In this document: piece after piece, positions 1-46,526 of the stretch
How the letters are laid out: the number at the start of each line of letters is the position of its first letter
Position numbering within the stretch: the first letter of the stretch is position 1
Assembly: GCA_947626985.1 (NCBI GenBank)
Contig: CANQUG010000026.1
Span: forward strand, 1 to 46,526
Length of the DNA: 46,526 nt
Direction of reading: 5' to 3'
DNA from: an uncultured Lachnospiraceae bacterium
Lineage (GTDB): Bacteria > Bacillota > Clostridia > Lachnospirales > Lachnospiraceae
Program-made: the position numbers and the translations under genes
Notes under the pieces: generated by a model
The model's database searches: none
What the model was told of the DNA's origin: nothing
The model's input: the letters and a program-made list of their open reading frames with translations, nothing else

Positions 1-137
1 TGCAACCTCCACCTGTATGGCGATTGCGGAGGGTCCTCCTCCATCTCACAAAGAGCATTGCCTTTACTATATAAAAAGTACTGGCATTCAGGACACACTA
101 TGTGATAAACTTTGATTATCCATGGATATACCTCCAT
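1..137 (-). CDS. Possible partial gene running off the left edge, unknown
   Basis: An open frame starts at an ATG at 137 on the minus strand and stays open to the window edge (about 45 codons seen). It contains a CPEC motif near residue 20, which could be half of a zinc ribbon. A second ATG in another frame (124) has a better spaced GGAGG but stops after 11 codons. I do not recognise the product. It lies downstream of the WavE-type gene on the same strand and could be the next gene of the polysaccharide locus, or the start of an unrelated insertion. Coding status is uncertain. Confidence 0.22.
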   Translation of the reverse strand, partial: MEVYPWIIKVYHIVCPECQYFLYSKGNALCEMEEDPPQSPYRWRL

Positions 138-284
138 TGTATTTCGTGCGGTTTGCCAGATATTCATCCATTATACAACGGGGGTATTATTTGGGTACTC
201 TGTTTATCGCCACTTGCGTCCGCTAGTCTCCTCAGCTCCGCTGGGGGATTTATACTGTTTCATTAACACACCTTATTTTTGTAA

Positions 285-1373
285 TTACAACAGCAAATTC
301 ATATATTCTTCATATTCCACTTTATATATCAAATTCCCATTAAACAAACTAAGCCAAGATAAAAAATCAAAATTTGAAAGTCTGTTTCTTTCTAGATCCA
401 TTCTGGTAGAATAACTTCCATCTCTCACATGTTCGCAATACCTTGCGTCATATTTTGCCCAATATAAACGAATCATCGGCTTATCAATCAATATCATACT
501 GTTTTTTAAAAGCGTCCAATATCCCAGAATAGAATCTTCACATATTTCACCAGTACTCTCAAAAAAGCTTTTTATGATATAAATCTCCGCTGTTCCTTTT
601 TTCTCCGCCAACATTTTACGAGTCATGTTCACTCTGTCAATCGACCGCCTCTGATTAAGCGGAATATCTAGCATTTTTTTTATATCTTTCCAATATCCAA
701 AATATAAGAAATCAGAGATATAATATGGTTCAAACATACTGCCATATTCTGTTGCCAAAGTAACAATTCGGTAATTTAGACTTGATGATCCTGTAACCGG
801 ATACTCATTCAACAAATTTTTCAAAAAAGTAAACGCATACGGATGGCTGATTCTCTGATCAGTCCTAGTCTTGCAGATATAATCCGCTTTCATTTCAAGC
901 GCCTTCCTTATCCCTGCCTGCATGGAAACAATCTGATAATTGATATTTCCAATACCACCATATTTCGGCGGTTTGGAAACGACCACAATCGCTCCGGTCT
1001 GTTTCAAACGCTGGATCGTTTCCTGGCTCTCTGTTTCCCATGTCGATACTATAATAAGAAGGTTCCCTTTCATCTGCCTATAATAGAGAATCGTATTAAC
1101 TGTAAAATCATCTGTATGCAGTATTGGTCCCTGTAATACCACAGCAATTAATTCCGTTTCCGCTATAGCCGGCAGCTCACATTCTATATCTGGCTTTACC
1201 GGCCGCAAATGATGGGACACATATAAACCCGTGCCTTTTTCAATATTACGGCAGAACTGTATCATGAACTCTTCTATGATTTTCTTTTCACCATAAAGCT
1301 TTTCCGCCAACTTTAATGGAAATAAAAAAAGGGCGCTCCATACAGAGACCAGTTTTCCAAACAATACTTTCAT
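285..1373 (-). CDS. WavE-type polysaccharide glycosyltransferase
   Basis: The product of about 362 residues resembles the WavE lipopolysaccharide-synthesis family: an early AVVLQGPI stretch, then a TILYYR segment, a STWE motif and a KTRTDQR motif typical of these putative hexosyltransferases. It probably adds a sugar to the growing repeat unit on the inner face of the membrane; the acceptor and donor are unknown. The frame can be extended to a TTG at 1391, but the ATG at 1373 with GGAG upstream (spacing about 12) is the more likely start. It follows wecC by about 21 bases and is probably co-transcribed with it. The family is best known from Gram-negative LPS loci, but members also occur in Firmicutes polysaccharide loci. 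Confidence 0.75.
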   Translation of the reverse strand: MKVLFGKLVSVWSALFLFPLKLAEKLYGEKKIIEEFMIQFCRNIEKGTGLYVSHHLRPVKPDIECELPAIAETELIAVVLQGPILHTDDFTVNTILYYRQMKGNLLIIVSTWETESQETIQRLKQTGAIVVVSKPPKYGGIGNINYQIVSMQAGIRKALEMKADYICKTRTDQRISHPYAFTFLKNLLNEYPVTGSSSLNYRIVTLATEYGSMFEPYYISDFLYFGYWKDIKKMLDIPLNQRRSIDRVNMTRKMLAEKKGTAEIYIIKSFFESTGEICEDSILGYWTLLKNSMILIDKPMIRLYWAKYDARYCEHVRDGSYSTRMDLERNRLSNFDFLSWLSLFNGNLIYKVEYEEYMNLLL

Positions 1374-1394
1374 TACATACTTCAACTCCAATAA

Positions 1395-2621
1395 TTATAG
1401 ATGATAAACACCTGGTATGTCGCAAATATTATGACAGTCAAGCACTATTTTGTTCTTTAACTTATACATATTCTTCTTAATCTCATCATGCTTAACCATA
1501 ATAACGACAAAATCTATACTGTTCAAAAATTCGTCAAGATTATGATATTGGTTGTCAACAATATCTCTTTCAACAAATGGATCATAAACCTTTAATACAG
1601 GAGCAAGATGTCTCTTTTGGCTGTCAATTAGCTGCAAAGTAGGAGACTCTCGACAATCATCTACATTTTCTTTATAAGTTAAACCATAGAGTCCTATACG
1701 CGAAATATTGGTTATACCTCTTTCATCCATAATGGAAGCGATTCTCTGCAAAACAAAATCCGGCATACTATCATTGGTCTTCATAGACTCATCAATGACT
1801 TTAGCCAAACTCGGATAATCTCCTACAAGAAACCACGGATCCACACTAATACAGTGTCCACCCACTCCCGGACCAGGTTGTAGAATATTTACTCTGGGAT
1901 GCATATTGCATATCCGAATAATTTCATACACATCCATATTATCATGTCTACATATTTTCGCTAATTCATTCGCAAAAGCGATATTGACCGCCCGAAATGT
2001 ATTTTCCACCACCTTCGTCATCTCCGCAGTTCGTATATCTGTAACTACAATTTCACCTTGACAAAAAGAAGAATACAGATTCCGAATTCTCTCCCCGACA
2101 CTCACATCATCAGCACCGATTGTCCGGTTATTATGAAGCAATTCATATATCATGTTACCTGGTATAATCCGCTCCGGAGCATGAACTAACTGAATATCAC
2201 ACCCCGTTCTGCGTCCCGAATTTTCAATGACCGGTCTGATATACCTATCAATCGTTCCCGGTGAAATCGTTGATTCTATCACTATAGTTGCTCCTGTGGG
2301 ACATACCGCTAATACAGATTTTATTGCTGCAACTACAAAGCATGGATCAACCTTCTTGCTAAACTTATCATATGGCGTCGGGACAGAAACAATATATGTA
2401 TCCGTAATCTGATATTCTGAACTGAACCTGATCCCGGCCGATACCGCCGACTCAAACAATTCTACCAGACCGGTTTCCTTAAATGTTATATGACCAGCGT
2501 TCAGGGAGCTTACGAGCCCTTCATTATAATCCGTACCAACCACTTCAATTCCATGACTTGCCATCATTAAAGCAGTCGGCAACCCAATATAACCCAATCC
2601 TATCACATTAACCACTTTCAT
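1395..2621 (-). CDS. wecC: UDP-N-acetyl-D-mannosamine dehydrogenase
   Basis: Full-length nucleotide-sugar dehydrogenase of 408 residues. It oxidises UDP-ManNAc to UDP-ManNAc-uronate with two NAD+. Seen in the sequence: N-terminal Rossmann motif GLGYIGLP (residues 8-15), IESTISPGT (about 115-123), the HAPERIIPG segment (about 147-155), a conserved Lys in TKVVENTFRA, and the catalytic Cys257 in GGHCISVDPWF. These fit the WecC/MnaB branch better than UDP-glucose dehydrogenase, though substrate choice within this superfamily is hard to read by eye. An AGGA ribosome site precedes the ATG. It implies that the polymer contains an acidic N-acetylmannosaminuronate residue. No UDP-GlcNAc 2-epimerase is in view, so that enzyme must be encoded elsewhere. 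Confidence 0.9.
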   Translation of the reverse strand: MKVVNVIGLGYIGLPTALMMASHGIEVVGTDYNEGLVSSLNAGHITFKETGLVELFESAVSAGIRFSSEYQITDTYIVSVPTPYDKFSKKVDPCFVVAAIKSVLAVCPTGATIVIESTISPGTIDRYIRPVIENSGRRTGCDIQLVHAPERIIPGNMIYELLHNNRTIGADDVSVGERIRNLYSSFCQGEIVVTDIRTAEMTKVVENTFRAVNIAFANELAKICRHDNMDVYEIIRICNMHPRVNILQPGPGVGGHCISVDPWFLVGDYPSLAKVIDESMKTNDSMPDFVLQRIASIMDERGITNISRIGLYGLTYKENVDDCRESPTLQLIDSQKRHLAPVLKVYDPFVERDIVDNQYHNLDEFLNSIDFVVIMVKHDEIKKNMYKLKNKIVLDCHNICDIPGVYHL

Positions 2622-2670
2622 ATCCTCGCTTTCGCTTTATTGTATTTAAAAAATCTTATCCTTTTGAATT

Positions 2671-2814
2671 CTAAAGCTGATAAAAAACTATATCTACCAT
2701 CGGCCTTACCACGATAATCCAAAGAACCGGAAGACAGTCCAAAGCCAAAGCGACCCCCACATTTCTTAACAGATATATCAACAGAAGCATCACCGTCAGA
2801 CCACATATTTTCAT
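2671..2814 (-). other. Short hydrophobic open frame, possible membrane-protein remnant
   Basis: A 47-codon frame upstream of wecC on the same strand encodes an almost entirely hydrophobic peptide (MLLLIYLL, then VLWIIVV). There is no clear ribosome site. It lies between the decayed transposase and wecC, so it may be the broken start or end of a flippase or acyltransferase lost when the transposon inserted. Assignment to a family is not possible from this length. Confidence 0.18.
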
Positions 2815-2949
2815 ATTATTTTTGAAAATTCTAATGCATTATCAGCAATCTCGTAAAGAAAAATGACTCTCTAAATTTTAGATGGGTTCTTTGGATTTTG
2901 AGGAAATTCCCCCTACATCCCCTTGATTCTGAGGCATTCTACATAAAAC

Positions 2950-4056
2950 CGCTTCTGGTGCCTCACCTTTCGCTTATCCTTTTATCCTATCCGTACCCTT
3001 TGCCCATTATTGTTCTTCTCTCCCGCATTTCTTTTCTTCAGACTCTGCGGCGGTTCCATTGTAGTAGTAACACCAACCTATCCCGGAAACACGGCCATAC
3101 ACCCCTGACTCGCCGAAACCCTCATTTCCAACGCCGTCCAGCATAACCACCCCACCGAACTTTTCATCTCTTATCCCAGACTCAGCATCTCCTCGCACCT
3201 TTTCCTCTCCATGTGGGCTAGGCTCAATGAAACCGTCGCCTACATCCATGATATGACGGTAAATACCTTTTCCACCAGCGACATTGTCCTTTCCGTGATG
3301 AAGGAGTATGTCGAAAATTAAGAAATCAGGCTTCCCCAGACAATCTGCATTGATGAGTTTAATAGCTTCTCCAATTCCAAGAACCCTGCACGGAAACGCT
3401 ACAATACTTAAATACCACTGTATCATTTCCGATGCCAATCGTGATGTTGTCCTTGACATCCTCACCACCATTTACCATGACTTCCTCAGGGATTATTTCT
3501 TCCAATTTCCTCTCGAAGAGCGCTCCAAAGTCCATTTCATCTGCTGTGATATACACGCCGACTTTGCCACACCCACTTCTTCCTGTTTTCCCAAGGCCGT
3601 CATCTGCTATGACAACTTCCATGTCATCCGCCTCCTGAACCAGCGTATGGATGACCTGTGAATCTGCATCCAGAATGCGTTCCGCTTTCAGAACGATATC
3701 CTTTCTTATATCATCCTCAAGCATTCCTCCCACCTGCTCAACACCGCAGATCAGAATCAAGAATCCTATTGGAAAAGCCATGCCCGGCAGAAGTTCCAGC
3801 GGCTCGATAAGATTTTCGAGCTTTCCCCGACATTCGCTGCATGTATGATGACCTCCAGAACTTCCATACGATCTTCCACAAGTCACAGTTTTCAATCCAG
3901 TGCCTCCTGCTCTCCAAATGGATCAGCCAATATCTGTCTTCCGAAGTTTCGGAACTACATCGGGCCTCCAAGAGCACCCGCCAGGCCCGCAAAGAAATCC
4001 TTCTTGCCTCCGGGCTGGGTCCGCATGGAACAATCCACTTGTTCCCTCACCGGTAA
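2950..4056 (+). pseudogene. Decayed ISL3-family transposase
   Basis: No single frame is intact, but a continuous transposase can be followed across at least five frame changes or stops. It has a weak Cys-containing segment about 3045-3080, then LAETLISNAVQHNHPTEL (about 3108-3160) running to TSDIVLSVMKEYVEN and a stop at about 3321, then LPQTICIDEFNSFSNSKNPA, then YHCIISDANRDVVLDIL with a DDE-type core ending in VICYDNFHVIRLLN (to 3661), and a C-terminal part with LDKIFELSPTF and FHKSQFSI to about 4056. The spacing of IDEF and the Asp-Phe-His motif matches ISL3 transposases. It faces opposite to the polysaccharide genes and sits between wecC and a GT4 gene. Long minus-strand frames across it are shadows. 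Confidence 0.8.
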
Positions 4057-4117
4057 AAAATAAAAACAAAGAGGCTTAACCATGAATGAGAAAAACAAAC
4101 TAAGACAAGGTTAACTC

Positions 4118-5242
4118 CTACAGCGTTTCATTCTTACACTCCCTGATATAGTCCACTATAGGTCGTACTTGGAAGCTCCAACTTAACCTTCTTTCCGCAT
4201 ATTCACGCATTGAGGATATGATTTCCTTCTTTCCATATTTAACTACTAAATTTCTATAGAATAATAGAATGTCATTTATATTTATTGGTTGATCTGAAGC
4301 CTCTATCGTCAATGCATAAGCAAAATCTTCGGTGAAATCCACATCGTCATATGCTTTTATAAATGGAATGCCCCTTGCGCAATACTCTCTTGCCTTCAGT
4401 GTACTTACCTGTTTCAAATCAATTCTATGAATACCTAAACTTGCAACAGCAATATCCGCACTATTAAAAATCTGATCCAGTTCTTTACCACTCTTCTTCC
4501 CGTGAAATGTTACATAATCAGCAGTTCCCGTTTGTCTAACTAAATCTTTATATTCAGATAAAGCGGGACCTTCACCCACAAAATCAACCATAACGGTTAT
4601 GGAAAAAGATCGCGCATAATATAATTGCAAGCCTTTAATTAGGCGATCATACCCATGCCAAGGAGCGAACATCGCCACTGCAACTATATGGATTACATTC
4701 CTTTGATTATCATTTGTTTTTCTTACTGGAATTGACGTTAAATTTATTCCATTCTGTGTGCGTATGGTTTTTATCCCCCAAATTGACTTATGCTCAGAAA
4801 ATGTAACAATTCGATCAATATAATGCACATATTTCTTTCTATTAAATCGATCTTTTAACAAATGTATATATCTTTTATATATTTTAGTAAATTCCGTATC
4901 ATAAGGAAAGGTAGGTAATTCTAATATTAAATTTATATTTGGATTATTCTGTTTAATTTTCCTTAGCAAACGAATAAAAGAGCCTGTACAGTATGGTGGC
5001 CTTCGTATATAAATATAATCTACATCTTCAAACTCACGTTTATAAGTCCAAGTTGGGTTAATATTAATAAATGGTATACGAGACAATATTTTCGATATAA
5101 CCGTATGTGTTTCTAACGCCGTTATTAGGGAACAATTCAAATCCCACTCATTAAACGCTTCTATCTGAGCTAAAACTTTTTTTTCAATACCTGTCGGTGA
5201 ATTAATGTCAATATCCTTATAATACAAAAATATTCCTTTCAT
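4118..5242 (-). CDS. GT4-type glycosyltransferase
   Basis: A 374-residue retaining GT-B enzyme. The N-terminal half is divergent; the C-terminal half shows HIVAVAMFAPWHGYDRLI (about 185-202, the start of the donor-binding domain), FVGEGP, VTFHGKKSG, and then KAREYCARGIPF, the glycosyltransferase group 1 donor-site region. It probably transfers a sugar from a nucleotide donor to the lipid-linked repeat unit in the cytoplasm. The start codon overlaps the stop of the polymerase gene by four bases (ATGA), so the two are translationally coupled. Downstream lies the decayed transposase, which separates this gene from wecC. Donor and acceptor are unknown. Confidence 0.8.
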   Translation of the reverse strand: MKGIFLYYKDIDINSPTGIEKKVLAQIEAFNEWDLNCSLITALETHTVISKILSRIPFININPTWTYKREFEDVDYIYIRRPPYCTGSFIRLLRKIKQNNPNINLILELPTFPYDTEFTKIYKRYIHLLKDRFNRKKYVHYIDRIVTFSEHKSIWGIKTIRTQNGINLTSIPVRKTNDNQRNVIHIVAVAMFAPWHGYDRLIKGLQLYYARSFSITVMVDFVGEGPALSEYKDLVRQTGTADYVTFHGKKSGKELDQIFNSADIAVASLGIHRIDLKQVSTLKAREYCARGIPFIKAYDDVDFTEDFAYALTIEASDQPININDILLFYRNLVVKYGKKEIISSMREYAERRLSWSFQVRPIVDYIRECKNETL

Positions 5243-6447
5243 ACCTGTTCCGTCTTCCTTTTTCTATAATAATTCTGTTTCCTTTTATCATAATAAAGAC
5301 ACCATGAAAAAAACATCCAAAAACTGGGGGCCAACCAATATGAATTGCTAAAACTCAACATTGGCATCGAAAGACATAAAAGCACCAGCCCCAGCATTTT
5401 ATCTCCACTTATTATGTTTTCTCCTTTATTCAGAAACACTAGCAATCCTTTTCTCATAAAATATGCAAAAATCAAAAGACCAATCACACCAAATTCAGAT
5501 AAAACTTCCAATATAAATTGATGCACATATACATTCTGTCCATAGCTCAAATACAATCGTTTTTCATAGCCTCCAACACCACTTCCCAAAATGGGATGAT
5601 TTTTTATATTCTCAATAGCAACTTCATAAAGTGGCATCCTTGCATTATTCATTCCCTTAGACGTAAGTGCCAGAGAAAACGTTTTATCTAGTGCTGGTAA
5701 TTGAATCCCTAGCTTTTCCACGATTCCCTGAATACACATCAAGATTGTATTCAGATTTTCAAAGCATATAAACCCTATCAAACTGAACGATAATAATACC
5801 GTTATCGTTGTTCTAAAACTCTTTAGCCTCATTAATAATAAAGAAAACGCAAAAAAACAAATTGCCAATATCGCCCCTCTTGTTCCACAATCGAGCAAAA
5901 GGAAATATAGTGCTAATAATGTCATAATTACTGAAATAAATCTATCCAATGCCGAATTCCGATGTATCGTCTCAACTATTCCAACTACTGCAATAGAATT
6001 AAAAGCATATGCCATTCCCATCTGGAGACTCCAATAATCTTTACTTTGAAGAAATACAGATCTATAAACTAATATATATACTATTATGTATATAATAAAA
6101 ATACTCTTAACATAAGCAAACATCTTCCAATAATCTATATCAAATGATCCAATATAAATCGCTGTTAGACCAAACATAATAAAATGTAGTAAATAATTCT
6201 GCATAAACATAGCGCCATTATATATATACGCTCCCATGAGAACTGATAGTATTACCTCTGTTATAACCACTGCTTTGTAATAAATCCGACGTGGCAATCC
6301 ATTATTCAAAATAGTACATACAAGAAGTATTCCTACAAGAATTATACTAATGTTTGGTATCTGAATAAAACTCGTGATAATACCACAAATATGTGTTTCC
6401 GCAAGTAATGCCGCATATATAAATGAATTAAATCTTTTTTTCTTCAT
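5239..6447 (-). CDS. O-antigen ligase/polymerase-like membrane protein (Wzy-type)
   Basis: A 402-residue very hydrophobic protein with about ten membrane segments and one large outer loop between about 230 and 300. The loop carries HPILGSGVGGYE and is followed by VHQFILEVLSEFGVIGLL, the usual Wzy_C/RfaL signature of an H..ILE.L.E.G.IG pattern. It most likely joins repeat units outside the membrane. Wzy proteins diverge strongly, and a ligase role cannot be excluded from sequence alone. A GAGG ribosome site lies 5-8 bases before the ATG. It follows the GT2 gene by 18 bases and overlaps the next gene. Confidence 0.82.
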   Translation of the reverse strand: MKKKRFNSFIYAALLAETHICGIITSFIQIPNISIILVGILLVCTILNNGLPRRIYYKAVVITEVILSVLMGAYIYNGAMFMQNYLLHFIMFGLTAIYIGSFDIDYWKMFAYVKSIFIIYIIVYILVYRSVFLQSKDYWSLQMGMAYAFNSIAVVGIVETIHRNSALDRFISVIMTLLALYFLLLDCGTRGAILAICFFAFSLLLMRLKSFRTTITVLLSFSLIGFICFENLNTILMCIQGIVEKLGIQLPALDKTFSLALTSKGMNNARMPLYEVAIENIKNHPILGSGVGGYEKRLYLSYGQNVYVHQFILEVLSEFGVIGLLIFAYFMRKGLLVFLNKGENIISGDKMLGLVLLCLSMPMLSFSNSYWLAPSFWMFFSWCLYYDKRKQNYYRKRKTEQV

Positions 6448-6465
6448 GTTATCCTCAAATTTATT

Positions 6466-7293
6466 CTACATGCGAAGTCCATCAATAATCCCTTTATGTA
6501 TTGCAACAACCTTCTGCATTTTTTCTGACTCAAAGCAAAGTACTTTTATCCACTCCGCAAAAATAAATGCCGTTGTTCTCCAACATGAAAAAAAATGAGA
6601 ATATTTACGCGAGCAGTATATGCGATTCCTCACTTGATAATATTTTCTTTTGGGATTATGATTTGTCGTTCTTATTGTAAATCCTATCAATCTAAACTCT
6701 TTGATATTGCCATACTGATGAAGTAAAATCGTGTTACAATCTTGTATGATTCTATAGCCTGCATCTATCAGTCTAGCACACAACTCAAAATCTACATAAT
6801 CAATAAATAAGCGTGAATCAAAACCTCCAACTTTCAAAACTGCCTCTGTATTCGTTAATGTGCCAGAAGTAATGCATCTATCCACATCATAATATAAATC
6901 CGCAATTCTGTACGGTTGTTCCATTGAATTTCTATCTTTAATCAAAGGAGCAATCATAGCCAATCGAGGTGTTTTAATATATCGGAGATAGGACAAAACC
7001 ATATCTCGTGGACATATGGAATCTTGATCTAAAGTTAGTACCCACTCATATCCTTCTGTACTTGAAATACGTACTATTTGATTTAGCGCATTTGCTATTC
7101 CTTTATTACACCCATTATTAATGTATTCGACTTTACTATTATTTAACCACCGTGGCGATAACGTATAATTATCACTATTGTCTATCAAAATGATATGATC
7201 TACCTGAGAAACTATGGCTGACAAATTCTGTTCTAACCGTTCATTATTTGGATTATATATAACAATTCCACATGCTATTTTAGGCATTTCCAT
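6466..7293 (-). CDS. GT2-family glycosyltransferase, rhamnosyltransferase-like
   Basis: A 275-residue GT-A enzyme. GIVIYNPN (about 9-16) begins the nucleotide-binding fold, IILIDNSDN follows, and LTLDQDS (about 87-93) is the variant DxD seen in rhamnosyltransferase-type GT2 proteins. An FDSRLFIDYVDFELCAR segment (about 155-171) supplies the catalytic ED-type acids. A basic, aromatic C-terminus could bind the membrane. The start overlaps the HAD gene's end by 14 bases, with AAGGG upstream of the first ATG; an internal ATG two codons later is an alternative. Rhamnose as donor is an inference from family similarity only. Confidence 0.82.
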   Translation of the reverse strand: MEMPKIACGIVIYNPNNERLEQNLSAIVSQVDHIILIDNSDNYTLSPRWLNNSKVEYINNGCNKGIANALNQIVRISSTEGYEWVLTLDQDSICPRDMVLSYLRYIKTPRLAMIAPLIKDRNSMEQPYRIADLYYDVDRCITSGTLTNTEAVLKVGGFDSRLFIDYVDFELCARLIDAGYRIIQDCNTILLHQYGNIKEFRLIGFTIRTTNHNPKRKYYQVRNRIYCSRKYSHFFSCWRTTAFIFAEWIKVLCFESEKMQKVVAIHKGIIDGLRM

Positions 7294-9112
7294 TTTTTTG
7301 ATCCCTTACTTTTCTTAATATATTGAATACATCATAATAAGGAAAAGGAAACCTTATATTCCTTTTTATAAAACCGACGTTCCAACCTGCAGCTACAGCT
7401 TCTTTACAAAATTCCTTAATTGAAAATCTTTTAATTCTGTGTGCCAATTTAATCTGTCGGTCATCAAAAAAACACCATTCACCTATATAATCCAACAACT
7501 GTATAGGTGGATTCTTAAAAAGGATAACTAACTGCTTTAGAATCTGGTCTTTTGCTAAAATTCCATATTTTTCTTGAAGTGTATGGTATTGTTTTACAAA
7601 TAAAACAATACCATCTTGAATTGCCAATAAATGATCCTTCATAGATACAGATAATTCATTAGGCGCTAATATTGCTCCTGTTTCGTTATACCCCAATGTA
7701 GTGCCATGCGGTGCAGAATAAACGAACTCTAAAAAACTACAGCCTGAAGTAATAACTTCTCTGTTTATACTATCTTTATAATCAAATAAAAAGCTCAAAT
7801 TTTTCATTCCGTTGTCGAGATATTTTTTTATTTCCTTTCTCTGTCCTAAAAAGAATCCTATAATCTCCTGTTTGATTCCACAAAAATGCAACATATTAAT
7901 AAAATTATTCTGCATTGTACCGGTCCAACCAATATCTACAATTCCTGCAACAGACTCACTACTATCAATTTCATTTAACATGTATTTTTTTGCGTACTTA
8001 GCTTGTCTATCTGATTCTTCCTTTAGAGCCGGTAATATTATTCCATAAAAAAGCTCCTTATTCTTAATTTCTCGTAATTCTGTACCTAATCTTATATTCT
8101 CTTTTTCCAAATTGCTTTTTACCGTCTTCTCATCTATTCCCAGTTTATTTAAAAAACGTCCTACCGTCATGGTAGGATTATCAATATACATCAATTTTTT
8201 TATATCTTCAAATTTTTTACAGGTTTGTAACTGGGGTACAGATAAACTTTTTCTGGAAACATACAGATATTTTGTTTTTATTTCATTTCCATAAAGATCA
8301 TCAAATACTTTCTTTAATATCCAACCCTCTCTTGAAAAAAAATACAGCAAATTAATATTCTGTTCTTTACATTTTGAGTGTATCCAGGTAATATATGCCA
8401 AAGTAAGTGCTCCAAAATAAAAATATCCTATCTTTTCATCTCTATTTGTACATATATTAAGCGTATTCTTTGTAAATTTCTCTATAGGTAGCAACCTATC
8501 TCTTCGAATATAAATACTTCGTACTCGATTTAGTTTCGCATTAAGTACATCACTTTTTATATTATCTCCTATATGTAAAATTTCAGATGGTGATATTTTC
8601 AAGTCTTGACAAACTTTCCGGTATAAACTTCCATACTGGCATTTACTGAATCCCTCATATCCAGAGATGTAGATTCGGAATATATTATCTACACCGCATT
8701 TATGTAATATGCGCAACAGTAATTCCTGTGATAAATACATATCAGATATAATGACTATTTTTTTCTTTAGTGCAAGAAAATATTTATACAAAAATAAACC
8801 TTTTTCATTAGGATAGGCAAGATCATATTCTATTTCCTCTTCTAATCGTCTGCAAATACACTTATCTATTTCGGATATGTCATTAATATTAGCATAGATT
8901 TTCTCTAGAGTAATATTACATACTCTCTGGGTATACAATTCTCTTTCTGCCTTTATTCTTTTCCGAGTAAAATCGTCAATTTTTTTATCATATAACTCAT
9001 AGAAACGATTCTCAAGAATTTTAAACACGCAGTTTGGAGCGGATACCAGTCGATTTACCAATGTTCCATATAAATCAAAGGAGATAACTCCATATTTTTC
9101 ATATTTTTTCAA
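7280..9112 (-). CDS. HAD-superfamily protein of polysaccharide loci (COG5610-like)
   Basis: A 610-residue two-part protein. Residues 1-210 form a HAD domain: FDLYGTLV (12-19, nucleophile Asp13, with Tyr in place of the second Asp), VIISDMYLS (motif II Ser), a Lys in the SKCQYGSLYRKV region and HIGDNIKSDV (motif IV acids). Residues 230-610 form a poorly described domain with IVDIGWTGTMQNNF, which recurs in such proteins in polysaccharide loci. The Tyr substitution is more usual in dehalogenase-type HADs than in phosphatases, so its substrate is open. Translation seems to start at TTG (9112), since GGGAG lies 8 bases upstream and no in-frame ATG follows nearby. It is in a run of overlapping genes. 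Confidence 0.75.
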   Translation of the reverse strand: MKKYEKYGVISFDLYGTLVNRLVSAPNCVFKILENRFYELYDKKIDDFTRKRIKAERELYTQRVCNITLEKIYANINDISEIDKCICRRLEEEIEYDLAYPNEKGLFLYKYFLALKKKIVIISDMYLSQELLLRILHKCGVDNIFRIYISGYEGFSKCQYGSLYRKVCQDLKISPSEILHIGDNIKSDVLNAKLNRVRSIYIRRDRLLPIEKFTKNTLNICTNRDEKIGYFYFGALTLAYITWIHSKCKEQNINLLYFFSREGWILKKVFDDLYGNEIKTKYLYVSRKSLSVPQLQTCKKFEDIKKLMYIDNPTMTVGRFLNKLGIDEKTVKSNLEKENIRLGTELREIKNKELFYGIILPALKEESDRQAKYAKKYMLNEIDSSESVAGIVDIGWTGTMQNNFINMLHFCGIKQEIIGFFLGQRKEIKKYLDNGMKNLSFLFDYKDSINREVITSGCSFLEFVYSAPHGTTLGYNETGAILAPNELSVSMKDHLLAIQDGIVLFVKQYHTLQEKYGILAKDQILKQLVILFKNPPIQLLDYIGEWCFFDDRQIKLAHRIKRFSIKEFCKEAVAAGWNVGFIKRNIRFPFPYYDVFNILRKVRDQKNGNA

Positions 9113-9318
9113 TACTATTACTCCCTATATAATACTTCCAAATATATAAAGTGTATCTTGCTACAAGAATAAAACGCATAACCCAAAACTGAATCCTGAA
9201 AATAAATGATTTCAACAATTGGGAAAATAAGTACTTTACTATTTCTAAGAGAAATTTTTACGATACTTTCAGCGCTATAATTTTTTTGTTTAAGTTATTT
9301 CTTCCCTCTAATTTAATT

Positions 9319-11064
9319 TTAATTTTTTTCCTGTAGACATTCTTTATATATTTGTAAAGTTCTTTCCATAACTGCTTCAATACCATATCTTAGAATAACA
9401 CCCTTATTATAACTCCCCATATTGTTTCGGCATTTTTCATCTTTGATCAATCTCTTTATTGCCGACACATAATCCATCACTTCTGCGCAGTCACAAAGTA
9501 TGCCGCCTTTTCCATTCTCAACCAAATCTATATTTCCCCGAATCCTTGAACAGATAACCGGCAACCCACTAGCCATCGCTTCCATTACCGACACATTCAA
9601 TCCTTCCCGCAAAGAGGGCAGTACATATACATCAGCACATTGATATAAGTATTCAACATCTCTACGAAAACCCAACAAATGCACTTGCTCCCGAACGTCT
9701 AATTTATCAGACAGTTCCACGAGATATTCTTTCAACTTACCCTGGCCCGCAATTATATAATGAACATTCATATTATTCAGCTTGGCTATTGCTCTAATTA
9801 CAATTTCAAGATTCTTATTCTGGTTTAATTCTCCAACTGAAAGGAGGAGAACTGCTTTGCTACTAATCCTTAAATTCTGTAAAAGTTTTTTCCTTGCATA
9901 TAATATCAGTATCCCCTCGTATGATTCTATATCTGCATATTCAACCACTAACTGATTAACCACTTTTTCCAAATCATATTCCATCAATCTCTTATAATTT
10001 TTCTCAACTATATCTTCCATGCTACAATGGAGAGCCTTATTTATGCATGTTTCTACAGATGCTTCATCCTGAGGTTGAAACAGCAACTCATTATCGGTAA
10101 TTAACTCCCGATTTTCTCTGATATCAGAACATATCACTGGCGTTTTACATGCAATTGCTTCCATTAAAGTAACCGGCAGCCCCTCCTGTAACGAGGGAAA
10201 TACAAATAAGTCTGCTGCTTGGCACAACTCTGAAATATCTTTCCGATAACCTAATAGGAATACCTTGTTTTCTAAACCATATATTTTAATTAGACTCTTA
10301 ATCTCGGATTCCAGTTCACCAATTCCACATATAAAAAATTTAATTTTGGAATTATTAATCTGTTTTAGTGCTCTTATGACAATAGATACATTTTTTTGTT
10401 TTATTAGTTCTCCTACTGATAACATCATATATTCATCATCATGAACACCTAACTGCTCTCTTTTCAGAGATCGCTTCCCTCTGTAACTGCAAAAGCGCTT
10501 CAAATCTATGCCAACTCCAGGAATATACTCCACTCTTTTTGCCTTCAAATATTTTTTTGCTCGTTTATAATCTTCTCTGTTTATTGTAATCAACACATCT
10601 GTCCAGAAAGAACAAATCCATTCAATCGGAAAATAAAATAACCAATTTTTAAGTGGCGCTCCTTTGTAAAAATGAAATCCATGAGCTGTATACATGATTT
10701 TTACATCAAACTGTTGTCTAGCTTTAGCTCCAACAATACGGGTCAGCACACCCCCCACAGGCGTGTGACAATGTATTAAATCATATTTCTCTATAAGAAT
10801 CAGTTTTTTCAATTCTTTATAAGCAGATCGAAGCTTTTTCAATTCATACGGAGATCTGGGAAATATAATTTCATAACGCCGCACATTTAAGTGATCCAAT
10901 TCCGATTTGAATTCCTCCACGCGTCCTACGGAGGTAGTATTACCTTCAGTAAAGTTACATGCAACTGAAACTTCATACTCAAGTTTCTGCAAAATTTGTA
11001 TGTTAGGCATATTAAACTGATCTATCATGGATGCAGTAGTCGCTACAATCAATGCCTTTTTCAT
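9319..11064 (-). CDS. Glycosyltransferase with a duplicated C-terminal GT4 domain
   Basis: A 581-residue protein. Residues 1-390 make a complete EpsD/CapM-like GT-B enzyme: HCHTPVGGVLTR and TAHGFHFYKG in the acceptor half, then SVGELIKQKN (216-225) and the EX7E pair Glu294/Glu302 in SLQEGLPVTLMEAI. Residues about 390-577 repeat only the donor half: SVGELNQNKN (409-418) and a second EX7E pair Glu487/Glu495 in SLREGLNVSVMEAM. There is no second acceptor domain. This looks like a fusion of two related genes with loss of the second N-terminus, or an internal duplication. Both donor sites look intact by eye. It starts just downstream of the gene graveyard and probably adds one sugar of the repeat unit. 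Confidence 0.85.
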   Translation of the reverse strand: MKKALIVATTASMIDQFNMPNIQILQKLEYEVSVACNFTEGNTTSVGRVEEFKSELDHLNVRRYEIIFPRSPYELKKLRSAYKELKKLILIEKYDLIHCHTPVGGVLTRIVGAKARQQFDVKIMYTAHGFHFYKGAPLKNWLFYFPIEWICSFWTDVLITINREDYKRAKKYLKAKRVEYIPGVGIDLKRFCSYRGKRSLKREQLGVHDDEYMMLSVGELIKQKNVSIVIRALKQINNSKIKFFICGIGELESEIKSLIKIYGLENKVFLLGYRKDISELCQAADLFVFPSLQEGLPVTLMEAIACKTPVICSDIRENRELITDNELLFQPQDEASVETCINKALHCSMEDIVEKNYKRLMEYDLEKVVNQLVVEYADIESYEGILILYARKKLLQNLRISSKAVLLLSVGELNQNKNLEIVIRAIAKLNNMNVHYIIAGQGKLKEYLVELSDKLDVREQVHLLGFRRDVEYLYQCADVYVLPSLREGLNVSVMEAMASGLPVICSRIRGNIDLVENGKGGILCDCAEVMDYVSAIKRLIKDEKCRNNMGSYNKGVILRYGIEAVMERTLQIYKECLQEKN

Positions 11065-11153
11065 TATGTTATATTCCTTCTCTCATCTTGATACATATTA
11101 GAAATCTAGTTTATTAATCGTTTTCAAAGCATTTCATGCTATATTCCCGCACT

Positions 11154-11800
11154 ATGTATTTTCCGTGATCTTTTCACTTACATCTCCCTCAAACCTCTCC
11201 AACCGCAGTCCCACAATACTCATATCGCCCTTTAATATATTCGACAGCTGCAACAGTTCATTGATCCGCAAGCGCGTATAATCTGCCTCACCAGCGTGAT
11301 CGGCATACCTTTATCTGTCATCAGGATCAAATGAATTTTCTATTCCGTGTCCACAATTATGCTACGGAATTTACAGATGGCAAATACTTTCCCACCCTTC
11401 GTGCAACAATCCTGACGAAAGAGTACCGGACCGTCATCATACGCCTTGATACGATGGCCATAATGATGAATACGGAAGGCAAGACTACCAGCGTCGTCAG
11501 TGACAGCATGATATCCAACAACCGTTTTACAAGCCTTTGATCAAAAGTCATCCCCATTCCACGACAGCAAAAATGACATATCGAACAGATGCAATTTCTC
11601 CGCACTCCGCAACAAGATGTCCGAGATCTTTGGCATTGTGTACAGCCGCACCGTTTTCCCGTAGCAGTATTTCAGGAGCAGGTTGTAGATATGCGGAGGG
11701 ATCCCCTCATATTGCCGATCTTCTGTTTGATTTCTTCCAATTCGGCCTGTGCGTTTCCCATAGTTGTCCTCGCAATGCCAGTACTACTTTATCGCACTTG
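11154..11800 (-). pseudogene. Remnant of a polyprenyl-phosphate sugar transferase
   Basis: In three frames on the minus strand one can follow PPHIYNLLLKYCYGKTV, then MPKISDILLRSAEKLHLFD, then RLVKRLLDIMLSLTTLVVL, then DDGPVLFRQDCCTKGGK with KFRSIIVDTE, and finally LRINELLQLSNILKGDMSIV. Each block aligns in order with the intact sugar transferase at 12606-14102, so this is a second, broken copy of the same family with several frameshifts and stops. The first 250 or so residues are missing. It marks an older version of the locus replaced by recombination. Confidence 0.85.
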
Positions 11801-12026
11801 GTGCTCCCTTGTTTTGTTTATGTATGACATGGATCCTGCAGTCATCCAAAACATATTTATCACAGATTTCTCCACTTTTATCTGAAGAGCCATCATCAAC
11901 CACCCACAATTCCCAGTCATGATATATTTGGTTTTGGATACTTTCAATAACTCGTCCTACATAATCTTCCACCTTATATATGGGCATAATAATAAAAACC
12001 ATAGGTCTCCTTGATTCTTCGTTCAT
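11784..12026 (-). pseudogene. Truncated GT2 glycosyltransferase, N-terminal fragment
   Basis: An 80-codon frame begins like a typical GT2 enzyme: FIIMPIYKVEDYVGRVIES, then WELWVVDDGSSDKSGEICD, then HKQNKGAPSA where the family normally continues with RN.G. The frame then stops, immediately before the sugar-transferase remnant. The remaining two thirds, including the DxD and catalytic acids, are gone. It is therefore most likely non-functional. Confidence 0.8.
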
Positions 12027-12079
12027 ATCTTGAATGATTCGGGATAAAAATACCGGCTTATCACCAAAATGTGTCTGTT

Positions 12080-12352
12080 CACGTAATCATCCCGTTCTTA
12101 CTATGCTCTTTCAAAGTAAAAAGACATGACACTCTGTTCCAATCTCACTCATTCCCATATCATATCTCAAACTCCCGAACGCTTTATTAACCACCGGCGT
12201 AACATAACTTAGTAATTTTAACGCCTATTCGAATCCCTTCACAAACCTCATGCGCTCTTTCAATGTACCTCGGCAATCATCTTGACAAGTTCGCTCGTAT
12301 TGCTGTACTCTTTGCTCTGCGGCCAAAATGTGCGACCCTCTTCGTTTTCCAT
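12080..12352 (-). pseudogene. Remnant of an NAD-dependent sugar epimerase/dehydratase C-terminus
   Basis: Minus-strand fragments read FWPQSKEYSNTSELVKMIAE, then after stops ALKLLSYVTPVVNKAFGSL, YDMGMS and a SIVRTG tail. This order resembles the last 90 residues of WcaG/GalE-like epimerases of polysaccharide loci (NTSEMVK.IAE...VNK.FG.L.YD..MS). At least two stops and a frame change interrupt it and the Rossmann half is absent. Confidence 0.6.
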
Positions 12353-12398
12353 CTTTGTTCAGACTACTTTTTGATATTGTTAACTAAAATCCAATAGC

Positions 12399-12590
12399 CT
12401 AATACTCTTTTAATTTCGGTATTTTTCTTATACGATGTTTGGGGTAAAAAAGTAACTTTACATGAAAGACCTGATGTATCATAATTTGGATTACGTTGTT
12501 TTTTCTCTCAATGTTGAAAAATGCTTGTAATAAAGTCAACTTAAAATCCATTTTTTGAAGAGAAATTATTCTACCAGAAATATTGTACAA
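12399..12590 (-). CDS. Small open frame of 63 codons, unknown
   Basis: A 63-codon frame lies 15 bases after the stop of the sugar transferase. The product is basic with several His and hydrophobic residues; I see no family signature or clear ribosome site. It borders the decayed genes and could itself be a remnant. It may not be translated. Confidence 0.2.
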   Translation of the reverse strand: MYNISGRIISLQKMDFKLTLLQAFFNIERKNNVIQIMIHQVFHVKLLFYPKHRIRKIPKLKEY

Positions 12591-12605
12591 TTACAAAAAT
12601 ATTTT

Positions 12606-14102
12606 TCATATATTCTCCTCCTCTATAATAGTTACGGCTACTTCATCTAAATTTTTCGTACTTTTCTTTTTTTGACATAATACCTCATTTCGCTTTTCTT
12701 CTAGCTCCTTTTCTTTCATAAACCCTTCTGTGCTTTCTGGCTTTACAAGAACCTGTAATGTCATAAATATCAATTTTATATCAAGCAAAATAGAGTAATT
12801 CTCTATATACATTAAATCCAGTCTCACTTTATCATAGGCACTTGTATTATATTTTCCGTAAATTTGAGCATATCCGGTAAGCCCACCTTTCACCTTTGTT
12901 CTATACTCAAACTCCGGAATATATTTGCTATATTCTGCTGCGTTTTCCACTCTTTCCGGTCTTGGTCCTACTATACTCATATCTCCTTTAAGTATGTTTA
13001 GAATCTGAGGAAGTTCATCAATGCGGCATGCTCTTATAAAACTTCCAACCTTTGTTATCCGCGGATCTTTATCTACAGCCCGCATTTCCATACTATAACC
13101 ATCGCTTTCCGCATTTACAATCATAGAACGAAATTTCAAAATATAAAATATTCTTCCATCTTTAGTAAGGCGCTGCTGCTTATAAAATACCGGTCCGCCA
13201 TCTTCCAGTTTTATCGCTAATGCAGCTATCATCATAATGGGAGCTGTGGGAATCAAAGCAATCAGGCATAATACAATATCCATTGTCCTTTTCAGGAATC
13301 TCTGCGTAATTGTCAGACCTCTCCCTTTTACCAGAAAAAGCGGTGTATCAAACAGGCTGATATCATCCGCATTTCTTACAATAATATCTGAGATTTTAGG
13401 AACTACATAGGTACGAATTTCTTTTTGATAACAATATTTCAGAATATCATTCCTAATTTGAGCCGGGACATCATTTATAATAACAGCCTCATGATTTTCA
13501 ATTTCTTCACAGATAGCATAAAATCCTTTATCGACATTGATAAGTGTTGAAATTATATATTTATCTGATCTTGTGTCCATCTTAAATTTCAGATCAATGG
13601 CATTTTTCGTACCATAAACCATCAGCATTTTTCTGGGTACATAATTTTTATGATAAACCGCAGTAAAAATATATACCAGGATAAAAATCAATACAAAATC
13701 AATCGCTGTAAGAAAAATAACTGGAAGCGGATGAATCATTTTATTGGCAATGAGACTCAATTGAAAATATGTAATAAGATTCACTATAATAACTGCAATC
13801 CATTGAGAAATAACGACATCACTGAGTTTCAGATGACCATACTGAAAGCTGTCGCATAAATAAAAGAGTACAATTATAAGAATCGAATAGACGCCAACTA
13901 ATACAAACTTTCCATTTCCATATAGAGCAGGCATTGTAGGGATATCTCTATATTTGATTTTCCAAATATAATAATAAGCAAGCATAAGAATAATCGTCTC
14001 GAATATACTTTCCAATCTTCTTACCATATGCTTGATTTCATCAAAAGACCTCCTGTTTCTCTTTTCAAATGTAGTATCATGGAAGCAATTATTCTTCATC
14101 AT
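12606..14102 (-). CDS. Polyprenyl-phosphate sugar phosphotransferase, initiating transferase
   Basis: A 498-residue initiating transferase of the WbaP/CpsE type. Five hydrophobic segments occupy about 30-160; a Rossmann-like CoA-binding-type middle domain follows (YGTKNAIDLKF, then KISDIIVRNADD). The bacterial sugar transferase domain begins at about 265 with RFLKRTMDIVLCLIALI, then GGPVFYKQQRLTKDG, FYILKFRSM, RIDELPQILNILKGDMSIVG and GPRPER. It links the first sugar-1-phosphate to undecaprenyl phosphate. It is the first large gene after loaP, 254 bases downstream, which fits antiterminator-controlled expression. A decayed paralogue lies just downstream. Confidence 0.92.
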   Translation of the reverse strand: MMKNNCFHDTTFEKRNRRSFDEIKHMVRRLESIFETIILMLAYYYIWKIKYRDIPTMPALYGNGKFVLVGVYSILIIVLFYLCDSFQYGHLKLSDVVISQWIAVIIVNLITYFQLSLIANKMIHPLPVIFLTAIDFVLIFILVYIFTAVYHKNYVPRKMLMVYGTKNAIDLKFKMDTRSDKYIISTLINVDKGFYAICEEIENHEAVIINDVPAQIRNDILKYCYQKEIRTYVVPKISDIIVRNADDISLFDTPLFLVKGRGLTITQRFLKRTMDIVLCLIALIPTAPIMMIAALAIKLEDGGPVFYKQQRLTKDGRIFYILKFRSMIVNAESDGYSMEMRAVDKDPRITKVGSFIRACRIDELPQILNILKGDMSIVGPRPERVENAAEYSKYIPEFEYRTKVKGGLTGYAQIYGKYNTSAYDKVRLDLMYIENYSILLDIKLIFMTLQVLVKPESTEGFMKEKELEEKRNEVLCQKKKSTKNLDEVAVTIIEEENI

Positions 14103-14220
14103 AGTTTTTCACCCAAATATTCTTTTTGTAGTAACGTTTCTATCAAAATACCCATTCTTATTTTCCCTAAGCCTTTCAATGCCTTCTGTCGACTCCGAAA
14201 AATTACCAGATAATGTTAAC

Positions 14221-14235
14221 TGGTCAGCTTGACCA
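14221..14235 (-). promoter_or_regulatory. Hairpin in the loaP-sugar transferase leader, candidate LoaP RNA site
   Basis: A perfect 6-bp stem with a three-base loop, TGGTCA-AGC-TGACCA on the minus strand, lies between loaP and the sugar transferase. LoaP proteins are known to act with a small RNA hairpin (dlp) in the leader of their target operon. Position fits; the sequence match to known dlp elements cannot be judged here. Confidence 0.3.
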
Positions 14236-14356
14236 TCCATTCAAATCGAATTATGTGTTCATGTAAAATCTTTATTACAACATTCTCATTGTGATCGGCA
14301 TAATATAAACAGATTTCCACATCATCCCTGCTGAAGTCCAAAAGCCAAGTCGTCTC

Positions 14357-14863
14357 TCAGTTCTTCTCCGCAACCTCCAGCCCTACTTGCATCTCAACTG
14401 TTCTCCCAAACATCTCCACTTCCAGATAGGCTTTCCGCTTATGCCGGTCTATCCTTCGAATCTGCTTTTCCAGTCCCGCCAGCGGCCCCTGAATGATCCG
14501 AATATTTCCGTCTTCGACTACTCCCTCAGACATCTCTACCTTCTGCTCATCCCCACCAATCTTCAGTAGCCAATCTTCTTCTCTCTGCGTAAGCGGAACA
14601 ATCTCCTTACCGGTTCCGATGAGTTTCGTAAATCCGATGACTTTCCTCAGTCTCTCACTAAGTCCTTCTATTTTATTTGTGATTATAAAAATATACCCAG
14701 GAAATAGAACTTTTTCCTGAATATGCCATTTACCTTCATATTTCTTTTTTTCTTCGTAATAGGGAATAAAACAGCGTTCAAGTATATCGCCCTCGATAAA
14801 ATTTCTACACTGGCAGCAGATGGATTCCTCTGTGCCAGTACGTACCTGCATTACATACCACAT
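14357..14863 (-). CDS. loaP: LoaP-type NusG paralogue, processive antiterminator
   Basis: A 168-residue NusG-family protein. MWYVMQVRTGTEE opens the NGN domain (1-105, with FPGYIFI at about 54-60), and a KOW domain follows (about 118-165, IRIIQGPLAGLEKQIRRID). LoaP proteins bind RNA polymerase and a leader hairpin to suppress termination across long polysaccharide operons. The start chosen is the ATG at 14863 (GAGGA 7 bases upstream); the frame is open 20 codons further up, but that part overlaps the previous gene. The upstream gene's stop overlaps the start by 13 bases. After the stop the same frame continues open for 48 codons with protein-like content (LDFSRDDVEICLYYADHNE), perhaps an eroded extension. 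Confidence 0.88.
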   Translation of the reverse strand: MWYVMQVRTGTEESICCQCRNFIEGDILERCFIPYYEEKKKYEGKWHIQEKVLFPGYIFIITNKIEGLSERLRKVIGFTKLIGTGKEIVPLTQREEDWLLKIGGDEQKVEMSEGVVEDGNIRIIQGPLAGLEKQIRRIDRHKRKAYLEVEMFGRTVEMQVGLEVAEKN

Positions 14864-15177
14864 GGAGGATTCCTCCTTTTCTGCTTTTTCATATCCAAAG
14901 GGTATGCTTCGCCATTCTGCCATATTTCAGGCAGACTTAAATTTAAAATGTAACCATCCATATTCTTAAACGCGACAAAGCGACGATTTAAGCGTATAGA
15001 ATCCTGATAACTCTCCCTGCTGCCATCTGGCTTTTGCAGGCAGATTCCGCACCATTTTCTCATTGATTGCTCGACCAACGAAAGCTCCTCTTCTATTTCA
15101 CGAGACAGAAATCTCTTTCTCTCTGGAAAGAACTTAATTTTATCAGCCATCCTGATTTTTCTCACATTCCTTTTCAC
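14851..15177 (-). CDS. Hypothetical 108-residue protein upstream of loaP
   Basis: A charged protein of 108 residues (GTG start at 15177 with AAAGGG 5 bases upstream; an ATG at 15150 is an alternative). It has no membrane segment and no motif I recognise: a basic N-terminus, a helix-prone RKRFLSREIEEELSLVEQSM stretch, then RLNRRFVAFKN. It overlaps the preceding small membrane-protein gene and the loaP start, so the three are probably translated as one coupled unit. The tight packing supports real coding. A role in polysaccharide regulation is only suggested by position. Confidence 0.5.
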   Translation of the reverse strand: MKRNVRKIRMADKIKFFPERKRFLSREIEEELSLVEQSMRKWCGICLQKPDGSRESYQDSIRLNRRFVAFKNMDGYILNLSLPEIWQNGEAYPLDMKKQKRRNPPCGM

Positions 15178-15337
15178 TCATGCCCTTTGAAAAATCTTCC
15201 TGCTCGTCTCCGTGATCCTGACTTTTTTCCATTCTTCGTTCACTTCTGGAGAGGGCAATGCACAGAAACCATTCAAATACCGCAATGAAAATCAGAAGAA
15301 CAACAACGATCAGAATTACAATGCTTTTCAGACTCAT
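15143..15337 (-). CDS. Small single-pass membrane protein
   Basis: A 64-residue protein with one hydrophobic helix (SIVILIVVVLLIFIAVFEWF, residues 5-24) and a charged tail rich in Glu, Lys, Asp and Ser. The ATG at 15337 has GGGGAAAGGG just upstream and is preferred over an in-frame start 20 codons earlier. It overlaps the next gene. No known family is evident. It may be a small bitopic partner of the polysaccharide machinery or simply the promoter-proximal gene of the loaP operon. Confidence 0.45.
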   Translation of the reverse strand: MSLKSIVILIVVVLLIFIAVFEWFLCIALSRSERRMEKSQDHGDEQEDFSKGMSEKECEKNQDG

Positions 15338-15400
15338 AACCCTTTCCCCGCCATACTGCACATTCCGCACTCTGGCACACTCTCCCGGTTTTCTCACTTC

Positions 15401-15523
15401 TCATTGAGTGACCTGTTCTCTGCAGTACTCTCTCAATTCTTTCTTATTTTTATAACTTGGAATACCCTCCCCCGCGCGTGTCCCTTTCCATAGGAGACAG
15501 TGATCATTCCCTGCGCGGAGCAT
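15401..15523 (-). CDS. Very short open frame, unknown
   Basis: A 40-codon frame (ATG at 15523) encodes a basic peptide with GIPSYKNKKELREYCREQ at its end. Ribosome site is weak. The frame is open upstream to a GTG at 15604, which would begin inside the hairpin at 15591-15617. It lies between the TnpB-like gene and the loaP operon. It may be non-coding RNA rather than a gene. Confidence 0.2.
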   Translation of the reverse strand: MLRAGNDHCLLWKGTRAGEGIPSYKNKKELREYCREQVTQ

Positions 15524-15590
15524 CTTTGCCGTCTCTTCCCGCCCCGGATATTTCCGGAACGGCCAGACACGACGGGCGGTATTCGACCCA

Positions 15591-15621
15591 ACGGGAACCG
15601 TCACTGGCGGCTCCCGTTTTT
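15591..15621 (+). terminator. Hairpin with U-tract on the plus strand
   Basis: ACGGGA-a-CCG pairs with CGG-c-TCCCGT around a seven-base loop, followed by TTTTT on the plus strand. On that strand it looks like an intrinsic terminator, but no plus-strand gene precedes it. On the minus strand the same stem would be part of any RNA reading out of the TnpB-like gene, and so could be a structural element of a guide-type RNA. Confidence 0.45.
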
Positions 15622-15714
15622 CAGCTCTCGCCTTTATAAATCAAAGCGGTCCTTATCCGCTCCAATTCCATCATTTTTCAAAATATGGTTTCCGCCGGTG
15701 TAGTTATCCCCAAC

Positions 15715-15778
15715 TGTCCATCTCCGCACCGCAGCAAGTATTCCCGGATGTCCATTCCCGCACCGCAGCAGGCATTCC
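15715..15778. repeat. Two-copy direct repeat after the TnpB-like gene
   Basis: Two 30-base units (15715-15744 and 15749-15778) match at 26 of 30 positions and are separated by four bases, a period of 34. Both contain CCGCACCGCAGCA. They begin 16 bases beyond the 3' end of the TnpB-like gene, where TnpB systems encode their guide RNA. They do not form a CRISPR array (only two units, spacer of four bases). Confidence 0.7.
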
Positions 15779-15793
15779 GCGACACAATCCTTA

Positions 15794-17098
15794 TCACCCG
15801 GAATTTCCTTCCTGAAACTGCCTTCTGCACTTCACCGCCAGGTTTCTGGCAGTATTCAGATGCCAGTTTCCCCGGTGCCCCATCCTGCAGACAAACTCCT
15901 TCGATTTCCCGTCCTTCTCCGCCAGCGGCTGACCGCATTTTGCGCAAACCGTACTCGCGCCTCCGGCATAAGACTCAATCACAATGATTCCGGACTGCCA
16001 CGCCTTATACCGCAGATAAGTGCGGACACGGAAGCTTAAGTGCAGAGGACTCCAGTTGCCCGCCCCTTTCATCACTTTCCACATAAAATCATTCCTGTAT
16101 TTGGGAAGAACGATGGTACCGGCGTGATTCTGCTCACAGAAACGGACAATTTCCCGGCTTACCTGGTGCGCGTAATGTTCCCGGAGATGCTTTAAATGCA
16201 TCCAGTATTTCCTGTTGGCGGGTCCCTCCGGAAAATCTCCCAGAGAGTCCGCGGAACGCCGGATCTTTTCCAGCAGCTTTTCACAGTGGTGGCTGTATTC
16301 CCGGCCGCCGTTGAAGAATTTCACCGCGGTCTCGTTCCCTTCCGCATCACAGATACTGGCTACCGCAAAAGCGTCTCCATTGGTAAACTGCACTCCGCAG
16401 ATATTTTCACCGTCCCGCATGCGTTTCTTCACGGGAGTAATATCCTCCACAGGTTCCTTCACAGGCACATGAAGCATCAGAAAAGGACCTTCCAAAACCA
16501 CAGAGGGAGACAGTATTCCGGCCTCCGGAGGGAATTCCCTGCCGAACAGTCTGCAGCTCATCCAGTTCCATTTCTGCCCGTCCCATACCTTCAGAGTGAT
16601 ATGCTCCGGAGAGAAATCACGGTACATCCGGCTGTAATAAACCACGGCAGAATTGATTTCTTCCGCCGGAATCTCCGCTCTGGGAACATAATGCTTTTTT
16701 CCGTAAGGGTCGTCGCCGGAACCCGCGCCGCTTTCTGTTTTGCCGTTCTCCTTCGCGCTTTCCTCAGATTCTTCCAGCATCCTCTTCCTTGTCAGAAAAC
16801 TCTTCGCCGCCGCGGTTCCTCCATTGATAGCCGCCCTGCGAAAGTAAGGCGGAACATCCTCCCAGGGGAGCGGCGTCTGCGGTTTCCTTTTTTCCTTTCC
16901 GGGAAGACTCAGAAACTCCAGAGAACAAAGGATCTCCTGGCTGCTCTGTTCCCAGAGCTCTTCATGATCCAGCAAAAGGTCGTAATAGAATTTCACGATT
17001 CCATCGTAAAGCTCCTGCGTCCTCATCAGCCATTCCGGGTGGCCGCACCGCAGCCGAAACCTGTACGTGGTGATGCTGTATCCCTTTCCGGTACTCAT
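15794..17098 (-). CDS. TnpB-like protein with an apparently inactive RuvC domain
   Basis: A 434-residue protein with the TnpB (IS605 OrfB) plan: N-terminal TYRFRL, a long helical middle, a RuvC-like second half with a zinc finger. All three catalytic positions appear changed. RuvC-I reads CGVQFTNGDAFAVAS (235-248), with Gln237 where GIDLG has Asp. RuvC-II reads GTIVLPKY, with Pro332 where IVxE has Glu. RuvC-III reads GNWHLNTARNL, with His413 where the family has Asp before xNAARN. The zinc ligands are Cys385, Cys388, Cys404 and probably His408. The frame is undamaged, so loss of the catalytic residues without decay suggests selection for a non-cutting role, as in TldR repressors. No TnpA or transposon ends are visible. 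It is transcribed towards the loaP operon. Confidence 0.75.
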   Translation of the reverse strand: MSTGKGYSITTYRFRLRCGHPEWLMRTQELYDGIVKFYYDLLLDHEELWEQSSQEILCSLEFLSLPGKEKRKPQTPLPWEDVPPYFRRAAINGGTAAAKSFLTRKRMLEESEESAKENGKTESGAGSGDDPYGKKHYVPRAEIPAEEINSAVVYYSRMYRDFSPEHITLKVWDGQKWNWMSCRLFGREFPPEAGILSPSVVLEGPFLMLHVPVKEPVEDITPVKKRMRDGENICGVQFTNGDAFAVASICDAEGNETAVKFFNGGREYSHHCEKLLEKIRRSADSLGDFPEGPANRKYWMHLKHLREHYAHQVSREIVRFCEQNHAGTIVLPKYRNDFMWKVMKGAGNWSPLHLSFRVRTYLRYKAWQSGIIVIESYAGGASTVCAKCGQPLAEKDGKSKEFVCRMGHRGNWHLNTARNLAVKCRRQFQEGNSG

Positions 17099-17270
17099 GC
17101 TCCTTTTTCCATCCCTTCAGTTCTTTTCGGCAATCCAAAATTTGATTTATATATTTTACTTATCACCTTTTGAATTTTTCCTCCCGCGCGGCCGCGGAAG
17201 GAAGGAAACGGATTTTTGCCGTGCAGAATATGCGCGTTTTGTTTTAAAAAGTGTCTCTTTTTCTTACAAT

Positions 17271-17647
17271 CTGTCGCTAATCTACCTATTTAGCGACAGT
17301 TTTTGGGAGAAGCCCTGAATTTACCATTTATTTCCGGGCTCAGAGTCGTGTCTGACCACTTATTTTGACCACTTCTGAAATTACATCGCATACAATCAAA
17401 CCCGGTGAAACACTAGATTTTATGCGGCTTTTAGGACATGAAATCTGACCACTTTTTTGACCACTTATCGCTTGAAAAAGCCCGGATTTGGCGGAAAATT
17501 GGAATAGTTTCAGCATAAAATGATGGAAATCAGGACAGAAAATACCAGAATTGACGGCTTGACAAGGCCGTAATGGGATGCTATCATAGCTTATGTCCAT
17601 AAAAAAGGCAAAAAAGGGCTGTCGCTAAATAGGTAGATTAGCGACAG
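17271..17647. repeat. Perfect 29-bp inverted-repeat pair bounding a 319-bp non-coding segment
   Basis: The 29-mer at 17271-17299 recurs as an exact reverse complement at 17619-17647. Each copy is itself a hairpin: CTGTCGCTAA pairs with TTAGCGACAG around a nine-base loop. The left copy is followed on the plus strand by TTTTT, and the right copy on the minus strand by CCCTTTTTT, so both act as inward-facing terminators. An 11-base direct repeat GTGCAGAATAT flanks the pair (17221-17231 and 17671-17681). The arrangement suggests a miniature mobile element or an insulated non-coding RNA unit. The interior carries no supported gene. Confidence 0.75.
17353..17466. repeat. Four TGACCACTT boxes in two pairs
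   Basis: TGACCACTT occurs at 17353, 17366, 17446 and 17458, all in the same orientation, as two close pairs (steps of 13 and 12 bases) 80 bases apart. Paired short repeats near an end are a habit of IS21-type elements, so this could be a relic of such an end; it could equally be a set of protein-binding sites. Confidence 0.6.
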
Positions 17648-17760
17648 CTCTTCTTTATTTCTGCCATAAAGTGCAGAATATAAGACAGATTCTGAAAAAC
17701 ACTTCTTTTCGTTTAGAATATCATGATTTTCCCGTATATTCAACCGGTTTTCTTCCGAAT

Positions 17761-17816
17761 ACCGCAATATTTCGCAAAGGGGTTGCGGTCTCCGGCGTAA
17801 AAAGGTAAACTATAAT
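17761..17816 (+). promoter_or_regulatory. Promoter region of the GH88-DUF2264 operon with an inverted repeat
   Basis: A perfect TATAAT at 17811-17816 lies 49 bases before the GH88 start codon. No good -35 box is spaced at 17 bases. Instead an inverted repeat, ACCGCAA with TTGCGGT (17761-17789), covers the -35 region, which suggests activator or repressor binding there. Confidence 0.5.
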
Positions 17817-17864
17817 AAGCGACAAAACCCCATATTTTTTTATTATTTTTTTGAGGTGACTGAA

Positions 17865-19028
17865 ATGAAAATTTTTCCAAACCCTGTGCTGACCAGGGAT
17901 CAGGCAGCTGCCGCGCTGGATACGGCCGTGGCGCTTGTACGTCAGAACCTGCCGCTTTTTACGGAGCACTGCCAGAATCATTCCAGTGTGAACGATATTT
18001 ATCCCCCCTGTGAAAACAATCAGTGGACCTGCGGCTTCTGGCCGGGCGAAATCTGGCTGGCCTATGAGCGCACCGGCGACGAAGCTTTTAAAACTGCCGC
18101 GCTGAAACTGGCGGACAGCTTTTCATACCGAATTGAGCAAAAAATAGATGTGGATCATCACGACATGGGCTTTCTCTACAGTCCGTCCTGCGTGGCCGCC
18201 TGGAAACTGGCCGGCAGCGAAACCGGCCGCCGCGCCGCTCTGATGGCGGCGGATCAGCTGTGTACCCGCTTTCAGGAGAAGGGCAGCTTCTTCCAGGCAT
18301 GGGGAGCTTTAGGCGCGCCGGACAATTACCGCTTTATCATTGACTGCCTGCTGAACATGCCGCTGCTGTACTGGGCCGGCGAAACCATCGGAGATCCCCG
18401 GTACGCCGAACTGGCCCGCCGTCATGTGGCCACCTGCCTGGCCCATTCCATCCGGCCGGACGGCTCCACCTATCATACCTTCTTTATGGATCCCGTCACC
18501 GGCGAACCGGTACGGGGCGCCACCTGTCAGGGCTATAAGGACGACAGCTGCTGGGCGCGCGGCCAGGCATGGGGCGTATACGGCGTCGCCCTCAGCTACA
18601 CCTACACTCGCAGACCGGAATATCTGGACGCTTTCCGGCGGGTGCTTTCCTATTATCTGGAACGTCTGCCTCAGGATATGGTTCCGTATTGGGATATGAT
18701 CTTCACCGACGGCGATGAGGAACCCAGAGATTCTTCTTCGGCGTCCATTGCAGCCTGCGGTCTGCTGGAAGCTGCCAAATTTGTTTCCCCGGAGGAAAGC
18801 GAAGCCTACCGGACACTGGCGGCGCAGATGCTGTTCAGTATAGCTGATAAATACGCCGTTCAGGAAGGCCCGGCCGGGATCGGTCTTGTGCGTCATGGCA
18901 CCTACAGCAAAAAAAGCCCCTACAACACCTGTACGCCGGAGGGCGTGGACGAATGCGTGAGCTGGGGCGATTATTTCTATATGGAAGCGCTGACCCGTTT
19001 TCTGACGGACTGGCAGCTTTACTGGTAA
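17865..19028 (+). CDS. GH88-family unsaturated glucuronyl hydrolase
   Basis: A 387-residue cytoplasmic enzyme (no signal peptide). Family marks in order: WTCGFWPGEIWLAYE (about 54-68), HHDMGFLY with the presumed catalytic Asp100, IIDCLLNMPLLYWA with Asp160, then RPDGSTYHTFF, DDSCWARGQAWGVYG, and YWDMIF with RDSSSASIAACGLLE. GH88 enzymes remove 4,5-unsaturated uronic acids from the ends of oligosaccharides made by polysaccharide lyases, by hydrating the double bond. This fits the lyase gene nearby. The ATG at 17865 with GAGG 8 bases upstream is the likely start; a GTG at 17856 lies inside the ribosome site. DUF2264 follows after 14 bases. Confidence 0.9.
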   Translation: MKIFPNPVLTRDQAAAALDTAVALVRQNLPLFTEHCQNHSSVNDIYPPCENNQWTCGFWPGEIWLAYERTGDEAFKTAALKLADSFSYRIEQKIDVDHHDMGFLYSPSCVAAWKLAGSETGRRAALMAADQLCTRFQEKGSFFQAWGALGAPDNYRFIIDCLLNMPLLYWAGETIGDPRYAELARRHVATCLAHSIRPDGSTYHTFFMDPVTGEPVRGATCQGYKDDSCWARGQAWGVYGVALSYTYTRRPEYLDAFRRVLSYYLERLPQDMVPYWDMIFTDGDEEPRDSSSASIAACGLLEAAKFVSPEESEAYRTLAAQMLFSIADKYAVQEGPAGIGLVRHGTYSKKSPYNTCTPEGVDECVSWGDYFYMEALTRFLTDWQLYW

Positions 19029-19042
19029 AAGGGGGAAGAATC

Positions 19043-20779
19043 ATGAATTTACATACGAAACAGGATTTTGAAGCGCTTATGCACAGGATGCTGGATCCGC
19101 TTCTGCCCCTTTATTCTCCCGGCTGCGCACGCATGACGCCGGGAGGGGCGGGAGCCACTTATGATGAGAGAACCATAGGCATGGAGGGATTTTCGCGTCC
19201 CCTCTGGGTTCTGGCTCCGTACTGGATGGGCGGCGGGGATCCTGAGCCCTTTGCTGAAATTTACCGGAAGGGCCTTGCCCACGGCAGTGACCCGGATGAT
19301 GCTGAATACTGGGGAGATACGGGAGACTATGACCAGTGCTTCGTAGAGATGGCGGCCATCGCCTGCGCCATTCTGGAGGTACCTCAGATCGTCTGGTATC
19401 CGCTGTCCGAGACTGCGCGGCTGAACCTGGCACACTGGCTGTCCGGTATCAACCAGCATTTTATTCCACATTGCAACTGGCTGTTCTTCCGGGTGCTGGT
19501 AAACCTGGCGCTGGACAGCGTCGGCATGGAGGCGGACCTGGCACTGGCTGAAAAGGACCTTCAGGAAATGGACAGCTGGTATACCGGCGGCGGCTGGTAT
19601 ACCGACGGCCCGGCCGCAGAAAAACCGCAGAAGGACTACTATGTCCCCTGGGCTCTGGAGTATTACGGCGTGCTCTACAGTGTGTTTGCTGAAAAGCGGG
19701 ACCCTGACCGCGCCGAAGTCTTCCGGCAGCGGGCAATGGAGTTCGGCCGGAGCTTCGCTTACTGGTTTGATGAAAACGGAGCAGCCCTGCCTTACGGCCG
19801 CAGCCTGACTTACCGGTTCGGGCAGTGCGCGTTCTATTCCGCCTGTGTGTGGGCAGGACTGGAGCCGCTGCCGCTTCCGGTAATGAAGGGAATTATCGTG
19901 CGCAATCTGCAGTGGTGGATGGAGCAGCCCATTTTTGACCGGGACGGGGTGCTGACTGTAGGGTACTGCTATCCCAGTCTCTATATGGCAGAGCGATACA
20001 ACGCTCCCGGAAGTCCCTACTGGGGCATGAAAACCTTCCTGCTGCTGGCGCTGCCCGGAGAGCATCCCTTCTGGTCTGCGCAGGCCGCACCGCTTCCCGC
20101 TGACATCGCCGCTCCCGGACTGTATCCTCACTATGACTCGGGACTGCTTCTGCAGCGCCTGCCGGACGGCCAGCTGAACGCCTATGCGCCGGCTGTGGTA
20201 GAAAAAAGCGGTCACGGACAGTTTGCGGAGAAATATGCCAAATTCTGTTACAATACCCGGTTCGGGTTTTCGGCCAGCCGCAGCTATGTCCAGCTGGAGC
20301 AGGCTTCGCCGGACAGTATGCTGGCTTTCGTGCTGCCCGGTGAGGACGGCGGCTGGGTATTCGTGCGGCGGCACAGCTTAAGCTTCGAGCTTCTGGAGGA
20401 CCGGATGATCAGTGAGTGGGCGCCTCTGCCCGGTATCCAGGTGAAGACGGAGCTCATCCCCTGCGAGGGCGGGCATCTGCGCCGCCACACAGTAGAGAGT
20501 GAAATCGTCTGCGAAGCTTTCGACTGCGGGTTCGCTGTACCTAAGTTTGCCCCCGGTTTCGGATCGTCTTCTGCGGAACATGCTGCAGAGGCGCACAACA
20601 GTGCTCTGGCCTGCCGGGTGGAAAGCTCCAGCGGCGGCGCAGGCACCGTGGTGGAAACCTGGCCCAATACCAGTCTTTACAGTCCAAACACTGTGATCCC
20701 GGCTGTTAAATATGAGATACCCGTGGGAACGATTCAGCTGGAAACATTGGTGACATCCTCAGCAAATTCGGTGCGCTGA
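19043..20779 (+). CDS. DUF2264-family protein, probable glycan-active enzyme
   Basis: A 578-residue cytoplasmic protein. Its N-terminal 370 residues look like the DUF2264 alpha/alpha-barrel: EGFSRPLWVLAPYWMGG, YWGDTGDYDQCFVEMAA, HCNWLFFRVLVNLAL, WYTGGGWYTDGP and YGRSLTYRFGQCAFYSA. A beta-rich C-terminus follows from about 390, beginning near DSGLLLQRLPDGQLNAY. Members sit in acidic-glycan utilisation loci and some are thought to be uronidases, but I cannot assign the bond cleaved. A GGGGGAAG ribosome site lies 5 bases before the ATG at 19043; the frame is open further upstream inside GH88. It is co-transcribed with GH88 and convergent with the lyase gene, 30 bases away. Confidence 0.82.
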   Translation: MNLHTKQDFEALMHRMLDPLLPLYSPGCARMTPGGAGATYDERTIGMEGFSRPLWVLAPYWMGGGDPEPFAEIYRKGLAHGSDPDDAEYWGDTGDYDQCFVEMAAIACAILEVPQIVWYPLSETARLNLAHWLSGINQHFIPHCNWLFFRVLVNLALDSVGMEADLALAEKDLQEMDSWYTGGGWYTDGPAAEKPQKDYYVPWALEYYGVLYSVFAEKRDPDRAEVFRQRAMEFGRSFAYWFDENGAALPYGRSLTYRFGQCAFYSACVWAGLEPLPLPVMKGIIVRNLQWWMEQPIFDRDGVLTVGYCYPSLYMAERYNAPGSPYWGMKTFLLLALPGEHPFWSAQAAPLPADIAAPGLYPHYDSGLLLQRLPDGQLNAYAPAVVEKSGHGQFAEKYAKFCYNTRFGFSASRSYVQLEQASPDSMLAFVLPGEDGGWVFVRRHSLSFELLEDRMISEWAPLPGIQVKTELIPCEGGHLRRHTVESEIVCEAFDCGFAVPKFAPGFGSSSAEHAAEAHNSALACRVESSSGGAGTVVETWPNTSLYSPNTVIPAVKYEIPVGTIQLETLVTSSANSVR

Positions 20780-20809
20780 GCAGGGGGGGCTGCGCTGCAG
20801 TACAGTATT

Positions 20810-22825
20810 TCACGAAATCTCCAGGCGCAGCCTGCCATGGAAATAGATACGCGTGCGGTACAGTATTTCCGGCCAGACAGCCCGCAGGCGCGGGTCAGAA
20901 ACAGGTATTTCTTCTATAAAAAAATGTTCTGCGCCATCAGCCCGAAGAACCGCCAGCTCCCCGAAGGCCAAACCGCCTTCCCGCAAACGCGGCGGTTCCA
21001 CGCTCATCAGCGTAAGAGCCACCGTGCCGGGATAATCGGTACGATCCGTCAGGACAAGGCCCCCTTCCGTCAGGCTTACGCTCCGCCGGCAGGTGCCCAG
21101 TCCCGGTACGGTGCCGGACGGACCATAAGCGGCAGCCAGTTCCATAGAGATGCCGCTGAGATCAGAAGCCACATCCACGTCCGCCGCGCATGCCTGAGGC
21201 CCCGGCTGCTGCTGATAGGCTCTGTGCTCCGGGTCAAATTCCGGCAGGTTATGCCAGCTGGACTGCATGGTCCAGATGGTGTAGCGGCGGGAACTAAAGG
21301 TATCGCGGGTGTATGTCTCCACCCCGACATCGATGAGCAGGGGATGTCCGTTCTTATACAGAGTTACACTGCCAGTATCATTATGGTTATGGCTGTCCGC
21401 ATTGCAGCCTGCCTTCACGCCCATCACAAAAGAACCGCGCCGGGTCACCAGCAGCCCTACGCCAGAGTACCAGATATCACCGGGCGCTGCAGGAGACTGA
21501 CCTGCAAAACGCTCTGCCGCAGACAAAATCTCCGGCTCTGCGAAGTAAGCCTGCACCTGCTCATAGAGACTGATGCCCCAGGCATTATCCGCTATAGCGG
21601 AAGGCTTTTTATTTCCCGCTGCTTTCGGAACGGAACTCCCTGCAGTTTCTCCGGAGTTTGCCTCAGCGCAGGCAAAATTCTCTGCTGCATGGTTCAAATT
21701 CTCCACGGTACGAGCAGAATCCCCCACCGTATTGGCAGAATCCTTCACTTTACAGTTAAAATCCTCCACTGTATGGGCCAAATTCTTCACGGTACGGGCA
21801 AAATCCTCCGCAGCCAGAGCCTGCAGAGCAGCGCTGCCTGTCCGGCGAGCGAAGAGATATTCCCGCACGCCGCGGGGACCGGCCTTCGGACTGCAGTCGG
21901 AAAAATTCAGATACCAGGGCCCTTCCACATGCATATGCAGAATATATTCCGCCATGGCCCGCAGTTTCGGCTCGCTCCACGCCGTCTCAAAAACACCAGG
22001 CGCCATCCGGCACAGCAGTTCCAGAGAATTATAAAATGTCAGAGCGGCATGCCCGTAATACTGGGCGCCCTCATCGCAGCATCCATCGTCAGCATAGCCG
22101 TCAAGAAAACGATCCAGCCCGCAGGCTGCTTTTTTTATGTAAAAGGGCAGTTCGGAAACGGACTCGAACACTGCCGCAGCCAGCAGCACGTTCTGGGTAC
22201 ACCATGGCGTCCAGTTGCATACCGGAGTATCCTTCGGGTCGTCGGTATCCGCCATCCACCAGAAATGCCGCGTATGGTAAGGCTGCAGCACCCGCCGGAT
22301 CACATTCGACTCCAGATGCGCCGGAAGGCCGGGAGCCAGATTTTCCAGCCGGGAGTCCAGCAGAGCATACACCATGGCCAACAAAGCGCCCGTCTCAGCA
22401 GCAAACAGATCAATGATGGGCCGATCAGGATCAGGCAGGGTCAGCTGTCTGACATCGCGGACATAACTGTTGTGAGCGGGCAGCTGCCAGGCTGTTTCTT
22501 CGCAGATGGCCCAGGCGTAGTCGGCAGCGGAGCGAAGATAACGTTCCTCCCCTGTGGCACATGCTGCCATAACCAGCACGCACAAGGCGCGGCGACGGGC
22601 AAAATAAGGTGTTTCATAAATGGCTCTGTCCCCTTTTTCCGAAAAAGCCAGCCAGCTTGTAAGGGGCAGAGACGGGGGCAAAGGGGCGTCTGTAAGTATT
22701 TCGTCAGCAGCGGCAGTCACTCGCTGCACACCGGGCATCTTTCGCCACGTCTCATCTTCCGCCGAAGGGGCAAGAATCGGCCGCTGCGGCGTATAAGTTC
22801 CTTTGGCAAGCAGTTCACACAGCAT
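20810..22825 (-). CDS. Heparinase II/III-family polysaccharide lyase
   Basis: A 671-residue protein without a signal peptide. Residues 1-340 form an alpha/alpha toroid (PLTSWLAFSEKGDRAIYE, HNSYVRDVRQLTLPDPDR, YADDGCCDEGAQYYGHAAL with a likely catalytic Tyr). From about 478 the heparinase II/III C-terminal domain shows SHNHNDTGSVTLYKNG, LLIDVGVETYTRD, RRYTIW and SSWHNLPEFD. Such enzymes cut uronic-acid glycans by beta-elimination; the products suit the GH88 enzyme. Between the two domains lies a seven-residue repeat insertion (EDFARTV, KNLAHTV, EDFNCKV). The ATG at 22825 (GAGGA 8 bases upstream) is chosen; the longer frame runs into minisatellite DNA. The exact substrate is not clear. Confidence 0.85.
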   Translation of the reverse strand: MLCELLAKGTYTPQRPILAPSAEDETWRKMPGVQRVTAAADEILTDAPLPPSLPLTSWLAFSEKGDRAIYETPYFARRRALCVLVMAACATGEERYLRSAADYAWAICEETAWQLPAHNSYVRDVRQLTLPDPDRPIIDLFAAETGALLAMVYALLDSRLENLAPGLPAHLESNVIRRVLQPYHTRHFWWMADTDDPKDTPVCNWTPWCTQNVLLAAAVFESVSELPFYIKKAACGLDRFLDGYADDGCCDEGAQYYGHAALTFYNSLELLCRMAPGVFETAWSEPKLRAMAEYILHMHVEGPWYLNFSDCSPKAGPRGVREYLFARRTGSAALQALAAEDFARTVKNLAHTVEDFNCKVKDSANTVGDSARTVENLNHAAENFACAEANSGETAGSSVPKAAGNKKPSAIADNAWGISLYEQVQAYFAEPEILSAAERFAGQSPAAPGDIWYSGVGLLVTRRGSFVMGVKAGCNADSHNHNDTGSVTLYKNGHPLLIDVGVETYTRDTFSSRRYTIWTMQSSWHNLPEFDPEHRAYQQQPGPQACAADVDVASDLSGISMELAAAYGPSGTVPGLGTCRRSVSLTEGGLVLTDRTDYPGTVALTLMSVEPPRLREGGLAFGELAVLRADGAEHFFIEEIPVSDPRLRAVWPEILYRTRIYFHGRLRLEIS
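21676..21801. repeat. 21-bp tandem repeat inside the lyase gene
   Basis: Six imperfect 21-base units (period checked at 21676, 21697, 21718, 21739, 21760 and 21781) encode a seven-residue repeat of the form (D/E)-(F/S/L)-x-x-x-V/A in the linker between the two lyase domains. Units share AAT(T/C)C.(T/C)CAC.GTA.G.GCA. Copy number could vary without shifting the frame. Confidence 0.8.
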
Positions 22826-22895
22826 TATTCTGTTCCTCTCTTTCTTGTTTCCATCTCTTAAGTTTTTCTGCAGCATATTTTTTATAGCATATTTT

Positions 22896-23117
22896 TCTAA
22901 AATATACTTTCCTAAACCATATTTCCCTGAAATATATTTTCCTGAACCATATTCTCCCTGAAACGTATCTCCCTGAAACGTATCTCCCTGAAACGTATCT
23001 CCCTGATACATATTTCCCTAAAATATGTTTTCCTGATACATATTTCCTTAAAGCATGTTTTCCTGAGGCATATTTCCCTGAAACATATTCCCCTGAAGCA
23101 TATTCCCCTAAAGCCTG
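22896..23117. repeat. 15-bp minisatellite in the lyase gene leader
   Basis: About fifteen units of 15 bases follow the consensus CCTGAAACATATTTC, with unit starts at 22896, 22911, 22926, 22941, then a single extra base, 22957, 22972, and on to 23107. Three adjacent units (22957-23001) are nearly identical. All three minus-strand frames are open across it because the unit has no stop, so the long repeat peptides (GKYVS or TFQGD) are probably artefacts. It lies between the presumed promoter and start codon of the lyase gene. Confidence 0.88.
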
Positions 23118-23142
23118 ACAAATTCCTTCTCTCATGAGAATA

Positions 23143-23172
23143 ACCATACCTTTGCGGCAATAGTGCTGTCAA
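23143..23172 (-). promoter_or_regulatory. Promoter of the lyase gene
   Basis: On the minus strand TTGACA (23172-23167) is followed after 18 bases by TATGGT (23148-23143). This would place the transcription start near 23136 and give a leader of about 310 bases that includes the whole 15-bp minisatellite. Confidence 0.55.
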
Positions 23173-23215
23173 GAAATTTTCATGGAATTTCCGCAGCTGT
23201 CAAGGCATTTCCGCA

Positions 23216-23244
23216 TTGATTTCCCTCTTCATTTCAAGTATAAT
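23216..23244 (+). promoter_or_regulatory. Promoter of the GH2 gene
   Basis: TTGATT (23216-23221), a 17-base spacer and TATAAT (23239-23244) form a good sigma-A promoter about 135 bases before the GH2 start. A direct repeat GCTGTCAAG (23165 and 23196) lies just upstream and overlaps the -35 box of the divergent lyase promoter, so a single regulator could control both. Confidence 0.75.
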
Positions 23245-23379
23245 AACCCGGTAATATCCGGCCTGTCCCAAAGATGCGCCGGACGGTTCTCTACATCCGC
23301 AAAATCCGCCCCGTGCATTTTTGCGGATAATAATTTTGCATGTGATATTATAAACGAAACTGACTTACAGGAGGTATTT

Positions 23380-25815
23380 ATGGACAAACTGATCCTACCT
23401 TTGAAGAACAGGTGCCGTTTCCATCTGGGAAACGTTCCTGACGCCTGGCAGGCCTGGTTTGATGACTCTGACTGGCAGGAGGTCTCCCTGCCCCACGACT
23501 GGTCCGTTTCCCTGCCCTTTTCCAGAGAATATTCCAGCGGAACCGGCTATCTGGCCGGCGGCGTCGGCTGGTACCGCATTCGCATCACTCCGGATGAGGC
23601 ATGGCGGGGCAAACGGATTTCCCTGGTTTTCGACGGCGTATATAAAAACAGCCGTGTCTGGTGCAACAGCTATTATCTGGGCTGCCGCCCCTTCGGCTAT
23701 ATTTCCTTCTCCTATGATATCACGGAACAGTTCCGATTTGACCGGGACAATGTCATTTCTGTCTGCGTGGATCACCGGGATATTTCCGATTCCCGCTGGT
23801 TCACCGGTTCCGGCATCACCCGGAAGGTATCACTGGTGGTGGAGGAAGCCGTCCATCCGGTGGAAAACGGAATCTTTTTTTCCGCGTCCCTGCCTGATTC
23901 CGAAAAGGCCGATATCCTGGTGCAGAATGAGATGATCAATGAGTGCGGCCAAACCGTGAACATCACGGTCACAAACTGCCTGATCTCTCCGGAAAAAGAA
24001 GCAGCGGCCTCCGCCAGCACCACCATAACGCTGGAGAACGGAGAAACCGGCCGGGCCGACAACCGGATGACCGTCTCCTCCCCCGCTCTCTGGTCCACAG
24101 ACTCGCCGTCTCTCTATACTCTGCGGACGTCGGTCTCCTATACGCTGCCGGACGGCACTGTCACAGAATATACTGCGGATATTCAAAAGGTCGGAATCCG
24201 CGGAGTTTCCTTCCATCCTGACCGCGGCCTGTTTTTAAACGGACAGCCCGTTCTGCTCAAAGGCGTCTGCGTTCATCATGACGCCGGCTGTCTCGGCGCG
24301 GCCGTTCTGCCCGCCGTATGGCGCAGAAGACTCCGCAAATTGAAAACCATGGGCTGCAACGCCATTCGGATGAGCCACAATCCTCATATGCCGGAGCTTT
24401 ATGATCTCTGCGACGAAATGGGATTCCTGGTCATGGACGAAGCCTTCGATGAATGGGAAGGGCCGAAAAACAAATGGTGGCAGGGGCACAATGTCTATCC
24501 GCCCCGCAATCAGGGTTATTTTGCGGACTTTCCCCAGTGGCACAGACAGGATCTCCGGGATCTGATCCGTCGGGACCGCAATCATCCCTGCGTGGTGCTG
24601 TGGAGCATCGGAAACGAGATCGATTATCCCAACGATCCATACTGCCATCCCTCTTTTTCCTCAATGACGGGAAACAACGACGCCAATAAGCCTCTCCAGG
24701 AACGCATGTATAATCCGGACCGGCCCGACGCCCGGAGGCTGGCTGTACTGTCTGCGCGGCTGTCCGCCATTGTCAGGGAAAATGACCCCACCCGGCCCGT
24801 CACCTTGGCCGCCGCTTTTCCGGAGCTTTCGTCCCGGCTGGGATTTTTGGATCCTTTGGATGTGATCGGTTACAATTATAAAGAACAGCTTTACGAAGAA
24901 AGCCACAGACGCTTTCCCGAAAAGGCCATTCTGGGCAGCGAGAATTCTCATTCTCTGGCCGCGTGGAAGGCGGTTCTGGATAATGAATACATTTCCGGCC
25001 AGTTCCTCTGGACCGGGATCGATTATCTGGGCGAGGCCTCCGGCTGGCCGGTTCACGGTTCCGGCGCCGGTCTTCTGACCCTGGCCGGTTTTGAAAAACC
25101 CGGCTACTATCGCCGCCAGAGCTTCTGGTCCGATGCGCCCATGCTCCATCTGGTTACGGCTCCGGCCGGGGAAGGGGATCATGAATTCTCTTCGGTTTCG
25201 GAAATCTGGAATTATCCGGCCGGGGAAGCGGTTCTGGTGAAATGCTACACAAATTTACCCGAAGTCTCCTTCTTCCTCAACGGAGAACTGCTGGAAACTA
25301 TTCAAAAGAAGGAAAACAAAGACTGCATCAGTCTGACGGTTCCCTTCGTTCCGGGTACGCTGGAAGCGAGAGCGGTTCTTCCCGAGGAACGGGATGGCCA
25401 TTCGGACTCTTTGGACAGCTGTTTAAATTCCACAGAACCAACAGACTCTCACCCCGAAGATCGCGTAATCTCCGACAGCCTCACCACCGCCGGCTGCGCC
25501 TGCCAGATCCATCTCTCCTGCCCTGACGCCTGCCATGGGGCAGAGGACGGCATTTATCAAATAGAAGCAGAGCTTCAGGATTACGCGGGAAGACGTGTCT
25601 ATACCGACAGCACCCTTCTTACCGTGGAAGTCCGGAACGGACGGCTCCTGGGACTGGAAAACGGCGACCTGGCTGACATCACGGACTACAGTTCCCGCAG
25701 CCGCCGGGCGTACCGGGGGCAACTCCTGATCCTCGTCGCTCCCGAAGCCGGAAACAGCGCTCCGGTTGTGTCCGTCTCCGGAGAACTGATGAAAACCGCC
25801 CGGATAGAATTCTGA
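23380..25815 (+). CDS. Glycoside hydrolase family 2 enzyme
   Basis: An 811-residue cytoplasmic GH2 enzyme. Order of domains: jelly-roll (1-155; SLPHDWSV, GVGWYRIRI, FDGVYKNSRVWCN, SRWFTGSGITRKV), immunoglobulin-like domain (about 156-275, with VGIRGVSFHPDRGLFLNGQP), then the TIM barrel (about 285-580) with CNAIRMSHNPH, acid/base Glu413 in WSIGNE, and nucleophile Glu521 in ILGSENSHS. Two further beta-domains follow. It could be a beta-galactosidase or beta-glucuronidase; the locus favours a uronic-acid or galactoside linkage, but sequence alone does not decide. AGGAGG lies 5 bases before the ATG at 23380; the longer open frame upstream includes the promoter and is rejected. Confidence 0.92.
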   Translation: MDKLILPLKNRCRFHLGNVPDAWQAWFDDSDWQEVSLPHDWSVSLPFSREYSSGTGYLAGGVGWYRIRITPDEAWRGKRISLVFDGVYKNSRVWCNSYYLGCRPFGYISFSYDITEQFRFDRDNVISVCVDHRDISDSRWFTGSGITRKVSLVVEEAVHPVENGIFFSASLPDSEKADILVQNEMINECGQTVNITVTNCLISPEKEAAASASTTITLENGETGRADNRMTVSSPALWSTDSPSLYTLRTSVSYTLPDGTVTEYTADIQKVGIRGVSFHPDRGLFLNGQPVLLKGVCVHHDAGCLGAAVLPAVWRRRLRKLKTMGCNAIRMSHNPHMPELYDLCDEMGFLVMDEAFDEWEGPKNKWWQGHNVYPPRNQGYFADFPQWHRQDLRDLIRRDRNHPCVVLWSIGNEIDYPNDPYCHPSFSSMTGNNDANKPLQERMYNPDRPDARRLAVLSARLSAIVRENDPTRPVTLAAAFPELSSRLGFLDPLDVIGYNYKEQLYEESHRRFPEKAILGSENSHSLAAWKAVLDNEYISGQFLWTGIDYLGEASGWPVHGSGAGLLTLAGFEKPGYYRRQSFWSDAPMLHLVTAPAGEGDHEFSSVSEIWNYPAGEAVLVKCYTNLPEVSFFLNGELLETIQKKENKDCISLTVPFVPGTLEARAVLPEERDGHSDSLDSCLNSTEPTDSHPEDRVISDSLTTAGCACQIHLSCPDACHGAEDGIYQIEAELQDYAGRRVYTDSTLLTVEVRNGRLLGLENGDLADITDYSSRSRRAYRGQLLILVAPEAGNSAPVVSVSGELMKTARIEF

Positions 25816-25828
25816 GAAACATACGAGA

Positions 25829-25860
25829 ACAGGGACGGAAACCTGCGTTTCCGTCCCTGT
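25829..25860. terminator. Strong hairpin between convergent genes
   Basis: A 14-bp perfect stem beginning ACAGGGACGGAAAC around a short loop lies 13 bases after the GH2 stop and about 35 bases after the binding-protein stop on the other strand. U-tracts are weak on both sides, but position suits a bidirectional terminator. Confidence 0.75.
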
Positions 25861-25894
25861 CTCTGCGTCTTACATCTGTTAAGAGCGCAACAGA

Positions 25895-27496
25895 TTAATT
25901 TCCATACAGTTCGTCGAACTGTCTCTGCAGCTCTGCGGTAACCTCATTCACGCCCGCAGACTCCAGAGCGCTCTGGAACTCAGCTACGATTTCCTCGGCA
26001 GTGCCTGTATATTTACCATAGGAAATCTGTTTCATGTAGTTTTCATAAATCTCGTTAATATTGGAAATGTAAGCGTCGATGCTGGTTACATCCGGAACAA
26101 ACTGTCCATAGGGATACTCGATCTTGATCTCGTCATATTTTGCATACAGCTCGTCGATGCGGTCCCAGTTCATTCTGGCGTCCTTGATCTCCAGATCATC
26201 GTTGCGGCCCCACCAGAAGTTTACGGTACCGTTGATGTTGTCGGTATCGGGATTGTAGCCTTCGGGAGTGATTCTCATGCCGTTTTCATCTACATCCCAG
26301 GAAACGCCCTGGATACCATAGTTGAACAGTCTGTAGATCTCGGGATCATTGCGGAGCAGGTCATAAACCATCAGAGCTCTCTCCGGGTTTGCGCTGCCGG
26401 CGGAAACTGCCATTGCGCCATGGGTGATGGAAAGTGCGGTCACATTGCCGGATTCCTCGCCGAAGTAGAAGAATCCAACATCCGCATCCTCATCGGTCTG
26501 ATAGATCGTGTTGTTTTCGGTGTGGCTTACAAGGTCGGTCCAGGTCTGGGTATGATGCTGTTCTGCGGCAACCTTGCCAACACGGAAATCATCACGGTTG
26601 GTAGAAGCGGTATTGTTCAGAACGTCGGTACGCCATACGCCCATCTCGTCCCATTCCTTCATCATCTTCGCATACTCTACCAGAGAGTCGGTATCGGTCA
26701 TATAAGGACAATATACGGTGTACAGATCGCTTCTCTTGCCGCCCCACATAGCGCCGGAGTTGATACCGTCGATGGAGACATAGTCAGAATGAGAAGTGAT
26801 CCAGCCGCCGCCCATCTGTCCGTACTGAGTCGCGTCGGAATCCCACGGAATAATATCGGGATAAGCTTCTCTCACATATTTGAAATAGGTGGTCATGTCT
26901 TCCCAGCTGTGCACGCCGTCTTCCAGGCCGGCTTCCTTCGCCCAGTCAAGACGATATGCAAAACCATGGTTTGTCCACTGCGCGTAGTTGTCCTCCGGCA
27001 TCAGATAGATCTCGCCGTTGTATTTGCACAGATCCCAGTTCTCAGGAGTTACGCTCTCCCAGGTCTTGGGAGCGTATTTCTGCAGCATATCCTCGGAGAG
27101 CTCCAGGAAAGCGCCGTTCTTTGCGTTGGGCCATGCATCCAGCCAGTCGGAAGCGGTTCCTACCAGGTCTACAGTGCCGTCCATACGGGCCAGAGTCAGG
27201 TTATAATTGGAAAGATAATCTGTCCAGGGGATGAAATAGATGTCCAGCTCAGCATTTACCTTCTCGGTCAGAAGCTCGTTGAGCTTCGCCATCATCTCTT
27301 CATACCTCTCCGCGGTCTGAGTCGGAGCATCGCCGGTGGTCATGTAGGAGATCACCACATGCTCAGAGGTATCCACATCCGCCCAGGCTTCTGCCCAGGG
27401 ATCCTCGGAACCGCCGTCCGCCTCAGCGAAGCAGGCCGTCGGCAGGCTCATAACCATAGCTGCCGTAAGCAATACTGATACTAATTTTTTCTTCAT
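25895..27496 (-). CDS. Sugar ABC transporter substrate-binding protein (LplA/YtcQ-type)
   Basis: A 533-residue exported protein. Residues 1-25 are a signal peptide (MKKKLVSVLLTAAMVMSLP); cleavage after CFA or lipid attachment at Cys22 are both possible, but Pro sits where a lipobox needs Leu. The mature part has the family 1 solute-binding fold with long C-terminal DUF3502-like region typical of the LplA group used for complex oligosaccharides (IDAYISNINEIYENYMKQ near the end). It delivers oligosaccharides to the two permeases encoded upstream. No ATPase gene is in the cluster, so a shared MsmX-type ATPase elsewhere probably powers it. It is transcribed after the permeases, from which a hairpin separates it. 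Confidence 0.9.
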   Translation of the reverse strand: MKKKLVSVLLTAAMVMSLPTACFAEADGGSEDPWAEAWADVDTSEHVVISYMTTGDAPTQTAERYEEMMAKLNELLTEKVNAELDIYFIPWTDYLSNYNLTLARMDGTVDLVGTASDWLDAWPNAKNGAFLELSEDMLQKYAPKTWESVTPENWDLCKYNGEIYLMPEDNYAQWTNHGFAYRLDWAKEAGLEDGVHSWEDMTTYFKYVREAYPDIIPWDSDATQYGQMGGGWITSHSDYVSIDGINSGAMWGGKRSDLYTVYCPYMTDTDSLVEYAKMMKEWDEMGVWRTDVLNNTASTNRDDFRVGKVAAEQHHTQTWTDLVSHTENNTIYQTDEDADVGFFYFGEESGNVTALSITHGAMAVSAGSANPERALMVYDLLRNDPEIYRLFNYGIQGVSWDVDENGMRITPEGYNPDTDNINGTVNFWWGRNDDLEIKDARMNWDRIDELYAKYDEIKIEYPYGQFVPDVTSIDAYISNINEIYENYMKQISYGKYTGTAEEIVAEFQSALESAGVNEVTAELQRQFDELYGN

Positions 27497-27529
27497 TTTT
27501 TACCTCCATTTTAAATTTTTATTATGATC

Positions 27530-27554
27530 CCGGCTCCACAGGCACAGGAGCCGG
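27530..27554 (-). promoter_or_regulatory. Intercistronic hairpin before the binding-protein gene
   Basis: CCGGCTCC pairs with GGAGCCGG around nine bases in the gap between permease and binding-protein genes. No U-tract follows on the minus strand, so a role in mRNA processing or stabilising the more abundant binding-protein message is more likely than termination. Confidence 0.5.
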
Positions 27555-27601
27555 AATAATAACCATTGAAACAGAAAACCGTCCGTTCCTTTTCGGGAAC
27601 A

Positions 27602-28525
27602 TCAGCCCTTCACCGCACCGACGGTGATACCGCTGATGAAATACCGCTGCACAAAGGGATACAGCAGAATGATGGGGCCGGTAGCCAGCACGGCGTTTGC
27701 CATCTTTACGCTCTGCTGAGGAATATCGGTCAGGGTTACATACTGACCTGCCACGGAGTTTCGCAGGGCGTCGATCTTGTTCACGATCTCATAAAGCGTG
27801 TACTGCAGAGGCTTGACATCCACCTTGGCGCTCAGGAACAGAGAGGACTGATACCACTCATTCCAGTAGCCAAGAGCCAGGAACAGGCCGATGGTGGCCA
27901 GAGCCGGTTTGATCATGGGCAGGATCAGCGACGTAAAAATCTTCATATCCCCCGCTCCGTCGATCTTTCCCGATTCGGTAATTTCGTGAGGAATCGCCTT
28001 CACAAAGTTCTTCATCAATATGATCAGCCAGGGCGACATCATCAGCGGAAGCAGCACCGCCAGATAGCTGTCCTGCAGATGATAGGTCTGGGTCATCAGC
28101 AGATAATAAGGAGCCAGACCTGCTGAAAACAGACTGGTGAAATAAATATAGAAGGAAATCGCGTTGCGGAAAGGGAAATCCTTTCTCTGAAGCGCATAGC
28201 CCGTCATGGAAATGATGGCCAGACCCAGGAAGGTACCCACAACCGTCAGCAGAATCGTCAGCACATAGGATTTCCAGATGCCGCCGCCCTTTGCTACCAT
28301 GTTGTAGGCCTCCAGCGTGAAGTCCTTCGGGATGAGCTGCGCGCCCTCCGCCCGGATCACCGTCTCCGATGTAAAGGACGAACTGACGATGATAATGAAC
28401 GGGATGATACAGCAAATACAATACAAAGTGACGAACACATATCCGAAGCCGCGTATAATCTTATCCGATGTGCCAAGCTTGATCTTCGCACCGGAATCCA
28501 TAAGATCCAAATCCTTTTTCGCCAT
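27602..28525 (-). CDS. Sugar ABC transporter permease (YtcP/LplC-type)
   Basis: A 307-residue inner-membrane permease with six hydrophobic segments (first about 27-50). The EAA loop that contacts the ATPase is visible as ITESGKIDGAGDMKIFTSLILPMIKP-like sequence at about 188-212 (E..KIDGAG....F..IILP). The C-terminus PFVQRYFISGITVGAVKG is typical of the YtcP/LplC group. It pairs with the product of the gene 19 bases upstream to form the channel for the oligosaccharide bound by the SBP encoded downstream. Confidence 0.93.
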   Translation of the reverse strand: MAKKDLDLMDSGAKIKLGTSDKIIRGFGYVFVTLYCICCIIPFIIIVSSSFTSETVIRAEGAQLIPKDFTLEAYNMVAKGGGIWKSYVLTILLTVVGTFLGLAIISMTGYALQRKDFPFRNAISFYIYFTSLFSAGLAPYYLLMTQTYHLQDSYLAVLLPLMMSPWLIILMKNFVKAIPHEITESGKIDGAGDMKIFTSLILPMIKPALATIGLFLALGYWNEWYQSSLFLSAKVDVKPLQYTLYEIVNKIDALRNSVAGQYVTLTDIPQQSVKMANAVLATGPIILLYPFVQRYFISGITVGAVKG

Positions 28526-28544
28526 AATTTACCTCCGTCTCCGA

Positions 28545-29477
28545 TCAGAACAGGGAATAATCCGGTTCGATCTTTTTCACAATAAAGTTCACCGTCATAA
28601 CGATCACAAAACCGATCACCGACTGATACAGACCCACCGCCGAAGCTCTGGAGAAGTTGAAGTCAACCAGAGTGGAACGGTATACATAGGTCTCGATGAT
28701 ATCCGTGGTGGGATACAGCATGGGATTCGAGCCGACTACGTTGTAGAACAGTCCGAAATTACCCTTTACAATACCGCCCAGTGCGAACAGCAGCAGGATT
28801 ACGATCGTTCCTCTCAGGGAAGGAAGGATAATGTAGAGAATCTTCTGGAAGCCGTTGGCGCCGTCCACCTTGGCCGCCTCAATGATCTCTCCGTCGATTC
28901 CCATGATGGACGCGAAATAAACTACGGAATTGTATCCGGTCTGCTGCCACAGGTACACGATTACCAGGATCACCGGCCAGACTCCGGCTGTGGCGTAAGG
29001 CTGCCATTTTTCCAGTCCAAGGCTGGTGAGCACGCCGTTCACAAAACCGGTATCATAGTTCAGAAGGTTGAACACCAGGAAGCCTACCAGAACCTGCGAA
29101 ATGAAGTAGGGCAGGAACATGATGGTCTGGGATACCTTCCGGAACCATTTGCTGCGGATCTCATTCAGAAGGATCGCCACAAACACTGCGAGGAAATTGC
29201 CCAAAAGGATAAAGACAAGGTTATAAAGGATCGTGTTGCGGGTCAGTTCCAGCAATTTGCCGGAGGTCATCAGGAATTTGAAATTATCCAGTCCGATGAA
29301 CTGACTTCCGAAAATTCCGTCGCGGTAGTTATACCGGACGAATGCCACCCAGATGCCCGGCAAAGGCATGTAATTGAAGGCAAAGAAAAAAATGATCGCC
29401 GGCAGGCACATCAGAAGCAGCGTCCTGTATTTGACCACTTTTTGAAAAAAGGTTAGTCCGCTTTTTTGCTTTTTCAT
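28545..29477 (-). CDS. Sugar ABC transporter permease (LplB/YteP-type)
   Basis: A 310-residue inner-membrane permease, first gene of the importer operon. Hydrophobic segments start at about 20 (LLLMCLPAIIFFFAF). FVRYNYRDGIFGSQFIGLDN is the LplB-type outer loop, and the EAA loop reads EIIEAAKVDGANGFQKI (about 210-226). A GAGGGAG ribosome site precedes the ATG. Expression is likely from the promoter at 29546-29574 under control of the operator at 29518-29531. Confidence 0.93.
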   Translation of the reverse strand: MKKQKSGLTFFQKVVKYRTLLLMCLPAIIFFFAFNYMPLPGIWVAFVRYNYRDGIFGSQFIGLDNFKFLMTSGKLLELTRNTILYNLVFILLGNFLAVFVAILLNEIRSKWFRKVSQTIMFLPYFISQVLVGFLVFNLLNYDTGFVNGVLTSLGLEKWQPYATAGVWPVILVIVYLWQQTGYNSVVYFASIMGIDGEIIEAAKVDGANGFQKILYIILPSLRGTIVILLLFALGGIVKGNFGLFYNVVGSNPMLYPTTDIIETYVYRSTLVDFNFSRASAVGLYQSVIGFVIVMTVNFIVKKIEPDYSLF

Positions 29478-29517
29478 AGTTCTCCCTCTCTTCGCTGGTA
29501 TTTCGGTCTGCGGAATC

Positions 29518-29531
29518 TGAAACCGATTTCA
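29518..29531. promoter_or_regulatory. Perfect cre/LacI-type operator
   Basis: TGAAATCGGTTTCA (minus strand) matches every fixed base of the TGNAANCGNTTNCA pattern of CcpA cre sites and LacI-family operators. It lies about 10-20 bases downstream of the expected transcription start of the importer operon, the classical place for repression. Either CcpA or the LacI regulator encoded next door could bind. Confidence 0.75.
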
Positions 29532-29545
29532 TTTTTGATGAATTC

Positions 29546-29574
29546 ATTGTAGCACCTTGATGATTATTTTGCAA
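29546..29574 (-). promoter_or_regulatory. Promoter of the sugar importer operon
   Basis: TTGCAA (29574-29569), a 17-base spacer and TACAAT (29551-29546) on the minus strand, about 70 bases before the permease start. Confidence 0.7.
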
Positions 29575-29608
29575 TATCGAAATGAAATACAAGGAAGTTT
29601 TAGTTGTT

Positions 29609-29638
29609 TGTACAATTTTGCCCTCTCAATATTGTACA
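29609..29638. promoter_or_regulatory. Inverted repeat upstream of the importer promoter
   Basis: TGTACAAT and ATTGTACA form perfect 8-base arms separated by 14 bases, 35 bases upstream of the -35 box. It may be an activator site; the arms could also form a weak hairpin. Confidence 0.4.
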
Positions 29639-29694
29639 TTTTTACTAAAAATCTATAGATTTTTCTCCGCCGCAATTTCCATGAAATTTTCCGC

Positions 29695-29725
29695 AAAAAA
29701 AGAGACGGGAACGTCGTCCCATCTC
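29695..29725 (-). terminator. Intrinsic terminator of the LacI-family regulator gene
   Basis: On the minus strand GAGATGGGA pairs with TCCCGTCTC and is followed by seven T residues, 22 bases after the regulator's stop codon. Confidence 0.85.
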
Positions 29726-29746
29726 ATTTTCCATGGTTTCTTTTTT

Positions 29747-30808
29747 TCATCCGCTTTTTTCAGGCGCTTTTGCGCTGCTGTTCCGCACCGCCAGCCTGGG
29801 AGTGATCATCTGAATGGGTTCCACTTCCTCTCCCCGGATGAGCCGTATGGCAGTATCCACCAGACAGTTTCCGTACTCCTCATAATTATAATCGACACTG
29901 GTCAGATCCGGTATCATCATCCGGGCAATGTACGTATTATCGCATCCCACCAGAGAAATGTCCTGCGGAACCTTCTTTCCATGCTCCATAATACTGCGCA
30001 TGACGCCCGCCGCCACAAAATCATTCACCGCGATCACGGCGGTGAGCTCCGTGCCCTGACTGAACATCCGGTTCATGAGCAGATATCCGCTCTCCATGTC
30101 ATAACTGCCGTCGCCGGCCACCAGCGCTGGGTCAAAGGAAATCTGATGCGCTTTCAGAGAACGCTGATACTGGTGAAATTTTTCATAGGTTCCCAGCACG
30201 TCCATCCGCCCGCCGATCAGCGCGATCCTCCTGTGTCCCAGACCGATCAGATGCTCCATCAGCAGCTCCATCACCTTGGCACTGTCCACGCGCACCGCAT
30301 GGCAGTCCATTCCCTCCACCTTTCCGGTTACCACCACGGGCGTCCGGGCCATCGTCCGGTTCAGGAGCTTTACATACTCCTGCTTGGAAAAAAGAGCGTC
30401 CGCGCTTCCTCCCATCTGGATGAAGGCCCCCACCCGCTGCTCCTGAAGCATTTCCAGCTGCTCGCCTTCCCGCTGGAAATTCCCGGAGAAATTAGCCAGA
30501 AGCACCGTGTAGTCGGCATTTTGCGCAGCCCGCTCACAGGATTCGAACAATTCCGCGTAATAGGGGTTCCGGATATCCGCCACCAGAATTCCGATGACTC
30601 TGCTCCGGGTATCCGAAAGGCTTCTGGCAAAGGCGTTGGGCTTAAAATTATACTTTCTTACCAGGCAGAGCACCTTATCCCGCTTTTCCTTGCGCACATT
30701 CACGTTATTCGTCAGGACCCGGGATACCGTAGCCGGAGAAACCCCCGCTTCCCTGGCAATATCGTAGATCGTAACCACTTTATTCTCATTATTTTGCTGT
30801 TTAGACAT
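29747..30808 (-). CDS. LacI-family transcriptional regulator of the glycan locus
   Basis: A 353-residue repressor. The N-terminal helix-turn-helix reads TIYDIAREAGVSPATVSRVL (about 13-32), with hinge helix NAFARSLSDTRS, then a periplasmic-binding-type sensor domain beginning IGILVADIRNPYYAEL and ending with DLTSVDYNYEEYG. It probably senses a sugar from the imported glycan and controls the importer and enzymes. The ATG at 30808 (AGGAAGGCGGG upstream) is preferred over an in-frame TTG at 30829. A TTGACA-17-TATGAT promoter and a TAATCGATTA palindrome suggest autoregulation. Confidence 0.92.
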   Translation of the reverse strand: MSKQQNNENKVVTIYDIAREAGVSPATVSRVLTNNVNVRKEKRDKVLCLVRKYNFKPNAFARSLSDTRSRVIGILVADIRNPYYAELFESCERAAQNADYTVLLANFSGNFQREGEQLEMLQEQRVGAFIQMGGSADALFSKQEYVKLLNRTMARTPVVVTGKVEGMDCHAVRVDSAKVMELLMEHLIGLGHRRIALIGGRMDVLGTYEKFHQYQRSLKAHQISFDPALVAGDGSYDMESGYLLMNRMFSQGTELTAVIAVNDFVAAGVMRSIMEHGKKVPQDISLVGCDNTYIARMMIPDLTSVDYNYEEYGNCLVDTAIRLIRGEEVEPIQMITPRLAVRNSSAKAPEKSG

Positions 30809-30833
30809 GGCAGTCCCGCCTTCCTGCAAATAA

Positions 30834-30878
30834 TAATCGATTACGTTCTATCATAATCAAAATAACTTCTGCTGTCAA
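30834..30878 (-). promoter_or_regulatory. Promoter and candidate operator of the LacI-family gene
   Basis: TTGACA (30878-30873), 17 bases, TATGAT (30855-30850) on the minus strand. The perfect palindrome TAATCGATTA (30834-30843) lies just downstream of the -10 box and shares the AA(C/T)CGATT core with the operator at 29518-29531. Further upstream, CCGGATCGAT occurs twice (about 30897 and 30936). Confidence 0.7.
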
Positions 30879-30999
30879 GACGATACAATACGGGTCCGGA
30901 TCGATACTCTGCAGGTTCGGGTTAATACCATGCGAACCCGGATCGATTCAGCGCTGTTTCATCGCTTTTGGGATTCAATGCGGTTTCGCCGGCCTTTTG

Positions 31000-32247
31000 T
31001 TATGCGTTCTTCTCAGATTTTATCGCTGCAGCTATAGATACGCCGATCTGCACGTTATAAGGAATCAAAGTCGCCTGGAAAGCATGATAGAGGTCGGATT
31101 TTCCCGGCCACACGGTTCCCATAAGCTCGTTCTTTTCGTTCAGCTGATGGAACCAGGAGCCGTTTACATGATCCACAACCACTGTGTCCAGATACTCCAT
31201 AAAGGCTTCGTAGTCCGTTTTGTACTTTTCATTTCCGGTCACGCGGAACAGTACGGCAGACGTATTGATGGCCTCCGCCAACGTCCAGTGCATACGGTCA
31301 TGTACCACCGGCTTTCCTTCCCAGTCCGTAGTATAAACGATTCCGGGTGCTCCGTCGCAGTTCCATGCATCGGAAACCGCCTGATTATACAGGTTCTGCG
31401 CAACTGTGAGACATTTCCCGAATTCCGGAGATTTCTGATTGCAGGCGGATACGGCCCACTGAACGATCAGTCTGGCCCACTCGATTCCGTGTCCCGGCGT
31501 AGCGCCGTAGGGTTTGAAGGGATCGTCCGGTTTTTCTTTATTGCACTCCAGGTCGGCAGCCCACTCTTTGGAAAAATGCTCCGGAAGTCTCCAGTGATTC
31601 CGCTCCGCCCACTGAAGGACGTGATCGATGATCCTCCCGGCGCGGACGCGGTATTTTTCCTCTCCCAGCGCATCCGCAGCTGCAAGGAACGCCTCCACCG
31701 TATGCATGTTCGCATTCAGTCCGCGGTAATCATCCAGCTCGGTAAACTCCGTATTCCAGGTATCGCAGGAAAGTCCTTCCTCTTCATTCCAGAATTTTTC
31801 ATCATATACTTTGCAGGCGTCCTCCACCAGTTCCTTCGCCCCGGGTCTGCCTGCCAGCAGAGCGGAAGTGGCCGCCAGAATCACAAAGGCATGGGCGTAG
31901 CACTGTTTCGTGGGGAGAATGCCCCCGTCGGCTTTCAGGCCCGCGTACCAGCCGCCGGACGCATCGTCGTGAAGCTCCCCTTTCAGGCCTTTTAATCCGG
32001 CGTCCGCCAGTTCCGCACATCCCTCGAATCCCAGCATCTGTCCGATGCTGTATACATGCACCATACGGGATGTGATCCACGTCTCCCTGGGTCTGTCCGT
32101 CCAGGGCGTTCCATCATCCCCCAGATAGTAGGAAGATCCTCCCGGAGCGGGAAACTTTTTCCCGAACTGAAGCAGGCGCTCTCTCAGCTCCGCCAAAAAT
32201 GCCTGGTTCTCCGCTGTGTCCAGCTGATATTTCTTATTTGCGTTCAT
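31000..32247 (-). CDS. AGE-family sugar isomerase/epimerase (YihS/mannose isomerase-like)
   Basis: A 415-residue alpha/alpha-barrel enzyme of the N-acylglucosamine 2-epimerase superfamily. Seen: TWITSRMVHVYSIGQMLG (about 52-69), CYAHAFVILAA, LNANMHTVEAFLAAAD, TPGHGIEWARLIVQ and WPGKSDLYHAFQATLIP. The conserved His residues in these motifs act as acid and base in aldose-ketose isomerases such as YihS and bacterial mannose isomerase, a closer match than true GlcNAc epimerases. In this locus it may convert a released monosaccharide for entry into glycolysis. GGGAGG lies 7 bases before the ATG at 32247; the frame is open 15 codons further. It has its own strong promoter. Confidence 0.85.
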   Translation of the reverse strand: MNANKKYQLDTAENQAFLAELRERLLQFGKKFPAPGGSSYYLGDDGTPWTDRPRETWITSRMVHVYSIGQMLGFEGCAELADAGLKGLKGELHDDASGGWYAGLKADGGILPTKQCYAHAFVILAATSALLAGRPGAKELVEDACKVYDEKFWNEEEGLSCDTWNTEFTELDDYRGLNANMHTVEAFLAAADALGEEKYRVRAGRIIDHVLQWAERNHWRLPEHFSKEWAADLECNKEKPDDPFKPYGATPGHGIEWARLIVQWAVSACNQKSPEFGKCLTVAQNLYNQAVSDAWNCDGAPGIVYTTDWEGKPVVHDRMHWTLAEAINTSAVLFRVTGNEKYKTDYEAFMEYLDTVVVDHVNGSWFHQLNEKNELMGTVWPGKSDLYHAFQATLIPYNVQIGVSIAAAIKSEKNA

Positions 32248-32335
32248 AAAAAATCCTCCCTGTAAACTGTAAAATCCTCTCCCGGGCCCCATCCAGAAAT
32301 ATAATCTTCCCTTTTCCGGCGGCCCCTTTTACTGA

Positions 32336-32364
32336 ATTTTATTGCGGATAAAACCTTCTGTCAA
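32336..32364 (-). promoter_or_regulatory. Consensus promoter of the AGE-family gene
   Basis: TTGACA (32364-32359), exactly 17 bases, TAAAAT (32341-32336) on the minus strand. The spacer and -10 box carry the near-palindrome TTTTATCCGCAATAAAA, a possible operator. Confidence 0.8.
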
Positions 32365-32422
32365 TCATTTTTCACTGCAAAAAATCTCCCGCAGCGTTCC
32401 CGGCCATTCTCCCGCAAAAAAA

Positions 32423-32483
32423 CTGCCCGCATAGAAATGTTGAAGTCCTGTTGTGACAATCCCTGACATTCCTGTGCGGGCAG
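32423..32483. repeat. Short inverted repeat, CTGCCCGCA/TGCGGGCAG
   Basis: Perfect 9-base arms at 32423-32431 and 32475-32483, 43 bases apart, lie between the AGE-family promoter and the end of the P-loop gene. Significance is unknown; no U-tract follows on either side. Confidence 0.35.
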
Positions 32484-32537
32484 GGGTAATCTCTCTGCTC
32501 CATTTATCTTTAAAGGGCGTTATTGATCTCTCGTATT

Positions 32538-33512
32538 TTAAATAGATCTTTTTCCCCAGTTCACACCCTCTACCGCAGTCAAAATCGCCTGTTTGACTCT
32601 TCCCTGAAGGTACGCTTCATTCAATTTGCTCTTATTATATCTCAAATATGAATCCTGCGTATATTCCACAAGCAATGCTGTAAAAAAGCGCTCCCAGCTG
32701 ATATATTCCTGACTTTCAATAAAATCTTCCGGATGCTCCAGAATATCCTGTATGACTTTTCCATCAATTACTCCTGATTTCAGCACCAGCCACTCAAAGG
32801 ACTCCGGCAGATAACATTTCACTGCCGGTTTACAGCGCATCAGCTGATATAACTCATTCATCTCCGATCCAATTGCCGCGCCATCCGCAATGATTAACAC
32901 CGGCTTGTCCTGTTTACTCACAGCATCCTTAAGATTAGATTTTCCTCCTGCGCTTGTACAGGCAATGTCATTTTCAGCACATACTGACTGAAAAAATTCA
33001 TACCCGGAATGAGAGTCCTCCACTATTACCTTCTCCACCCTTTGCTTTCCGGTAAATTCTTCTGTACTGTAAATGCGATACAGTTCGTTATAAGTTCGTT
33101 TCATATCACGATACCTGCCAGACGTATGAATACCATATATTTCATCCACAGCATAAGGCAGATTGGGAAGATCCTCCCGAGTGATAATGACAAAATAGTT
33201 GTTCGAAGCTTTCACTGCCCGGGCAAACTCCCGGGATTTGATAAATCTGCTTTCTTCATCCAGAAAGAGTATCTGGTCATGAAGATTGGGCAGCACAAGA
33301 TTCCAGTCCCTTCCGCCCAGCGTCCTGCAGGGACGTTCGCACAGGACATCCACGCCTGAGCTCTCTCCCAGCGTGAATGCCTGCTCTAAAAGATTGAACA
33401 ATGTGGTTTTTCCTGTCGCGCTGTCCCCACGAATGATCGTAATATTCCGCCGGATATCCAGTTCATAACGGAGCCTGTTATTCTGTACAATAATATGATA
33501 TTTTCCTTTCAT
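32538..33512 (-). CDS. P-loop ATPase with a TOPRIM-like C-terminus, partner of DUF4869
   Basis: A 324-residue protein. Walker A is GDSATGKTTL (29-38) and a Walker B-like ILFLDEE follows at about 81-87, with IITRED as a possible sensor. The second half has EKVIVEDSHSGYEFF (about 160-174), SAGGKSNLKDA and PVLIIADGAAIGSEM, a spacing reminiscent of the TOPRIM-like DUF4435 module of OLD-type ATPases, although the acids of a true TOPRIM are only partly present. It lies three bases after the DUF4869 gene and is surely co-expressed with it. Function is unknown; OLD-like ATPases often act in defence against phage, which is an inference here. Confidence 0.6.
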   Translation of the reverse strand: MKGKYHIIVQNNRLRYELDIRRNITIIRGDSATGKTTLFNLLEQAFTLGESSGVDVLCERPCRTLGGRDWNLVLPNLHDQILFLDEESRFIKSREFARAVKASNNYFVIITREDLPNLPYAVDEIYGIHTSGRYRDMKRTYNELYRIYSTEEFTGKQRVEKVIVEDSHSGYEFFQSVCAENDIACTSAGGKSNLKDAVSKQDKPVLIIADGAAIGSEMNELYQLMRCKPAVKCYLPESFEWLVLKSGVIDGKVIQDILEHPEDFIESQEYISWERFFTALLVEYTQDSYLRYNKSKLNEAYLQGRVKQAILTAVEGVNWGKRSI

Positions 33513-33515
33513 CCA

Positions 33516-33965
33516 TCAACGCTCCTTTATTTTGACCGCTTCCTCCAGATACTCCTCATAACTGTGTACAGTTACACCGGTGTTCAGTATCAATGCTTCA
33601 AAATCCGGAACCTCATGAAAATCCATCACATGATGAAGATTGATCGTCAGGTCTTTCCGCTTTCCAATCTCCACAATCCATTTTGCACAGTTATCCCCGC
33701 AGGCGGAAGCATTAAAAATTCTTCCGCTCTCATCAAAAGCCATGAGAATCAAAGTCTTGACGCCTCCTGAGATTTCTTTTGTAGAAATCGGTCCAAGAAC
33801 CGGACTCTGAATCAGATGTGTTCCAATTACTTCTGATTTGTCAATGTCTTTAATCATTTCAACCGTCAGAGAATCCGTGATCCACTCATCCTCATATCGA
33901 TTGTCAAAATATGTGGGAGGATGATAAATCTCATGCTCCGCTTCTCCAAATAAAATTTTCAGCAT
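33516..33965 (-). CDS. DUF4869-family protein
   Basis: A 149-residue soluble protein that matches DUF4869 as I know it: N-terminal MLKILFG, YFDNRYEDEWITD (about 20-32), IDKSEV, SPVLGPISTKEISGGVKTLI (about 54-73) and ACGDNCAKWIVEIGK (about 88-102). The family has no known activity. AGGAGG precedes the ATG at a spacing of about 7. It is the first gene of a tight two-gene operon with the P-loop ATPase, an association that hints at a working unit. Confidence 0.75.
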   Translation of the reverse strand: MLKILFGEAEHEIYHPPTYFDNRYEDEWITDSLTVEMIKDIDKSEVIGTHLIQSPVLGPISTKEISGGVKTLILMAFDESGRIFNASACGDNCAKWIVEIGKRKDLTINLHHVMDFHEVPDFEALILNTGVTVHSYEEYLEEAVKIKER

Positions 33966-34060
33966 TATCTATCCTCCTGTGAAACCATTCTCCGGATTTT
34001 TCGGCAGGCTGCAGCACGCTTTTCAGTGCCTTGCAGGAAAAAAGTCCGCATATCTTTTCC

Positions 34061-34705
34061 TCATGCCTTCTCCTCTTTTCCAAGTCTTTCACCCATCCGG
34101 AAAGCCATCTCCAGGTCTTCCGGGAATCTGGACTCCCGCATATCTTTTTTGTGCTGTTCATCGAAACCTGCCATATTGAATTTGGTATAATCGTTAACCT
34201 GGAGTGTATCACAGCTGGGATAGATCTCCATGCTGCCGTTCAGTATCTGAAAGCCCCGCAAATATTCCTCCATCTTTGCTTTGTACCAGCTGTCGTAGGT
34301 GGATTTATCCGCATTCATGGTGAGAATCACACCCACGTTGACCTTCCCGGTAAAATAATTCGCATAATCATCATAAGACAGCGCAGAAAAACGCAGGCGC
34401 TCCAGGAGAGCGTGAACCTGACTTGTAACGTCTCCCAGATAGATCGGTGAACCGATAATCAGCGCATCTGCGCCAAAAATCCGGTCAATCACCGGAGAAA
34501 GATCATCCTTCCAGAAGCAGTGACAGCGCTGCGCGCCTTTGCGTTTGCACGCAAGACAGCTGCGGCAGCCGGCAAAGCTGAGATCATATAGATCGATATA
34601 TTCAGTCTCCGCCCCCGCTGATTCCGCTCCTTTCTGTGCCGATTTCAGCATCATGGCCGTATTCCAGTTCTTCCTCGGACTCCCGTTTAAAATCATTATT
34701 TTCAT
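34061..34705 (-). CDS. Flavodoxin-family NAD(P)H-dependent FMN reductase
   Basis: A 214-residue flavoprotein. Residues 1-15 read MKIMILNGSPRKNWN, the FMN phosphate-binding loop; CRSCLACKRKG (about 47-57) is the double-Cys motif common in this iron-sulfur-flavoprotein-like subfamily; ADALIIGSPIYLGDVTSQ (about 79-96) forms the flavin-stacking loop. It probably reduces flavin or small electrophiles in the cytoplasm. A GAGGGG site precedes the ATG. It is followed by the DUF4869 pair on the same strand, 95 bases away, without evidence for a shared role. Confidence 0.88.
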   Translation of the reverse strand: MKIMILNGSPRKNWNTAMMLKSAQKGAESAGAETEYIDLYDLSFAGCRSCLACKRKGAQRCHCFWKDDLSPVIDRIFGADALIIGSPIYLGDVTSQVHALLERLRFSALSYDDYANYFTGKVNVGVILTMNADKSTYDSWYKAKMEEYLRGFQILNGSMEIYPSCDTLQVNDYTKFNMAGFDEQHKKDMRESRFPEDLEMAFRMGERLGKEEKA

Positions 34706-34791
34706 AATATCCCCTCCTGATTCTTAAGATTTTGCTTCTTCAGCCAGCTCCTGAAACTTCCCATCCCGGCAATGTCAAACGCTCTTTTCCT

Positions 34792-34976
34792 CTACAACTG
34801 ATCCGATTTTTCCTTATTTTCTTTTTCCAAAAAAGTCTCCACCTGCATCACGAATTTCTGCGCACTTTTGATTTGGTTCTCCGAATCCTCCCTGGAAGCT
34901 TACTAATAGCTGCTTTTAAATCTTCTTTGGCGCGGTTAAACCGATATTCTGAAAGCGTCTTCACATCAGGCTGCAT
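34792..34976 (-). pseudogene. hepT: HepT (HEPN) toxin gene with an internal deletion
   Basis: The frame opens at an ATG at 34976 (overlapping the end of mntA by 11 bases) with VKTLSEYRFNRAKEDLKAA, the usual first helix of a HEPN protein. In another frame the usual last helix follows at once: ASREDSENQIKSAQKFVMQV, ending at a TAG at 34792. About 80 middle codons are missing, including the R-x4-6-H catalytic motif region, and the joint shifts the frame so that the first part stops early. The toxin is therefore dead. The intact antitoxin gene remains upstream. Confidence 0.78.
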
Positions 34977-35316
34977 ACAAAACTACCCCCTCCTCAGATA
35001 CATTTCGATAGAATGGAGATACCTTCATCCATGACATAAATTCCTGATAGCTTACATCTATGATGGAAAACACTTTAAAATATTTGAGTGAAATATCCGT
35101 TGAAACATTATTTAACTTGTCCTCAAAACATCTCAGTTCCCGATCTGTCCCGTCAATCAGAATCATAATATCTATATCCGATTCATTAGTAGCTGTTCCG
35201 CGAGCAGCCGAGCCATATAGAATCACTGCCTTCAGCTTATCCATATATACTTCCTGCAGCATATCGGCAAGCTCACTAAGCGCCTTTCCTAATTCCTTAT
35301 TCTGCAGCTTTTTCAT
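34966..35316 (-). CDS. mntA: MntA-type nucleotidyltransferase antitoxin
   Basis: A 116-residue minimal nucleotidyltransferase. The signature GSX10DXD is complete: Gly35-Ser36 in LYGSAARG, then Asp47 and Asp49 in SDIDIMIL; a third acid may be Asp73 or a neighbour. MntA proteins inactivate the RNase HepT by adding AMP groups to a Tyr. Here the partner is broken, so this copy is an orphan antitoxin or is on its way out, unless it serves a HepT elsewhere. A TTGCCA-18-TAAGAT promoter lies upstream. Confidence 0.85.
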   Translation of the reverse strand: MKKLQNKELGKALSELADMLQEVYMDKLKAVILYGSAARGTATNESDIDIMILIDGTDRELRCFEDKLNNVSTDISLKYFKVFSIIDVSYQEFMSWMKVSPFYRNVSEEGVVLYAA

Positions 35317-35372
35317 AAAACCATCTTCCTTTCAACAGTTTCTCAGTTGCCGCCTCTCCGTTGCTTATGGGT

Positions 35373-35402
35373 ATCTTACCACAGACCTGCAAGGAATGGC
35401 AA
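35373..35402 (-). promoter_or_regulatory. Candidate promoter of mntA
   Basis: TTGCCA (35402-35397), 18 bases, TAAGAT (35378-35373) on the minus strand, about 57 bases before the start codon. The rest of the 379-base gap (35317-35695) holds no gene I can support. Confidence 0.55.
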
Positions 35403-35593
35403 GCAGAAGGCCGGAAACTTTCAGAACCCATCTCTATGATGAACTGTCAGTACACCGGTCATCCATACCAATTTTTTCCTCATCCGGGAATGAAAACAGA
35501 AACAGGCCCTGACATTCCGGAGCTTCGGCATCGATGGCTTTTGTAGGCAGATGCGTATCCCCAAAACATACCTTGCTCTTTTCCTCGAAAACA

Positions 35594-35604
35594 TATAATA
35601 TAAT
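35594..35604 (+). promoter_or_regulatory. Candidate -10 region of the DUF1461 gene
   Basis: Two overlapping TATAAT hexamers (35594-35599 and 35599-35604) lie about 95 bases before the start codon. TTGCTC at 35573 is 15 or 20 bases away, so the -35 assignment is weak. Confidence 0.5.
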
Positions 35605-35695
35605 AACAGGATTTCAAAAACATTGCCTGGAGGCAGTATGTCTTTAAAATCCAAAACACCTTATAAAACAGTTGATATATACGGAGGTCTGCCCT

Positions 35696-36343
35696 ATGAA
35701 ACTATTTCACCAGATCATCACAGCCCTGGTGCTGATGCTCTTTATTACTTCCTTTGCCGTGACAGTAACGCTCAATTTCCGTCCCCTTTACTATTTCGAC
35801 ATCAGATACCTGGACATTCCATCTATGTCCGGCATGAGTGCCGAAGAAATCAGAACGAACTACGACGCCCTCATTGATTACAATTCAGTCACCGGCCCCA
35901 AAACCCTGAATTTCCCCACTCTTCCCATGTCTGAGAACGGCCGCATCCACTTTAAGGAAGTCAAACGTATTTTTCTTGCATTTGAATATATGATGTTCGT
36001 TACTGCTATTCTGACGGTGATCCTGATCGTCATTTCCGTCAAAAAAGTGCATAAAATTCTTTTCTTAAAACTGGCTGCCATTTTTACGGCCGTCATCCCG
36101 GCTGTCCTGACTCTCTGCATCGGCATGAACTGGGAAGAAGCCTTTGTCGCTTTCCACCATATTTTTTTTGACAATGACTACTGGATTTTCTATCCCGGAA
36201 CAGACCCGGTCATCACCATGCTGCCGGATACTTTTTTCTTCCACTGCGCGGCCATGATCCTGATACTCATGTTTCTTGGAAGTATCATCTGCTTTGCGGC
36301 GCATCAGGTATTAAAACACAGCAAATTCTTCCGTTCAAGCTAA
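35696..36343 (+). CDS. DUF1461/TIGR01906-family integral membrane protein
   Basis: A 215-residue protein with four membrane segments (about 4-24, 92-112, 122-142 and 182-204) and two outer loops, the first long with a LNFRPLYYFDI segment after helix 1 and a MSAEEIRTNYDALIDY region. The topology and motif fit the TIGR01906 (DUF1461) family of Firmicutes; no activity is established for them, although relatives are linked to lipoprotein lipid remodelling (Lit-type proteins). GGAGG lies 8 bases before the ATG at 35696. It stands alone on the plus strand. Confidence 0.8.
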   Translation: MKLFHQIITALVLMLFITSFAVTVTLNFRPLYYFDIRYLDIPSMSGMSAEEIRTNYDALIDYNSVTGPKTLNFPTLPMSENGRIHFKEVKRIFLAFEYMMFVTAILTVILIVISVKKVHKILFLKLAAIFTAVIPAVLTLCIGMNWEEAFVAFHHIFFDNDYWIFYPGTDPVITMLPDTFFFHCAAMILILMFLGSIICFAAHQVLKHSKFFRSS

Positions 36344-36423
36344 GGAGTTTTCCGTTAAATTATAAGGTATTCCGCCATGAATGACAACTCCAAATCCGTT
36401 TGAGTTCTCCCGAAAAAACCACG

Positions 36424-36449
36424 CAAAAAGAGACGGCCAAAACCGTCTC
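36424..36449 (-). terminator. Intrinsic terminator of the M14-family gene
   Basis: GAGACGG pairs with CCGTCTC around six bases and runs into TTTTT on the minus strand, about 90 bases after the stop. On the plus strand the stem may also end the DUF1461 transcript (followed by CTTT). Confidence 0.8.
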
Positions 36450-36538
36450 CTTTACATTATGCTTCCTTATGCCTCATTTTCTGCGAAAAATCATGTACAA
36501 AAAACATATACCACCAAAATCAATGAATCAAAAAAGCA

Positions 36539-37543
36539 TCACACTTCTTCCGCGGAACTCTCAAGCCCGTAAGCCACCAGCGCATCTCCCTCCAGGACGC
36601 TCATACCGGCAGTATAGTAGATAACCGTTCCATCCTCCAGCGCATGGAATGACTTTTTGATATTTCCAAAGAAATCACCAAGCTCACCCAGAAGATCGCC
36701 CTTCCTCACCTGCTGGTCTTCCCGGACAGCCGGATACCAGACGCCCCGCATGTCCGACTCCAGATACTCCGTATTGCGGTAAATCTTTTTCGGATATGTT
36801 TTCCGATATTCAGCAGTCATCCCATACATCCCCAGATGATCCAGAAGAAGCAGCATACATTCCCGGATCTGCTCTGCCCATTCTTCTCTCACAATTCCGC
36901 CGTACCCGCATTCCAGGATAAACCCGGGGATATCCAGATAATTAGCCGCATAGCCGTACTCTCCCACGGAATTGGAAGAAGCCAGAAGATACCTCACATT
37001 CATGGTCTTTGCAGCGGCCAGAGCAGCTTCCGTCACTTCAGGCGCCCGTGGATAAAAGATACAGGGTGAAAGAGCCTCGCACATGCCTCCGCCGTGAAGA
37101 TCGGCGATAAAATCCACCCCCGGAAAGATTTCCTTCACAAACCAGGCGGCAATCTGCTGCCCTATGGTTCCGCGTTCATTCCCCGGATAATCCGCGTTCA
37201 GATTTACATGATCCTCCGGAATAAATCTGGCGTACTGCTGCCAAAAGCCGCTGGTATTCACGCAGTGCATGAGGATCACATTTCCCTTCAGATTTTCCGG
37301 CTGAATTTCCTTAGCCAGACGGGCCGCAGCGGCAGATCCGTTATATTCCCCCGCATGAATCTGCGCTGTGATCAAAAGTGTTCTGCCCTCCTGAGAGCCG
37401 CAGATGAGCGTCGCGGGGATCTCATATTCCCTTCCTCCGGGATGAAGCATCACCTGCTTTTTCTCTCCTGGTTTCAGCTCATAGCCGCATACCTTCCACT
37501 CATTCATCCCGGCTGCTCCTCTTGGAATCGCAATTTCAGACAT
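36539..37543 (-). CDS. M14-family deacylase (succinylglutamate desuccinylase/aspartoacylase-like)
   Basis: A 334-residue zinc hydrolase. The metal ligands are visible as His63 and Glu66 in QIHAGEYNG and His149 in ADLHGGG; LNADYPGNERGT lies between. GFILECGYGG carries the likely catalytic Glu. The last 80 residues are a beta-rich domain (VRKGDLLGELGDFFGN), as in other AstE/AspA-like proteins. It probably cleaves an N-acyl amino acid or an amide-linked small molecule in the cytoplasm; the substrate cannot be read. It lies between the metal exporter gene and DUF1461, in the same direction as the exporter, 132 bases away. Confidence 0.85.
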   Translation of the reverse strand: MSEIAIPRGAAGMNEWKVCGYELKPGEKKQVMLHPGGREYEIPATLICGSQEGRTLLITAQIHAGEYNGSAAAARLAKEIQPENLKGNVILMHCVNTSGFWQQYARFIPEDHVNLNADYPGNERGTIGQQIAAWFVKEIFPGVDFIADLHGGGMCEALSPCIFYPRAPEVTEAALAAAKTMNVRYLLASSNSVGEYGYAANYLDIPGFILECGYGGIVREEWAEQIRECMLLLLDHLGMYGMTAEYRKTYPKKIYRNTEYLESDMRGVWYPAVREDQQVRKGDLLGELGDFFGNIKKSFHALEDGTVIYYTAGMSVLEGDALVAYGLESSAEEV

Positions 37544-37617
37544 TTCATCCCTTCCTTTTCATATTCTGATAATACTGATATTCAAAAGCATTGATAAAAT
37601 TACAGAGAGCATACCCC

Positions 37618-37640
37618 TGCGGCAGAACCTGTCTGCCGCA
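37618..37640 (-). promoter_or_regulatory. Hairpin between the exporter and the M14-family gene
   Basis: TGCGGCAGA pairs with TCTGCCGCA around five bases, about 35 bases after the exporter stop. No U-tract follows on the minus strand, so it may be a stability element or a weak terminator. Confidence 0.45.
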
Positions 37641-37674
37641 AAAATATGCCCATATACAAGAACAGGAAAATAAA

Positions 37675-39558
37675 CTAAAGTTTTTTTACAAACAGCGCAC
37701 GGATCGCATTTAAAATCGCAATGACCATTACGCCGACATCCGCAAAGATCGCCAGCCACATGGTCGCGATACCCAGTGCGCCGAGGATCAGGCAGATCAG
37801 CTTGATCCCGATCGCAAAATATATATTCTGGTACACAATGCGCAGGCACTTTCTGGATATCCGGATCGCCTTCGCGATCTTCAGTGGATCGTCGTCCATC
37901 AGAACCACATCGGCCGCCTCGATCGCAGCGTCGGACCCCATCGCGCCCATCGCGATTCCAATGTCAGCACGCGAGAGAACCGGGGCGTCATTGATCCCAT
38001 CGCCGACAAACGCCACCTTCTCCCTGTCATCTTTTTCTGCCAGAATGTGTTCCACCTTTGCGACCTTATCAGACGGAAGCAGTTCGCTGTACACCTCGTC
38101 AATACCCAGATCCCTTGCCACAGACTCCGCTACGCGCCTGGCATCGCCGGTCAGCATGATCGTCTTCTTCACTCCTGCATGCTTCAGCTGTGCGATCGCT
38201 TCCTTTGAAGTCGCTTTGATATCGTCAGAGATCACAATGTGTCCCGCATATTTGCCGTTAAGCGCCATGTGTACGACCGTACCCACATGATGACAGTGGA
38301 TCGCTTCAATTCCAAGCTTGTTCATCAGCTTTTCGTTCCCGGCCGCCACGTTCACGCCATCAACGACTGCCGTAATTCCGTGTCCTCCGATCTCCTGAAT
38401 ATCCGACACGCGGCTCCGGTCAAGCTCTCTGCCGTATGCCTGCTGAATACTCTTCGCAATCGGGTGGGAAGACGCGCTCTCAGCGTAGGCTGCGTACTCC
38501 AGTAATTTCGCCTGTTCAATGCTGCTGTGATGTACGTCGTTTACCTCAAAGACGCCTCTGGTCAAAGTTCCCGTCTTGTCAAATACAACATATTTTGTCT
38601 GTGAAAGCGTCTCAAGATAATTGGAACCCTTCACAAGAACTCCCTGGTTGCTGGCCCCGCCGATACCTGCGAAGAAGCTCAGCGGAATGCTGATGACCAG
38701 CGCACACGGACAGCTGATCACAAGGAAGGTCAGCGCCCGGTAAATCCACTGCACCCACTCCGGATTTCCGCCTGTCAGCGTGAAAAACAGCGGCGGGATC
38801 ACAGCCAGCGCCAGCGCGCAGTAGCACACCGCAGGCGTGTAAACCTTTGCGAATTTGCTGATGAAATCCTCGGATTTCGATTTCCTTGAGCTCGCGTTCT
38901 CCACCAGATCCAGGATCTGGGATACCGTCGAATCGCCGAACTCCTTCGTCGTCTGAATCTTCAGGACGCCGGTCATATTGATGCAGCCGCTGATCACCTC
39001 GTCTCCGGCTTTTGCCTCACGCGGCAGGCTCTCTCCGGTCAGCGCGCTTGTGTTCAGGCTGGACGCGCCTTCCAGAATCACGCCGTCGATCGGTACCTTC
39101 TCGCCCGGCTGCACCACGATCGTACTTCCGATCTCAACCTCATCCGGATCCACCTGTTCCAGCCTGCCGTCGTTCTCAATATTGGCATAATCGGGGCGGA
39201 TATCCATCAGTTCGCTGATGTTGCGGCGGCTTTTTCCCACTGCATAGCTCTGGAACCATTCGCCGATCTGGTAAAACAGCATGACGGCGACCGCCTCATT
39301 GTAATCTCCGCTCTTCTCATACAGCGCGATCACGATCGCCCCGATCGTCGCGACTGCCATCAGAAAGCTCTCATCAAAGATCTGTCTGTTCAGGATCCCT
39401 TTCCATGCCTTAAGCAGAATATCGTAACCGATCACCAGATACGGCACCATGTACAGCAGAAAACGCAGGATTCCCTGAACCGGCAGAAAATGGAGCAAAA
39501 TCACCAATGCCGCCGCAAGGAAAATGCGGGCAAGCATCTTCTTCTGTTTCTTATTCAT
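37675..39558 (-). CDS. P1B-type heavy-metal ATPase (zinc/cadmium exporter type)
   Basis: A 627-residue pump. Seen: TGESLPREA actuator loop (about 175), the membrane CPC motif in SCPCALVISIP, phosphorylation site DKTGTLT, SSHPIAKSI (the metal-ATPase HP motif), TGDARRVAE and GDGINDAPVLS. The last helices carry DVGVMVIAILNAIRAL, the Asp-containing signature of the Zn/Cd/Pb (P1B-2) group. There is no N-terminal metal-binding domain: it is encoded separately by the small gene 17 bases upstream. It should export divalent metal from the cytoplasm with ATP. It lies at the end of an operon for a nickel/peptide-type importer, an unusual pairing of uptake and export. Confidence 0.92.
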   Translation of the reverse strand: MNKKQKKMLARIFLAAALVILLHFLPVQGILRFLLYMVPYLVIGYDILLKAWKGILNRQIFDESFLMAVATIGAIVIALYEKSGDYNEAVAVMLFYQIGEWFQSYAVGKSRRNISELMDIRPDYANIENDGRLEQVDPDEVEIGSTIVVQPGEKVPIDGVILEGASSLNTSALTGESLPREAKAGDEVISGCINMTGVLKIQTTKEFGDSTVSQILDLVENASSRKSKSEDFISKFAKVYTPAVCYCALALAVIPPLFFTLTGGNPEWVQWIYRALTFLVISCPCALVISIPLSFFAGIGGASNQGVLVKGSNYLETLSQTKYVVFDKTGTLTRGVFEVNDVHHSSIEQAKLLEYAAYAESASSHPIAKSIQQAYGRELDRSRVSDIQEIGGHGITAVVDGVNVAAGNEKLMNKLGIEAIHCHHVGTVVHMALNGKYAGHIVISDDIKATSKEAIAQLKHAGVKKTIMLTGDARRVAESVARDLGIDEVYSELLPSDKVAKVEHILAEKDDREKVAFVGDGINDAPVLSRADIGIAMGAMGSDAAIEAADVVLMDDDPLKIAKAIRISRKCLRIVYQNIYFAIGIKLICLILGALGIATMWLAIFADVGVMVIAILNAIRALFVKKL

Positions 39559-39575
39559 ACTCTGTCACTCATTCC

Positions 39576-39794
39576 TCAGATATATACCTCGCAGTCCGGC
39601 TCCACCTTCTTGCAGGCCTTTACAACCTCCGGCATAACTGTCTTCGGATCCTGTCCTTCCTCAAATTCCACAATCATTTTCAGCGTCATAAAATTGACGA
39701 TCGCATTTTTCACTCCGTTTACTTTCTTTGTCGCATCCTCCATCTGATTTGCGCAATTTGCGCAGTCCACTTCGATTTTATATGTTTTTTTCAT
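39576..39794 (-). CDS. Free-standing heavy-metal-associated (HMA) domain protein
   Basis: A 72-residue ferredoxin-like metal chaperone. The metal site is Cys11 and Cys14 in DCANCA (preceded by Asp, as in zinc-type rather than copper-type domains), followed by a typical VNGVKNAIVNFMTLKM beta-hairpin. It probably hands metal to the ATPase encoded 17 bases downstream, replacing the N-terminal domain that the pump lacks. GGAGG with a spacing of 7 precedes the ATG. Confidence 0.9.
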   Translation of the reverse strand: MKKTYKIEVDCANCANQMEDATKKVNGVKNAIVNFMTLKMIVEFEEGQDPKTVMPEVVKACKKVEPDCEVYI

Positions 39795-39892
39795 GCTCTT
39801 CCTCCATAAATTCTTTTATTATTCATATTTTTCTCACAGATCCTGCGGAAAAGAAGCTGCCGTTCTCTCCGTGATCCCTGAAAGCTTCTGCT

Positions 39893-41095
39893 CTACAGGC
39901 CCCGGCGCTCCTTCGCGTCCTCAAAGGTATAGGAAAGCGCAAGCTCCTGAAGCTGTCCCAGCGTCGCATCCGGATTGTACAGCCTGCACACGTTCTGCAG
40001 ATCCTCATAATTGTACGCGTTGATCGCAATGCTCGAGGCAAGGGAGTATTTCTCCACATAATCCTGGGCGCTGTCCGATGTCCAGAAACCCTGCGTCAGA
40101 CGGAATGCCTTTCCATCCTCGCGGAAATCCTCTGCAAAACCGGTCACAGCATTGTACATGGCGGCAAACGACGGCCCGATGATCGAACAGTATTTCCCGG
40201 TGAGATAGGAAAGATTTCCCTCATTGTACAGCTGCAGATTCCGCTCGTTATAACAGTCGATCAGACCAAGCTGCGCGCCCTTGACCGTGTTGTACATCTC
40301 CGAGACCGGAAGCACCGACAGGACGACCGGATATCTGTCCTTCCCGTACTCTTCCCGCGCCGGTTCCAGAAATTCCTCAAAATCCAGATAGCCCGGGCAG
40401 ATGCAGACAGTCAGATCGCCCGCAGCAGCATGCCCAATCTCCCCGGACACGGCGAGCTCCTCCGCCGTCCGGTCGAAGTTCACGCCGTACGCCTCCTGCA
40501 GCGCATCGAGAATTCCTTCCGTCCGCGCCCTGTGCATTTCATTTCCCAGCGGCGCGCCGCCGCTCAGGATAAAATACTCGTCCCCGGCGTGCTGATCCGC
40601 AAAAAACCGCGCCATATCCGCGCCCGCCTGGTACTCGATCTCGCTTCCCGGTCCTACAACGCCCAGAAAATACGCATTGTCCTCCACTGAGGCAAACGCC
40701 TCATCCGAAACGCTCCCGGACGCCATCATATAGTAAACCTCGTTCTCAGCGCAAAGCTCCACCTCTGCGGCAAGATCGTAGCTGTTAAAGGAAAGAATCC
40801 CTTCCGCCCCGGCATCGCTGACATTCCGGATAAACTCCATTTCCTCCTCGGCGCTCGTGATGCTGTCCGAGTACAGGAACTCTACATCCGGAAAGCATGC
40901 TCCGATATAATCCTGCAGGTAGGTGCGGAACGTGATCACTTCCTCGTCGGTGATACTGTATACCAGTACGCCGATTTTGTGCGTCTCCATGCCGGCGCCT
41001 GCAGCCGCCTCCTGCGCGGAGACAGAGCCGCATACCGCTGCAGCCATTGCCGCACTCAAAAATCCTGCGCATAGTTTCCCTGTTATTTTTCTCAT
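39893..41095 (-). CDS. Periplasmic-binding-protein-like secreted protein
   Basis: A 400-residue exported protein with signal peptide (MRKITGKLCAGFLSAAMAAA, likely cut after VSA) and a type I periplasmic-binding fold: KIGVLVYSITDEEVITF (about 41-57), then the GAEGILSFN loop, GADMARFF and ILSGG. Such proteins usually bind sugars or small ligands, which is odd in a metal/peptide importer operon that already has a family 5 binding protein. Its mature part is acidic. AAAGGAG lies a few bases before the ATG at 41095; the longer open frame overlaps the ATPase gene. It may be a sensor or second receptor for the transporter. Confidence 0.72.
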   Translation of the reverse strand: MRKITGKLCAGFLSAAMAAAVCGSVSAQEAAAGAGMETHKIGVLVYSITDEEVITFRTYLQDYIGACFPDVEFLYSDSITSAEEEMEFIRNVSDAGAEGILSFNSYDLAAEVELCAENEVYYMMASGSVSDEAFASVEDNAYFLGVVGPGSEIEYQAGADMARFFADQHAGDEYFILSGGAPLGNEMHRARTEGILDALQEAYGVNFDRTAEELAVSGEIGHAAAGDLTVCICPGYLDFEEFLEPAREEYGKDRYPVVLSVLPVSEMYNTVKGAQLGLIDCYNERNLQLYNEGNLSYLTGKYCSIIGPSFAAMYNAVTGFAEDFREDGKAFRLTQGFWTSDSAQDYVEKYSLASSIAINAYNYEDLQNVCRLYNPDATLGQLQELALSYTFEDAKERRGL

Positions 41096-41120
41096 AACCG
41101 CTCCTTTATAAAAGTCTGCC

Positions 41121-42119
41121 TTACGCCGTCCCGGTGACAGATGCTCCGGACTGTTTGGAAACCTCGTGGTACAGATGGCATGCCACCTGATGATCCTCCG
41201 CCAGACTGAGAAGGGGCGCCCTTTTCTGCCTGCAGATTTCCATACAGTGCTCACAGCGATCCTGGAACGGGCACCCCGGAGGCACATCCAGAGGACTTGG
41301 CGCCTCGCTCTCAATACTCTCAATCTTTTTTGAGAAGTCCATATTGAGGTCAAAAACCGCGCCCAGCAGAGCCTGTGTATAAGGATGCTTTGCCTCCCCG
41401 ATCGCTTCTCCGGGCAGCACCTCCACGATGTTCCCCAGATACATCACCGCAATCTCATGCGCGAAAGACTGGATCAGTCCCAGGTCATGCGCGATGAAAC
41501 CGATCGAAATGTTCTTCTTTTTCTGCAGATCCACGATCAGCTCGATGATCGTTTTCTGCACGGAAACGTCCAGCGCACAGGTCGCCTCGTCCATCACTAT
41601 GATCTCCGGCTCCAGAGCGATCGCCCTCGCAATCGCGATGCGCTGCCTCTGTCCTCCGCTCATATTGTGCGGATAGCGGTCCGTGAACTCTCCCGGCAGG
41701 TCAACCATCTCGAGATATTTGCGGGCAACCGCATCCTTCTCGCTCTTTTTAATCCGCCTGAAGTTCAGCAGCGGCTCGCAGATGATATCGCGTATCTTCA
41801 TCTTCGGATTGAACGATGCGCCCGGATCCTGGAATACCATCTGGATATTCTGCCGATTCTGACGCAGCTCCTCTCCCTTCAGCTTCGTGATATCCTTTCC
41901 GCGATAGAGGATCTCGCCCTCGCTCGGCTTATCCAGCGACACCAGGAAGCGCATGAAGGTGCTCTTCCCGCAGCCGGATTCCCCCACAAGGCCGAGCGTC
42001 CTCCCCCTGTACATCTTCAGATTAATATCATTGCACGCAGTCAACACACGGTTGTTGGAAGCCGGAAACCTGCGTGTCACATGCTTCGCTTCCAGGATCA
42101 GTTCTCTCTCATTCGACAT
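41121..42119 (-). CDS. Peptide/nickel ABC transporter ATPase (OppF/NikE-type)
   Basis: A 332-residue ATPase: Walker A GLVGESGCGKST (about 46), Q-loop MVFQDP, signature MSGGQRQRIAIARAI (about 157), Walker B IIVMDEATCALD, and the Opp-type C-terminal Cys cluster CPFQDRCEHCMEICR that binds iron-sulfur in relatives. The start at 42119 (GGGAGG 8 bases upstream) overlaps the preceding ATPase gene by 11 bases. It forms the ATPase heterodimer with the upstream gene's product. Confidence 0.92.
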   Translation of the reverse strand: MSNERELILEAKHVTRRFPASNNRVLTACNDINLKMYRGRTLGLVGESGCGKSTFMRFLVSLDKPSEGEILYRGKDITKLKGEELRQNRQNIQMVFQDPGASFNPKMKIRDIICEPLLNFRRIKKSEKDAVARKYLEMVDLPGEFTDRYPHNMSGGQRQRIAIARAIALEPEIIVMDEATCALDVSVQKTIIELIVDLQKKKNISIGFIAHDLGLIQSFAHEIAVMYLGNIVEVLPGEAIGEAKHPYTQALLGAVFDLNMDFSKKIESIESEAPSPLDVPPGCPFQDRCEHCMEICRQKRAPLLSLAEDHQVACHLYHEVSKQSGASVTGTA

Positions 42120-42894
42120 AGCGCACACCTCCCACGGACGGAACCGCCTCCAAGAGCTTCTTCGTATACGGGTTCGCCGATTCATGCAGCATATGCTCAC
42201 GGTTTCCCTCGTCCTCGGTCTGTCCCATTTTCATGACGACTATGTAATCCGACATATAGGCGGCGACGCCCAGATTGTGTGTCACCACGATGATGCTGGT
42301 TCCATATTCATCTCTCAGCTCCATCATCTGCCGCACGATCTGCGCCTGTGTCGTGACGTCCAGAGCGCTCGTCGGCTCATCCGCCAGCAGAAGCTTCGGC
42401 TGATAAGTCATTCCCATCGCGATCCCGACCCTCTGGCGCATACCGCCTGAGAGCTGGAACGGATAACTGCGCATAATGTTGTCCCCGCTCGGAAGACACA
42501 TTTTCTCCAGCATCTCCACACCCTTGTCCCAGGCGTCCTTCTTTGAAATATTCTCATGTGTCCTTATGTATTCGACAAACGCGGTCCCAATCTTCTTGGT
42601 CGGATTCATCATCGCTCCGGAATCCTGAAAGATCATGGAAATATCTGTTCCGCGAAGCTTCCGCCACTGCTCGGCCGTGTTGCCGAGAAGAGATTTCCCT
42701 TCAAAGAGGATATCTCCCTCCGTGACTTTTCCGCCTCCGGCGAGCAGCCCGAGGACCGCACGGATCACGGTTGTCTTGCCGCTTCCGCTCTCACCCACGA
42801 TGCTGCAGATCTCTCCTCTGTCCAAACTCAGGCTGAAATGTTTTACAGTCGGCACGTTTTTGTAGGATATCGTAACATCTTTTATCTCAAGCAT
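42109..42894 (-). CDS. Peptide/nickel ABC transporter ATPase (OppD/NikD-type)
   Basis: A 261-residue ATPase: Walker A SIVGESGSGKTTVIRA (about 32-47), Q-loop MIFQDSG, signature LSGGMRQRVGIAMGM and Walker B LLLADEPTSALD, with VVTHNLG switch. It is shorter than OppD, as usual for NikD-like members, and lacks the long Cys-rich C-terminus. Overlaps the next gene. Partner of the OppF/NikE-type ATPase. Confidence 0.92.
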   Translation of the reverse strand: MLEIKDVTISYKNVPTVKHFSLSLDRGEICSIVGESGSGKTTVIRAVLGLLAGGGKVTEGDILFEGKSLLGNTAEQWRKLRGTDISMIFQDSGAMMNPTKKIGTAFVEYIRTHENISKKDAWDKGVEMLEKMCLPSGDNIMRSYPFQLSGGMRQRVGIAMGMTYQPKLLLADEPTSALDVTTQAQIVRQMMELRDEYGTSIIVVTHNLGVAAYMSDYIVVMKMGQTEDEGNREHMLHESANPYTKKLLEAVPSVGGVRYVE

Positions 42895-42905
42895 CTCGTA
42901 CCTCC

Positions 42906-43733
42906 TTATTCATTTCTCGGGTCCAGAATGTCACGCAGGCTGTCGCCCAGCATATTGAACACCACAACCACAAGGAAAATAGCAAGACCCGGAAAAATCA
43001 TCAGCCACGGAGCCGCCTGTATGTACGCGCGCCCTTCGTTCAGCATCAGCCCCCACTCCGGCGCGGGCGCTTTCGCCCCAAAGCCGAGGAAAGAAAGACT
43101 CGACAGCTCGAGCATCATCGTCCCGATGTCAGTCGCCGCCGTGATGATCAGCGTTGTGATCGTGTTCGGCAGCATATAGCGCAGCAGCATGTACGGTGTC
43201 TTCGATCCGGTGACGATCGCCGCCGCGACAAAGTCCCGGTTGCGGATCTTCATAACAAGGCTCCGCGCCAGCCGGGCGTATTTCGTCCAGCTTACCAGGG
43301 AAAGCGCGATGATCGCGTTCTTCACGCTCGCGCCCAGAATACCGGCGACCGCGATCGCGAGCACCAGCCCCGGAAACGCGATCATCATGTCCGCGATCCG
43401 CATGATCACGACGTCCACCCAACCGCCAAAATAACCGGCCAGAATACCAAGGAAGGTTCCGACCACGAAAATGACGATCACCACGGTGAAGGTCGCTGCC
43501 AGAGATGTGCGCGCCCCGTAAATCACGCGCGTAAAAATATCCCTTCCCAGCTTGTCCGTACCAAATATATGACCCGCTCCCGGCGGCTGCAGTCCGAACA
43601 GGATGTTTCCCTCCGTCGGGTCCACGCCCCTGGTCACCTGCGGCGCGAAGACCGCCGTCAGCACGATGAGGACCGCAAGGAAACCGAAAAGGGTAAAGGT
43701 TTTGTTTTTCAAAAAGAAATTCTGTTTTTTCAT
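42906..43733 (-). CDS. Peptide/nickel ABC transporter permease (OppC/NikC-type)
   Basis: A 275-residue permease with a long N-terminal loop (GAGHIFGTDKLGRDIFTRVIYG, the OppC/DppC/NikC hallmark, split here) and about five further membrane segments. The EAA loop includes FVAAAIVTGSKTPYMLLRYM and LPNTI. It forms the channel with the NikB-type permease, nine bases upstream. Confidence 0.92.
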   Translation of the reverse strand: MKKQNFFLKNKTFTLFGFLAVLIVLTAVFAPQVTRGVDPTEGNILFGLQPPGAGHIFGTDKLGRDIFTRVIYGARTSLAATFTVVIVIFVVGTFLGILAGYFGGWVDVVIMRIADMMIAFPGLVLAIAVAGILGASVKNAIIALSLVSWTKYARLARSLVMKIRNRDFVAAAIVTGSKTPYMLLRYMLPNTITTLIITAATDIGTMMLELSSLSFLGFGAKAPAPEWGLMLNEGRAYIQAAPWLMIFPGLAIFLVVVVFNMLGDSLRDILDPRNE

Positions 43734-43742
43734 GCTGTCACC

Positions 43743-44690
43743 TCACCTCTTCAATCTCATTCTCGGGTCCACATAAATGTAGGACAGGTCAACGATCAGA
43801 TTGATCACCATGTAGATCACGGCTACCCAGAGCACATAGCCCTGGATCAGCGGATAATCGTACGCTGTGATCGCAGATACCGCCAGGTTGCCCATACCGG
43901 GATAGGAAAAGATCACTTCCACGACGGAGGTTCCGCCAAGGAGCGAACCGATCGAGAGGCCGAGCATCGTGATCAGCGGAAGCAGGGAATTCGGGAACAC
44001 GTTTGTCCAGAGAATCTTCCACTTTTTGATCCCGCGCGCGGTCGCCCCGGTCACATAGTCCTGATTCAGCTCCTCCAGCACAGCTGTCCGCACCTGCCTC
44101 GTATACTTCGAGGACATGGCGATCGCCAGCGTGACGGAAGGAAGGATCATACTCCTGAAATCTCCTGCCGAGCTGATGACCGGCAGCCAGTTCACCCGCA
44201 CGCAGAAAACCAGCATCAGCATCAGGCCTACCCAGAAATTCGGCAGGGACACGCCGAAAAAGGTCATTCCCCTGACAAGGAAATCGACCGGTTTATTCCG
44301 ACAGACCGCCGAGAGCATCCCCAGCGGAACCGACACAATCAGCATCAGAATCATGGAAAACAGGGCCAGCTTCATCGTCGGCCAGAGTCTTGCAAGAAGC
44401 AGAGAGACCACCGGCTTTCCGTAGGCGTAGGACGTGCCGAAATCTCCGTGCAGGCAGTTCCCGAGCCAGCGGACATACTGTACCAGAAATGGGTCGTTCA
44501 GCCCCATCTGCTCGCGCACCTCCTCCAGCACATCCTCCGAGGGGATCATTCCGGTCGCCGCATACATCGTACGCACCGGGTCTCCTGGCGCCATGTACGT
44601 CAGCAGGAAGGTCAGAAAGCTGATGCCGATCAGCACAATGAGCATCTGAAGCAGTCTGACTCCCAATTGTTTCTTCGACAAATCATTCAT
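43743..44690 (-). CDS. Peptide/nickel ABC transporter permease (OppB/NikB-type)
   Basis: A 315-residue permease. The beginning RLLQMLIVLIGISFLTFLLT is the first membrane helix, followed by APGDPVRTMY, and LGLNDPFLVQYVRWLG-like sequence and HGDFGTSYAYG in the outer loop, then SLPNFWVGLMLMLVF and the EAA loop with DYVTGATARGIKKWKIL. Six helices in total. It is separated from its binding-protein gene by 104 bases with a strong hairpin. Confidence 0.92.
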   Translation of the reverse strand: MNDLSKKQLGVRLLQMLIVLIGISFLTFLLTYMAPGDPVRTMYAATGMIPSEDVLEEVREQMGLNDPFLVQYVRWLGNCLHGDFGTSYAYGKPVVSLLLARLWPTMKLALFSMILMLIVSVPLGMLSAVCRNKPVDFLVRGMTFFGVSLPNFWVGLMLMLVFCVRVNWLPVISSAGDFRSMILPSVTLAIAMSSKYTRQVRTAVLEELNQDYVTGATARGIKKWKILWTNVFPNSLLPLITMLGLSIGSLLGGTSVVEVIFSYPGMGNLAVSAITAYDYPLIQGYVLWVAVIYMVINLIVDLSYIYVDPRMRLKR

Positions 44691-44713
44691 CTCCTTTCAC
44701 ATGCAGACTCCCG

Positions 44714-44758
44714 ACAGAGCTGCCGAAAGACGCAGCATGCTTCCTTTGGCAGCTCTGT
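44714..44758 (-). promoter_or_regulatory. Intercistronic hairpin after the family 5 binding-protein gene
   Basis: ACAGAGCTGCC and GGCAGCTCTGT form a perfect 11-bp stem, extended by a few more pairs, in the gap before the permease gene. No U-tract follows on the minus strand; it probably sets the binding protein to permease ratio by protecting the upstream message. Confidence 0.6.
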
Positions 44759-44794
44759 ATTCAGGTGAACCCTGCACTGCGAAACCGTCTATGT

Positions 44795-46345
44795 TCACTC
44801 TGCCGGTGTGATCTCCGTCGTCAGCCAGTAGTAGTCTGCCGTGTGAATATGTGCGTTCCCGACATTCTTCGAATAGATCATGGAGCTCTTGTAGTAGCCG
44901 TCCACAAGTACCGCAGCATCGTCAATCAGAATCTGCTGCATGCGGGTAATGATCTCCACGCGCTTCTCCGGATCCAGCTCCACCTGCAGTTCCTCATAGA
45001 GAGAATCGTACTCATCGTTGTGATACCGGCTGTAGTTTTCGCCCTTGCTGTACCAGTTCGACAGATAGGCCGTCGGGTCGCCCGTGCCGACCGTCGTCCA
45101 GTTGTTATTGCTCAGGTCAAAATCACCGGTCTCCAGCTCTGCCCAGCAGCTCTCGGAATCCGACTCGTTCTCGTTGACGCCGATGCCGATCGCATCGAGG
45201 TACATATGGTGTGCCTGGGAGAATTCCTTCAGCAGACGATTATCGTAGTAACTGTATTTCAGCATGATGTTCTCCCCGTCCAACTCACGGATGCCGTCGC
45301 CGTCCGTGTCCACAATACCGGCCTCATCCAGCATCTTGTTCGCCCCGTCCACGTCGTAAGCATACGGATTGGTCAGGGAATCGTAACCGTATTCCAGATT
45401 CGACGGAAGCACGGAGCAGCCGGCCGTATACAGGCCGCCGATCAGCGGGCTCACACAGATCGTCTCACTGTCAATCGCCATCATGACCGCCTTACGCAGG
45501 GTGTCATTGCCGAGAGGACCGTCAAAGTTGACCCAGGAAAATCCGCAGCGGACGCCGGTCGCGATATCCACCGTGTAGTCCGGGTTGTCCTGCAGCGCCT
45601 GGATATCCGCTACATTCGTGATGTTCTCTACCAGATCCACCTGGCCATTCTGGAGCGCCATCGCCTTCGCGGTCGCGTCGCCCATGTACAGAAGCTGCAC
45701 TGCGTCATAGGGAACTTCCTCGCAATAATACTCGTTTGCTACCAGGTCATAGCCGACCTCCTCCGTATAGTTGGAAACCACATACGGGCCGGTACCGATC
45801 GCGTGGTGGTCGAAGTCCTCCGTGTCCGCCACATCGAGGATGCACATGGTCGGATGCGCCAGGTTCTTGGAAAGATCCGTGTATGCGGTCTGCGTCACGA
45901 TCGTGACTGTATTTGATGCATCGTCCGCCGTGATCTCGGCCTCGAATTCCAAAAACTTTTCCGGATTGCTGGTGCCGTTCGGTCCCTCTTCTTTATCCCA
46001 GGTCAGGGACTCCACGACCTTGGAGGCCGTCAGGTCGCAGCCGTCCGAGAACTTCAGTCCGTCTTTGATCTTGATCGTCCATGTCTTATGATCGTCAGAT
46101 ACCTCGCAGCTCTCTGCAAGCCACGGCTCCACCTCCATCGAGTCCGTGAATCTGAACAGGCACTCGCCGACGCCGTAGCGCAGGGTATTCCATGCCGCGC
46201 TCTCCTGGAACAGCGGATTGATCATACCACCCGCATAATTCTGACATCCGAATTTAAGTGTCCCCGCTGCTGCGACAGATGATGTGAGGCCCAGCGACAT
46301 TGCCGACGCTGCGCTGACTGCAAGAATAAGTTTGCTTTTTCTCAT
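44795..46345 (-). CDS. Family 5 solute-binding protein (peptide/nickel/metallophore type)
   Basis: A 516-residue exported protein. Signal peptide KSKLILAVSAASAMSLGL ends near VAAAG; no lipobox Cys is visible, which is unusual for a Gram-positive binding protein. The mature part is a family 5 binder: EPWLAESCEVSDDHKTWTI and KIKDGLKFSDG near the N-terminus, IGTGPYVVSNY in the middle and YLSNWYSKGENYSRYHNDEY near the C-terminus. NikA-, CntA- and OppA-type members cannot be told apart safely; the exporter and HMA genes downstream favour metal or a metal chelate. It is the first gene after the leader. Confidence 0.88.
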   Translation of the reverse strand: MRKSKLILAVSAASAMSLGLTSSVAAAGTLKFGCQNYAGGMINPLFQESAAWNTLRYGVGECLFRFTDSMEVEPWLAESCEVSDDHKTWTIKIKDGLKFSDGCDLTASKVVESLTWDKEEGPNGTSNPEKFLEFEAEITADDASNTVTIVTQTAYTDLSKNLAHPTMCILDVADTEDFDHHAIGTGPYVVSNYTEEVGYDLVANEYYCEEVPYDAVQLLYMGDATAKAMALQNGQVDLVENITNVADIQALQDNPDYTVDIATGVRCGFSWVNFDGPLGNDTLRKAVMMAIDSETICVSPLIGGLYTAGCSVLPSNLEYGYDSLTNPYAYDVDGANKMLDEAGIVDTDGDGIRELDGENIMLKYSYYDNRLLKEFSQAHHMYLDAIGIGVNENESDSESCWAELETGDFDLSNNNWTTVGTGDPTAYLSNWYSKGENYSRYHNDEYDSLYEELQVELDPEKRVEIITRMQQILIDDAAVLVDGYYKSSMIYSKNVGNAHIHTADYYWLTTEITPAE

Positions 46346-46526
46346 TTGCTTTTCCTCTCTTTACCTTTTTATTAATTAATCCGCGCAAAAAAAATGACCT
46401 TCCTCAGAAGGTCTATACAGGAGCAATGCCGTCCCACGGCAAAAAAAGACTTAACCCAGCATGGACAAGTCCGGTCTGCCGCCACAGAACAATGATCTCA
46501 TATACACCGTATGAGTGATTTCATTT
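46346..46526 (-). promoter_or_regulatory. Structured leader of the transport operon, candidate riboswitch or attenuator
   Basis: The 180 bases upstream of the first transporter gene contain several hairpins: GCCGT-GGG-ACGGC (46429-46441), a possible GGCGGCAGACCGGACTTGTCC structure, and an intrinsic terminator close to the gene. As there is no room for a promoter between terminator and start codon, transcription must come through it. The aptamer class is not recognised, and the leader may extend beyond the window. Confidence 0.4.
46387..46413 (-). terminator. Intrinsic terminator in the transport-operon leader
   Basis: GACCTTC-TGAG-GAAGGTC followed by A and eight T residues on the minus strand, ending 41 bases before the start codon of the binding protein. 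It is a textbook terminator and is placed where an attenuator or riboswitch expression platform would be. Confidence 0.85.

Follow-up and report, generated by a model that had tools for sequence, protein, structure and literature searches.

The minus strand at positions 15794..17098 of the window, by which we mean the whole 46,526-nt stretch analyzed here from an uncultured Lachnospiraceae bacterium (assembly GCA_947626985.1, contig CANQUG010000026.1), encodes a TnpB-like protein that has kept its reading frame and lost the acids of its RuvC nuclease. We propose, with a probability of roughly 0.58, that it is a domesticated, nuclease-dead TnpB which, with its own guide-like RNA, heads and regulates phase-variable polysaccharide operons in the manner of the TldR repressors. 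Its family is best read as a new TldR-like clade. As judged from sequence, the members are catalytically dead, under selection, linked to an RNA and to an operon, and phase-variable; binding of RNA and DNA, repression, and cross-regulation are properties that we infer.

The frame of 434 residues is stop-free, and profile searches with sequence models placed the protein in the TnpB/Cas12f group, its NCBIfam Cas12f2 score being 32 bits, far under the cut-off of 450. A structure predicted by AlphaFold2 from three sequences, with a mean pLDDT of 74.4, was nearest to Cas12f structures in a fold search, over residues 7-428. The protein is thus a TnpB homologue by sequence and by fold, as is expected of a TldR. 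The initial annotation had read, by eye, an undamaged frame with Gln237, Pro332, and His413 in place of the three RuvC acids and a His in place of one zinc Cys. The alignment gave the same residues in the RuvC acid columns, with no acid restored, and a Cys3-His zinc site, and the structure prediction, which that annotation had proposed as a check, returned the TnpB/Cas12f fold. Not one of the 48 aligned members of the family, of which one ends before site III, had an acidic residue in the RuvC acid columns; the D/E/D site of active TnpB was absent from all of them, and Pro occupied site II in 46/48. Of 19 ordinary TnpBs of the same genus compared in the same columns, all had Asp at both site I and site III, and 17 had Glu at site II; L093_T was omitted from this set because its chosen frame is probably not the TnpB frame. 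These results confirmed that the window protein is an intact TnpB/Cas12f-fold protein without RuvC acids.

Next, selection on the family was analyzed. Across 12 pairs of dead TnpBs, dN/dS was 0.06-0.13, a rough estimate because dS exceeded 1 in most pairs. The gene is therefore intact and under purifying selection, as in TldR, and the early claim that catalysis was lost with the frame kept holds across the relatives. A few damaged copies exist, namely L060 (two frames), the fragment G000:C5:77302, and L083 (one stop). The initial annotation had named mostly broken homologues with TnpA as the adverse outcome of a homologue search; most homologues proved intact, the residue changes and the downstream polysaccharide neighborhood were conserved, and no TnpA was found in the source genome. 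At the sequence level, the family represents domestication, not decay, despite the few damaged copies. At L057, a second, damaged copy (15140-16375) lies in tandem with an intact one, and its RNA is still recognizable (81 bits).

The source genome carries three further full copies, 63-83% identical to the window copy; neither an ordinary TnpB nor a Y1 transposase (Y1_Tnp) was found in this assembly, which is 97.6% complete. A match was present in 15/64 genomes of the genus sample, mostly in several copies, with a fragment only in two of them (G333 and G360). One copy, L026, was identified in Blautia parvula, a culturable carrier. At E<=1e-30 and with the source genome included, the dead TnpB was found in 7/299 genomes of the family sample and in 2/391 of the class sample. 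The second class-sample match, G736, belongs to another family and was absent from the building of every search model used here. A fifth G736 locus, L229 (G736:C1:3972624), escaped the family search, in which four candidates were scored. In a tree limited to TnpBs of this genus, for which the program warned of long branches, one branch with support 97/99 separated the dead members (45 rows) from the 19 TnpBs of the genus; L093_T, L057_15140, L083_4269, and L056_4417 were omitted. The searches for mobile relatives returned only distant TnpBs on plasmids and no phage relative, with one distant viral contig found.

Two elements went beyond the initial annotation, a covarying guide-RNA-like RNA downstream of the gene and an invertible promoter upstream of it. 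The annotation had pointed to 15400-15800 for small-RNA sequencing, and there, at 15452..15636 on the minus strand, we identified by alignment, covariation, and a covariance model (R1) a conserved structured RNA that resembles a guide-RNA scaffold and ends in AAGTTAT. An RNA block of 105-185 nt lies 3′ of the stop codon in 35/44 copies, as determined by a tail pattern and inspection. Among 34 aligned RNAs, the tested helices were paired in 90.2% of cells, compared with 69.8% for shuffled and 35-45% for slid controls, and 16/20 pairs changed on both sides against a shuffled mean of 11.0. The double changes included pairs of a long-range helix (helix 3), whose 5′ arm GAATAC (15579..15584) lies in the core and whose 3′ arm GTATTC (15460..15465) stands just before the tail (15452..15458), both arms and tail being on the minus strand. 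Model R1 scored the window RNA, itself among the 34 builders, at 108 bits. With strict filters and 48 candidates scored per genome, it found 33 places in 14/64 genus genomes at E<=0.001, all of which adjoin a dead-TnpB copy or fragment. An Rfam scan of 14900-17850 returned nothing over the gathering score.

The RNA alignment omitted L057_15140, which is damaged, and L083, L084, and L086-L092, which the tail pattern missed; a later model search covered the latter together with L195-L198 and L060. Outside the model set, E values were 7.6e-8 for L084, 1.1e-4 for L083, and 0.0012 for L091, and L086 and L092 were matched at the expected position with an E value near 0.13. The model matched neither the G736 RNA nor anything in L087-L090, and its weak match in L195 lay off the RNA of that locus. 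By eye, the long-range pair varied jointly, being GACGC/GCGTC in L084 and CAACAC/GTGTTG in L091, and a related RNA block in G736 had the pair AGCAC/GTGCT. The tail was AAGTTAT or near, a constancy that in the 34 RNAs arises partly by construction because the picking pattern contained AAGT; L083 and L084, which lie outside that pattern, end in AAGTTAT, and L086, L091, and L092 have AGTTAT or AGGTAT. Two RNA copies occur in the L084 locus (5796-5951 and 6921-7006), the second truncated where the contig stops. TnpB and TldR guide RNAs are usually encoded as a structured RNA immediately behind their gene, and we take the position and build of the present RNA to be those of a TnpB-type guide-RNA scaffold. 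By structure and linkage, the family thus carries a scaffold RNA directly downstream, as TldRs do. Nine high-copy TnpBs of the genus that were checked for this RNA end in a different one. L123-L131 are TnpBs (nine in all, including seven from G359) with a length of 419-470 aa; they keep D/E/D and have no zinc cysteines, and the RNA at their end resembles that of ISDra2.

We then analyzed the genes beside the dead TnpB. On the minus strand, the window operon has as its first recognized gene the antiterminator gene loaP (14357..14923; NF033641, E=1.8e-50, above cut-off), followed by genes for an exopolysaccharide polyprenyl glycosylphosphotransferase (12606..14102; TIGR03025, above cut-off) and a glycosyltransferase (9319..11064; two stretches matched, with every listed match under its family cut-off). 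In most loci, the 9 kb downstream of the dead TnpB held polysaccharide-cluster genes in the same orientation, at least one in 37/40 and at least two in 33/40, with clusters counted as polysaccharide (loaP included) chosen by inspection and four loci with short downstream DNA omitted; the exceptions were L027, L063, and L087. Upstream of the dead TnpB, polysaccharide genes occurred in 3/40 loci. Of the two neighborhoods described initially, the polysaccharide operon is hence shared by most of the family, and the glycan-use side (from 17856) does not recur as a family trait because upstream neighbors vary between loci. Sugar-nucleotide enzymes and glycosyltransferases dominated the Pfam tally of 109 downstream proteins. 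The 104 upstream proteins included nine tyrosine recombinases, every other family reaching at most four among the 25 of 150 families listed. Flagellin, CsrA, and Opp families were absent among the 25 commonest on either side. No link to fliC, csrA, or oppF was thus seen, the downstream genes being polysaccharide genes; such linkage is typical of the known TldR clades and does not define a TldR-like mode of action. In G736, the four fetched copies and the accidentally found fifth also precede polysaccharide genes, as named by reading the sequences. A 64-residue frame in the window (15143-15337, minus strand) resembles the N-terminus of a capD-like protein at the paralogous locus L007 (27/50 identical) and might be the remnant of a longer gene severed by recombination immediately past the RNA. 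Upstream of the L007 copy lie three similar tandem genes (1191-6437), AAA-ATPase-like by family tally, relatives of which occur near three other copies.

Upstream of the window gene, a 29-bp inverted repeat, complementary at 29/29 positions, bounds a segment distally at 17619..17647 and next to the gene at 17271..17299. Inside it, a promoter of the form TTGACA-17-TATCAT with TG (17559..17587, plus strand) faces away from the gene, that is, OFF. Four TGACCAC/GTGGTCA repeats in two pairs (17353..17464) also lie inside the segment and may be arm sites of a recombinase. Inverted repeats were found upstream of 34/44 copies, at a score reached by 0.1% of resampled sequences, and a few, which belong to the most distant copies (L088, L090-L092), are possibly unrelated; in G736 they occurred at 2/4 copies. 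Invertible segments mostly spanned 230-440 bp, and 1.44-1.52 kb when a recombinase gene lay between the repeats. In 15 aligned loci, a near-consensus TTGACA-17-TATCAT-like promoter with TG was present inside the segment, and most of these segments had GTGGTCA-type repeat pairs. TGGTCA repeat pairs recur in invertible segments, those of L195-L198 included, both in the genus and in G736 of the other family, and may likewise be recombinase arm sites.

Both orientations were observed. Relative to the paralogue L008, the window carries a 389-bp inversion at 82% identity, and the promoter is ON (facing the gene) in L008 and OFF in the window copy, L007, and L009. Between L066 and L075, orthologous loci of two species, the middle 1446 bp is inverted at 91.5% identity and the flanks are collinear at 92.6-96.0%. 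In L066 (13209-14653) and its L075 orthologue, a tyrosine recombinase gene lies inside the invertible segment in opposite orientations. Inverted repeats thus surround a promoter seen in both orientations, as expected of an inverton. Among the 25 copies for which repeats and promoter were both called, 7 were ON and 18 OFF. A strict rule of one ON locus per genome was considered and dropped because both loci of G309 are ON. Given the orientation of the segment, the dead TnpB, the RNA, and the polysaccharide genes would therefore be expected to be made together when the promoter is ON.

A candidate target was sought in the operon leaders. By alignment, the window leader contains GATAAGTAAAA (17144..17164, minus strand), which corresponds to the TTRGATAAGTTATAW element seen at related loci; three leaders of the source genome read GATAAGTAAAA or GACAAGTAAAA, and no exact TTRGATAAGTTATAW site was found in that genome. 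In one large subgroup, the leaders bear GATAAGTTATA just outside the inner repeat. The 15-bp candidate element consists of TTRGAT followed by AAGTTATA; many RNA tails contain the same AAGTTATA, and most contain its AAGTTAT. The pattern TKRGATAAGTTATAW gave 21 sites in the 64 genus genomes, compared with 1 for the reversed control, of which 8 were leaders of the dead-TnpB family and 13 lay elsewhere. Nine of these 13 TTAGATAAGTTATA-type elements stood at polysaccharide genes by Pfam (L201, L204, L208, L209, and L211-L215; in L201 the gene begins 845 nt from the element), a count of non-independent sites since L211, L213, and L214 are orthologous and L209 and L215 flank one gene. The flanks retrieved for these nine, of up to 1.5 kb, contained no dead-TnpB copy, and elements of this type might serve polysaccharide operons more widely as a leader signal. 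The remaining four were L200 (inside a gene), L202, L207 (before a phosphoglucomutase-family gene), and L218. The 13 non-family sites occurred in 7/15 genomes with the gene and 3/49 without it (p=0.0008, calculated post hoc on related, non-independent genomes). Another leader pattern, GTGATAAGTWWAAAAW, matched 4 sites in 3/64 genomes (control 2), three being family leaders and the fourth (G304) preceding genes without a recognized polysaccharide signature.

The element lies mostly at polysaccharide loci and is therefore a candidate target, in which the 7-nt tail would pair as a seed; longer matches were negative. By eye, no guide match to the copy's own or sister upstream regions was seen. With 500-nt upstream regions, p was 0.23 for own and 0.56 for sister regions, and with 1200-nt regions 0.34 and 0.29. 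Over all fetched loci, guide matches numbered 32 against 18.2 in a control whose shuffling breaks the A/T runs of the guides, and one guide pattern gave 43 and 37 matches in two genomes against controls of 43 and 42. Past the seed, tails matched their sites no better than shuffled tails did (p=0.93). The tail word occurred in G736 at 6 places, compared with 5 for the control, and five of the 6 were RNA tails. Given the null matches past the seed, the lack of an exact site in the source genome, and the G736 counts, the element is regarded as a candidate operator only. For one published TldR, repression is reported with guides down to 6 nt in length (PMC13418256).

We considered that the TTRGATAAGTTATAW element may act as a leader signal in its own right, either ops-like or connected with gene starts, and resemble the tail through chance or common ancestry. 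The element is present in three genomes without the gene, covariation past the seed is absent, and tail and element each precede a gene; yet the sites outside family leaders concentrate in genomes bearing the gene, and we regard this explanation as possible and somewhat doubtful. It bears solely on the target and could hold together with any of the other readings. Another alternative dispenses with a DNA target, the dead TnpB being a leader protein that acts in cis, binds the RNA within the operon transcript as it forms, and controls its elongation or stability. This would accord with the placement of the RNA after the gene and before those that follow it in aligned loci, with the LoaP-type antiterminator that follows in the window, L008, and L078 (the latter two assigned by clustering with the window protein), and with target searches that proved no DNA target. 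However, the RNA has the usual position of a TnpB or TldR guide RNA, directly 3′ of the gene, and no terminator-like hairpin was called at its end on the operon strand of the window; we consider a purely cis-acting role unlikely.

The complex might instead bind in or near the invertible segment and bias the recombinase. The inverted repeats upstream of 34/44 copies, the tyrosine recombinases among the upstream proteins (9/104), and the subgroup with the leader element just outside the inner repeat would suit such a controller, but the element also occurs at polysaccharide genes where no dead TnpB was seen (L208 among them has a palindrome), and guide matches to upstream regions were not found. 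Control of inversion is thus improbable in our judgment. That the gene is a decaying, functionless transposon relic, as the few damaged copies might suggest, was rejected as very improbable in view of strong purifying selection, a fixed neighborhood, and a covarying RNA.

We therefore favor TldR-like regulation of the polysaccharide operons by the dead TnpB and its RNA, which may proceed as follows. A recombinase would flip the promoter at the head of the operon, and the protein, the RNA, and the polysaccharide genes would be transcribed only when the promoter points inward, as its observed orientations suggest. From the TnpB fold and the linkage of gene and RNA, the dead TnpB is predicted to bind the structured RNA, and the complex would bind short sites in polysaccharide-operon leaders without cutting them. 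The putative site, TTRGAT plus AAGTTATA, matches the AAGTTAT tail, the candidate constant guide seed. The bound complex would block transcription, so that an ON operon would damp itself, its sisters, or both. More tentatively, the module may be an RNA-guided counterpart of UpxZ in Lachnospiraceae and a related family, in which the dead TnpB of the ON operon represses other polysaccharide operons, a specific version that we consider possible and hold with much reserve. Here, a short constant guide would bind an operator shared by leaders with or without their own copy, and few or only one surface polysaccharide would be made per cell at a time.

To our knowledge, the known TnpB-derived RNA-guided regulators act on flagellin or peptide uptake, and no description of a polysaccharide-linked dead TnpB was found among the matches listed from the open-licence PMC literature. 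If the proposal is true, such regulation extends to the surface polysaccharides of gut Firmicutes, one module joins RNA guidance with DNA inversion, and the choice of the displayed surface sugar in gut bacteria becomes testable. Among known systems, active TnpB of IS200/IS605 has the same fold and RNA position, whereas the dead TnpB has no catalytic residues and its source genome no detected Y1 transposase. Cas12f, the best fold match, differs similarly, since the dead TnpB has no acids and scores far under the Cas12f2 cut-off. The module is alike in layout and logic to the UpxY/UpxZ control of Bacteroides capsule loci (PMC7315117); the window LoaP matches the UpxY model below cut-off. However, UpxZ acts on UpxY proteins, whereas an RNA-protein complex acting on DNA is proposed here, and the four Pfam families that the dead TnpB matched at E up to 1 did not include UpxZ. 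With TldR, both the fliC- and the csrA-associated kind, the family has in common the TnpB fold, the loss of RuvC acids, and a downstream scaffold RNA; it differs in having polysaccharide instead of flagellin neighbors and no extended guide match found. In csrA-tldR systems, hin genes are reported to lie upstream of most loci, promoter inversions occur in Flavonifractor, and one Oscillibacter strain has four csrA-tldR loci with predicted cross-targeting (PMC13418256). Those loci use Hin, whereas a tyrosine-type recombinase is found here. By this comparison, the nearest known system appears to be TldR, particularly the csrA-linked form with hin and promoter inversions.
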